Part shown: in pieces, positions 1-44,195 of the stretch | How the letters are laid out: the number at the start of each line of letters is the position of its first letter | Position numbering within the stretch: the first letter of the stretch is position 1 | Assembly (NCBI GenBank): GCA_025358765.1 | Contig: JANYIG010000069.1 | Location: forward strand, 1 to 44,195 | Source of the DNA: Candidatus Kapaibacterium sp. | GTDB lineage: Bacteria; Bacteroidota; Ignavibacteria; Kapaibacteriales; UBA4661 | Direction: 5' to 3' | DNA: 44,195 nt | Notes under the pieces: model-generated | The model's database searches: none | What the model saw: only the letters and a program-made list of their open reading frames with translations | What the model was told of the DNA's origin: nothing | Translations under genes and position numbers: made by a program

Positions 1-438
1 GCGGAAAAACAAGGTTCTATCAAGGTTTCATGGATGGCGGGCAACCGTTATTATTCCCTTGTGAGTGCGGCGGACAGCGCCACGCAGATATATTTTACAC
101 GCATTGGAGCGGGCGACCCGAATTTTAATCTTCGCAACGAAACCGGCATCATGCTTCGCCAGAAAGCACGGAATCACGTGTTTGCTTCGGTGATAGAGCC
201 GCACGGTAGATTTGACGGTACGCGAGAGTTCTCCGAAGGTGCAACGGGCGTGGTAAGCGGCGTTCGTGTGATTGCGGCAACGGACGAGGGAACACTTGTG
301 GAAATCATCGGCGCGGGCGGCTTACAATGGATGGTTGCTATTGCCAACGGCGCAGCGTCCGAGACGGCTCAACACCGCATGACAGTTGGTGGCGTGACCT
401 ACGAATGGAAGGGAAATTATTCACTTGTCAAATCATAA
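1..438 (+). CDS. PL17-like alginate (oligoalginate) lyase, C-terminal end only
   Basis: The reading frame is open from base 1, so the gene starts upstream and only about 145 C-terminal residues are visible. The fragment is beta-rich, with the segments GNRYYSLVSAAD, GDPNFNLRNE and FASVIEPHG and a final YEWKGNYSL. This pattern is known to me from the C-terminal domain of Bacteroidota PL17 alginate lyases (heparinase II/III fold), which release unsaturated monouronate from oligoalginate. The catalytic alpha/alpha barrel lies outside the window. It is the first visible gene of an operon whose remaining genes process exactly that product; the KdgF cupin follows after 15 bp. The ATG at 34 is internal and not the true start. 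A heparinase-like lyase acting on another uronate polymer is the alternative. Confidence 0.72.
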   Translation, partial: AEKQGSIKVSWMAGNRYYSLVSAADSATQIYFTRIGAGDPNFNLRNETGIMLRQKARNHVFASVIEPHGRFDGTREFSEGATGVVSGVRVIAATDEGTLVEIIGAGGLQWMVAIANGAASETAQHRMTVGGVTYEWKGNYSLVKS

Positions 439-453
439 CAGCGTACAACACCA

Positions 454-795
454 ATGAATCAACAATCAGACGTTTTTATTCACAGCTCCAACGTGGCGTG
501 GGAACAAGCGGACGAGGGTATTGAACGCCAAATGCTTGGTTACGACGGCGAACTCATGATGGTGCGTGTTGTGTTCAAGCGTGGCGCTGTCGGCGTGTTG
601 CATAGCCATCCTCACAGGCAGGTTTCGTACGTAGAAAGCGGCTCATTTGAGCTGGAGATTGACGGCGTGAAGCGGGTGCTGAAACAAGGCGATTCATATT
701 TTGTGCCGCCGAACCTAATTCATGGCGCTGTTGCGCTTGAAGATGCGAGTTTGATAGATGTGTTCACGCCAGCACGACAGGATTTTTTGAAATAA
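454..795 (+). CDS. kdgF: KdgF-type cupin, unsaturated uronate linearisation
   Basis: A 113-residue single-domain cupin. Metal-ligand motifs are visible as HSHPHRQVSYVESG in the first cupin motif and PPNLIHGAVALED in the second, and the tail DVFTPARQDFL is typical of KdgF. KdgF proteins convert the 4,5-unsaturated monouronate released by pectate or alginate lyases into the linear ketouronate (DEH/DKI) in the cytoplasm, a step once thought to be spontaneous. Placement between the lyase end and a uronate transporter supports this role. The gene ends 4 bp before the transporter start, so co-transcription and coupled translation are likely. No Shine-Dalgarno sequence is evident. Confidence 0.88.
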   Translation: MNQQSDVFIHSSNVAWEQADEGIERQMLGYDGELMMVRVVFKRGAVGVLHSHPHRQVSYVESGSFELEIDGVKRVLKQGDSYFVPPNLIHGAVALEDASLIDVFTPARQDFLK

Positions 796-799
796 AATC

Positions 800-2086
800 A
801 TGACAGAATCACAGACAAAGCCACAAGGAAAGAAGCCGATTCGCGGGTTGCGTTGGTACATTATCGGGATGATTTTCCTCGTCACGGTGGTGAATTATAT
901 TGACCGCATGACGCTCTCCGTCTTGGCTCCAACGATTCGAGAAACCTTCGACCTTACGAACGTAGATTACTCGCGCATCGTGTTTATGTTCCTGCTGGCA
1001 TACACGATTTCCCAAAGCGCGATGGGCAAGTTTTTGGATAAAGTCGGCACACGGACTGGCTTTATCGTGTTTGTTTCTATCTGGTCAGTAGCTTCTATGC
1101 TCCACGCTGCGGCTCGCAACGGCATTCAGATTGCGCTTTGCCGATTTATGCTCGGCATTGGCGAAGGTGGTAATTGGCCCGGCGCGGCAAAAGTGGCGGC
1201 AGAGTGGTTCCCCGTGCGAGAACGAGCGCTTGCCATGGCGATTTTTAACGGAGGTTCCAGTATTGGCGCGGTGATTGCGCCTCCGCTTATCGTGTGGATT
1301 ACCCTTACGTTCGGTTGGAAAGCGGCATTTTTTGTTGGTTCTATTTTATCATCTATATTTCTGGTGTTCTGGATTGTGTTCTTCCGCAACCCGCACCAAC
1401 ACCCGCGTCTGTCGGACGAAGAACGAATTCTTATCGAGGAAAATAGCGCAACGGAGACGGAAAATACAACGATTCCACAAAGAACGTGGTTTCAGTTTTT
1501 CCGCATCCGTCACGTCTGGGCGCTTGTGCTGACGCGCTTTTTCACCGACCCCGTATGGTGGTTCTATATTTCGTGGCTGCCGAATTATTTGAAGAACGAA
1601 CGCCACTTCAGCCTTGAACTCATCGGGCTGTTGGCGTGGATTCCATTTTTATTTGCGGATTTGGGAAATCTTTTGGGCGGCGCAACGTCAAGCTGGCTTA
1701 TCAAGCGGGGTTGGAAGGTGGACAAGGCACGAAAAATTGTTATGTACTCCGGATTACTACTTATGCCGGCGGGTGTTATTGCGGTGTTCACTGAAAGTAA
1801 TGCCATTGCGATAGCGGGCATCAGCACGACGGTGTTTGCGTTCCAGTTTTTCAATATTAACTTGCTGACCACGCCGTCGGATTGTTTTCCGAAGCGTGAC
1901 GTTGGCTCCGTTGCTGGTATTGGCGGCACGGCGGCGGGCGTGGGCAGTATGCTCTTTACACTGGCAGTGGGTTATGTCGTTGATAATTTTTCCTACACGC
2001 CAGTGTTTGTGGCGGTAAGCATGTTCGGTCCCGTTGGCGCGGTGATTGTGCGTGTGGTGATGCGGAAAATTGAGCGGGTGGCGTAG
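800..2086 (+). CDS. MFS uronate transporter (ACS family, ExuT-like)
   Basis: A 428-residue major facilitator protein with about 12 hydrophobic segments. The first helix carries NYIDRMTLSVLAP, the usual start of the anion:cation symporter branch (hexuronate transporter ExuT, glucarate and tartrate carriers). The loop after TM2 reads GKFLDKVGTRTG, and TM4 to TM5 carries GIGEGGNWPGAAKVAAEWFP, also typical of this branch. It probably brings unsaturated mono- or di-uronates or DEH across the inner membrane by proton symport. Four bases separate it from kdgF. The exact substrate cannot be read from sequence; the operon points to alginate- or pectin-derived uronate. Confidence 0.85.
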   Translation: MTESQTKPQGKKPIRGLRWYIIGMIFLVTVVNYIDRMTLSVLAPTIRETFDLTNVDYSRIVFMFLLAYTISQSAMGKFLDKVGTRTGFIVFVSIWSVASMLHAAARNGIQIALCRFMLGIGEGGNWPGAAKVAAEWFPVRERALAMAIFNGGSSIGAVIAPPLIVWITLTFGWKAAFFVGSILSSIFLVFWIVFFRNPHQHPRLSDEERILIEENSATETENTTIPQRTWFQFFRIRHVWALVLTRFFTDPVWWFYISWLPNYLKNERHFSLELIGLLAWIPFLFADLGNLLGGATSSWLIKRGWKVDKARKIVMYSGLLLMPAGVIAVFTESNAIAIAGISTTVFAFQFFNINLLTTPSDCFPKRDVGSVAGIGGTAAGVGSMLFTLAVGYVVDNFSYTPVFVAVSMFGPVGAVIVRVVMRKIERVA

Positions 2087-2125
2087 CAAATGGTGGATTT
2101 TTGAATATGATTTTTTACAACATCT

Positions 2126-2884
2126 ATGACAACATTATTTGACTTATCCGGCACAAACGCTCTTGTTACGGGCGGTGGAACGGGTTTGGGGGCTTCGATG
2201 GCGTTTGGTTTAGCGGAAGCGGGTGCGGACATTGCGCTTGTGGTCAATCGTCATGCTGGTTCTGGCGTGGCAGACCGCATTCGAGCGCTTGGGCGGCGCG
2301 TGGTGGAGTTGCAAGCCGATCTTTCCTCGATAACAGCCATCAAGCGCGTGGCAGACGAGGCACGTGAAGGGCTTGGCACGATTGACATTCTGGTCAATAA
2401 CGCGGGCATCATCCGACGAACACCTGCCGTTGACTTCACCGAACATGATTGGGACGACGTGATGGCGGTGAATGCAAAAGCCGTTTTTTTTCTGAGCCAA
2501 GCCGTAGCGCGAGGGATGATTGAGCGAAAACGCGGGAAAATCATCAACATCGCGTCGTTGCTGAGTTTTTCGGGTGGCATTACCGTTCCGTCCTACGCAG
2601 CGAGCAAAGGTGCAGTCGCGCAAGTCACGAAGGCGCTTGCCAATGAGTGGGCACAATACGGACTGAACGTGAACGCCATTGCGCCCGGCTACATGGTGAC
2701 GGACAACACCGAACAGATTCGCAACAATCCAGACCGCATGAAGTCTATCTCCGAGCGCATTCCTGCCGGACGTTGGGGCGCATCGGATGACTTGAACGGC
2801 GCAGTGGTATTCCTTGCGGCGCGGGCATCGGATTACGTGAACGGACATATCCTCACGGTGGATGGCGGATGGATGGCGAGATAA
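2126..2884 (+). CDS. kduD: KduD-type short-chain dehydrogenase (DKII/DEH reductase)
   Basis: A 252-residue SDR. It has the cofactor motif TGGGTGLG near residues 16-23, NNAG near 90-93, catalytic Ser in INIASLLSF and YAASK (Tyr/Lys near 155-159). The stretches DWDDVMAVN, ANEWAQYGLNVNAIAPGYM, RIPAGRWG and the C-terminal NGHILTVDGGWMAR are close to what I know of E. coli KduD. KduD reduces 2,5-diketo-3-deoxygluconate to KDG; related SDRs reduce DEH directly to KDG in alginate degraders, so either substrate is possible. It lies 39 bp after the transporter. Immediately downstream are degenerate 7-bp repeats (2884-2918). Confidence 0.87.
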   Translation: MTTLFDLSGTNALVTGGGTGLGASMAFGLAEAGADIALVVNRHAGSGVADRIRALGRRVVELQADLSSITAIKRVADEAREGLGTIDILVNNAGIIRRTPAVDFTEHDWDDVMAVNAKAVFFLSQAVARGMIERKRGKIINIASLLSFSGGITVPSYAASKGAVAQVTKALANEWAQYGLNVNAIAPGYMVTDNTEQIRNNPDRMKSISERIPAGRWGASDDLNGAVVFLAARASDYVNGHILTVDGGWMAR

Positions 2885-2945
2885 ATTGAGAATAAAGAAT
2901 TGACAATGAAGAATTTTGGTTTCCAACTCAACAACTCAACAACCA
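2884..2945 (+). repeat. Degenerate heptad array plus octad repeat between kduD and the isomerase gene
   Basis: From 2884 five successive 7-bp units begin AATT, AATA, AATT, AATG and AATT (AATTGAG, AATAAAG, AATTGAC, AATGAAG, AATTTTG). They are followed by two copies of the octamer CAACTCAA and a partial third. The array starts at the kduD stop codon and ends about 5 bases before the ATG at 2949. It is of the same GAATNNN type as the array at 8319-8374. Confidence 0.6.
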
Positions 2946-2948
2946 ATT

Positions 2949-3722
2949 ATGAAACAGTATATTTTCCGTAACACCGCTTCCAGCAAAGGGCGCACGGTGA
3001 TGATTACTCCTGAGACTGCACACGACCTTGAATTTTTGTCGGTGGGCAGAATTATTCTCGAAGCCGCAATGGAACCGATTACGCTGCAAACAGGTGGCTC
3101 GGAGTGTATGTTTACGTGTATGCACGGTGCTGGCACGGTGACGGTGGACGGCGCAACGTTTGCCGTGAAGCCGTTTGATGGCGTATATGTGCCGCGCGAC
3201 AGCACGGTAACGATTGCGACGGATTCGGCGCTCGACCTCGTGGAAAGCTCTGCGCCCGTAAGCAAGCGGTACCAAACCCGCCACGTGCGGTTTGCGGACG
3301 TGAAAGACGACCCAAAACTCCATTTTAGCATCGGCGCAGAATCCGCCAGCCGCGAACTGTACCAACTTATCACAAGCAACGTGGAAGCGGGGCGTTTGAT
3401 GTGCGGACCGACGTTTAGCAGCAAGGGTAATTGGACGAGCTTCCCGCCGCACGAGCATATAGACACGCTTGAGGAAGTGTATCTGTATTTTGACATGCCC
3501 GCGCCTGCGTTTGGCATCCAGCTTGCGTACAAAAACACGGGCGAACCGGAAATGATGCTACCCGTTTATGAAAACGACGCAATGGTCGTCAGCCGAGGCT
3601 ATCACCCGAACGTGGCTATCCCCGGACATTCTATCAATTTTTTGTGGATTCTGTGTGCAAAACGCGAGGAAATTGACCGCAAATACGGTGTTGTGAACGT
3701 GCAGCCAGAATTTAAAGTGTGA
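2949..3722 (+). CDS. IolB/KduI-family sugar-acid isomerase (bicupin)
   Basis: A 257-residue bicupin. The ATG at 2949 (MKQYIF) is preferred over the in-frame ATG at 2916, because the extension would be encoded by repeat DNA. The C-terminal cupin has metal ligands in FPPHEHIDTLEEVYLYF and a later GYHPNVAIPGHSINFLW. The position after kduD suggests the KduI reaction (5-keto-4-deoxyuronate to 2,5-diketo-3-deoxygluconate). However, the PPHEH and GYHP blocks look closer to IolB (5-deoxy-glucuronate isomerase) than to the PCHTHERRMEVYFYF block of E. coli KduI as I recall it. The family call is firm and the substrate is inferred from context. The next gene follows after 20 bp. Confidence 0.8.
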   Translation: MKQYIFRNTASSKGRTVMITPETAHDLEFLSVGRIILEAAMEPITLQTGGSECMFTCMHGAGTVTVDGATFAVKPFDGVYVPRDSTVTIATDSALDLVESSAPVSKRYQTRHVRFADVKDDPKLHFSIGAESASRELYQLITSNVEAGRLMCGPTFSSKGNWTSFPPHEHIDTLEEVYLYFDMPAPAFGIQLAYKNTGEPEMMLPVYENDAMVVSRGYHPNVAIPGHSINFLWILCAKREEIDRKYGVVNVQPEFKV

Positions 3723-3742
3723 GGGGTTTCAAAGAAAATATT

Positions 3743-4408
3743 ATGAATCGCACTGACATTCTCAATATCATCATAAACCGCAAAGTCGTAGCGGTCATAC
3801 GCTTGAACGAGGCTTCCCATGCGCTTTCCGTGATAGATGCCGTCGTGCAAGGCGGCATTACTGTCATCGAGGTGACATTGACGACACCAAACGCATTGGA
3901 CATTATCACAGAGCTGACAGCAACAACGAGGGATATTCTCGTCGGTGCTGGTTCCGTACTCGATGCTTCGATGGCAGAACGGTGTTGCAAAGCGGGCGCA
4001 CAGTTTTTAGTAAGCCCGATTCTGCGATTTGAAGTGCTTGAAATTGCCCATGAAGCAAATATCCCCGCGTGTATCGGTGGATTTACGCCAACAGAGCTGT
4101 ACACGGCGCAAGAAGCGGGTGCTGACATCGTGAAGGTGTTTCCGGGCGAGACGGCGGGCATGAACTATTTTAAGGCAGTAAAAGCGCCCATGCCGCATCT
4201 GCGTCTGATGCCTACAGGCGGCGTGACGCTCACGAACGCAGGCGAATGGCTTCAAGCGGGAGCTTGTGCCGTTGGCGTGGGGAGCGCGTTGCTCGACCCG
4301 AGAGCAATTGCCGAACAACGTTTTGATGTTCTGACGGACAATGCACGAACAATTCTTCACTCTATAGATGCGTCAAGTGATGCGTCAAATAAGCACACAA
4401 TTATATGA
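3743..4408 (+). CDS. eda: 2-dehydro-3-deoxyphosphogluconate (KDPG) aldolase
   Basis: About 221 residues from the ATG at 3743 (MNRTDILNIII). The frame is open further upstream to 3719, but that start would overlap the preceding stop. It is a class I aldolase of the Eda family: VVAVIRLN near the start, GITVIEVTLTTP, GAGSVLD, the Schiff-base lysine in DIVKVFPGE, and MPTGGVTLTNAGEWLQAGACAVGVGSAL in the phosphate-binding half. It cleaves KDPG to pyruvate and glyceraldehyde-3-phosphate, the last step of the uronate route encoded here. Its stop overlaps the kdgK start by 4 bases, so kinase and aldolase are probably translationally coupled. Confidence 0.92.
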   Translation: MNRTDILNIIINRKVVAVIRLNEASHALSVIDAVVQGGITVIEVTLTTPNALDIITELTATTRDILVGAGSVLDASMAERCCKAGAQFLVSPILRFEVLEIAHEANIPACIGGFTPTELYTAQEAGADIVKVFPGETAGMNYFKAVKAPMPHLRLMPTGGVTLTNAGEWLQAGACAVGVGSALLDPRAIAEQRFDVLTDNARTILHSIDASSDASNKHTII

Positions 4409-5484
4409 ACGTCGTTTGTTTTGGTGAAATATTGCTGCGGCTCTCGCCGCCCGGCTATACGCGATTCACACAGGCTCAATCGCTCGAAATGCACTTCGGT
4501 GGCGCAGAGGCAAATGTGGCTGCGGCTGTGGCACAACTCGGCGCGGAATCTGGTGTGCGAGGTGTTTTAGTTTCCACCGTGCCGGATAATGCTCTTGGCA
4601 TGGCGGCAATACAGTTTTTCCGTGCGTGTGGCGTTGATACACGCTTCGTCAAGCGTGGAGGCGAACGGCTTGGGCTATATTTTGTCGAAAACGGAGCCGC
4701 CATGCGCCCTTCGCAGGTTATCTACGACCGTCAACATGCTGCTATCACGGAGATACAACGCGGCGATGTTGATTGGGACGAGGTTTTACGGGATGCCGCT
4801 TGGTTCCATTGGACGGGTATCACGGCTGCACTCGGCGTGAACGTGCGGGAACAGCTTCTCGAAGCCTGTCGCACGGCGAAGAAATTTGGCGTGAAGGTCA
4901 GTTGCGACTTGAATTACCGCCAAAAGCTCTGGACACCGCACGAGGCGCGGGAAGCGATGATTCCACTCATGGAATACGTGGACGTATGTATCTCCAACGA
5001 GCAAGATGCGGGCATTTGTTTGGGCGTGGAGGTTGAACCGCACGGGGTTACAGAAAAAACGGTAGAAAAAACGTCAGGAGAACTATTGGAAGATGCCTCA
5101 CGGCGCTTGGCGTTGCAGATGAAGGCGATATTTCGCTTTCAAGCCGTTGCTCTTTCCGTGCGATCTGGCGCTGCAAGCGGGCAACAGACAGTACCCGGAT
5201 TTATCACAAAACGAGCATTATTACTGGACGACGGTGAATGTAGCAACGGTTATTTCTCGAAACAGTACACCTACCAGCCCGTAGAGCATATTGGCGGTGG
5301 TGATGCTTTTACGGGGGGCTTGATATACGGGCTTCTCACGGAACAAAGCAGCCGTGCGGCGCTTGAAATAGGTGGTGATGCTTCGGTGATAAAACAAACC
5401 ATGCCGGGCGACAGCATTCATTGCAGTATTCACGAGGTGCGCCAGCTTATCCAAGGTTCATCGGTTCGCTCTATTATTCGATAG
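4405..5484 (+). CDS. kdgK: 2-dehydro-3-deoxygluconate kinase (PfkB family)
   Basis: A 359-residue PfkB/ribokinase-fold kinase. The N-terminus reads VVCFGEILLRLSPPG, followed by GGAEANVAAAVAQLG (PfkB signature 1 region). GGGDAFTGGLIYGLL near residue 300 carries the catalytic Asp and the anion hole. The substrate-binding stretch DLNYRQKLWTPHEARE is typical of KDG kinases. It phosphorylates KDG to KDPG, supplying the aldolase encoded just upstream (4-bp overlap). It is the last gene of the operon and converges with ldhA 13 bp downstream; no clear terminator is visible in that gap. It is slightly longer than the usual 310-340 residues. Confidence 0.92.
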   Translation: MNVVCFGEILLRLSPPGYTRFTQAQSLEMHFGGAEANVAAAVAQLGAESGVRGVLVSTVPDNALGMAAIQFFRACGVDTRFVKRGGERLGLYFVENGAAMRPSQVIYDRQHAAITEIQRGDVDWDEVLRDAAWFHWTGITAALGVNVREQLLEACRTAKKFGVKVSCDLNYRQKLWTPHEAREAMIPLMEYVDVCISNEQDAGICLGVEVEPHGVTEKTVEKTSGELLEDASRRLALQMKAIFRFQAVALSVRSGAASGQQTVPGFITKRALLLDDGECSNGYFSKQYTYQPVEHIGGGDAFTGGLIYGLLTEQSSRAALEIGGDASVIKQTMPGDSIHCSIHEVRQLIQGSSVRSIIR

Positions 5485-5497
5485 CATTATTCAAAGC

Positions 5498-6514
5498 TTA
5501 TGAATTGAACTTACTCGTTAATTCGTTTTCTGTTTCTTTGCCCGCTGCCCAACAATCCAAATTATAGAATGTTGTATCGGCAATATTTTTCAGAGCAGTT
5601 TCGGTTAAAAACGCCTGATGGCTTGTGATTAAAACATTCGGGAAGGATAACAATCTGGTAATCATATCGTCTTGAAGCACGGTATCTGAAAAATCATGGA
5701 AAAACAACCCCTGTTCTAACTCATAGACATCAAGCCCCAAATAGCCAATTTGACCACTCTTTAGACCATTGATAACCGCTTTCGTATTGACCAACCCACC
5801 ACGACTGGTGTTGATGAGCATAACACCACGTTTCATCTGCATAATCCGCTCTTCATTGATAAGATACTTCGTTTCCGGCACCAGCGGGGCGTGCAGCGTG
5901 ATAATATCGCTTTGGCGGCAAAGTGTCTCCATATCTACGTACTGAGCGCCATACCGTTCGGCGAATGCTGCGTTTGGATATGCGTCGTAGCATAACACTT
6001 TGCATCCAAAGCCATCCAATATTTTTGCGGTAATTTGACCAATTTTGCCCGTGCCAATAATACCTGCTGTTTTGCCGCTCATATCAAACCCAACTAAACC
6101 ATTAAGTGAAAAATTGAAATCACGCACTCTGGTATTGGCGCGAATTAACTTGCGATTCAGTGCGAGCATCAGCGCTATCGTGTGTTCAGCTACTGCGTGT
6201 GGCGAATACGAGGGTACATTGGCAACACGAATACCTAATCGTTTTGCTGCTTGAAGGTCAACATTGTTGTAGCCCGCAGCTCGCAAGGCAATATACCGTC
6301 CTCCTATCGCTGCCCAGCGCTCCAGCACTGGCAGCGAAGCCGTATCATTCACAAAAATGGCTAATGCATCAGAGCCTTGTGCAAGTTCGATAGTCTTTTC
6401 GTTAAGATTCGCCTCAAAAAACGACAGTTGATGCTTGCCATTTGCATGTTCACAGGCTTCCATTAACGGTTTCCGCTCAAATTCATGGGTATCAAAAACT
6501 GCGATATTCATCAC
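5498..6514 (-). CDS. ldhA: D-lactate dehydrogenase, 2-hydroxyacid dehydrogenase family
   Basis: A 338-residue D-isomer-specific 2-hydroxyacid dehydrogenase. GIIGTGKIGQITA is the NAD-binding motif. Catalytic Arg lies in INTSRGGLVN, Glu in the following GLDVYELEQGLFF segment and His in VLITSHQAFLT. The stretch GLFFHDFSDTVLQDDMITRLLSFPNVLITSHQAF is characteristic of fermentative LdhA, which reduces pyruvate to D-lactate with NADH. It converges on kdgK, whose pathway produces pyruvate, but it has its own strand and promoter. The start is MM; either the first or the second Met is possible. Confidence 0.9.
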   Translation of the reverse strand: MMNIAVFDTHEFERKPLMEACEHANGKHQLSFFEANLNEKTIELAQGSDALAIFVNDTASLPVLERWAAIGGRYIALRAAGYNNVDLQAAKRLGIRVANVPSYSPHAVAEHTIALMLALNRKLIRANTRVRDFNFSLNGLVGFDMSGKTAGIIGTGKIGQITAKILDGFGCKVLCYDAYPNAAFAERYGAQYVDMETLCRQSDIITLHAPLVPETKYLINEERIMQMKRGVMLINTSRGGLVNTKAVINGLKSGQIGYLGLDVYELEQGLFFHDFSDTVLQDDMITRLLSFPNVLITSHQAFLTETALKNIADTTFYNLDCWAAGKETENELTSKFNS

Positions 6515-6755
6515 ATTTGCCTTTGCTTAAAAGTTGCTGAAAAAGAAATGTTGCTTTGAGGATGCCGATTGATGCTTGTTATTTTCGGTTAGACATAACA
6601 ATCGTAGCCAATATCTACAATTTTCTCCCCAAAAACTGATTTTTCCAACGAAATTCAGTAAGAACCATTTTTGTCTGTTTGTTGATTCTGTCCGTTCTTT
6701 TAACGATATTACGACGTAAGTATGTTCTTGGACAGTAAATCGTGGTGGACGATTA

Positions 6756-6782
6756 TTCGCTGTTCGCTGTTCACTGTTGAAC
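6756..6782 (+). repeat. TTCGCTG heptad array upstream of the RNA methyltransferase gene
   Basis: TTCGCTG, TTCGCTG and TTCACTG follow head to tail, then a decayed TTGAACT unit. The array ends 7 bases before the ATG at 6790. It is a third sequence type of 7-bp periodic repeat in this window. The rest of the 275-bp gap (6515-6789) between the divergent ldhA and methyltransferase genes is AT-rich with no recognised feature. Confidence 0.6.
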
Positions 6783-6789
6783 TGAATTT

Positions 6790-8310
6790 ATGCGTCTTCC
6801 GTCCCTGCTTGGTCACACAGCACAGCTTTTGCGGCTTCTTTGGAACTCGCCCCGCCCGTCTGACCAGCTCGCTTCAGAATATTTTCGCGCAAAAAAATAT
6901 GTCGGTGCTCAGGACAGGCGTTTTATCTCACAAACCGTCTTTGCAACGTTGCGCGGGCATTCCGCGTTCATGTTTTGCGCGGAGCAGGCGCTCCAAGACC
7001 TTGCTGCCATCCATTTCCTGAAACCAGCCCCCTTAAATAATACGCCGCTTCAAGAACTTGCAAGCGTTGCGGCTTGCTGTCTTGTGGGTAATGCCGTCGG
7101 TGTGGGCAATGTAAGTGAGACGCTCGAAGAACTTTTGGGTTCGGACAGCACCGATATGGATGAACGAGTTCTCGCCATCGGCGCGAGCTTTGCCACGCAA
7201 GCGGGCATAGAACGCGAGCACGGGGTTTTGTTTGCTCGGGCAGTGTGCGAACATTGGGATTTATTAGAAGAAGAATCAAATCTTGTATTAGAGCGCATGG
7301 CAGACGGCGCAACGGATGGAACCGATAGCACGGGGCTTGATGTCCTGGCAATCCGCTTTGCCATGCCCGCATGGATACTCGCTACGTGGCACGAGGAGCA
7401 TCAGGATTGGTTTTCGGCTATAGAGCTTGCCGCTTCTATGCTTGCACCTGCGCCGCTCTCGTTGCGGGTGAACACACTTGCTGCCACGCGCGAAACTGTA
7501 TTGGGCATCTTGAAAGAACAAAACATCAGAGCTCATGCGGGCAGGCTCTCGCCGGATTGCATCATTGTGGATAAGCGAGTGAATTTGACGCAAACGCCGA
7601 TTTACCGCGATGGATTGATAGAAATTCAGGACGAAGCAAGTCAGCTTGCGGCATTTGCGCTTGCGCCGGAGCAAGGATGGCGTATTCTGGACGCTTGTGC
7701 TGGTGCGGGCGGGAAGTCGCTGCATATTGCTACGCTTCAGCGCAATAATGGTGAAATTATTGCCGCCGATATTGAATATCAGCGCTTGAAAGAACTGCCC
7801 TTTCGGGCGCGGCGAGCGGGCATTCGCGGCATTACAACGTTGATGATTGACGCGGAAAAGAACGCAAAAACTCCCACGAATCCAAACAAGCTCCCCAAAA
7901 AACTCGCGCACTTGGAAGCTGCTTGCGACGCGGTTTTGGTGGATGCGCCCTGCTCCGGTATGGGAATTGTGCGCCGTGCACCTATGACTAAATGGCGCTT
8001 CACATCGGAAACACTCGCCAAACACGCGCAAAAGCAATGTGCAATCCTCACTACATTTGCATCCGCCGTGAAGCGGGGAGGAGTACTCATCTACGCAACC
8101 TGTTCAGTGATGCCACACGAGAACCAACACGTTGTGGCGGCGTTTTTGGCAGAGCATCCGGAGTTTGCGCTCGAAGCGCTTGCACCCGCCTTTGCGGAGC
8201 GCCACGCCACGATTCCCTCGCTCGCGCCAGAAGCGGGTTTTCTTACGCTCTTGCCCTCGGTGCATGGCTCCGACGGCTTTTTCCTTGCACGGCTGCGGCG
8301 CGAGGAATGA
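6790..8310 (+). CDS. RsmB/NOL1/NOP2/Sun-family RNA (cytosine-5) methyltransferase
   Basis: A 506-residue cytosolic protein. The C-terminal half is the SAM-dependent methyltransferase: PLSLRVNTL and the pre-motif block, DEASQLAAFAL, motif I LDACAGAGGKSLHIA, motif II region GEIIAADIEYQRL, motif IV VLVDAPCSGMGIVRR with one catalytic Cys, and motif VI ATCSVMPHENQHVV with the second. The N-terminal 200 residues are helical and divergent, in the place where RsmB has a NusB-like domain. Such enzymes methylate C5 of cytosine in 16S rRNA (C967 in E. coli) or tRNA. The target here cannot be assigned. The gene stands alone. Confidence 0.87.
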   Translation: MRLPSLLGHTAQLLRLLWNSPRPSDQLASEYFRAKKYVGAQDRRFISQTVFATLRGHSAFMFCAEQALQDLAAIHFLKPAPLNNTPLQELASVAACCLVGNAVGVGNVSETLEELLGSDSTDMDERVLAIGASFATQAGIEREHGVLFARAVCEHWDLLEEESNLVLERMADGATDGTDSTGLDVLAIRFAMPAWILATWHEEHQDWFSAIELAASMLAPAPLSLRVNTLAATRETVLGILKEQNIRAHAGRLSPDCIIVDKRVNLTQTPIYRDGLIEIQDEASQLAAFALAPEQGWRILDACAGAGGKSLHIATLQRNNGEIIAADIEYQRLKELPFRARRAGIRGITTLMIDAEKNAKTPTNPNKLPKKLAHLEAACDAVLVDAPCSGMGIVRRAPMTKWRFTSETLAKHAQKQCAILTTFASAVKRGGVLIYATCSVMPHENQHVVAAFLAEHPEFALEALAPAFAERHATIPSLAPEAGFLTLLPSVHGSDGFFLARLRREE

Positions 8311-8318
8311 CGGAAGGA

Positions 8319-8374
8319 ATTAAGAATTAAGAATGGGGAATTAAGAATGAGGAATTACGAATGGGGAATTGCTT
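8319..8374 (+). repeat. GAATNNN heptad tandem array
   Basis: Eight 7-bp units in register: GAATTAA, GAATTAA, GAATGGG, GAATTAA, GAATGAG, GAATTAC, GAATGGG, GAATTGC. It lies directly after the methyltransferase stop and before the end of the minus-strand gene at 8406. The GAAT core is invariant and the three following bases vary. There is no coding signal and no hairpin with a T-run, so it is not an intrinsic terminator. Confidence 0.75.
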
Positions 8375-8405
8375 CGACGCGAGGAACGATGAGGTGACGG
8401 GGACG

Positions 8406-9092
8406 TTACGCTTGGTGAACCTCTGCTACATCCAGAAACTGTTCGATGATGTTCTTCATTTCGGTGAGAATAGCAACAATCTGGAAAAGGTCGTTATCCG
8501 TAGCATTGAAGGCATTACTCACCGCATAGTATTTATCGTTCAGTACAACAAAAAACCAGTTCCTTCCTAACACGTAACAACCGTAGAGCGGGTGTTTGAC
8601 GGCATTGAGTTCCTGTGCAGTTAGCATCTCAATCAATAGCTGCCCGATGGGGTCGTTATCGCGTCCGCGCTCCCGTCTGTACTCGTGGAGAAAAAAAAAT
8701 GGCTCGCGAGGGTTCACTTTCCCTGTAGCCACCACAAAATCTACGTCGCCCGCCACCGTTACTGTTGTACTCGCTCCGCTTGCCGCTCCAATATTGGCTT
8801 TCAGACGGCGTTGTGAGAAGCCTTTATAGTGTTCTTGGTCAAAATTCACCAGCACAAGCAGTGGACCTATAAAATGAAGTTTGAGTTCATCCTCGTTCCA
8901 ACCGTTGGCATTTTGCAACAGCGACTGCTGCACTTGCGTCAGAAACTCCGCCTGCACAGCGCTCAGCGGCTTTTGTTTTGCCGTAATCCATTCATTCAAA
9001 AGCGGCATGGAACGCAACTGCCGCAGCCCAAATGTTAGCTCTACGCTATCGGTGTCCCATGTTTCAAAGCGGCGAATAGTTCTTGTTGCCAT
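8406..9092 (-). CDS. Hypothetical protein, possible PD-(D/E)XK-like fold
   Basis: A 228-residue soluble protein that I do not recognise. It starts MATRTIRRFETWD. The helical first 90 residues contain NGWNEDELKLHFIGPLLVLVNF. The middle has DVDFVVATGK followed by FFFLHEYRRERG. A D, then an E-x-R, at the ends of two predicted beta strands followed by a helix resembles a PD-(D/E)XK nuclease core, and DUF families with this shape are common in Bacteroidota. Lys is replaced by Arg, so activity is doubtful. There is no signal peptide and no obvious partner gene. It is divergent from the pseudogene at 9181. Confidence 0.6.
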   Translation of the reverse strand: MATRTIRRFETWDTDSVELTFGLRQLRSMPLLNEWITAKQKPLSAVQAEFLTQVQQSLLQNANGWNEDELKLHFIGPLLVLVNFDQEHYKGFSQRRLKANIGAASGASTTVTVAGDVDFVVATGKVNPREPFFFLHEYRRERGRDNDPIGQLLIEMLTAQELNAVKHPLYGCYVLGRNWFFVVLNDKYYAVSNAFNATDNDLFQIVAILTEMKNIIEQFLDVAEVHQA

Positions 9093-9180
9093 CGTGTCTG
9101 CTCTCCAACAAAATTTTTAAGTATATTGCGGCGTGTGCCAAAGCCAACGTGCAAAGCTACAAAAAAATCCTCTACATTCT

Positions 9181-9661
9181 ATGAACCGCTTATTCTGCCT
9201 TGTGCTGCTGGTAGGGCTTGTGTGTGTGAACAGGGCGTTCGCAATACAACAACTGCATCGAGATTGTGCGGGAGTATGGCGAGGTGCCGGAGGTGGAATG
9301 CCGCCCGGGGCAAATCAATCAGGTGTTTATGAATATTCTTGCCAACGCGGTGCAGGCGATAGAAGGAACGGGGGAGGTTCGCATTACCACAGGCGTTACA
9401 ACGAGTGTTGAGGGGAACGCAGTGGCGGTGTCAATCCGTGACACAGGCATGGGGATGAGTCCCGAGGTGATGCGCCGCGTGTTTGAGCCGTTTTTCACCA
9501 CGAAGGAAGTTGGCAAAGGCACGGGGCTTGGGATGGCAATTTCGTTTGGCATTATCGAGAAGCATCATGGCACGATAGAGGTGCAGAGCGAGCTACAGCG
9601 CGGCACGGAATTTACCGTTCGCTTGCCGCTCGTGCAGCCGCGTGTGCGCCTGAGTGTGTAA
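9181..9661 (+). pseudogene. Sensor histidine kinase remnant: signal peptide fused out of frame to the ATPase end
   Basis: The ATG at 9181 opens a clear signal peptide (MNRLFCLVLLVGLVCVNRAFA). The frame then turns into low-complexity nonsense and stops at 9411. From about 9236 another frame reads NNCIEIVREYGEVPEVEC, then GQINQVFMNILANAVQAI (N box), DTGMGMSP (G1), FEPFFTTKEVGKGTGLGMAIS (F and G2 boxes) and ends at 9661. This is the C-terminal half of a HATPase_c domain. The sensor, transmembrane and HisKA parts are missing. The simplest reading is a large internal deletion in a membrane histidine kinase gene with the junction near 9235-9245. A GTG-initiated ATPase-only protein from 9266 is a less likely alternative. 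Confidence 0.75.
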
Positions 9662-9749
9662 AATCCCAGCCAGCTTCTCACCGCCACGGATGCGTGGTTG
9701 AGGGAAGGTTAGGATAAGATAAGGGGAAAAATAATTTTCAGACATTTTT

Positions 9750-10040
9750 CTATTGTAACGCCAATGGTTGTGAGGAGTGATGGATAGTCAAAATCACTAC
9801 TTCTGTGTTGGTGAGAATGGTGTAAAGAATGCGTTAATTTCCGACGAGGATTTCCCGAATTTGCTTTTTTCCAATCTCTGGTACGATGCGTCCGGACAAG
9901 GGGAAAAGTTCGAGGCGTTGAATAGCACTCATCAGTTTATCAACCGTAGATTTAGCATAGTGCGGAGAGTCCTCAAGGTAATAGGTGAAAATGTGATGTA
10001 GGTCGTCGGTGGCTTGCTTGCTCCAGATTATTTCAACCAT
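9750..10040 (-). pseudogene. parE: ParE/RelE-family toxin interrupted by one in-frame stop
   Basis: The minus-strand frame starts MVEIIWSKQATDDLHHIFTY and has SGRIVPE and REILVGN, typical of ParE/RelE toxins (small basic mRNA-interferase or gyrase-poison fold). It hits TAA at 9834-9836 after 68 residues. Past that codon the same frame continues RILYTILTNTEVVILTIHHSS to a TAG at 9750-9752, giving exactly the 96 codons expected of the family. The stop replaces the Tyr of the family GNYRI(I/L)Y motif. A single Tyr-to-ochre change therefore appears to have removed the C-terminal strands. It overlaps the upstream antitoxin by 13 bp. Confidence 0.8.
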
Positions 10041-10219
10041 GCCTCTACCTTCTCACGCATTTGCTCATGAGAAATTGTTTCACCGTGCTGTACCTGTTCT
10101 AAAGCGTGTTCTACTTTGGCAAGAAGGTAGAGCTGCTCTAAGGCATCGTGGACACTCGCATTCTCAGGCAACACATCTGCAATATGGTGAATGGCTTGTT
10201 TTAAATTTAATGGCTCCAT
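10028..10219 (-). CDS. Antitoxin of a ParE/RelE-type module
   Basis: 63 residues from the ATG at 10219 (MEPLNLKQAIHHIADVLPEN); the longer frame upstream to 10336 has no antitoxin-like content. The C-terminal half, EQVQHGETISHEQMREKVEAWLK, matches the short antitoxins that precede ParE/RelE toxins in Bacteroidota and cyanobacteria. These bind the toxin through a C-terminal helix. Its stop overlaps the start of the toxin gene by 13 bp, the usual antitoxin-first arrangement. The partner toxin carries a nonsense codon, so this antitoxin may be a leftover or may act on a toxin elsewhere. The 199-bp gap up to 10418 holds only the promoter region of the E2 gene. Confidence 0.72.
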   Translation of the reverse strand: MEPLNLKQAIHHIADVLPENASVHDALEQLYLLAKVEHALEQVQHGETISHEQMREKVEAWLK

Positions 10220-10406
10220 AATTGTTTCCGCAAAGTGAGCAAATTGTTCCTCACAAATATACGCAAAAAAAACAACACCCTTTTTCCAACTACCCCCAAC
10301 TCCACAAATTTGATTGCAGAAAAAGGGATTTTTCACTAAGTTCGTTGCTGTTTCGTGTGTCTAAAACAAGCGACAATCCTTTCATTCAAACATTTCACTC
10401 TAAACC

Positions 10407-10413
10407 GGAGAAG
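10407..10413 (+). promoter_or_regulatory. Shine-Dalgarno site of the E2 gene
   Basis: GGAGAAG lies 5 bases before the ATG at 10419. Most genes in this window have no such site, so its presence suggests strong translation of the E2 gene and fixes its start. Confidence 0.55.
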
Positions 10414-10418
10414 TTATT

Positions 10419-12203
10419 ATGGCAAAAGTTGAAGTGATCATGCCGAAAATGGGCGAATCCATTCAAGAAGGCAAAATCCTGACCTGGCTGAAAAAAGAGG
10501 GCGACAAGGTCGAGCGCGACGAAATCTTGCTCGAAATCTCGACCGACAAAGTGGACACGGAAGTGCCGTCACCACAAGCTGGCATCCTCACCAAAATCTA
10601 TTTTCCGGTTGGTGAAACGGTAGAAGTTGGCAAACTTATTGCCGAACTCGAAACAGACGTGAATGCTGCGGCTTCTGCGCCCGCTCCTGCTCCGGCAGCG
10701 CCAACACCTGCTCCGGTGGTAGCTTCAGCACCTGTTGTCGCTGCTGCTGCTGCGCCTGTTGCCACACCCGCTCCGATACCTGCCCCAGCACCCGCTTCTG
10801 GCGGTTCTTTAACGGATATTGTTATGCCAAAAATGGGTGAATCTATCCAAGAGGGCAAAATCCTGAACTGGCTGAAAAAAGAAGGCGACAAGATTGATCG
10901 TGACGAAATCCTGCTCGAAATCTCGACCGACAAGGTAGATACTGAGGTTCCGTCCCCGATTGCCGGCACGATTGCAAAACTATTGTTTGCTGTTGGCGAT
11001 ACCGTAGAAGTAGGTAAAGTGATTGCTCAGATTTCCACAGGCGCTGCTGCAACTGGTTCCGCAAGCGCACCTGCCCCGGCAGCCCCGGCTTCTGTTCCTG
11101 CTCCGGCAAGTGTTGCGGCGGCTCCAGCACCTGCTCCTGTAGCACCTGCTCCTGCTCCGGCATACACGAATGGCGGCGGCGCTGAGGTTTCCCGTGCATC
11201 AGGCAAACGTTTTTATTCACCGCTTGTTCGCACGATTGCTCGAACCGAAAGCATTTCCGCGCAAGAGCTTGATGCGATTGCGGGCACGGGCTTGGAAGGC
11301 AGAGTGACAAAAACCGATGTGTTGGGCTACCTCGACCAACGCGTATCGGGGCGTGTTGTTGCTCCAGCACCGAGCGCGGCTCCGACAGCGCCTACGTATG
11401 CTCCTTCTGCGCCCGCAGCGCCAAGTGCGCCTGCTCCGGCAGCTGCGCCTGTTACGCCAGCAGACGAGCAAATCTTCAAAAAATACGGACAAAATGTCGA
11501 AATCATCCAGATGGATCGTGTACGCGAGCGCATTGCCGAACATATGGTAATGTCGGTTCGCACGTCGCCGCACGTGACACTCATTGCTGAGGCAGATGTG
11601 ACGGGCATTGTGCGTCTGCGTGAGTTGCACAAAAAATCCTTTGAAGCCCGCGAAGGTGTTAAACTGACGTTCACACCCTTTCTTATCAGCGCTATCGTTG
11701 AGGGAATGCGTAAAAACCCGATGACAAACGTGAGCGTGGAAGGCACAAAAATTATCCGCCACAAGCGTGTGAATGTGGGTATGGCAACCGCTACGCCCGA
11801 TGGGAACTTGATTGTGCCTGTGATTAAAGATGCCGACACGCAAAACCTGACAGGCATTGCACGTTCAGTGAACGACCTCGCAAACCGCGCCCGCTCGAAA
11901 AAACTCGTGCCTGACGACATCTCCGGCGGCACGGTAACGCTCACGAATTTTGGTACGTTTAATATTTTGACGGGAACGCCGATTATCAACCAACCACAAA
12001 CGGTGATTGTGGGTGCTGGAGCAATCGAAAAACGTGCTGTGGTGCGCGAGTTGGACGGGCAAGACGTGATAGTCGTTCGTAGCATGATGTACATTTCCGT
12101 TACGATGGATCACCGCGTAATAGACGGTTCGCTCGGTGGAATGCTCTTAAAATCTATCGTTGATGCCATTCATGGCATGAACGAGGAGAGTATTAAACTT
12201 TAA
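10419..12203 (+). CDS. 2-oxoacid dehydrogenase E2 (dihydrolipoamide acyltransferase), two lipoyl domains
   Basis: 594 residues. Lipoyl domain 1 (about 1-78) has the lipoyl-Lys in EISTDKVDTEVPSP near residue 44. An Ala/Pro linker follows, then lipoyl domain 2 (about 132-210) nearly identical to the first, a second linker, and the E1/E3-binding domain (YSPLVRTIARTESI to GRVTKTDVLGYL, about 266-307). A third linker leads to the catalytic domain, ending with TMDHRVIDGSLGGMLL, which carries the HxxxDG active site. It transfers acyl groups to CoA in a pyruvate, 2-oxoglutarate or branched-chain complex. Motifs do not separate sucB from bkd or pdh types. No E1 or E3 gene is adjacent, so it is an isolated subunit gene. 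Confidence 0.93.
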   Translation: MAKVEVIMPKMGESIQEGKILTWLKKEGDKVERDEILLEISTDKVDTEVPSPQAGILTKIYFPVGETVEVGKLIAELETDVNAAASAPAPAPAAPTPAPVVASAPVVAAAAAPVATPAPIPAPAPASGGSLTDIVMPKMGESIQEGKILNWLKKEGDKIDRDEILLEISTDKVDTEVPSPIAGTIAKLLFAVGDTVEVGKVIAQISTGAAATGSASAPAPAAPASVPAPASVAAAPAPAPVAPAPAPAYTNGGGAEVSRASGKRFYSPLVRTIARTESISAQELDAIAGTGLEGRVTKTDVLGYLDQRVSGRVVAPAPSAAPTAPTYAPSAPAAPSAPAPAAAPVTPADEQIFKKYGQNVEIIQMDRVRERIAEHMVMSVRTSPHVTLIAEADVTGIVRLRELHKKSFEAREGVKLTFTPFLISAIVEGMRKNPMTNVSVEGTKIIRHKRVNVGMATATPDGNLIVPVIKDADTQNLTGIARSVNDLANRARSKKLVPDDISGGTVTLTNFGTFNILTGTPIINQPQTVIVGAGAIEKRAVVRELDGQDVIVVRSMMYISVTMDHRVIDGSLGGMLLKSIVDAIHGMNEESIKL

Positions 12204-12227
12204 ACTCACGTATTGAAGCATCATTGT

Positions 12228-12425
12228 ATGAAACGCTCTTTTCATGCACACGTAACCCAAGAAGGGCGCTGGTTTGTGGCACAGTGTATTGAAGTGGATG
12301 TCGCAAGTCAAGGGCTGACGCACGAAGAGGCGCTGAAAAACCTGCAAGAAGCAGTGGAACTTCATTTCGAGGAACCACAAGCGACGATTGTTCCTGAGCT
12401 TCAGCAGATAGAAGTCGAAATTTGA
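12228..12425 (+). CDS. hicB: HicB-type antitoxin
   Basis: 65 residues from the ATG at 12228 (MKRSFHAHVTQEGRWFVAQC), chosen over the in-frame ATG at 12213 because the HicB fold begins at this point. The pattern is the partially degraded RNase H-like HicB fold: GRWFVAQCIEVDVASQGLTHEEALKNLQEAVELHFEE. HicB neutralises the HicA mRNA interferase. There is no C-terminal DNA-binding domain, as in the short HicB class, so autoregulation is not evident. The stop overlaps the hicA ATG by one base. It lies 24 bp after the E2 gene. Confidence 0.87.
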   Translation: MKRSFHAHVTQEGRWFVAQCIEVDVASQGLTHEEALKNLQEAVELHFEEPQATIVPELQQIEVEI

Positions 12426-12649
12426 TGCCGATACGCGCTCTTTCATATCGCCAAGTCGTTCGTAAATTACAAAAAGCAGGATTTCATGAGGTACACCAAC
12501 GAGGCAGTCACGTAAAATTCGCTAAAGTAACGGTGTCTGGAGTACGCACCGTTACTGTCCCAAGACATAGCGAAATAGCGCTTGGGACGATGAAAAGTAT
12601 CTTGCGGCAAGCAGGAATCAGCGAAGAAGAGTTTGAAGGGCTGTAATTG
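12425..12649 (+). CDS. hicA: HicA-type mRNA interferase toxin
   Basis: 73 residues from the ATG at 12425 (MPIRALSYRQVVRKLQKAGF). The double-stranded-RNA-binding-like HicA fold is seen as KLQKAGFHEVHQRGSHVKFAK, with the catalytic His in GSHVKF, and a terminal VPRHSEIALGTMKSILRQAGIS. HicA cleaves mRNA and tmRNA under stress when HicB is degraded. It is intact and its length is normal. Gene order is antitoxin first, the reverse of E. coli hicAB. An intrinsic terminator follows at 12693. The last codons are reported to 12646; the end here includes the base run to the stop region. Confidence 0.85.
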
Positions 12650-12692
12650 TTCCGTGCGAACGTTATTGATAACGGTTTTGACAACAGTTTCA

Positions 12693-12735
12693 GGGCGGAT
12701 GTCCGACATGACCAATGCGAACATCCGCCTTTTTT
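12693..12735 (+). terminator. Intrinsic terminator after hicBA
   Basis: GGCGGATGT at 12694-12702 pairs perfectly with ACATCCGCC at 12721-12729 (9 bp, 18-base loop) and is followed by six T. It ends the E2-hicBA transcript before the separate serine hydrolase gene. Confidence 0.85.
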
Positions 12736-12763
12736 ATCCTCCATCTTGAATCCATAATTCGAT

Positions 12764-14581
12764 ATGAAACGTGCATTCTCAGCCGTTGTAACGGCTATTA
12801 TTGTTCTTTTGGTTTTGAGCAACGCCACAACGACAACGTTTGCTCAAAAAAAACCTGTAAAGCCTGATTGGAAAGGTTTCGATACGTTCGTCGAACAACA
12901 GTTGAAGGAATGGGATGTGCCGGGTGCGGCGGTGGCTGTGGTCAAAGACGGCGAGGTGCTGTTTGCCAAAGGCTACGGCTTACGTGACGTGAAAAACAAA
13001 AAGCCAATGACCGCACAAACACTGCTTGCCATCGGTTCTTGCACGAAGGCTTTTACGTCCATGACCGTCGGGATGCTTGTTGATGAGGGAAAAATGAAAT
13101 GGGATACGCCGGCACGTGAGTATCTGCCGAGCCTGAAATTCTACGACGAATACACAACGAACCACATCACACTCCGCGATATGCTTTCGCACCGTTCGGG
13201 GTTGCCGCGCCACGACTTTGCGTGGTACGGTGCTCAGGATACGAGCATCGCTGCTCGGAAAACGCTCGTGGAATCCATACGATATCTGAAGCCAAACAAG
13301 GAACTGCGCGAACTGTGGCAGTATAATAATTTTATGTTCCTCACTGCCGGATACCTCGTGCAGGCGGTGACGGGTAGTGCGTGGGAAGACGTTGCCAAAC
13401 GCCGCATTTTGGAACCGCTTGGCATGACCGCCACAAATTTTTCGGTAACAGAGATGGTGAAGACAAGCGATTACGCGCTTCCGTACCAGAAAAAGAAGGA
13501 AAATGACAAAGAGTTCGTCAAAGAAATCCCCTTCAAAAATATTGACCCAATAGCACCCGCAGGCAGCATCAATTCTTCCGTGCAAGACATGGCACACTGG
13601 GTGACGGCGCAGCTTGCTGGCGGAAAATGGAAAGATAAACAAGTGTTGCCCGCCGCTGCCGTACTTGAAACACAAAAACCGCTCACAGTGGCAACGGGGA
13701 CAATGGATTTTGATGAATCCTCGTATGTCACATATGGTTTGGGATGGTTCCAAAATGTGTATCGTGGACACCTGCGCGTGTATCACGGAGGAAATATTGA
13801 TGGCTTTTCCGCCGGAATACAACTACTTCCACGCGATAGTATTGGCATTGTTGTGCTGACGAACCTGAACAGTACGCCGCTTCCAAGCATTATTGCCTCG
13901 AATGCGCTTGACCGCTTGTTCGGATTGGACGAAGTGAACTGGAGCAAACGTTCCAAAGAACGCGAAGCAAAAGCTAAAGCTGAAGCAGATAAAAAGCTGA
14001 AAGAGTCCGACAAACAGCGCGTGGCGGATACAAAGCCGTCGCACTCGCTTATACACTATATCGGTAATTTTGAAAACCCTGCATATGGCTCTCTGAGCGT
14101 TGTTCAACAGGATTATTCGTTGGAACTACAATTTCACGGTATTGTCATCCCGCTCAAGCATTATCATTACGACGTGTTCCAAGCTATGCACGAAGAATTT
14201 GAGAATCTCAAGACCACATTCGAGATGAATCCACAAGGCGATATTGCACGAGTATTGGTCGGGTTCGAGCCAGCGTCTGATGCAATTGTGTTCACGCGTG
14301 TAGCAGACAAAGCAATGTCGGACAAGGTGTTTTTGGAGAAACTCACGGGTGAATATACGCTTGCTGGTCAGGTGGTAACAGTTGCTACGCGCGGCGAGAC
14401 GCTCACAGTCACGGTTCCGGGGCAACCGACGTACGAACTTGTTCCCGTAAAAGATACGAGGTTTGATTTGAAAGGCTTGAATGGTTTCAGCCTTGAATTT
14501 ACGCTGCCTTCGGGCGCGCAAAAAGCCATAGAAGCCTCTTTTCTTCAGCCAAACGGCACTTTTACGGCAAAACGCAAATGA
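12764..14581 (+). CDS. Exported class C beta-lactamase-like serine hydrolase
   Basis: 605 residues with an N-terminal signal peptide (cleavage near TTTFAQ, residue 28). The beta-lactamase/transpeptidase-like domain spans about 36-390. SxxK is GSCTKAF (Ser92, Lys95), YxN is QYNN (Tyr187), and the KTG-equivalent is HGGNIDGFSAG near residue 345. A charged helical segment (KEREAKAKAEADKKLKESDK) then leads to a C-terminal beta domain of about 180 residues of the DUF3471 type. Such proteins are mostly peptidases or esterases rather than true beta-lactamases, and the substrate is unknown. The stop overlaps thrB by 4 bases, linking it to threonine genes, which is unusual. Confidence 0.87.
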   Translation: MKRAFSAVVTAIIVLLVLSNATTTTFAQKKPVKPDWKGFDTFVEQQLKEWDVPGAAVAVVKDGEVLFAKGYGLRDVKNKKPMTAQTLLAIGSCTKAFTSMTVGMLVDEGKMKWDTPAREYLPSLKFYDEYTTNHITLRDMLSHRSGLPRHDFAWYGAQDTSIAARKTLVESIRYLKPNKELRELWQYNNFMFLTAGYLVQAVTGSAWEDVAKRRILEPLGMTATNFSVTEMVKTSDYALPYQKKKENDKEFVKEIPFKNIDPIAPAGSINSSVQDMAHWVTAQLAGGKWKDKQVLPAAAVLETQKPLTVATGTMDFDESSYVTYGLGWFQNVYRGHLRVYHGGNIDGFSAGIQLLPRDSIGIVVLTNLNSTPLPSIIASNALDRLFGLDEVNWSKRSKEREAKAKAEADKKLKESDKQRVADTKPSHSLIHYIGNFENPAYGSLSVVQQDYSLELQFHGIVIPLKHYHYDVFQAMHEEFENLKTTFEMNPQGDIARVLVGFEPASDAIVFTRVADKAMSDKVFLEKLTGEYTLAGQVVTVATRGETLTVTVPGQPTYELVPVKDTRFDLKGLNGFSLEFTLPSGAQKAIEASFLQPNGTFTAKRK

Positions 14582-15543
14582 CTCCAAAACAAGTAACAGC
14601 CTTTGCTCCAGCCACCGTTGCGAACGTAGCGTGTGGATTTGACGTGCTGGGGTTCGCACTCGAAGCACCCGGCGATGAGGTAACGGCAAGGCTCCGCGCA
14701 GACATCGTCGCGGCAAGCGTTATCATTACCTCACTTTCGGGCGGCGAGGGTATTGAATTTGACGGCATTCCGCTCGACGCAGAACACAATACCGCCGGAA
14801 AAGCGGCTCTTTCTTTGTTGCAAGCCGCCAATGCACCGTTTGGCGTGGAGCTTAAAATCCGCAAGATGATGCCCGCCGGAAGTGGCATGGGTTCCAGCGC
14901 GGCGAGTGCGGGTGCGGCAGTGGTGGCAGTGAACGAACTTCTGCGTTTGAACGGTATCCGGCATTTTACGCCAATGGATCTCATTCCGCACGGCATGGAA
15001 GGCGAAGCAGTGGCGAGCGGCTCGAAACACGCGGATAATGTTGGTCCAGCGATAACGGGCGGCATCCTGCTTTTGCGGGGCTACAACCCGTTAGATGCAG
15101 TAGAAATCCCTGTTCCCAAGCGCTTGCACTGCGCTGTTGTTCGTCCGCATATAGAAGTGGCGACGAGCATGGCGCGTTCGCTTATGCCGAAAGAAATCCC
15201 GCTCAAAACGGCGATTATGCAATGGGGCAACCTTGCAGGTTTGATTGCGGGTTTGATGAAGGAAGATTATGCGTTAATCGGGCGCTCGCTGAACGATGTG
15301 GTGGCGGAACCCGTTCGCGCCCAGCTTATACCGGGCTTCCACGATATGAAACGCGCAGCAATGGCGGCAGGAGCGCTTGGATGCAGCATTTCGGGTTCGG
15401 GTCCATCGGTATTTGCGCTCACGGATTCGCTGGAAGCCGCACAAAAAGCCGCTTCTGCGATGGAAGCTGCTCTGCGCCCATATAATGTGGATTGTACCGA
15501 ATACGTGTCGAAGCTCTGGGGAACGGGACCGAAACTGTTTTGA
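14578..15543 (+). CDS. thrB: Homoserine kinase (GHMP family)
   Basis: 321 residues. The N-terminus FAPATVANVACGFDVLGFAL, the ATP-binding motif MPAGSGMGSSAASAGAAVVAVN (about residues 98-119) and the C-terminal GHMP motif GCSISGSGPSVFAL are all present. It phosphorylates homoserine to O-phosphohomoserine, the substrate of threonine synthase. thrC follows 495 bp downstream, separated by a four-helix-bundle gene and repeat arrays that look inserted. The ATG overlaps the upstream hydrolase stop (ATGA). Confidence 0.94.
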   Translation: MTPKQVTAFAPATVANVACGFDVLGFALEAPGDEVTARLRADIVAASVIITSLSGGEGIEFDGIPLDAEHNTAGKAALSLLQAANAPFGVELKIRKMMPAGSGMGSSAASAGAAVVAVNELLRLNGIRHFTPMDLIPHGMEGEAVASGSKHADNVGPAITGGILLLRGYNPLDAVEIPVPKRLHCAVVRPHIEVATSMARSLMPKEIPLKTAIMQWGNLAGLIAGLMKEDYALIGRSLNDVVAEPVRAQLIPGFHDMKRAAMAAGALGCSISGSGPSVFALTDSLEAAQKAASAMEAALRPYNVDCTEYVSKLWGTGPKLF

Positions 15544-15554
15544 GAGGATGTTTG

Positions 15555-15600
15555 TCATTGGTCATTGGTCATTGGTTACTTGGACATTGGTTATTTGTCA
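15555..15600 (+). repeat. TCATTGG heptad array, left flank of the four-helix-bundle gene
   Basis: Three perfect TCATTGG units (15555-15575) are followed by degenerate TTACTTGG, ACATTGG and TTATTTG, ending in TCA. It starts 11 bases after the thrB stop. It is inverted relative to the array at 15990-16037, and both arrays end on the inner side with ATTTGTC. The reading frame of the next gene runs through it. Confidence 0.85.
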
Positions 15601-15999
15601 ACACAGAATATAGAAAAACAACGGCATACACTTGATGAGTTGGAAGTGTATCAACTGGCAATGACTATTGGTAAACGTTGTTGGGACGCAGCGATAACGT
15701 GGGATGATTTTGCTCGAAAAACGCTTGGGAACCAGATGATTCGAGCTGCGGATTCTGTTGCAGCAAATATTAGTGAAGGTTACGGGCGGTTTTCATACAA
15801 GGAGAACAAGCTGTTTTACTATTATGCACGTGGTTCGCTCTACGAGACGCGCACGTGGTTCGCAAAAGCACTCGAACGTCGCTTGATTACTGACAATGAT
15901 TATCAGGAACTCCAAGAAATTATCCAGCAATGCGGCAAAAAACTGAACCGTTATATTCAATCCATTGGCACAAAAGTCACTTCAATAGCCGACAAATGA
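15595..15999 (+). CDS. Four-helix-bundle protein (S23/IVP family, TIGR02436-like)
   Basis: About 134 residues if the TTG at 15595 is used; no ATG is well placed. The frame stays open upstream through the repeat to 15544, and the TTG at 15565 is another possible start. Family marks are LDELEVYQLAMTIGKRCW, then ARKTLGNQMIRAADSVAANISEGYGRFS and a helix ending in YETRTWFAKALERRLI. This family is known from genes inside 23S rRNA intervening sequences and as stand-alone genes; its structure resembles the Avd accessory protein of diversity-generating retroelements. The molecular role is not established. The stop codon lies inside the right-hand heptad array, and the gene splits thrB from thrC. Confidence 0.82.
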   Translation: MSTQNIEKQRHTLDELEVYQLAMTIGKRCWDAAITWDDFARKTLGNQMIRAADSVAANISEGYGRFSYKENKLFYYYARGSLYETRTWFAKALERRLITDNDYQELQEIIQQCGKKLNRYIQSIGTKVTSIADK

Positions 16000-16037
16000 C
16001 CAATTAACCAATGACAAATGACCAATCAACCAATGAT
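15990..16037 (+). repeat. CCAATGA heptad array, right flank of the four-helix-bundle gene
   Basis: Units CGACAAA, TGACCAA, TTAACCAA, TGACAAA, TGACCAA and TCAACCAA are followed by TGAT. This is the reverse complement type of the array at 15555. It supplies the TGA stop of the four-helix-bundle gene (15997-15999) and ends at the thrC ATG. Some units are 8 bp. Confidence 0.85.
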
Positions 16038-17387
16038 ATGAACCTTTACAGTACAACAAATCGCCAACACACAACCACCTTCGCAAACGCTGTCCTGCAA
16101 GGGCTTGCGGACGATGGCGGACTGTATATGCTCGACCATATCAACACATTGCCGACGGAATTTTTTGCTGAACTTGCAACGATGCCTTTTGCAGAAATGT
16201 CCGCGCGCGTGATGGAAGCATGTATCGGCGAAGTATTTCCGTCGGCGGAGGAAAAACAAGCGTTGGCAACCATTGTGCGCGAGGCGGTGAACTTTGATGC
16301 ACCGCTCGTTCGGCTGGACGAGAACACGTCTGTTGTCGAGCTTTTTCACGGACCGACGCTGGCGTTCAAAGACTTCGGTGCACGGTTTATGGCGCGGATA
16401 ATGCGCTATCTGCGTGAGCGCACCGTGAACGACCCGCGCGAACTTACTGTGCTTGTTGCAACCTCTGGCGACACAGGAAGCGCTGTTGCACAGGGCTTTT
16501 TGGGGATTCCGGGCATTCGCGTCGTTATTTTGTATCCGCAAGGCAAAGTCAGCCATGTTCAGGAACAACAACTCACGACGATGGGTGCAAACGTGTCGGC
16601 AATAGAGGTGCAAGGTACGTTCGACGATTGCCAAGCACTCGTCAAACAAGCATTTCAAGACGCAGAATTGAACAAGGTTGTGGCTCTTACGTCGGCAAAC
16701 TCGATCAATATCGCTCGGTTGCTACCGCAAGCGCTTTATTACTTCCGCGCTTATGCACAACTTCTTGCCGAAGGACGAAATAATCAAGCGCCGATATTTT
16801 GCACACCAAGCGGAAATTTTGGCAATCTTACCGCCGGAATGTTTGCCAAGCGAATGGGATTGCCCGTAAGCCGCTTCGTGGCTGGTGTGAATCGTAATGA
16901 CACAATGCCGCTCTATTTGCAAAGCGGCGAATATCATGCAAAACCTTCCGTCTCAACGCCCTCAAATGCAATGGATGTAGGCAATCCGAGCAATTTTGCA
17001 CGAGTGAGTGAGCTTTACGGCGGCAGTGTGGAAGCGCTTCGCAAGGATTTATGGAGTGTAAGTATTTCTGACGAAGAAACGTTAGAAACATTGGCAGAAG
17101 TCCACAAAGCGCACGGTTACGTAATGTGTCCGCACACTGCCGTTGGTTATGCCGCACTCAAGCGTTATCGGGCTACAATGTCAGCTGACGAACGAGCAAA
17201 TAGACAAGGCATTATTTTTGCAACGGCGCATCCGGCAAAGTTTGGCGACATTGTGGAACCAGCGCTTGGCATCAACGTTGAAATTCCATCACGTTTGCAA
17301 GAATATTTGAATAAGGAAAAACAAGCGCTTGTGATTCCGCACGACTACGCACGGCTCAAGACGTATTTGCTTGAAACGGCCCGATAA
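16038..17387 (+). CDS. thrC: Threonine synthase
   Basis: 449 residues from the ATG at 16038 (MNLYSTTNRQHTTTFANAVLQGLADDGGLYML). The in-frame ATG at 16011 would add nine residues encoded wholly by repeat DNA. The PLP lysine lies in GPTLAFKDFGARFM, the phosphate-binding loop region in VATSGDTGSAVA, and PHTAVGYAAL and ATAHPAKFGDIVEPAL are further family blocks. It is a fold type II PLP enzyme converting O-phosphohomoserine to threonine. thrB is upstream, but the inserted cassette lies between. A T-run with a weak hairpin follows. Confidence 0.95.
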   Translation: MNLYSTTNRQHTTTFANAVLQGLADDGGLYMLDHINTLPTEFFAELATMPFAEMSARVMEACIGEVFPSAEEKQALATIVREAVNFDAPLVRLDENTSVVELFHGPTLAFKDFGARFMARIMRYLRERTVNDPRELTVLVATSGDTGSAVAQGFLGIPGIRVVILYPQGKVSHVQEQQLTTMGANVSAIEVQGTFDDCQALVKQAFQDAELNKVVALTSANSINIARLLPQALYYFRAYAQLLAEGRNNQAPIFCTPSGNFGNLTAGMFAKRMGLPVSRFVAGVNRNDTMPLYLQSGEYHAKPSVSTPSNAMDVGNPSNFARVSELYGGSVEALRKDLWSVSISDEETLETLAEVHKAHGYVMCPHTAVGYAALKRYRATMSADERANRQGIIFATAHPAKFGDIVEPALGINVEIPSRLQEYLNKEKQALVIPHDYARLKTYLLETAR

Positions 17388-17410
17388 AAACATCCAACAA
17401 GAGCCGCAGA

Positions 17411-17432
17411 AGCAGACTGCTGTTTTTTTTTT
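17411..17432 (+). terminator. Possible weak terminator after thrC
   Basis: AGCAG and CTGCT around 17411-17421 form a short palindrome followed directly by TG and ten T. The stem is only 4-5 bp, so this is a low-confidence call based mainly on the T-run. Confidence 0.35.
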
Positions 17433-17488
17433 CGCGAACACGGCAACGAACTCTCTCCACACACCAACATTCACAAAAGGACAAACGA

Positions 17489-19963
17489 ATGAAGCGATGT
17501 AGTTTTTTCGACCTTCATAGCGTTGGGAAAACGAATTCAGAAGCAGTTCTGAGATTTGTTGTGAAAAGCCTTGCCTATCTGTTGCTCTGCGGCATACCAG
17601 TGCAAGCGATTCAAGTTTGTGCTCAAGAACTTGGTACAATCAAAGGGAGTATTACGGACAATAATACACCGGTTCCATCAGCAAACGTGGTTGTTTATGC
17701 GGCGCAAGGCGGTAAATTCGTCAAAGGGGTCATCACGAATACGGCGGGTGTGTTTACAATTTCTAATCTTGTGTTTGGGCGATATATTCTTAAAGTACGA
17801 AGATTGGGATACAAGGAATACCAAGCGGAATGTACGCTGAACGATGCAACGCCGACCGTAAATCTCAAAACCATTATCCTTCAAAGTGATACAAAAATTC
17901 TTGATGGCGTGGAGGTTACGGCTAATAAAGAAGTTGTCATCAAGACAGCGCAAGGTTTTGTGATGAATGCCGATGCCGCAATCACCCAGCAAGGCGGCAC
18001 GGCAACTGATATCCTTCGCAATATGCCGACGGTAGCCGTAGATGCCGAAGGTGCTGTTACCATACGCGGCAAAGCGCCGCTTATCCTCATTAACGGGCGC
18101 AATTCAAGTGTGGTAAATTTGGATAATATCCCCGCAAGCAGCATCGAAAGCCTTGAAATTATCAATAATCCAACTGCACAGTATGATGCCGATTCTGAAG
18201 CGGGCATTATCAACATTCGGCTGAAAAAAGGCGACCTTGATAATTTGAATATTGCGGCTGCTTTAGGCGGCGGATGGGGCGCAAAAGGGCGTGTAAACAG
18301 CTCCGTTCTGGCTAATTACAAGACAAATGACTGGAATATTGGTTTGGCATATGATAATCGCTTTGCTGGACGAATACGGATCGTCAACGGCGACCGCGTG
18401 AATACTGACTCGCCAGATGAATATTCCCTCACACAACATCGCTCCGATAATCGTTTGGAGTTGAATCAAAATTTGCGCCTAACCTTCGATTATACATTGA
18501 GTACACGAGACGTATTCAGCGTGGAAATTTTGGGCGCACTCAATGGGCAGGACAACGACGAGACACTCCTGAACACATTCCGAAATCAGCAAAACGTGTT
18601 TCAATCCCAGACTTCGCGCCGTTCAGTGGAAATTCTTCGTGGTGCCGTTATCGAAGGGGTAGTCAGCTACGCAAAAAAGTTTGATAAGAACAACCAGCAG
18701 CTTACGTTCTCACTTTCCTCGTCGTTGAACGACGAGCGCGAAAACACGGACATCACCAATCAAAGCCTGACCGCTGTCGGTGAAAATCTTGGCTTGCCCT
18801 TTTTACAGCGCACCCACAATTATCAAAACACCACCGTTACAAATTTTAAGGTGGATTACACCCACCCCGTCACGGAAAACGCGCATATAGAAACGGGATA
18901 CAAAGGGATTGTGCGGCTTTTGACCAACGATTTCCTTACGGCAGATAATATCAACAATACATATATTCCCAGAGCCAGCCTTACCACAATGTTCTCGTTT
19001 CAGGAACAAATTCATGCGGTGTATGCGCTGTATTCCATGAATGTAGGCGAAAAAACCGCTTCACATTGGAATATTAATGCAGGCGTACGTGGTGAGTATG
19101 CGTGGAATGAAGGCAGTTCGCAGGATAAAAGCATTTCGTTTTTTCGACCGTATTGGAATATCTTTCCCAGCCTGAATTGCACGTATTACGTAAACAGGAG
19201 CGAGTTTTGGAAACTAAGTTATAGTTATCGCATCAATCGCCCGAGTTTGGGACAGTTGAACCCATTTATTGATATTACCGATTCGCTCAATCAAGCAAGC
19301 GGCAATCCGAATTTGCTGCCGGAGCTTGTTCATTCCGTGGAAGCCGGATACAGCCGTGATTGGGAGGCAGCATCGGTATCAGCGTCCGTATTTTACCGTT
19401 ACGCCACGAATGCCATTCGCCGCTATACTGTGTTGCTCGACAATAATGTGGCCCTTTCACGTCCTACCAATTTTGGCAATGCCATAACGTACGGTGTGGA
19501 GTCAATTGCAAGCCTTTATCCAACAAAGTTTTGGACGGCAAATGCAAGTTTTTCCCTTTTTAAGCAAACGATTGACGGGAATAGCCTACAAGAAGGGCTT
19601 GGCAATAGCGTTCTTACGTGGTATGCAAAAATTGTCAATACCTTGACGATTTGGGAAAATGCAAGTTTGCAAGTTATCGGTAACTACAACGCTCCGACCG
19701 CCATACCACAAGGTACACGGGTTGCGATTTACAATGTGGATGCCGGATTCCAGCAAAAAATCTTTGAAGGAAAAGGGCGTATTGGTCTTATTGTCACCGA
19801 TATTTTTAATACGCAATCAAATGGCTATGTTCTTGCTGGGGATAATTTTTCCTACAGTCGTATTGCAAAGGTTGATACCAGAGCTGTGCAGCTTACGTTT
19901 GCCTTCACGTTTGGCGCAACCTTCAAAGAAAAGTTGATGGAAAACCAATTTAACAATGAATAA
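17489..19963 (+). CDS. TonB-dependent receptor-like outer-membrane barrel
   Basis: 824 residues. A hydrophobic export segment (about 29-46) is followed by a carboxypeptidase-regulatory-like beta-sandwich (GTIKGSITDNNTPVPSANVVVY to GRYILKVRRLGYKEY, about 50-115). A plug domain follows (GTATDILRNMPTVAVDAEGAVTIRGKAPLILINGR, about 170-255), then a long barrel of the OMP_b-brl_3 type ending in aromatic strands. Such receptors import large substrates using TonB energy or act as related barrels. No SusD partner and no nearby regulator indicate the substrate. A modest ribosome site (AAAAGGA, 17475-17481) precedes the ATG by 7 bases. The last residues MENQFNNE extend past the final strand. Confidence 0.9.
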   Translation: MKRCSFFDLHSVGKTNSEAVLRFVVKSLAYLLLCGIPVQAIQVCAQELGTIKGSITDNNTPVPSANVVVYAAQGGKFVKGVITNTAGVFTISNLVFGRYILKVRRLGYKEYQAECTLNDATPTVNLKTIILQSDTKILDGVEVTANKEVVIKTAQGFVMNADAAITQQGGTATDILRNMPTVAVDAEGAVTIRGKAPLILINGRNSSVVNLDNIPASSIESLEIINNPTAQYDADSEAGIINIRLKKGDLDNLNIAAALGGGWGAKGRVNSSVLANYKTNDWNIGLAYDNRFAGRIRIVNGDRVNTDSPDEYSLTQHRSDNRLELNQNLRLTFDYTLSTRDVFSVEILGALNGQDNDETLLNTFRNQQNVFQSQTSRRSVEILRGAVIEGVVSYAKKFDKNNQQLTFSLSSSLNDERENTDITNQSLTAVGENLGLPFLQRTHNYQNTTVTNFKVDYTHPVTENAHIETGYKGIVRLLTNDFLTADNINNTYIPRASLTTMFSFQEQIHAVYALYSMNVGEKTASHWNINAGVRGEYAWNEGSSQDKSISFFRPYWNIFPSLNCTYYVNRSEFWKLSYSYRINRPSLGQLNPFIDITDSLNQASGNPNLLPELVHSVEAGYSRDWEAASVSASVFYRYATNAIRRYTVLLDNNVALSRPTNFGNAITYGVESIASLYPTKFWTANASFSLFKQTIDGNSLQEGLGNSVLTWYAKIVNTLTIWENASLQVIGNYNAPTAIPQGTRVAIYNVDAGFQQKIFEGKGRIGLIVTDIFNTQSNGYVLAGDNFSYSRIAKVDTRAVQLTFAFTFGATFKEKLMENQFNNE

Positions 19964-20002
19964 CGCAAGCCCATTTTTTTCGTCACAACTACTCGTATCA
20001 TC

Positions 20003-20734
20003 ATGAACCGTCGTCATTTTCTTGCCGCAAGCGCTGCTACAGCAACGCTCGCACCGCTTGGCACAAACGCTTTTGCCGAACCGTTTTTGGTGGATGGGTT
20101 GGACAAGCTCACCGACGAAAAAGGTGTCTATATTTTGCCGCCGTTACCCTACGCGCAAGACGCATTGGAGCCGCAGATGGATGCGGAAACGGTAGGATTG
20201 CATCATCAATTTCATCATGGTGGCGCAGTGAAAGGCTTGAATAAAGATATGGAGAAAATCAAGCTGGCAAGCGAAAGCGGGAATTTGGAGGGTGTAGATT
20301 ATTGGGTGAAAAAGTCGGCGCTTCATGCGTCGAGCCACATTTTGCACAGTATTTTTTGGACGAACCTTGCTCCAAGCGGCAAAGGTGGCGGTGGCGAACC
20401 CAAAGGCGAGTTGCTCAAAAGCATTCAAACGGAGTTTGGCAGTTTTGACAAATTTAAGGCGCTCATAGCCCGCGTGAGTAGTGATGTGGACGGCAATGGT
20501 TGGGGTATTTTGGCGTGGCATCCGATGACGAAAAAACTCATCGTGCTGCAATGCGAAAACCACGAAAAACTTACGCAATGGGGTGCTGTGCCGCTTCTGG
20601 TGATTGATGTATGGGAACATGCGTATTACTTAAAATATCGCAATCGCCGCACAGAATTTGTGGAAGCATTTTTTAAGATTGTGAATTGGGAGAATGTGGC
20701 ACTACGGCTTGATGCGGCAAGATTTGTGAAATAA
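20003..20734 (+). CDS. Exported Fe/Mn superoxide dismutase
   Basis: 243 residues. The N-terminus NRRHFLAASAATATLAPLGTNAFA has a twin-arginine motif (RRHFL) and an Ala-rich segment, suggesting Tat export of the folded metalloprotein. Mature SOD domain: PPLPYAQDALEPQMDAETVGLHHQFHHGG with the first His ligand, SALHASSHILHSIFW with the second His, and LLVIDVWEHAYYLKY with the Asp and His ligands. It dismutates superoxide in the periplasm. GGAVKGLN replaces the common AAYVNNLN after the first helix, as in other exported members. Whether it uses Fe or Mn is not decided by these motifs. It is 39 bp after the TonB receptor. Confidence 0.9.
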   Translation: MNRRHFLAASAATATLAPLGTNAFAEPFLVDGLDKLTDEKGVYILPPLPYAQDALEPQMDAETVGLHHQFHHGGAVKGLNKDMEKIKLASESGNLEGVDYWVKKSALHASSHILHSIFWTNLAPSGKGGGGEPKGELLKSIQTEFGSFDKFKALIARVSSDVDGNGWGILAWHPMTKKLIVLQCENHEKLTQWGAVPLLVIDVWEHAYYLKYRNRRTEFVEAFFKIVNWENVALRLDAARFVK

Positions 20735-20789
20735 TACTCTTCCATTACCTGTTGCCTCCACACTTTGAGTGGGAATGATTTTTTCTTTT

Positions 20790-23057
20790 ATGAAATATAC
20801 CCTACGAGTTATAGTGATGATTTTTTGCGCTGTAACTACACAACTTTCAGCGCAAGATATTTTCCCGCCGCCAGCTACCAAACGCGCCATGCAAGCGCGA
20901 CGCACAACCTCCAAGCCTATTATTGACGGACTTCTGAACGAGAGTGCATGGCAGCAAACACCTACCACACGTGGTTTTACCATCGTAGAACCGCGCCAAG
21001 GCGATTCGACCCAGTTCGATACGGATGTAAAAATATTGTTCGACGATGATTATCTCTATATCGGCGCATTTTGCCGCGATACGGTCGGTTGGGCGGGCGT
21101 TCGTGTGCCGGATTTGCGCCGTGATTTCGATTATTTCACCAACGATTTTTTCGGTGTTCATTTCGACACATTCCTCGACGAGCGCAATGCACAAGCGTTT
21201 CAGGTCAATCCCTACGGTGCACAGCGCGATTTATTGGGTTTTGACGACACGTTTTTCGACCGCGACTGGGATGGCGTTTGGCGTGCCCGCACCAATGTCA
21301 CAGACTCCGGCTGGACGGCGGAAATTGCGATTCCGTGGTCAACACTCCGCTATCCGCGAGTGGAGCAGCCTGCAAACAATCTTCAGCCACGAGCAACGAC
21401 GGCGAATCTTTGGGGAATTAACTTTATGCGCGTGATTCGCCGCCATAATATTTTCACCGGCTGGTCACTCTGGCCCCGCGCCTACAGTGCAAACCGAATG
21501 CCCTACGCAGGGCGCGTGGAGGGTATTGAACCGCCGCCGCCGTCGGTGAATCTTCGGGTGCAGCCCTACATCGTTACGCGCTATGTTGATTCCCACGTGC
21601 AGGGCGAACGCGACCAAAAAGGTTGGGAATTTCATCCGGGCGGCGAGGTAAAATGGGCGGTTACGCCGAATACGATTCTTGATGTGACCGTCAACACAGA
21701 TTTTGCTCAAGCGGATGCCGACCGTCAAGTGGTGAATTTAAGCCGTTTTTCTGTGTTTTTCCCGGAACGACGGCAATTTTTTTTAGAGAGCGCGAGCCTT
21801 TTCAACACCGACAACCGCATGTTCTCGCCGTTCTTCAGCCGTCGTATAGGATTGGATGTGAACAATAATCCTCTTGCGCTTGATGCCGGCTTGCGGCTCG
21901 TTCATCGCACGGCAGACCGCGCTGCGGGCGGTCTGGTGATTCGCCAGCGCGGTAACGACACGACTGCTTCTAGCACATTCCTCGTAGCGCGGTATGCTCA
22001 AAACGTGGGCGACGGGCATCGTATCGGCGCAATGGTGACAACGCGCTTCGACGACGCTTCCCCGCTTGCCACATCAGCACTGAATGTGGTGGGCGTTCTG
22101 GACGCATTCTACCGCGTGGGTCAGGATGCCTGGTTGCGCGGCGTGGTGAGCGGCTCGTTCGACAAACGCAGCACAGACTCGTCTGCATCCGGCTTAGCAG
22201 CGTACTTCACCGCCAACTACCAATCGAACACGACGTACCTGAGTTTGGAGGAGGTGTATGTCTCAAAAACGTATTATCCCGCAACGGGTTTCGTAGCGCG
22301 GAACGACCTTATCCGCACCAATCCTGAGTTTGAGCTTGATTTACGACCTTCGTGGAAACCAGACGGCATCCGCTCACTCAAACCCAGTATGTTTTTCGAG
22401 ATGTATCACAGCACGGTTGATTTGGCATTCCAAGAAGCACACTGGCGCATCAATCCGTGCAGCCTCTTGTTCGAGAGTGGTAGTAGTATTGAGGCGTTTG
22501 CGGAATTCAACTGGCAAAATATCAAGCCCATAGATGAGTTCGACCTTCTACCGGAACTCACCATTCATCGGGGTGCCTATCACTACGCCACGTTCACTGT
22601 TCGCGGCTCCACCGACCAAAGTGAGCCGTTGAGCGGAGCAGTACGCGCCGGAGCTGGTGGATACTACGATGGCAGCATTCGCACGGTGACGGTTTCGGGT
22701 CGAGCGGCTCCTATCCCGCAGGTCGCATTCACGCTTAATTACGAGTGGGATAACTTCCGCAATGTCAGCGCCGTTCCAGAACGTACATCCCACCTTGCTT
22801 CGGCGGAATTACGATTGGCACTCAACCCTCGTTTGCAATTCGTCGGGTTTTATCAGTACAACACTGCCGCCGAACGTACCTCGCTAAACATGCGCTTTTC
22901 GTGGGAATTTGAGCCGCTTTCGTTCGTGTATCTCGTGTTCAACGACGGACGCACGTTTCCGACGGAAGGCTCTGGTCTGCTCCCACGCTTGCAGTATGCC
23001 ACGCAGTACAAACAAACAGAGGCTATCTTCAAAATTAGCTATTTGCGCCAACTCTGA
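20790..23057 (+). CDS. CBM9-like / DUF5916 exported protein
   Basis: 755 residues from the ATG at 20790 (MKYTLRVIVMIFCAVTTQLSAQ, signal peptide), preferred over the upstream GTG at 20769 and ATG at 20775. Residues about 30-200 form a carbohydrate-binding family 9-like beta-sandwich (PIIDGLLNESAWQQTP, DVKILFDDDYLYIGAFCRDT, DFFGVHFDTFLDERNA, GWTAEIAIPWSTLRYP). The remaining 550 residues are the DUF5916 region with NTDFAQADADRQVVNLSRFSVFFPERRQFFLE and many amphipathic strands, probably an outer-membrane barrel. Function is unknown; such proteins are common in Bacteroidota. The permease gene follows after 12 bp. Confidence 0.85.
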   Translation: MKYTLRVIVMIFCAVTTQLSAQDIFPPPATKRAMQARRTTSKPIIDGLLNESAWQQTPTTRGFTIVEPRQGDSTQFDTDVKILFDDDYLYIGAFCRDTVGWAGVRVPDLRRDFDYFTNDFFGVHFDTFLDERNAQAFQVNPYGAQRDLLGFDDTFFDRDWDGVWRARTNVTDSGWTAEIAIPWSTLRYPRVEQPANNLQPRATTANLWGINFMRVIRRHNIFTGWSLWPRAYSANRMPYAGRVEGIEPPPPSVNLRVQPYIVTRYVDSHVQGERDQKGWEFHPGGEVKWAVTPNTILDVTVNTDFAQADADRQVVNLSRFSVFFPERRQFFLESASLFNTDNRMFSPFFSRRIGLDVNNNPLALDAGLRLVHRTADRAAGGLVIRQRGNDTTASSTFLVARYAQNVGDGHRIGAMVTTRFDDASPLATSALNVVGVLDAFYRVGQDAWLRGVVSGSFDKRSTDSSASGLAAYFTANYQSNTTYLSLEEVYVSKTYYPATGFVARNDLIRTNPEFELDLRPSWKPDGIRSLKPSMFFEMYHSTVDLAFQEAHWRINPCSLLFESGSSIEAFAEFNWQNIKPIDEFDLLPELTIHRGAYHYATFTVRGSTDQSEPLSGAVRAGAGGYYDGSIRTVTVSGRAAPIPQVAFTLNYEWDNFRNVSAVPERTSHLASAELRLALNPRLQFVGFYQYNTAAERTSLNMRFSWEFEPLSFVYLVFNDGRTFPTEGSGLLPRLQYATQYKQTEAIFKISYLRQL

Positions 23058-23069
23058 ATTAACACCAGT

Positions 23070-24137
23070 ATGAATACATCTGCACTCCTTCAGCAGCAGC
23101 GCGAACGCAAACTCCGCGAACGAACAAAAACTGTCTGGAAGGCGCTTGCAGTCGACATCTTTTTGGGTTGTTACGTCATCATTCTCATCCATCGGATGTT
23201 ATGGTATAGTGTTGTTTGGGATACAGCTCCACCAGCGTTTTCTGTGGTTTGGTATGTCTTTTATGGCGGAGTGGGCGTAGCGCTTGGATTGACGATGAAC
23301 ATGCTTCACGCCTCGCCCGGACGGAAAATCTTTGGGCTAATTGAACAAGAATCGCCTACTTGGAAACACGCAGCCGCCCTGCATTCGTTATGGATTATTG
23401 GGCTGCTCACCGTTATTACTGGGTGGATTCTGACAAAAATCTCTCTTGTTGACCTCTTTGCCAAACAAGGCATGGACGGTGCCGGACGGATTTTTACCGC
23501 GTTGTTTACTCCAGAATTTTCTATTTTTGGCGATGTCGTGTTTGCAACCATCGAAACCATCTACCTCGCTTTGATGGCAACGCTCGTAGCACTTCCAGCC
23601 TCGTTTGTTTTAAGTTTTTTCTGTGCCCGCAATATCGTTCGTTCGCACAAAGGGCTGCGAATACTCTACGCTATACTCCGCTTTGTGGCAAACCTCACAC
23701 GCTCGATTGAGCCGCTTATCTGGGCGATTGTGTTTTCGGTTTGGGTCGGGATTGGTCCGTTTGCGGGAATGCTTGCGCTTTCGGTTCATACGATAGCGTC
23801 GCTTGTGAAGCAATATTCGGAACAAATTGAGGACATCGAAGTGGGAACTGTCGAGGCAATCGAAACCACCGGAGCCGCGCCGTTACAAGTGGTCTGGTAC
23901 GCAGTTGTACCCCAAATTATCTTGCCATTTCTCAGCATTACGATTTACCGTTGGGACATCAACGTTCGCATGGCAACGGTGATCGGGCTTGTGGGCGGTG
24001 GTGGCATCGGGACGCTGCTGGTACAATATCAGGGTTTGGCGCGGTGGCACGAAGTGGGTTTGATTGTGCTGGTCGTTGCCGCTGTCGTGTGGGTGATGGA
24101 TTATCTAACCGCAAAAATTCGGGATGCGATTCGGTAA
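23070..24137 (+). CDS. phnE: PhnE-type ABC transporter permease, orphan
   Basis: 355 residues. The N-terminal 130 residues add three to four hydrophobic segments not typical of short PhnE. The core from about residue 150 has FGDVVFATIETIYLALMATL, SIEPLIWAIVFSVWVGIGPFAGMLAL and the EAA loop EVGTVEAIETTGAAPLQVVWYAVVPQI, which docks on the ATPase, then VGGGGIGTLLVQ. PhnE permeases move phosphonates or phosphite with PhnC and PhnD. Neither partner is in this window, so partners must be encoded elsewhere or the protein has a different use. It is 12 bp after the DUF5916 gene and converges with the PBP gene. Confidence 0.85.
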   Translation: MNTSALLQQQRERKLRERTKTVWKALAVDIFLGCYVIILIHRMLWYSVVWDTAPPAFSVVWYVFYGGVGVALGLTMNMLHASPGRKIFGLIEQESPTWKHAAALHSLWIIGLLTVITGWILTKISLVDLFAKQGMDGAGRIFTALFTPEFSIFGDVVFATIETIYLALMATLVALPASFVLSFFCARNIVRSHKGLRILYAILRFVANLTRSIEPLIWAIVFSVWVGIGPFAGMLALSVHTIASLVKQYSEQIEDIEVGTVEAIETTGAAPLQVVWYAVVPQIILPFLSITIYRWDINVRMATVIGLVGGGGIGTLLVQYQGLARWHEVGLIVLVVAAVVWVMDYLTAKIRDAIR

Positions 24138-24164
24138 AAACTATCACGTATTGCATTGCTCTCA

Positions 24165-26324
24165 TCACTGTCCGCCTGCCGTAGAATCTGGCTTCTCGGG
24201 TTTTGCGATTTGTTGATTTTCCATAGGCGCGTTTTCAATAGCATTGTCCGGCACTGTGCCTTCGTCAGGCGTAAAATCTGTGTTGAACCGCATACTCGAT
24301 TTGTAACGCAACAGCGGGTCTTTATAAACTTTTGCCATGAACCGCGCCCAAATAGGCGCTGCAGCCGTGCCGCCTTGCCCATACCAACCCGTAAATTTCA
24401 CACGGTGATCGTCGAAACCAATCCACACACCAGCACTCAGTTGTGGCGTAAATCCTACAAACCACGCATCAGCAAAATCATTCGTCGTACCCGTTTTTCC
24501 TGCTGCTTCGTAAGGAAACCAGCGCCGCACACGTGCTGCCGTACCACTATTCACTACGTTCCGCATCATACCGACCATTTCTCGTGCCACACGAGGCTTC
24601 AACACATCGGTGATGTTTGCCGTTACTTTCGTGCGGTCGTACAAAACATTGCCAAATCGGTCTTCAATCCGCGCAATCGCAAACGGTTCCATGAACAATC
24701 CTTGGTTGGCAAAAATACTGTACGATGCCGTTAATTCAAGCGGCGTAACCTCTTCCGACCCAAGCGCAATCGAAAATACTGCCTCAAGCTCAGATTTGAT
24801 ACCTGCTTTATGAGCAAGTTTAATCACGTCGCCTGGGCGAACATGTTCGGTGATAAGTCGTGCAGCAACGGCATTCACCGAAAATTTCAGCGCTGATGCC
24901 AATGGTATTGGTCCTTCTTCTTTTTGCCCTGCAATATCCCACGTTTTGCCCGCAGGAAGGGTGTAGGAAAAATCCCCACCTTCAATTTCCGTTTGCGATG
25001 TAAGCCCATTGTTGAGCGCACAAGCATAGACAAACGGCTTGAACGCTGAACCCGGTTGCCGCTTAATCTGCGAAACATGATTGAGTGAATACCGTGCTTG
25101 TTTGCCAAACACCGCCGAACCGACCATTGCTTTGATTTCACCCGTCGAATGATCAATCACCACAAATCCCGTTTGAACACGCGTTTCCTCCATTTTTACT
25201 GAATCCACAAACGCTGAACTGCTACGCAGTCGGTTTGCGATTCTTTTGCGGTCTGCCTCACTGTCGGCATTCATATACTCAGGACGCTCCTTGATGGACT
25301 TTTCTATCACCTCCGCCAACAGCTGTTGTTTGCCGTCCCAGCGCCACGCTTTGGTAAAATCTTTTTGAAACGTCAATAAATGCTCTTGCACCGATTGATT
25401 CGCGTAATCTTGCATCCGCGCGTTCAGCGTTGTGTGAATAATCAAGCCGTCGCGGTAGAGGTCGCGCCCACGCAAGCGAGGATCGTCCTGGAGTTGTTGG
25501 CGAATCATTTCCACAAAATGTGGTGCAATACTCCGCCCTTGCACACTTTCTTCCACAGTGGAGAATCGCGTAACGGTGTTGCGAGCAACATCGCACTGTG
25601 CGCCGTTGATATAGCCTACGTCACGCATAGCAGCCAGCACCACGTTTCGGCGTATGGTAGCGGCCTTGTAATTCCGTTCGTACCGAGCAGGGCTTTGCAC
25701 AACACCCGCTAAAAAAGCACATTCATCTAAAGTAAGTTGACGCGGAAGTTTGCCAAAATACACTTGTGATGCCACCTGCAAGCCCGATGCACCTTTACCA
25801 AAATACATTTCGTTGGTGTAAAGCTCCAATATCTCCCGTTTCGTGTGCGTCCGCTCAATTTCAAGCGCCGTGAAAGCCTCTTTTACCTTTCGACTTAAAA
25901 CCTGTTTATGCGTAAGGTAAAGATTACGAGCAAGCTGCTGTGTGAGTGTTGATGCGCCTTCGCGGGTACGGAATGCAATGACGTTTTTGATCACCGCCTT
26001 AAAAATCCGTGTGACATGAATGCCCCAGTGGTTGAAAAATTCACGGTCTTCGGTAGCAATGAGCGCGTTCACAAAATCACGTGGAATACTGTCGAATGGC
26101 ATGTATTCGCGGCGTTTTACGTAAAATTGGTCGAGTACCTCGCCGTCAGCGCTCACTATTCTTGTGGCAAGTTCTTGCCTCGGGTTTTCCAACTCCTCTA
26201 ACGACGGCAAACCCTCAGAAATAACGAATGCTGTGTAAATGACGACCAGAAAGCCCGGCACAACAACCAGCGCAATCATGAAAAAAAAGACATTACGTGG
26301 TGTTGCGTGCTGTTTCCAACTCAT
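24165..26324 (-). CDS. Penicillin-binding protein 1A-type bifunctional enzyme
   Basis: 719 residues with one N-terminal membrane anchor (VFFFMIALVVVPGFLVVIYTAFVI). The GT51 glycosyltransferase domain has ATEDREFFNHWGIHVTRI (catalytic Glu) and EGASTLTQQLARNLYL (about 90-140). The transpeptidase domain has SAFKPFVYA (SxxK), SVNAVAARL (SxN) and GKTGTTNDFADAWFVG (KTG). It polymerises and crosslinks peptidoglycan at the outer face of the inner membrane. It lies 29 bp downstream of the YfhO-like gene on the same strand, with heptad repeats in that gap. The C-terminal 50 residues are polar. Confidence 0.94.
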   Translation of the reverse strand: MSWKQHATPRNVFFFMIALVVVPGFLVVIYTAFVISEGLPSLEELENPRQELATRIVSADGEVLDQFYVKRREYMPFDSIPRDFVNALIATEDREFFNHWGIHVTRIFKAVIKNVIAFRTREGASTLTQQLARNLYLTHKQVLSRKVKEAFTALEIERTHTKREILELYTNEMYFGKGASGLQVASQVYFGKLPRQLTLDECAFLAGVVQSPARYERNYKAATIRRNVVLAAMRDVGYINGAQCDVARNTVTRFSTVEESVQGRSIAPHFVEMIRQQLQDDPRLRGRDLYRDGLIIHTTLNARMQDYANQSVQEHLLTFQKDFTKAWRWDGKQQLLAEVIEKSIKERPEYMNADSEADRKRIANRLRSSSAFVDSVKMEETRVQTGFVVIDHSTGEIKAMVGSAVFGKQARYSLNHVSQIKRQPGSAFKPFVYACALNNGLTSQTEIEGGDFSYTLPAGKTWDIAGQKEEGPIPLASALKFSVNAVAARLITEHVRPGDVIKLAHKAGIKSELEAVFSIALGSEEVTPLELTASYSIFANQGLFMEPFAIARIEDRFGNVLYDRTKVTANITDVLKPRVAREMVGMMRNVVNSGTAARVRRWFPYEAAGKTGTTNDFADAWFVGFTPQLSAGVWIGFDDHRVKFTGWYGQGGTAAAPIWARFMAKVYKDPLLRYKSSMRFNTDFTPDEGTVPDNAIENAPMENQQIAKPEKPDSTAGGQ

Positions 26325-26334
26325 AGCAGATGGT

Positions 26335-26376
26335 AAATTTCAGATTATAAATTTCAAATCGCAGATTGTGAATTTT
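26335..26376 (+). repeat. AAATTTC-type heptad array between the YfhO-like and PBP1A genes
   Basis: Six 7-bp units in register: AAATTTC, AGATTAT, AAATTTC, AAATCGC, AGATTGT and GAATTTT. The array fills the 29-bp gap and runs into the YfhO-like gene, supplying its last codons (NSQSAI) and its stop codon at 26354-26356. Confidence 0.65.
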
Positions 26377-28828
26377 TTGATGAACGTTTACCGACGCTCA
26401 TTACCATACACACAAGCATTGATGCGGCAATAGAGACAGCACTTACCCACGCACCAACACGGAACGATGCCGGTTCAAAACGAAACTCCACCGTGCTTTC
26501 GCCCGCAGGCACAATCACAGCGCGTTGGGCAAAGTTTGCTTGCAATATTTCTTGCACATTCCCGTTCACAAGCGCCTTCCAGCCCGGATACCACGTATCG
26601 GCAAGCACGAAATACCCTGCTTCTGCGGTTTGTACGTGAATCACTACGCGATTGTTTTCCGCAAGACCGATGCGAACGGTGTTTGTCACGGTATCGGCGA
26701 ACAAAATTTGCTGTGACGGCTCGTTATAGAGCAAGACAGAGTGTCCGTTGTAGGCATTGGTGTCTAACATGCGTGCATACTGTGCGTCCGGCGTTTTCAC
26801 CACTTCATAGCGATATGTCATGTAGGCACGGTCACGCCAATACGCATTTTGCCAAATATTCACCGCGCCAGAATCCACGAGCGTCAGAGCCGGATGCTCA
26901 AAACGAATGGCAGTGCTTGTAGCGAGATACTTCACGTTTGCCAATCCCACAAGCCTGAGTGAATGTGTGGTTGGGGGAATTTCAACTCCACCGCCCGAAC
27001 GACTGAGATTAGGCGGAAAAATACTTTCGTAGCCTTGCACCGAAGCGATGCCATACATATCGGTCATATTCGGCTGAAACAGGCGATAGGAAGCCGCATC
27101 CCAGACTGGCAATATACGAAAGTGCGTCGTATCTCGTTGCAAAAAGTTTGTTGCTTGCGTGGGCGGATAAAACGGATATTTGTCCACATCAACCAATGGC
27201 AGCCATAACCAAGCGCTGAAGAGCAATTGGAATGCGGTGAGTGCCGCCAATGATGCAACAAAAAGATGATGACGCAACCGCGTTCGGAATGCAAAAATCA
27301 TCAATGCTGCTCCAATACTTGCAATTGGAACAATCATCGTGGGCGCGAACAATGAATAATGCGCGAAAAATTTCGTCACTCTGCCTAACATCCAGACGCG
27401 GTTGCCTGCTGCAAGTTGCCCCTGCTCCATATTCCGCTCAATATACGTCCGAGCCATAGCAGTTATAGCCTCGTGTTTCACTGCAAACATAATATTGCCT
27501 ACGAGCAAGCCGCCGCAAAGCATGAGCATCCCCACAAGCGCATATTTGCGCCATTTGTCGAATGACTTGTCAAGCGATGTCTCGAAAGTATGAGCCGTAT
27601 TCTGGCGCAAAAGTTCATCCAACGCCACAGCCCCCACCACCGTTAGTCCCATGATATAGATCAAAAAACACCGATGATACAGAAACTTGTACGCTGGCGT
27701 AAACAGGGGAATCAGAATACCCAATACCATAAGCGCGATAAACGGTCTCACGTCAGCTTTATCCGCACGCGGCTTCCAGAGCGCCACAGCACCCCACAAG
27801 CCGAGCAAAAACGGCACAAATCCCATATATGCCGTAAAGTCGTTCATGGTTGCTTTGACAATTTTTGTAATATCGTAGCCACGCACACTACCGAGCAGTT
27901 CCGGAAAGGCAAACGATATGAGCAAAGGAACAGACATCAGCCCTCGCACAAGCGAATATTGGCGGTTCTCCTGCTGGTTTAGTCGAACGTTAAAATTGTG
28001 CAAGAATAATTCTATCGAAGGCAAGAACATCACCGCTGCCGCACAAAACGCAAGCAAAAAGATACCGCCCGCCAGAATCGTTGGGTGCAGCACTAATGTT
28101 TTTAATGACCGTTCTTCGCGTTTTTTCCCCTGCTCACTCCACCACGCCCGCGCAACCACAAGCACAGTGAGAATAATCACACAAATAGCATCAATTTGCA
28201 ACGAACCTGCCAAAAATGCCAATCCTAAAAACAATGCGCTTCCAATGGCGTAAGGTAAACGTTTTGTGTCGAAATATCGCCATAAAAGCCAGATACAATA
28301 CGGCATCCAACCGAGCGCACCGACTATCCATTGATGCTGCATCGTGGCAATAAACATGCTGTTGAGCATATATGCCATTGCAAACAGCCCACGCACGGCT
28401 TCGTTTCGCACAAAAACGCCCAAAAGCAGATACATCCCCACGCCGGCTATCAAGAGTTTTATGAGCATTTGCCAATGATATGCGGCGGGCATGTCGGCAA
28501 ACAGCAAAATCACGTTTGTTGGGTCGAAGTGTGTGAACGACGTTGAGGCGTAGTGCGGATGTCCACCAAAAAGGCTTGGATTCCACGATGCGATTTCGCC
28601 GCGTTTGAGATTTTCGCGCAGCCGCACTTTGTATGGATACACTTGTGCAATCACGTCCGTCAGAAAGTGGTTGTACACATCTACCGAATCGTGAGCGGCA
28701 GCGTAGGGTAGATTCATCGTGTGGAGTTGGTCGAGCGGCACAAACGTTTTGTTCAGCATCAGCACTGGTGCGAACAACAATATTAGCGGAACAACGAGGA
28801 AGACGAAAGGAAACAGATGTTTTTTCAT
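26354..28828 (-). CDS. YfhO-family multi-spanning membrane protein
   Basis: 824 residues. The start MKKHLFPFVFLVVPLILLFAPVLMLNKTFVPLDQLHTMNLPY is typical of the bacterial YfhO family. It is followed by an Arg/Lys loop with FGGHPHYASTSFTHFDPTN and about a dozen hydrophobic helices. The C-terminal soluble part (about 600-790) ends with GYFVLADTWYPGWKALVNG and PAGESTVEFRFEPASFRVG, and a last helix. Members resemble GT-C glycosyltransferases and may add sugars to lipids or cell-wall polymers; the substrate here is unknown. Placement upstream of PBP1A hints at envelope work. Its C-terminal residues and stop codon fall in the heptad repeat. Confidence 0.87.
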   Translation of the reverse strand: MKKHLFPFVFLVVPLILLFAPVLMLNKTFVPLDQLHTMNLPYAAAHDSVDVYNHFLTDVIAQVYPYKVRLRENLKRGEIASWNPSLFGGHPHYASTSFTHFDPTNVILLFADMPAAYHWQMLIKLLIAGVGMYLLLGVFVRNEAVRGLFAMAYMLNSMFIATMQHQWIVGALGWMPYCIWLLWRYFDTKRLPYAIGSALFLGLAFLAGSLQIDAICVIILTVLVVARAWWSEQGKKREERSLKTLVLHPTILAGGIFLLAFCAAAVMFLPSIELFLHNFNVRLNQQENRQYSLVRGLMSVPLLISFAFPELLGSVRGYDITKIVKATMNDFTAYMGFVPFLLGLWGAVALWKPRADKADVRPFIALMVLGILIPLFTPAYKFLYHRCFLIYIMGLTVVGAVALDELLRQNTAHTFETSLDKSFDKWRKYALVGMLMLCGGLLVGNIMFAVKHEAITAMARTYIERNMEQGQLAAGNRVWMLGRVTKFFAHYSLFAPTMIVPIASIGAALMIFAFRTRLRHHLFVASLAALTAFQLLFSAWLWLPLVDVDKYPFYPPTQATNFLQRDTTHFRILPVWDAASYRLFQPNMTDMYGIASVQGYESIFPPNLSRSGGGVEIPPTTHSLRLVGLANVKYLATSTAIRFEHPALTLVDSGAVNIWQNAYWRDRAYMTYRYEVVKTPDAQYARMLDTNAYNGHSVLLYNEPSQQILFADTVTNTVRIGLAENNRVVIHVQTAEAGYFVLADTWYPGWKALVNGNVQEILQANFAQRAVIVPAGESTVEFRFEPASFRVGAWVSAVSIAASMLVCMVMSVGKRSSKNSQSAI

Positions 28829-28857
28829 GAATGCTGAATTTGTCCAGAGTTTTTTTT

Positions 28858-28981
28858 GAGCGCAGAGGCTGACGGAAACCGTCAGGAGAACGCAGAGAAT
28901 CTAAGTTTCTATGGATGTTGCTAAAGCAAAAAATGGTTTCAAAACGCTCTCAATCTCTGCATTCTCCTGCCCTCTGCGCTT
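28858..28981. repeat. Inverted-repeat element with nested hairpin
   Basis: The left arm (28859-28899) has AGCGCAGAGG ... CAGGAGAACGCAGAGA. The right arm (28954-28981) is its reverse complement with one mismatch (TCTCTGCATTCTCCTG, then CCTCTGCGCTT). The left arm is interrupted by the perfect hairpin CTGACGG-AAA-CCGTCAG (28869-28885). About 54 bp separate the arms. It resembles the CTCTGCG/CGCAGAG intergenic repeats seen in several phyla. Confidence 0.7.
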
Positions 28982-29256
28982 ATATTCAATACAATGGCAG
29001 GCAAGTTTGAGAAGCAGTATGACAAGCGGTTGCAAAAATCCGAGTTTTCCTCGTGAATTCAAAATGAATTACACTTTGACAAAAGATGGCTTCAGAGTAC
29101 AAAATTTCCGCTGAAGTGAAGAAATTTCACTCTTGGCGTAAATTGCCCTTTGAGTGAATGTAATTTTTTTGTAATGTTGCGAGACTTCTAACGGCGCTGT
29201 ACCTTACCTATTTGTACCTTATTTCGCCTGATTGAATGTGACGTAGAAGACGTTCT

Positions 29257-29292
29257 GCGGTGCGCCAAGCGGTGCACCAAGCGGTGTACCAA
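29257..29292 (+). repeat. Three tandem 12-bp units with palindromic cores
   Basis: GCGGTGCGCCAA, GCGGTGCACCAA and GCGGTGTACCAA follow without gaps 82 bp before the fadL-like ATG. The central GGTGCACC and GGTGTACC cores are perfect 8-bp palindromes and GGTGCGCC is a near one. They could be operator sites or a simple expansion. Confidence 0.7.
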
Positions 29293-29361
29293 TCTGCTTC
29301 GAGGTATGCCCCGCATGACGACAATTTCTACAAGTTCCCTTCTTTTTCATCCCATATTCTC

Positions 29362-29368
29362 GGAGGAG
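29362..29368 (+). promoter_or_regulatory. Shine-Dalgarno site of the fadL-like gene
   Basis: GGAGGAG lies 6 bases before the ATG at 29375. It is the strongest such site in the window and decides this start over the upstream in-frame codon at 29306. Confidence 0.75.
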
Positions 29369-29374
29369 TTTTTT

Positions 29375-30688
29375 ATGAAGCGTTTTGCTCTTCTACTATG
29401 TCTTTGTCTCTTGTTGTCGCCATTAGCGGCACGTTCCGGCGGTTTCCAGCTCAACGACCACAATGCTCGTGCCGTGGCAATGAGTTTTGCTGTGGTCAGC
29501 GAAGGGGTTGATGCAAGTACAATTTTCTACAATCCTGCAGGCATGAGTTTTTTGCGTGAGGGGTTAAACATAAGCCTTGGCACGACACTGATTGCACCCA
29601 GTGCAAAATTTACCGGCCCGACGAACCTTAATCGGTTCAATACGACCAACATGGTGAATAATACCTTTATTCTTCCACAATTTTTTGCCGCCTACAAAAT
29701 AGGTGATTTGTCTATCGGATTTGGCTTGTTTGTGCCGTTTGGTGCGGGTACGGAATGGGATCCAAACTGGGCTGGGCGGAATTTAAATGTTCGCATTAAC
29801 CTCCAAAACATCACGCTGAATCCCGTGATTGCGTATTCATTGATGGATAAAAAACTTTCGCTTGCCGTTGGTTTTACTTACACACTTGGTACTGCCGAGC
29901 TTCGCCAGCGTGTTGTGAATTTTTCTCCTGAGCCATTCTTAAACCTCAAAGGTACGGGCAATACCCCCTCATTCAACTTTGGTGCGGTCTATGAAGTAAA
30001 CAAACAGGTTAAAATTGGACTTTCCTATCGCCACAATATCAAAGTGGAGTACAAAGGCGATGCAACATTTAGCCTTGATGCCGCAAACACACAGCCACTA
30101 ACCGGTGGTTTGAATTACCTTTTTGTTAACGGTCCAGGCAGCACGACCCTGAATCTGCCGTTCGATGCACGGCTTGGCGTTTCGTACAAACCGAACGAAA
30201 ACCTTTTGCTCGAATTTGGTGTAGATTTGACGGGATGGTCTTCGTACGACACACTCAAAGTAAATTTCGACAAAGCACCGGGTAATCCTGCTGTCGCAGG
30301 CTCAGTTGCCAGTGTTCGGAATTACAAAACTACGCCAAACTTCCGCGTTGGAGCAGAAATTGGTGCATCGGAGTCGCTCAAATTGCGTTTTGGCGCGTAT
30401 TACGACCCCGCTCCGGTGGATGCTCAATACACGAACCCAACGCTGCCCGACGCAAATCGTCTTGGGTTGTCCGCAGGATTTGGTTTCAAACTCTCGAACA
30501 ACATTTCGATTGACGTAGGATATTTGTTTGTCTATGGCTTTCAGCGTACTGTTACGAACACAACAGCCGCAGAAAAGATTGCCAACGGTGAAGACCCGAA
30601 GATAGCGGCTCAGACAGCCTTTAATTTTAATGGCATCTACAACGCATGGGCAAATGTGGCAAGCGTTTCGGTGAATTTTGCATTCTAA
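29375..30688 (+). CDS. FadL/OmpP1/TodX-family outer-membrane transporter
   Basis: 437 residues. The signal peptide is MKRFALLLCLCLLLSPLAARS. The mature N-terminus GGFQLNDHNARAVAMSFAVVSEGVDASTIFYNPAGMSFL is the hatch signature of FadL-type channels, which plug a 14-strand barrel and pass long-chain fatty acids or aromatics. Later strands (GAGTEWDPNWAGR, SLAVGFTYTLGTAEL, ISIDVGYLFVYGFQRTV) and the terminal ASVSVNFAF with final Phe fit an outer-membrane barrel. A strong ribosome site precedes it. The lipoprotein SGNH hydrolase gene follows after about 25 bp, suggesting a lipid-scavenging pair. Confidence 0.9.
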   Translation: MKRFALLLCLCLLLSPLAARSGGFQLNDHNARAVAMSFAVVSEGVDASTIFYNPAGMSFLREGLNISLGTTLIAPSAKFTGPTNLNRFNTTNMVNNTFILPQFFAAYKIGDLSIGFGLFVPFGAGTEWDPNWAGRNLNVRINLQNITLNPVIAYSLMDKKLSLAVGFTYTLGTAELRQRVVNFSPEPFLNLKGTGNTPSFNFGAVYEVNKQVKIGLSYRHNIKVEYKGDATFSLDAANTQPLTGGLNYLFVNGPGSTTLNLPFDARLGVSYKPNENLLLEFGVDLTGWSSYDTLKVNFDKAPGNPAVAGSVASVRNYKTTPNFRVGAEIGASESLKLRFGAYYDPAPVDAQYTNPTLPDANRLGLSAGFGFKLSNNISIDVGYLFVYGFQRTVTNTTAAEKIANGEDPKIAAQTAFNFNGIYNAWANVASVSVNFAF

Positions 30689-30713
30689 CCTAAAAATTTC
30701 CACTTTTAATTTT

Positions 30714-32258
30714 ATGACCATTATGAACACATTTTTCACATCTCTAAAACGAGGCACAGTGCTTGCATCCGTCGTGGGTGCAGCGCTTATAGGCTTCACT
30801 GCTTGTAGTCCGAGCCTCTCGCCGCAACCCGGCACAGGTATTAAAGGCACTCTTGTGGCTGACGGAACAACCATTACCTACGTTGCACTTGGAAACAGCC
30901 TTACAGGCGGCTACCAGTCGGGCGCTGTGGTCGCAAACGAAACACAGTATGCGTATCCGGTGCAAATTGCCAAACAATTAGGTCTCACAGATTTCCAATA
31001 CCCACAATATCCTACAGATGGTGGTATTGGTGGGCGCTTGAGCATTAAAGAATTTTCGGCAACGGGCGCACCAACCTTGATTTCTACATCGCTTGGTTCC
31101 GCGCCATCGAACGCTTCGCTTTCCCGTCCGTACAACAATCTCGGCATTCCGGGTGCTCTGTTGCGCGACATGAACCCGCAAACCACAGACCTAACCTACG
31201 CGCTCTATCAAGCACGATGGGTAACAACCAATGGACTCTACAACCCGTTTTTCTCGGCAGTTTTACGCGGCAACCCCGCACAAGGCTTCCCGCTTGGCAG
31301 AACGGCTGTGGAGCAAGCAGCAAAACTCAATCCAAACCTCGTTTCGCTCTGGATTGGCAACAACGATGTGTTGGGTTATGCAAGTAGTGGCGGCGCGAGT
31401 GGCACGAACTTCGAGGCTGGCTACGGCTCTGTTGCAGGTGTCGGTCCGGCACCAACCGAAGTAGCAGTGTTCACACGCCAATACAATGCGTTGTTGGACA
31501 GTTGCGTAAAAAAAATGCCTACTGCGAAATTCATCGTGGGCAATATTCCTGACGTTCTTGCCGCGCCGTATTTCACGACAGCGGGACCACAAATCCGTGC
31601 CGGACTTGTGGCAATACTCAACAACAGTGCCGTTGTTCCGGCAGCGCTGGCAGGGATTATCAAACAAGTATTTCCAAATTTCCCGAACGGTTTGGTTGTG
31701 GCGAGTTCGGCATCACCGGGCGGCTTTAAGCAAATTACGGATGGAGATTTGTTTGTGTTGACCGCAGCAACTGGCGTAACAAACTATGCAACATCCTTGA
31801 TTGGTCTTGTTGGCGCTAACGCAGCTGCCATCAGCGCTAATCCTGCACAAGCGCCACAATTGATTCAGCAGCTTCTTATCAAAAATCCAATGCCGAACGG
31901 CTTGGTATTAGACGAAGCGGAGCAAACAGTTGTTCGTAACGCCGTTACCGCTTACAACACAGCCATTGGCGCGGCTATTGCAAAATATAGCACAAACAAT
32001 CAAGCCGTGCTGTTCGATGCAAATAAGTTGGTAGGAGATATTCAAAAAACTGGCTATCCGGTGGTTGGTTCGTTGGTGTTAGGTTTCAGCTACATCTCCG
32101 GTGGCTTCTTCAGTCTTGACGGTGTTCACCCGTCGTCGCGCGGCTACGGGGCTGTTGCGAACGAGATGATCAAAGTTCTTAATAGCAAATATACGGCTGA
32201 TATTCCGCTCTTGGAAATTCAGCAGATTCCGGCATTGCCCGTAGGTACGGTGCAATAA
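30714..32258 (+). CDS. SGNH/GDSL-type hydrolase, predicted outer-membrane lipoprotein
   Basis: About 514 residues from the ATG at 30714; the ATG at 30723 is an alternative. The signal peptide ends in a lipobox-like GFTAC with Cys followed by SPS. SGNH blocks: YVALGNSLTGGYQSG (block I, catalytic Ser in GNS), SLWIGNNDVLGYA (block III, GNND) and FSLDGVHPSSRGYGAVA (block V, catalytic Asp and His). This is an esterase or lipase acting at the cell surface or in the periplasm. The usual SGNH core of about 200 residues is enlarged here by long inserts between blocks III and V. With the preceding FadL-like gene it could free and import fatty acids. Confidence 0.86.
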   Translation: MTIMNTFFTSLKRGTVLASVVGAALIGFTACSPSLSPQPGTGIKGTLVADGTTITYVALGNSLTGGYQSGAVVANETQYAYPVQIAKQLGLTDFQYPQYPTDGGIGGRLSIKEFSATGAPTLISTSLGSAPSNASLSRPYNNLGIPGALLRDMNPQTTDLTYALYQARWVTTNGLYNPFFSAVLRGNPAQGFPLGRTAVEQAAKLNPNLVSLWIGNNDVLGYASSGGASGTNFEAGYGSVAGVGPAPTEVAVFTRQYNALLDSCVKKMPTAKFIVGNIPDVLAAPYFTTAGPQIRAGLVAILNNSAVVPAALAGIIKQVFPNFPNGLVVASSASPGGFKQITDGDLFVLTAATGVTNYATSLIGLVGANAAAISANPAQAPQLIQQLLIKNPMPNGLVLDEAEQTVVRNAVTAYNTAIGAAIAKYSTNNQAVLFDANKLVGDIQKTGYPVVGSLVLGFSYISGGFFSLDGVHPSSRGYGAVANEMIKVLNSKYTADIPLLEIQQIPALPVGTVQ

Positions 32259-32281
32259 GCCTTACTGAATAGATAAACGTT

Positions 32282-32328
32282 AAACGGCGCATAAGAACTG
32301 GTTCTCCAGTATCTATGCGCCGTTTTTT
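32282..32328 (+). terminator. Strong intrinsic terminator after the SGNH gene
   Basis: AAACGGCGCATA (32282-32293) pairs perfectly with TATGCGCCGTTT (32314-32325), a 12-bp stem with a 20-base loop, followed by more T. On the other strand the stem ends in AAA/TTTA, so it may also stop dnaE transcription arriving from the right. Confidence 0.9.
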
Positions 32329-32390
32329 ATTTGCTTTCGTACACTATGATGAACGTTGACCAAAAAATGTCAGGTATTAGACCGATAAAA

Positions 32391-35300
32391 TCAGCCTTCC
32401 ATCACGAAACGAACATTTTTCTGCCCAAAGATTTTGATGAGTTCTTCCGTCACGGCATCATTTGGTTCAACCTTGATTTTCTGCGCTATGTAGCGTTTTT
32501 GAAGCTGTTGATGTTCATCAAACACGCTGAACCGTAGCTCTTTTGTGCCTTTGGCTGCGACAATGATTTGATGCGCCTTTTGGATGTCATTCGGTTTTGC
32601 CTTATCCCGTTGAACACTAATGTGCAAGCCCTTTGCGAAACGTTTTGGTGTGTCTTCAATCGGAATAACCTCGTCCACCGTAATTTTGACGGAATCGCTG
32701 CCATCAATTTTTGCTTTGCCAACAATCATCACAATAGTATCCTCCACAAGTTTGTCGCGGAACCGCGCAAATGCGTCGCTCCAGAACAAACACTCTGCCT
32801 TACCCGTAAAATCTTCGATGCCCACAAACGCTATCATATTTTCTTTTTTGTCGAGCTTCGTGCGAATACCCGTTATGATGGCGCACACACGCACCTGCTG
32901 CTGACTGTCTATCAGCTTACTTTCTTTATTGCCAAGCTGGAGGTTTGCGAATGCTGTGTGTGGGCGGTAGCGCTCAAGCGGATGCCCACTGACGTAGAAG
33001 TTCAGATATTCTTTTTCTCGTTTTAAGCGCTCGAAGTAGCTCCACTGCGCTGCCGTTGGTAACTTTGGCTCCATGACTGCCATTGCCGCTTCGCTGCCGC
33101 CAAACAAACTATCCATCGAAACATCTTGCGTTTGCGACTGTGCATTCGCGTATTTCAGCGCGTCGTCAATCGCGGCAAACAACTGCGAACGATGCCCAAT
33201 ATCCAACGAATCAAATGCGCCAGAACACACTAAGGCTTCAAGTGCACGACGGTTCACGGATTTCGTATCCACGCGGACGGCAAAGTCGAAAAACGATGAG
33301 AATGCTTTTTCATTCCGTGCACGAACAATGTTTGCCACCGCACCCTCGCCCACGTTCTTGATGGCAGCAAGACCAAAGCGGATGCGCCGTGAAGAATGGT
33401 CATTCGTTGCTTGGTCATTGGTCATTGGTGAAGACGCTTCCGCCGAATGACCAATGACCAATGACTGCTGACCGATAGCGGCAAACGAAGACAGCGACTC
33501 GTTCACATCCGGCGGCAACACTTCAATCCCGAAATACTTGCATTCATCTATAAGCAACACGATTTTATCTTGATTACTCAATTCCGCCGTCATGTTCGCT
33601 GCAAGAAATTCAGCGGGGTAATGCGCCTTGAGCCATGCAGTCTGGAACGCCAAATACGAATACGCCAGCGCATGTGATTTGTTAAAACCGTAGGAGGCAA
33701 ATTTCAAAATCAAATCGAAAATCTCACCCGCCAACTTTTTGTCGAGTTTGTTGTTGAGCGCCCCTTCGATAAAAAGTTCCTTTTGCTCTTCCATGAGTGT
33801 TGCGTCCTTCTTACCCATTGCACGGCGCATAATATCTGCCTGCGCGAGCGAAAACCCTGCAATGTCGCGTACAAGCTGCATCACCTGTTCTTGATACACG
33901 ATGATGCCATAAGTGGCTTTCAGAGCGGGTTCCATCAACGAATGCAAGGATGTAATCTCGGATTTACCTTGTTTGCGGGCGCAAAACTCCGGAATATTAT
34001 CCATTGGACCCGGACGATAAAGGGCGTTCATAGCCGTCAAATCCTCAAGGCTCGTGGGTTTGAGTAGCTTCAGATACTTTTGCATTGGTTCGGATTCAAA
34101 CTGAAACACGGCTATTGTTTTGCCCGCGCCTAACATATCATAGGTTTTTTTGTCGTACAAATCCAACGCATCTACGTCAATCTTTACGCCGTGATTTCGT
34201 TCAATCATTGCCACCGTATTGTCTATGATGGAAAGCGTACGTAGCCCCAAAAAGTCCATTTTCAGCAGCCCCGCGTCTTCCAAATCTTTCATGTTGTATT
34301 GCGTGGCAAGTGTGGCATCTTGCTTGAACAACGGCACAAAATTCGCAATATCACCCGGTGCAATCACCACGCCCGCCGCATGAATAGACGTATTCCGCGC
34401 GAACCCCTCCAGCACCAACGCATATTCGACGAGTTGCTGAATCTTCGGGTCGTCCGATTCTTTCACCCAGCGTAATTCCGGTAGCTCTAATGCTTCTTTA
34501 AGCGGCGTGACTTTGCCAAGGACGGTCGGAATAGGTTTGGTGATCGTATCCACTAACGAAAGCGGAATCCCCAGCACCCGCGCCACGTCTTTGATAACGG
34601 CTTTTGTGGAAAGCGTTCCAAACGTAACAATCTGCGCGACAGAGTTTTCGCCATATTTATCGCGGACGTACTGAATCACTTCTTCGCGGCGTTCGTCGTT
34701 AAAATCCACGTCAATATCGGGCATAGACACGCGGTCAGGATTCAAAAAACGCTCAAAGAGCAGGTCGTATTTAAGCGGATCAACGTTGGTGATGCCAAGT
34801 GCAAAAGCAACAAGCGAACCAGCAGCAGAGCCGCGTCCAGGACCAACGCTGATGCCCATTTCCCGCGCCGCATTGATAAAATCTTGCACAATCAAAAAAT
34901 AACCCGCAAAACCCATGTTCTTGATAACGCCAAGCTCAAATTCCGTCCGCTCCCGCACTTCCGGCGACGGCTCGCCCCCATAGCGCTTCGTAATGCCGTC
35001 ATAGGTCAATTCCTCCATGTACTCGTTCAAGGTTGTCGCTTCGGAGGTGCTTGGAATCGGGAATTCCGGCATATGGAGGTCGCTATTCAAGGTAAAATCG
35101 CATTTTTCGGCAATTTCGAGCGTGTGTTCAATCGCGCCCTCATATTCGCCTAACAATTCCACCATTTGCTCGGACGTTTTGAAGTAATATTCTGGTGTTC
35201 CATAACGCAGATTCCGCACCACGTCGAAGGTTCCACCTGTTGCCTGCGTTGCTTCCTTGATGTGCAGATGGACGTTATGCGAAACCGCATGTTCGGGCTT

Positions 35301-35939
35301 GATGTAATGGCAATCGTTCGTCGCCACGAGTTTGATACCAAGCTCACGAGCCAGCTTTGGAGCCAATTCCAGAATAGGCTTGTCCATGTCTATGCCATGA
35401 TTCTGGATTTCGATGTAAAAATCGTCACCAAAAAGTTCTTTGTACCAGATTGCCGACTCACGCGCCCTGTCGTAATCCCGGTTCACGAGCGCATCGCCCA
35501 CCACACCGCCCACGCACGCCGAGGTACAAATCAAACCCTCGTAGTGCTGCGCCAACACCTCGCGGTCAATACGCGGTTTGTAGTAAAACCCCTCGGTATG
35601 CCCGATGGTACAAAGTTTCATCAAGTTCCTGTACCCCGCTTCATTGCTGGCAAGCAACAAAAGATGATAATAATTTTTACTTTTGGTGGCAGCTTTGCCG
35701 GAGGATTTATCAAAGCGGCTTCCGGCAGCCATATATACCTCACAGCCTAATATTGGCTTTATGCCTGCCTTCTTCGCTTTTTTGTAGAATTCCACCGCGC
35801 CATACATCACGCCGTGGTCGGTCAGCCCAACAGCGCTATGACCATTGGCAACAGCAGCTTTGATGAGCGCTTCAGGCGTACATGCGCCGTCGAGCAAGGA
35901 ATAGTGCGTGTGATTGTGGAGGTGGACGTAGGTGGACAT
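32391..35939 (-). CDS. dnaE: DNA polymerase III alpha subunit
   Basis: 1182 residues. The N-terminal PHP domain begins YVHLHNHTHYSLLDGAC. The polymerase core has GPGRGSAAGSLVAFALGI and the catalytic aspartates in MPDIDVDFNDERRE (about 415-428), plus DFLGLRTLSIIDN, FQFESEPMQKYL and YRPGPMDNIPEF. HhH (IRFGLAAIKNVGEGA, about 850) and OB-fold (about 1010-1090) regions follow. It is the replicative polymerase catalytic subunit. Odd point: residues about 822-848 (QSLVIGHSAEASSP and MTNDQATNDHSS) are encoded by an inverted heptad repeat inserted just before the HhH region, in frame. The gene is alone on its strand after the OmpA gene. Confidence 0.96.
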   Translation of the reverse strand: MSTYVHLHNHTHYSLLDGACTPEALIKAAVANGHSAVGLTDHGVMYGAVEFYKKAKKAGIKPILGCEVYMAAGSRFDKSSGKAATKSKNYYHLLLLASNEAGYRNLMKLCTIGHTEGFYYKPRIDREVLAQHYEGLICTSACVGGVVGDALVNRDYDRARESAIWYKELFGDDFYIEIQNHGIDMDKPILELAPKLARELGIKLVATNDCHYIKPEHAVSHNVHLHIKEATQATGGTFDVVRNLRYGTPEYYFKTSEQMVELLGEYEGAIEHTLEIAEKCDFTLNSDLHMPEFPIPSTSEATTLNEYMEELTYDGITKRYGGEPSPEVRERTEFELGVIKNMGFAGYFLIVQDFINAAREMGISVGPGRGSAAGSLVAFALGITNVDPLKYDLLFERFLNPDRVSMPDIDVDFNDERREEVIQYVRDKYGENSVAQIVTFGTLSTKAVIKDVARVLGIPLSLVDTITKPIPTVLGKVTPLKEALELPELRWVKESDDPKIQQLVEYALVLEGFARNTSIHAAGVVIAPGDIANFVPLFKQDATLATQYNMKDLEDAGLLKMDFLGLRTLSIIDNTVAMIERNHGVKIDVDALDLYDKKTYDMLGAGKTIAVFQFESEPMQKYLKLLKPTSLEDLTAMNALYRPGPMDNIPEFCARKQGKSEITSLHSLMEPALKATYGIIVYQEQVMQLVRDIAGFSLAQADIMRRAMGKKDATLMEEQKELFIEGALNNKLDKKLAGEIFDLILKFASYGFNKSHALAYSYLAFQTAWLKAHYPAEFLAANMTAELSNQDKIVLLIDECKYFGIEVLPPDVNESLSSFAAIGQQSLVIGHSAEASSPMTNDQATNDHSSRRIRFGLAAIKNVGEGAVANIVRARNEKAFSSFFDFAVRVDTKSVNRRALEALVCSGAFDSLDIGHRSQLFAAIDDALKYANAQSQTQDVSMDSLFGGSEAAMAVMEPKLPTAAQWSYFERLKREKEYLNFYVSGHPLERYRPHTAFANLQLGNKESKLIDSQQQVRVCAIITGIRTKLDKKENMIAFVGIEDFTGKAECLFWSDAFARFRDKLVEDTIVMIVGKAKIDGSDSVKITVDEVIPIEDTPKRFAKGLHISVQRDKAKPNDIQKAHQIIVAAKGTKELRFSVFDEHQQLQKRYIAQKIKVEPNDAVTEELIKIFGQKNVRFVMEG
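33397..33475. repeat. Heptad-repeat hairpin inserted in the dnaE coding sequence
   Basis: TTGGTCATTGGTCATT (33411-33426) and AATGACCAATGACCAA (33446-33461) form a perfect 16-bp stem with a 19-base loop; degenerate units extend on both sides. Reading frame is kept. The units are the same as those flanking the four-helix-bundle gene. Confidence 0.9.
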
Positions 35940-36029
35940 GGTTATTCTCAGGCTTTTATGGCTGTGATGGAAGTTTCAAAAAGTTTTTTTTGAGTGCAGT
36001 TTATATCCTAACAACCCCAAAAGTACGAA

Positions 36030-36060
36030 GCGTCAGCATAGCGTAAAACCAAGCTGACGC
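36030..36060. terminator. Hairpin downstream of the OmpA-domain gene
   Basis: GCGTCAGC (36030-36037) pairs with GCTGACGC (36053-36060), 15-base loop. It lies 31 bp after the OmpA-gene stop and before dnaE on the minus strand. The T-run after it is poor (TTCGTACTTTT), so it may be a weak terminator or attenuator. Confidence 0.4.
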
Positions 36061-36090
36061 ACGTGTGTGATTGCGTTTGAGGACTTTTTG

Positions 36091-38430
36091 TTATTTCGCA
36101 GGTGTTTCCACGCGGACGTTCAACGAACGCGCATAAAACCGAGCTTCGGGAAATGTTGTGTCGAACGTAACAGTTTTGCCGCTACGGAGCGCGTTAGCAG
36201 GAAGTTTAATCGCTTCCCCCATTGCTGATGCCCACGACGGTGTACCAGATTCGTTTTTAGTGTGACTGAACGCTGCACTTAATTTTGCCTGTGCAGGCAG
36301 TGTGGATGCGAACTTGGCGGCTACATCCTTCGCGCTCGTACTCATGGTCTGTGCATCGGACGACGACGTACCGGCAAGCAATTCGATATTGCGAATAATG
36401 ATGTCTGGTCGCCCCTCGCGGCGCTTTTGTTCAAGAGTATATTGCTTTACGGGAAGCGAAATCACGGGTGCATCAGGGCTTTGAGCATTGTTCACGTCGT
36501 AAGCGCTCAATCGGGCGGCAATAGGGTCGTTGGAAGTCGGGATGGTCGCGGGTTCATCATTCAAACGCCACGTCAGGCGTTGCGGGTATATGGCTCCGCC
36601 GCTTGTATCCTTGAGCGTTGTTCCCGCCGCGCCACTAAGTTGCTGAATCTCAAATTCCCATTGTTTTAACCCAACGCCCGTCGTGATTTCTAAAGCAAAG
36701 TTGAGTGCCGACGGCGCTGCGATTTTGCCTGTGTACTCGTAGGTCATCGGTGCAAGGATTTCCGGCGTTTCGGAGGCTATTTCCACGCGACGATTCTCCG
36801 CCATACCGTTGGGCGTTACCGCGGCGGATGAGCGCTCTGGTAGGTTGCGTTGGCGAACATCAATACGTTTGCCCTGGATTTTCCATACATCCTGTAAATA
36901 GCCGCTTACAGCCTCTGCTCGCGCTGCGGAAAGTTTCGTATTCCCTTTTTCATCGCCGGCATCGGCATTGCAGCCCGTCAGCACAAGTTTTGCCGTTGGG
37001 TTTTGTATCAAACGTTTGCCGATGATGTTCAGGACTGTTGCATAGACCTCAAGCGTCGAAGCATTAGGATTGGAGGGCAGTGCAAAGTTTTCGCGGTCGC
37101 TTGAACGGATGCGCTTATAACGGTCGGGCAAAACGGATGAATTGTCGTTAAAGAAAATGATGGGCAGGAGTGGTTTCGAGCTGGTCATCGAAAATTGTTC
37201 TACGCGCAATTCTTTCACCGCACCAAGGTCTTTGCCATCCTCCTGCGCCCCCGTAATAGCAGTGACGCTCGCCACAAAAACTTTCTTTTTGGTCTCGGTC
37301 AATTCTTTCGCCAAACTCCGGCGAATGCTGTCTTGGCGGGCTTTTTCAAGCGCCGCGAGTTTATCGAGCCTGTCTTGGCGGGCTTTTTCGAGTGCTTTGA
37401 TTTTGTCGTTGATCTCCATAGTCGCAAGCACAGTGTTGGTAACAGTATCAGCCTGCGCCAAAGACTGCGCTTGCAGAGCGGCAGCTTGGTTAAAAATTTT
37501 GCGTTCAGTGGTACGAATGCTATCCACGATTTCCTGCTGGCGGATGTGGTCATCCACGATAGAACCGTTGGTGATGCTAAAAAGATAATTTAAGCCCACA
37601 GAAACCGAAAATGGAATGGCATCAACAGGTTCAAATTTCTTTTCCGTTTTGAGGTTTTGCGCCATTAACGAGTTTTTCACAATAGTGTTGGTCAGCGAGT
37701 CAGACTTCAAAGCGCTATTGATGGCTAAACTACCATTAATCGTTAAATGAAGGACACCAAGTCTTGATGACAGGAGTTTCACCATGCCTCCAACGCGGGC
37801 TTCGATGAGCGTATTGAGGAGGCTTTTGTCAATATCCTGCTGCTGCCCTTTCCAGTCTTGAATTTGGATATATTTTGGGTTGGTCGTTGCCGTGGGATAC
37901 GTAATTGTGCCCGATAGCGGAATGCCAATCTTTACCCCGAAAAGCAACCCACTCAAATTGAGCATAGGTGAAAAAGTGAGATAATTGAGTTGCGTAGTAA
38001 AGGTTGGGCGATACTCGCTCGTATCTGCGGGAAGGATGTTTTTAAAAATATACTGTGTGCCATATTTATACGATGACAGACCAGCATCAAGGTTCAAGCC
38101 AAACACGCCGAATAATGTTGGCGTGTAGAACGTTACTCCAAAGTCGGATGATACTCCAAGCACCGGAAAACTGTTACCCTCGTTCAATTCAGGAAGTGAT
38201 GCCGCACTCGCAAATGGTTTGAAAGAGGTATTGAGCGAGCCTTTGATGCTGCCGTAGGGACCAATGCCCCAGATGACAACCTCTTGCGGCGGTGGAAATG
38301 TTTTGAAAAGAATCTCGCTGGTAGAATCTTTTGGAGAAGCCGTAACAGGCTTCGTTTGTGCAAATGCGGAGTGGCAAAAAGCACTCCACAAAACTATGCT
38401 CCCAAGAAGCAGAAGAATTAAGCGCTTCAT
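36091..38430 (-). CDS. Outer-membrane protein with coiled coil and internal OmpA-like domain
   Basis: 779 residues from the ATG at 38430 (MKRLILLLLGSIVLWSAFCHSAFAQ, signal peptide); the frame upstream to 38538 lacks export features. The first 270 residues are beta-rich and barrel-like. A coiled coil follows with two near-identical units ending ALEKARQD (about 350-380). An OmpA-like peptidoglycan-binding domain lies about 420-550 (LPIIFFNDNSSVLPDRY, LVLTGCNADAGDEKGNTKLSAARAEAV, ENRRVEI). About 190 more residues of beta-sandwich type follow. Having the OmpA domain internal rather than C-terminal is less common. It probably links outer membrane to cell wall. It is divergent from murI. Confidence 0.8.
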   Translation of the reverse strand: MKRLILLLLGSIVLWSAFCHSAFAQTKPVTASPKDSTSEILFKTFPPPQEVVIWGIGPYGSIKGSLNTSFKPFASAASLPELNEGNSFPVLGVSSDFGVTFYTPTLFGVFGLNLDAGLSSYKYGTQYIFKNILPADTSEYRPTFTTQLNYLTFSPMLNLSGLLFGVKIGIPLSGTITYPTATTNPKYIQIQDWKGQQQDIDKSLLNTLIEARVGGMVKLLSSRLGVLHLTINGSLAINSALKSDSLTNTIVKNSLMAQNLKTEKKFEPVDAIPFSVSVGLNYLFSITNGSIVDDHIRQQEIVDSIRTTERKIFNQAAALQAQSLAQADTVTNTVLATMEINDKIKALEKARQDRLDKLAALEKARQDSIRRSLAKELTETKKKVFVASVTAITGAQEDGKDLGAVKELRVEQFSMTSSKPLLPIIFFNDNSSVLPDRYKRIRSSDRENFALPSNPNASTLEVYATVLNIIGKRLIQNPTAKLVLTGCNADAGDEKGNTKLSAARAEAVSGYLQDVWKIQGKRIDVRQRNLPERSSAAVTPNGMAENRRVEIASETPEILAPMTYEYTGKIAAPSALNFALEITTGVGLKQWEFEIQQLSGAAGTTLKDTSGGAIYPQRLTWRLNDEPATIPTSNDPIAARLSAYDVNNAQSPDAPVISLPVKQYTLEQKRREGRPDIIIRNIELLAGTSSSDAQTMSTSAKDVAAKFASTLPAQAKLSAAFSHTKNESGTPSWASAMGEAIKLPANALRSGKTVTFDTTFPEARFYARSLNVRVETPAK

Positions 38431-38576
38431 AGTATTGAATGAAAATATGTGAACAGGGGAATGGATTGGTTTTATGGCGGCAAGATACGCACAGACGCGG
38501 TTTTTACCAACGCTTTCTCGTACAAGATTTCGTTGCAAGATAAATAATCACTATTTTCAAGGAACAGGGAATCTCA

Positions 38577-38614
38577 TGACTAATGACCAATGACCAATGA
38601 CTAACAACCAATCA
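38577..38614 (+). repeat. CCAATGA heptad array at the murI start
   Basis: TGACTAA, TGACCAA, TGACCAA, TGACTAA and CAACCAA in register, then TCACC. It overlaps the first six codons of murI. It is the same unit as in thrBC and dnaE but without an inverted partner here. The remaining gap to the OmpA gene (38431-38576) shows no clear feature. Confidence 0.8.
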
Positions 38615-39436
38615 CCTATCGGTGTGTTCGATTCCGGTGTGGGCGGCTTAACCACGGTTCGTAAGCTCGTCAATATGCTACCAAACGAGCGAGTGCTGTA
38701 CCTCGGCGACACGGCACGGGTTCCTTACGGCAATAAATCTGCTGCAACAGTGACGGCGTATTCGCGTGAATGTGTAGATTTCCTGATTCACCGTTCGGTG
38801 AAACTCGTGATTGTTGCTTGCAATACCGCATCGGCAATGGCGTTGGATGCCGTGCAAACCATTTCGCCTATACCCGTAGTTGGCGTGATAGAACCTGCGG
38901 CGTGCGCTGCTCTTCGCCACACAAAAAACGGACGCATCGGCGTTATTGGCACATGGGCAACGGTGCAAAGCAAAGCCTACGACTATGCTATCAAGCATTT
39001 AATGGCTGCAAACAAGGATGGGCAGGATATTCAAGACGTTCAGGTATTTAGCGAAGCATGTCCGCTGTTTGTGCCGTTTGCCGAAGAAGGCTGGCATTAT
39101 CATCCCGCAACTCGGCTTGTCGCAGAGGAATACCTTGCGCCGCTCAAGCGGGCAGAGATTGACACACTCGTTTTAGGTTGCACCCATTACCCGATGCTGG
39201 CGGACGTGATTCAGGATGTGTTGCCGCACGTGGCGCTCATCAACTCCGGCGAAGAAGCGGTAAACGTGGCTCGTGCTATTTTGGAAGAAAAACATATCGC
39301 CGCCACATATCCGGCGCTTAACCGTATTGTGGAATGCTACGTGACGGATAAAACGACGACGTTCTCGCAAGTAGCAGAGCGCTTTTTGGGGTTTCCGCTT
39401 GGAATGGCACAACAGGTGGTATTGGACGGACATTGA
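38597..39436 (+). CDS. murI: Glutamate racemase
   Basis: 279 residues. PIGVFDSGVGGLTTVRKL, LYLGDTARVPYGNKS, VIVACNTASAMALD with the first catalytic Cys, and LVLGCTHYPMLADVI with the second are all present, so both proton-transfer Cys residues are intact. It makes D-glutamate for peptidoglycan in the cytoplasm. The ATG at 38597 lies inside a heptad repeat array, and the first residues MTNNQS are repeat-encoded. The family core begins at PIGVFDSG, and no ATG occurs between, so this repeat-derived ATG is probably the true start. Confidence 0.95.
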   Translation: MTNNQSPIGVFDSGVGGLTTVRKLVNMLPNERVLYLGDTARVPYGNKSAATVTAYSRECVDFLIHRSVKLVIVACNTASAMALDAVQTISPIPVVGVIEPAACAALRHTKNGRIGVIGTWATVQSKAYDYAIKHLMAANKDGQDIQDVQVFSEACPLFVPFAEEGWHYHPATRLVAEEYLAPLKRAEIDTLVLGCTHYPMLADVIQDVLPHVALINSGEEAVNVARAILEEKHIAATYPALNRIVECYVTDKTTTFSQVAERFLGFPLGMAQQVVLDGH

Positions 39437-39449
39437 TGGGCAATGAGAT

Positions 39450-39638
39450 TAGACTTCTTTCAAAAGTCAATGTTGAAGAAGCCCTCACCCGCTTTGCGCT
39501 TCGCTCCAAGCACCCTCTCCAATAACGCCCCTGTCGGTAGAGACACTGTTATCAATCCTCACCCGCTTTGCGCTTCGCTCCAAGCACCCTCTCCCACTGG
39601 GAGAGGGTTGGGGTGAGGGTACTTTTGAAAGAAGTCTA
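39450..39638. mobile_element. 189-bp MITE-like element with 18-bp perfect inverted ends
   Basis: TAGACTTCTTTCAAAAGT (39450-39467) is repeated in inverted form at 39621-39638. The outer TA on each side fits a TA target duplication as made by IS630/Tc1-mariner transposases. Inside are two 38-bp direct repeats (39483-39520 and 39557-39594) beginning CCTCACCCGCTTTGC, the palindrome CCCTCTCCCA-CTGGGAGAGGG region (39587-39607) and CCCTCACCC/GGGTGAGGG arms. No ORF is present, so it would need a transposase in trans. Confidence 0.75.
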
Positions 39639-39741
39639 TTAAAAACCTAATTGAAAATCAGATTGCGCTAAACACTGCAATTGTCGTATTTTTCATATCA
39701 GCCTTGAAGTTTAACCAACGACCTACGATTATTATCCATCT

Positions 39742-42700
39742 ATGAGCATTTTTCGCCACCTCACGCTCGCGGCACTTGGCGTTGTTGCATTCACGTTGTG
39801 TGCAAACGCAGCACCGCCCGTGCCTTCCTTGCCGCACTATTTCTCAGGAGGAAATACAATGAAATTATCCAAATCTGATAGCGCCTACGCTAAAGAGTGG
39901 AAAAAGGTCGAAAAAGCACTGAATGATGGGCTTCCTAAGTCGGCATTAGAACTCGTGGATAAATTGCTTGAGCAAACGAAAAAAGAAAAAAATCACGTGC
40001 ATTACGCAAAAGCGTTGATGTACAAAGCCTCTCTTCGGGCGGAAACGACGGAAAATGGCGAGCTGTTGGTTGTGCATGAACTCCAAAAAGCCATTTCCGC
40101 AACAGAACAACCGTTAAAAGCCCTGTTGCAATCGGCTCTGGCGGAACTTTACCATGAATATTATCAACGCAATCGCTGGAAATATGGCAATCGTACTGCG
40201 ACGAATGACATCAAAGGCGATGATTTTAGGACGTGGGATGTGCGCGGGCTGCTCGATACGGTGCGAGCGCTTTATCTGGCATCGGTCACCGATGCAAAAC
40301 GTCTCAAAGCTCTGCCCATCCGTGATTTTGAGGACATACTCGTAATCGAAAAAAACTCCGAAAAACTTCGCCCAACACTCTTCGATTTGCTCGCACACCG
40401 CGCCCTCGCGTTTTTATCGAACAATGCAAACGAACTCCCGAAGCCAACACAAGAGTTCGAGATTCAAGATTTGTCCGCGCTGCAACCCGCACGGGACTTT
40501 GTTGTGAAACAGTTCGCCGCTCCCGACTCGAACGATCCACGATTTTTGACGATAAAACTCTACCAAGAGCTTTGTGCCTTGCATTTGAATGCCCAATCCC
40601 CCGAAGCATTGATAGATATTGACCTTCAGCGCCTTAAATACGCTCGTTCCGTGACGTTCAACGACGACAAAGAAGCTGCCTACAAACAAGCATTAGAGCG
40701 GCTGGCAGAACAATTTGCTTCCAACCCCGCTTCCCATCAGGTTCGGTACGAATTGGCTGAATTGTCGTTTCAACACGGCGATTATACGCAAGCAAAGGCA
40801 CTCTGCGATGCGGTGTTGTCAGAGACCACAGGGATAAGCGAATCGAAATCAAACGGCGCTCAGAATTGCCGTTCGCTGCGTGATCGCATTTTGGCAAAAG
40901 AACTGACAGTCAGCACCGAACGAACAACGCTGCCGAGCGCTCCCTTCCTGATGAGTGTGGGATTTCGCAATATGAATAAAATTTATTTCCGTATTATCAG
41001 CCTTGAACGCGAGAACCTGACCGACCGCGTGGGAAACATTAATCGTTATTTTGATGACAAAGAATTTCAAAAACTCCTTAAACAAAAGCCGCTCCACGAG
41101 TGGGTTGTAGAGCTTCCGATTGCGATGGATAGCGCGGGGAAACCCCCTGCGAACGATTTTAAATCACACCGTGTTGAACTAAAAGCGCCAGCACTCGGCA
41201 TTGGGCGCTATCTGGTGCTTGCAAGCGAGCGTGAGGATTTTAGCCTGACGAACAATGCCGTTACTTCGACGGAAATCACGGCTACGCGGCTTTCGCTTGT
41301 GCATCAAGATGCAGGAAACGGCTCCAGTACGTTCTTTGTGACCAGTGCCATCACGGGCGAGCCGTTCAAAGACGTTGCTGCACGACTTTATACGTACACC
41401 TACGACAATCGCACAAGTGCGTATCGTTTTACGCTTGTTTCCACGCAAAAAACCGACGTAAACGGCAAGGTCGAAATCTCTGCGCCTGAGTTTCAGCGCG
41501 GCTTTCAGCAAGGCAGCCTTTACATAGAATTGCAAACGAATAATGACTCCTTATTTTCTGGTAATGCGTTTTATTCATCCCACAATCAGCCCGTACAGCC
41601 ATACACAACGACGATGCTTTTCACCGACCGCAGTATCTACCGCCCCGGGCAGACAATATACTTCAAAGGAATTGTGGTTCACCGCGACGACTCAAAGCCT
41701 GATTACAAGACACTTGCGGGTGTTCCGACAACAGTGGAGCTTTACGATGCGAATTACCAAAAGGTGCAAGATTTGAAGCTGCAAACGAACGAATACGGCT
41801 CGTTTCAAGGCGCATTTATCGCCCCGAAAACGTTAAACGGGCAGGTGACGCTTCGCAACGAGCACGGTTCGGTGATGGTACGCGTGGAGGAATACAAACG
41901 CCCTAAATTTTCTGCGGCATTTGACCCAGCGCAAGGCTCATTCAGGCTTGGCGAGCTTGTTGCCGCTAAAGGAAGCGCCAAAGGTTATGCTGGTTCGGTG
42001 ATAGATGGTGCAACCGTACAATATCGCGTTGTACGCCGTACACGGTATCCGTACTGGCGCGGCTGGTGGCAGCCAACTCCGCCTTCTGGTGAAAAGGAAA
42101 TCGCGCATGGTTCCACAACCACAAACGCTGAGGGCGCATGGACGCTACAGTTCCCCGCTCTGCCCGACAAATCCGTTGCGCGGAAAGAACTGCCCGTGTT
42201 TAGCTATACCGTGTATGCCGATGTGACGGACATCAACGGCGAGACCCACAGCGCAGAAACAAGCGTTTCCGTAGGCTATACCGCACTTACCCTCTCGGTT
42301 ACAGCTCCGGATGTGCTTGAAAAATCGGAGAAGCTCTCGGTCGCGGTGCAATCACGAAATTTGAACGGTTTACCCCTTGCTACGAGCGGCACACTGACGA
42401 TTGAGCGCCTAAAACAACCGGAGCGCCTTACGGCGAACGTCGTTCGCAAGCGTGTTTTTGCGGAACCAGATCGTTTTGTGATGTCAGAACGTGAGTTCAC
42501 AAGCGCCTTTCCGCTCGATGTGTATGCCAACGAAGACCGCTACCAAACGTGGCAAGCAGAGCGCACCATCGTTACGATGCCCTTCACAACAGGGACGAAT
42601 GGCAATTTTATGATTCCTGATAAATCCGTCCGTGACTTGCAATCTGGCTTACAGACAGGGATGTACCGTGTGACCGCACAAGTAACCGATGTTTCGGGCG

Positions 42701-44195
42701 AATTGCTCACGATGACGAATTATGTCACCATCTACGAACGTACAACAAAAGCGCTTCCCGTGAAGGCTGCAACGTTGTTCGTGCCGCTTAAAACCACGTG
42801 CGAACCGGGTGAGACCGCCTCGTTTTTGTGGGGAACGAGCTTTGTGGGTGTACGGTTGCTGTACCAGATTGAACACAAAGGTAGCATTATCAAGCAAGAA
42901 TGGCTAGCGCTCAATGCTGATACTTTTAAGGCTGAACAGCGCCGCTTCGAGATTCCTATTGTAGAAGACTATCGCGGCAATATCGCTGTTCATTTGCTGC
43001 TCATCCACGATTATCGCGCATACCAGCAAACCGTGACCATTGCTGTTCCGTGGACGAATAAAGACTTGACGGTTGAGACCTCAACCTTCCGCGACAAGAT
43101 GCAGCCGGGTTCGCAAGAAGAATGGCGTTTGACCATCAAGGGCAAACAGTCAGAGAAGGTTGCGGCGGAAATGCTGGCTTCGATGTACGACGCATCGCTG
43201 GATGCCTTGTACCCACACGCTTGGCAGGGTTTTGCGTGGGCGACGAACTATGCACATTTGAACATGAGAGAGCATACTTTCGGCGTAGCAAGTTCACAAC
43301 AACGCGGACGAGATTGGTACACGATTTCTGGCGGCTCGGCGCAAGGTTACGACCGCTTTAATACCGACATTCTTGAGCGAGCGCTTGGCGGCGGGTATGG
43401 GCGCGGTGGCGGGCGGATGTATAAAAAAGACGGGCTTCGCATGGCGGCTCCGACGGGGGTGGCGCGAGCAAAAAATGGCGGCATCAGCAATAATGATGAA
43501 GCGGCAGACGCAATGGCGATGACGGTGCAATCTGCACCACCACCCGCTCCACCTGGGCAAGCAGCAGAAGCCCGTAAACAAGAATTTTTGCCCCAAACTG
43601 CTGGTTATACTACCCAAGATCAAAACACCCCAAATCAAACACCCGACTTAGCTTCGGTCAAAGCACGAACGAATCTGAATGAAACCGCATTTTTCTTTCC
43701 GCAACTCCGCACGGATTCAAGTGGTGCGGTGATTCTGAAATTCACGATGCCTGAAGCTCTTACCAAATGGCGCTTACAGACGTTTGCCCATACGCCGGAT
43801 ATGAAGACGGGTTCATTCGAACGCACCGTGGTCACACAAAAAGAACTCATGCTGCTTCCGAATATGCCACGTTTTTTGCGTGAGGGCGATACGATTACGC
43901 TGCCCGTAAAAATCACAAACCTGAGCGATAAAACCTTACAGGGCGCAGCACAACTGACGCTTTTGGATGCTATCTCGATGAAGCCGCTCGATGCCGCCTT
44001 CAAGCTCGTCAATGCCCAGCAAAACTTCAGCGTTGAGGCGGGTCGCAGCACCGTTGTGGCATGGCGCGTGGTTGTACCCGATGGCGCAACAACGAGCGTA
44101 CAAGCGGTTGTCTATCGCATTGTCGCAAAAGCCGGTGCATTCTCGGACGGTGAAGAAGCTCCATTACCTGTGCTTCCCAACCGAATGCTCGTCAC
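39742..44195 (+). CDS. Alpha-2-macroglobulin-like protein, C-terminus beyond the window
   Basis: The frame is open from the ATG at 39742 to the end, 1484 codons so far. The signal peptide is MSIFRHLTLAALGVVAFTLCANA. About 350 helical residues follow, typical of Bacteroidota members, with KSALELVDKLLEQTKKE. The MG-type beta domains have MLFTDRSIYRPGQTIYFKGIVVHRDD (about 625-655) and later NETAFFFPQLRTDSSGAVILKFTMPEALTKWRLQTFAH (about 1313-1350), the A2M signature block. A Gly- and Pro-rich insert (GGGYGRGGGRM, PPPAPPGQAAE) lies at about 1214-1280. These proteins trap or inhibit proteases near the envelope. Any thioester CxEQ motif lies past the window end. Confidence 0.9.
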   Translation, partial: MSIFRHLTLAALGVVAFTLCANAAPPVPSLPHYFSGGNTMKLSKSDSAYAKEWKKVEKALNDGLPKSALELVDKLLEQTKKEKNHVHYAKALMYKASLRAETTENGELLVVHELQKAISATEQPLKALLQSALAELYHEYYQRNRWKYGNRTATNDIKGDDFRTWDVRGLLDTVRALYLASVTDAKRLKALPIRDFEDILVIEKNSEKLRPTLFDLLAHRALAFLSNNANELPKPTQEFEIQDLSALQPARDFVVKQFAAPDSNDPRFLTIKLYQELCALHLNAQSPEALIDIDLQRLKYARSVTFNDDKEAAYKQALERLAEQFASNPASHQVRYELAELSFQHGDYTQAKALCDAVLSETTGISESKSNGAQNCRSLRDRILAKELTVSTERTTLPSAPFLMSVGFRNMNKIYFRIISLERENLTDRVGNINRYFDDKEFQKLLKQKPLHEWVVELPIAMDSAGKPPANDFKSHRVELKAPALGIGRYLVLASEREDFSLTNNAVTSTEITATRLSLVHQDAGNGSSTFFVTSAITGEPFKDVAARLYTYTYDNRTSAYRFTLVSTQKTDVNGKVEISAPEFQRGFQQGSLYIELQTNNDSLFSGNAFYSSHNQPVQPYTTTMLFTDRSIYRPGQTIYFKGIVVHRDDSKPDYKTLAGVPTTVELYDANYQKVQDLKLQTNEYGSFQGAFIAPKTLNGQVTLRNEHGSVMVRVEEYKRPKFSAAFDPAQGSFRLGELVAAKGSAKGYAGSVIDGATVQYRVVRRTRYPYWRGWWQPTPPSGEKEIAHGSTTTNAEGAWTLQFPALPDKSVARKELPVFSYTVYADVTDINGETHSAETSVSVGYTALTLSVTAPDVLEKSEKLSVAVQSRNLNGLPLATSGTLTIERLKQPERLTANVVRKRVFAEPDRFVMSEREFTSAFPLDVYANEDRYQTWQAERTIVTMPFTTGTNGNFMIPDKSVRDLQSGLQTGMYRVTAQVTDVSGELLTMTNYVTIYERTTKALPVKAATLFVPLKTTCEPGETASFLWGTSFVGVRLLYQIEHKGSIIKQEWLALNADTFKAEQRRFEIPIVEDYRGNIAVHLLLIHDYRAYQQTVTIAVPWTNKDLTVETSTFRDKMQPGSQEEWRLTIKGKQSEKVAAEMLASMYDASLDALYPHAWQGFAWATNYAHLNMREHTFGVASSQQRGRDWYTISGGSAQGYDRFNTDILERALGGGYGRGGGRMYKKDGLRMAAPTGVARAKNGGISNNDEAADAMAMTVQSAPPPAPPGQAAEARKQEFLPQTAGYTTQDQNTPNQTPDLASVKARTNLNETAFFFPQLRTDSSGAVILKFTMPEALTKWRLQTFAHTPDMKTGSFERTVVTQKELMLLPNMPRFLREGDTITLPVKITNLSDKTLQGAAQLTLLDAISMKPLDAAFKLVNAQQNFSVEAGRSTVVAWRVVVPDGATTSVQAVVYRIVAKAGAFSDGEEAPLPVLPNRMLV

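Follow-up and report, generated by a model that had tools for sequence, protein, structure and literature searches.

The window, the whole stretch of 44,195 nucleotides analysed here, is one contig of a 4.86-Mb genome (G000) that was assembled in 362 contigs and is 98% complete; in what follows, "family" refers to a Kapabacteria-like family made up of this source genome and its family members G001 to G009. Positions 32391..35939 of the reverse strand hold dnaE, the gene of the DNA polymerase III alpha subunit (1182 amino acids), in which a Pfam search recognizes the domains PHP, DNA_pol3_alpha, finger, HHH_6 and OB. It is the only dnaE match in the genome, and its closest named proteins, 71-75% identical, belong to metagenome bins of Candidatus Kapaibacterium and Ignavibacteria. 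The gene is interrupted in frame by a hairpin made of heptanucleotides. Alignment with DnaE proteins from outside the family places the insert at 33390..33470 on the reverse strand, or residues about 824-850 (QQSLVIGHSAEASSPMTNDQATNDHSS), and the peptide SLVIGHSAEASSPMTNDQ can serve as a marker of its translation. Within the insert lie the two arms of a 16-bp inverted repeat, 100% identical: AATGACCAATGACCAA on the PMTNDQ side (33411..33426, reverse strand) and TTGGTCATTGGTCATT on the SLVIGH side (33446..33461, reverse strand), both given as read on the coding strand. A second register pairs 33414-33429 with 33450-33465. The complementary arms can form a stem, as they do in the S23/IVP cassettes discussed below: folded as RNA, the coding strand has a minimum free energy of -39.7 kcal/mol (z = -7.0), a value that 0 of 200 shuffled sequences reach, and folded as DNA it has a z-score of -6.3.

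The original prediction was that a perfect inverted repeat of 16 bp, made of heptads, adds about 27 residues to DnaE without a stop, and the locus agrees with it: the reading frame stays open across the hairpin. Counted from PPDVN up to the IK that follows GLAA, the linker has 53 residues here and 26-27 in all script-readable DnaE proteins outside the family, so the insert amounts to 26-27 additional residues. The prediction also held that homologs pass straight to IRFGLAA at this point. This is true outside the family, where the insert is absent, but the six nearest readable relatives have differing inserts of their own at the site. In the Taq PolIII alpha structure (2hpi), the insertion point corresponds to the turn ...VVGEE|ILFG. 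In an AlphaFold2 model of mean pLDDT 85.5, residues 826-849 form one of only three segments of the protein with pLDDT below 50, and they lie between strands 820-822 and 852-854; in the model, the insert is therefore a disordered loop that caps a surface beta-hairpin. Most likely it has no function in the polymerase, and we take it to be neutral.

The window contains other heptad arrays. Between thrB and thrC, on the forward strand, a gene of the IVP/S23 four-helix-bundle family (15565..15999; PF05635, 1.8e-27; TIGR02436, 2.5e-26) is framed by a left array of GTCATTG heptads (15549..15600, period 7 in TRF), the inverted partner of 15992-16026, and by a right array of AATGACC heptads (15991..16036), which together form a 35-nt inverted repeat at 89% identity. 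Since the same heptads frame IVP/S23 genes, whose relatives interrupt ribosomal RNA, the dnaE hairpin looks like a gene-less form of this cassette, as had been proposed; the proposal is supported in the sense of a counterpart, the cassette bearing its gene between inverted GTCATTG heptads. A one-armed array of the same family, detected with TRF and by direct reading, lies over the start of a gene with a Pfam Asp_Glu_race domain, probably murI (38576..38616, forward strand). Its heptads (ATGACTAATGACCAATGACC) cover the start codon, giving ATG and ATGA units, and may have an effect on the start of translation. Other units occur between genes, GAATTAA/GAATGAA at 8316-8370 and TTCGCTG at 6753-6781; several classes of heptads thus coexist in this genome.

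In general form, the element consists of two inverted arms of the heptad GGTCATT/AATGACC flanking a loop, over roughly 65-135 bp, with variable heptad number and loop. Its copies were studied in a 566-kb sample of G000 that includes contigs picked for their matches, so that densities are upper estimates. This sample contains 33 arrays of period 7 and none of periods 4, 5, 6, 8 or 10, the period being exactly 7 and its multiples. The pattern CCAATGACCAATGACCA, with at most one mismatch, has 56 sites in G000 and its reversed control has 0. Periodicity and reversed-pattern controls together rule out chance or low complexity. Of 42 clusters in the sample, 21 lie within predicted genes. In-frame copies are found in dnaE, mfd, cysS, genes of adenylate cyclases and of a DsbD-like protein and, twice, in a UvrD/PD-(D/E)XK helicase-nuclease gene; genes of two-component propeller proteins and a related gene series (loci L103 and L111) hold others. 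Across the family, in-frame hairpins of the CCAATGA type are also present in MutS and in a LeuRS(-like) gene. One part of the original prediction stands, that the gene of a replicative polymerase accepted the element in frame, but its scope needs widening: the event is not special to dnaE, which holds just one member of a dispersed family that occupies many genes. A survey of the phylum with CCAATGACC found a patchy distribution, in 21 of 296 genomes, and the unit is therefore not specific to the family; in some genomes, such as G168, the reversed "control" of this survey matches another heptad and is not neutral. The related genes at L103 and L111 (G000:C174 and C97) share a one-armed heptad peptide, WSLVVRHWSLVDGAYFLRLQT, near their C-terminus, in what looks like a strand of a sorting domain.

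The sequence of the unit imposes a rule on copies that are translated. On a strand that reads (GGTCATT)n no frame has a stop, whereas on a strand that reads (AATGACC)n every frame meets a TGA each 21 nucleotides; a coding arm in the AATGACC sense therefore cannot hold three perfect heptads. The original prediction saw this in dnaE, where it noted that a changed unit evades the expected TGA, and rightly so: AAGCAACG yields core spacings of 7, then 15, and the CAAGCAACG it pointed out is one of the 8-nt units. We collected 33 two-armed hairpins from the family, 19 in genes and 14 elsewhere. Among coding arms, the numbers of core spacings of 7 and 15 nucleotides are 43:1 in the GTCATT sense versus 22:23 in the AATGAC sense (p = 8.6e-8). 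Each of the 19 in-gene hairpins is open in exactly one of the three coding-strand frames, the frame that is used, and in 17 of them the opposite strand has no open frame; as an open frame was the criterion by which these were collected, the absence of stops is partly by construction. The other 14, which are intergenic, have an open frame on only 7 of their 28 strands. The sets of dnaE, mutS and mfd genes defined by homology are free of this bias, and none of their family matches is broken at the insertion site: no stops were reported in the dnaE and mutS searches, and the two stops in mfd are natural gene ends.

Both dnaE and mutS are recurrent insertion sites. The DnaE linker is enlarged in all 7 family species in which it can be read, to 40-69 residues, and the repeat differs from one species to the next: AACCAAG-like repeats in G003, CAACACT heptads in G006, a single ACCAATGA remnant in G005 and in G007, an unrelated CCCTCTCCC/GGGAGAGGG palindrome in G002, and an enlarged linker with no obvious repeat in G004. 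The insert is thus not conserved at the protein level even in the nearest relatives, and the objection foreseen in the original prediction, that such conservation might be found, falls. The C-terminal linker of MutS has full heptad hairpins in four species (G002, G003, G005 and G009); G008 keeps a remnant, G007 has a different heptad (GAATTAC), and G000 and G004 have no hairpin. At the Mfd site, G000 has a heptad hairpin and G002 a CTC-type palindrome in the same place. Since other repeats occupy these sites in family members, the tolerance of the sites accounts for part of the pattern. Neither a target-site duplication nor an exact empty site was seen by eye, the nearest relatives being only about 75% identical in DnaE. 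A second palindrome of G002, unrelated to the heptads (peptides SPQPSPKGRG...PLPLGEG), is in frame at the same dnaE (L014/L185) and mfd (L200) sites.

The association between heptads and IVP genes extends to other genomes. An inverted repeat flanks 15 of 23 IVP loci in the order versus 3 of 165 other genes (p = 6e-14), and heptads are present on both flanks of 10 of the 23 versus 1 of the 165; these counts take IVP loci above the family cut-off, with the cassette of the window removed from the control genes. The units of the cassettes differ: GGTCATT, GGTTTTG, GCGAATG, GTTATAA, GAATTAG, GAGTTCA and others. The unit also co-varies between cassettes and gene-less hairpins. GGTTTTG is dispersed 20 times in G145 and 84 times in G168, two genomes of one genus that both have GGTTTTG IVP cassettes, and these sites include gene-less hairpins (L328, L329, L343, L344); it occurs 0 times in most genomes whose cassettes bear other units. 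In G319, all 24 GCGAATG sites lie within about 8 kb around the IVP gene, so spread there is local, not genome-wide. IVP genes are few, from 0 to 3 in each family genome, and several genomes with hairpins have none at all. IVP copy number was also considered as the cause of hairpin number, and rejected: 0-3 genes face up to 56 pattern sites. A Kapabacteria relative, G168 (L312, L325, L328-L342), combines 7 IVP matches with two or more heptad classes, among them GGTTTTG and ACCAGTA, and is a suitable genome in which to ask how heptads and IVP proteins pair. A literature search that covered few subscription journals found no report of a connection between IVP genes and dispersed heptads.

We consider it probable that the insert of dnaE is one translated copy of a dispersed heptad hairpin, the gene-less counterpart of the IVP/S23 cassettes, which spreads by insertion and is kept when it can be read. 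As a description of anatomy, a gene-less IVP cassette kept only when readable is well supported: the dispersed hairpins lie in frame at surface loops of conserved genes, in-gene copies obey the stop rule, IVP genes are bounded by inverted heptads, and cassettes and gene-less hairpins share a unit in G145 and G168 as well as here. As for mechanism, we infer duplicative insertion as the route of spread and IVP as the mobilizing agent. Copies would spread perhaps through a hairpin intermediate, of single-stranded DNA or RNA, bound by the IVP protein, and their arms would afterwards shrink, grow and mutate through slippage. Within genes, purifying selection would spare copies whose net length keeps the frame and whose AATGACC-sense arm avoids TGA, an 8-nt unit following after no more than two perfect heptads; because of this selection, the copies left in genes would all be in protein loops, such as the tip of the DnaE beta-hairpin.

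The first alternative dispenses with mobility: slippage and hairpin-templated repair during replication would build heptads and palindromes locally, in loops that tolerate changes of length. Slippage does act on these arrays. At L116, a locus and its duplicate have similar flanks but heptad numbers several units apart, single-heptad remnants are found at L010 and L011, and the heptad content of one site varies between species. However, local events do not predict one unit at the 56 places counted in G000. In G003, moreover, the LeuRS-like and MutS copies share 87% identity across 95 nt, loop included, which, between unrelated genes of one genome, local slippage cannot produce. A post hoc loop motif, RCGRCA, is present in 12 of the 33 hairpin loops versus 1.9 expected. 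For these reasons, we regard a purely local origin as unlikely.

A second alternative is transposition of the REP/RAYT type, in which a Y1 tyrosine transposase spreads the hairpins. Relatives do have PF01797 (Y1_Tnp) genes, one kind of which is embedded in frame in RecG, but G000 has no PF01797 match despite having more heptad sites than any other member of the family, and the peptides around the gene inside RecG are like a different palindrome rather than these heptads. Such transposition is very unlikely in G000. The RecG genes form a curiosity of their own: at L292 (G007:C10), L291 (G003:C58) and L297 (G006:C139), a RAYT-like Y1_Tnp domain, bordered by QTFLSVQ/QTRMSVP peptides, sits in frame between DEQHRFGVLQRAELKKK and HIMVMSATPIPRTLSM, and the helicase gene is unbroken; this was read directly in L292 and L291, and from match positions in G006.

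The insert might instead be domesticated, its loop or mRNA hairpin serving the host, for example in translation control of the polymerase or in binding a partner. That the site is enlarged in every readable family member, and that the hairpin is stable, would fit, but neither sequence nor length is conserved, the AlphaFold2 model has the segment disordered, and unrelated palindromes occupy the same site; we find this role improbable. Still harder to credit is an element acting at the RNA level, its mRNA hairpin cut by RNase III as in the 23S intervening sequences that bear S23p (PMC4990558): the RNA hairpin is strong, but a cut dnaE mRNA would not yield a full-length polymerase, and the strict frame and avoidance of stops imply that the insert is translated. 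An assembly artefact or chance can practically be dismissed, since, even with a metagenome-style assembly, the insert is in the interior of a 44-kb contig, the phenomenon recurs in many genes of several independently assembled species, and the controls above rule out chance.

Returning to a mobile hairpin related to IVP cassettes, a more general conjecture can be formulated, which we advance only tentatively and hold to be rather doubtful in its full extent: IVP/S23 proteins, whose role has been a puzzle for decades, would drive, or serve as heptad-specific partners in, a mobile system of which the heptad hairpin is the smallest unit. The IVP of each lineage would recognize its own heptad, the 23S intervening sequences would stem from insertions into rRNA, and insertions into protein genes would persist as in-frame peptides. 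With the heptad hairpins tied to the IVP/S23 family, the old puzzle of the role of the protein and the mobility of the element becomes directly testable, by asking whether an IVP protein binds, and helps to copy, the heptad hairpin of its own genome.

Several known systems invite comparison, the closest being the Rickettsia palindromic elements and the 23S rRNA intervening sequences. REP/BIME sequences with their RAYT, and MITEs, are small, palindromic, dispersed and non-coding repeats, as these hairpins are; the lack of PF01797 in G000, in a genome 98% complete, sets them apart from the former, and for the latter no target-site duplication is visible by eye among relatives about 75% identical. 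Heptanucleotide repeats are also known in cyanobacteria. In Beggiatoaceae, those of the type TAACTGA lie almost exclusively between genes and as direct repeats, a single case being inverted (PMC4679880). Both groups share with the present element units of exactly 7 nucleotides and many copies, many of them just upstream of start codons; unlike the repeats of Beggiatoaceae, inverted pairs form hairpins here, within genes too.

Intervening sequences of 23S rRNA with an S23/IVP ORF occur in Coxiella, Leptospira, Brucella and others. The one of Coxiella carries an S23p gene, ends in inverted repeats and contains GACAGAT heptamers in tandem; its mobility by means of its ORF was proposed long ago (PMC4990558). 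The likeness lies in a stem bounded by inverted repeats, in heptameric repeats, and in the same protein family in the cassettes. The differences are that the dnaE copy is without the ORF, which is found in the thrB-thrC cassette, that it is located in dnaE and not in 23S rRNA, and that copies in genes must be translated, not excised.

The behaviour is also that of the Rickettsia palindromic elements (RPEs), dispersed palindromic repeats whose in-frame insertion gives unrelated proteins new peptide segments (PMC10969869). By description, the heptad hairpins are alike: dispersed palindromes, 19 of them in genes, in frame and in unrelated genes. Unlike RPEs, they belong to a different phylum, are shorter, with clusters of about 65-135 bp and no fixed family consensus of about 150 bp, have arms of tandem heptads with rapid turnover, share their repeat with the IVP cassettes to which they are linked, and reuse the dnaE and mutS sites in related species. 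Protein-invading palindromes are thereby extended from the obligate intracellular Rickettsia to a bacterial lineage known from metagenomes, in genes such as dnaE, mutS and mfd, and with a clean stop-codon rule. The element works like RPEs, without a fixed consensus, and it shares the stem and the heptads of S23 intervening sequences, without their gene and their rRNA site.
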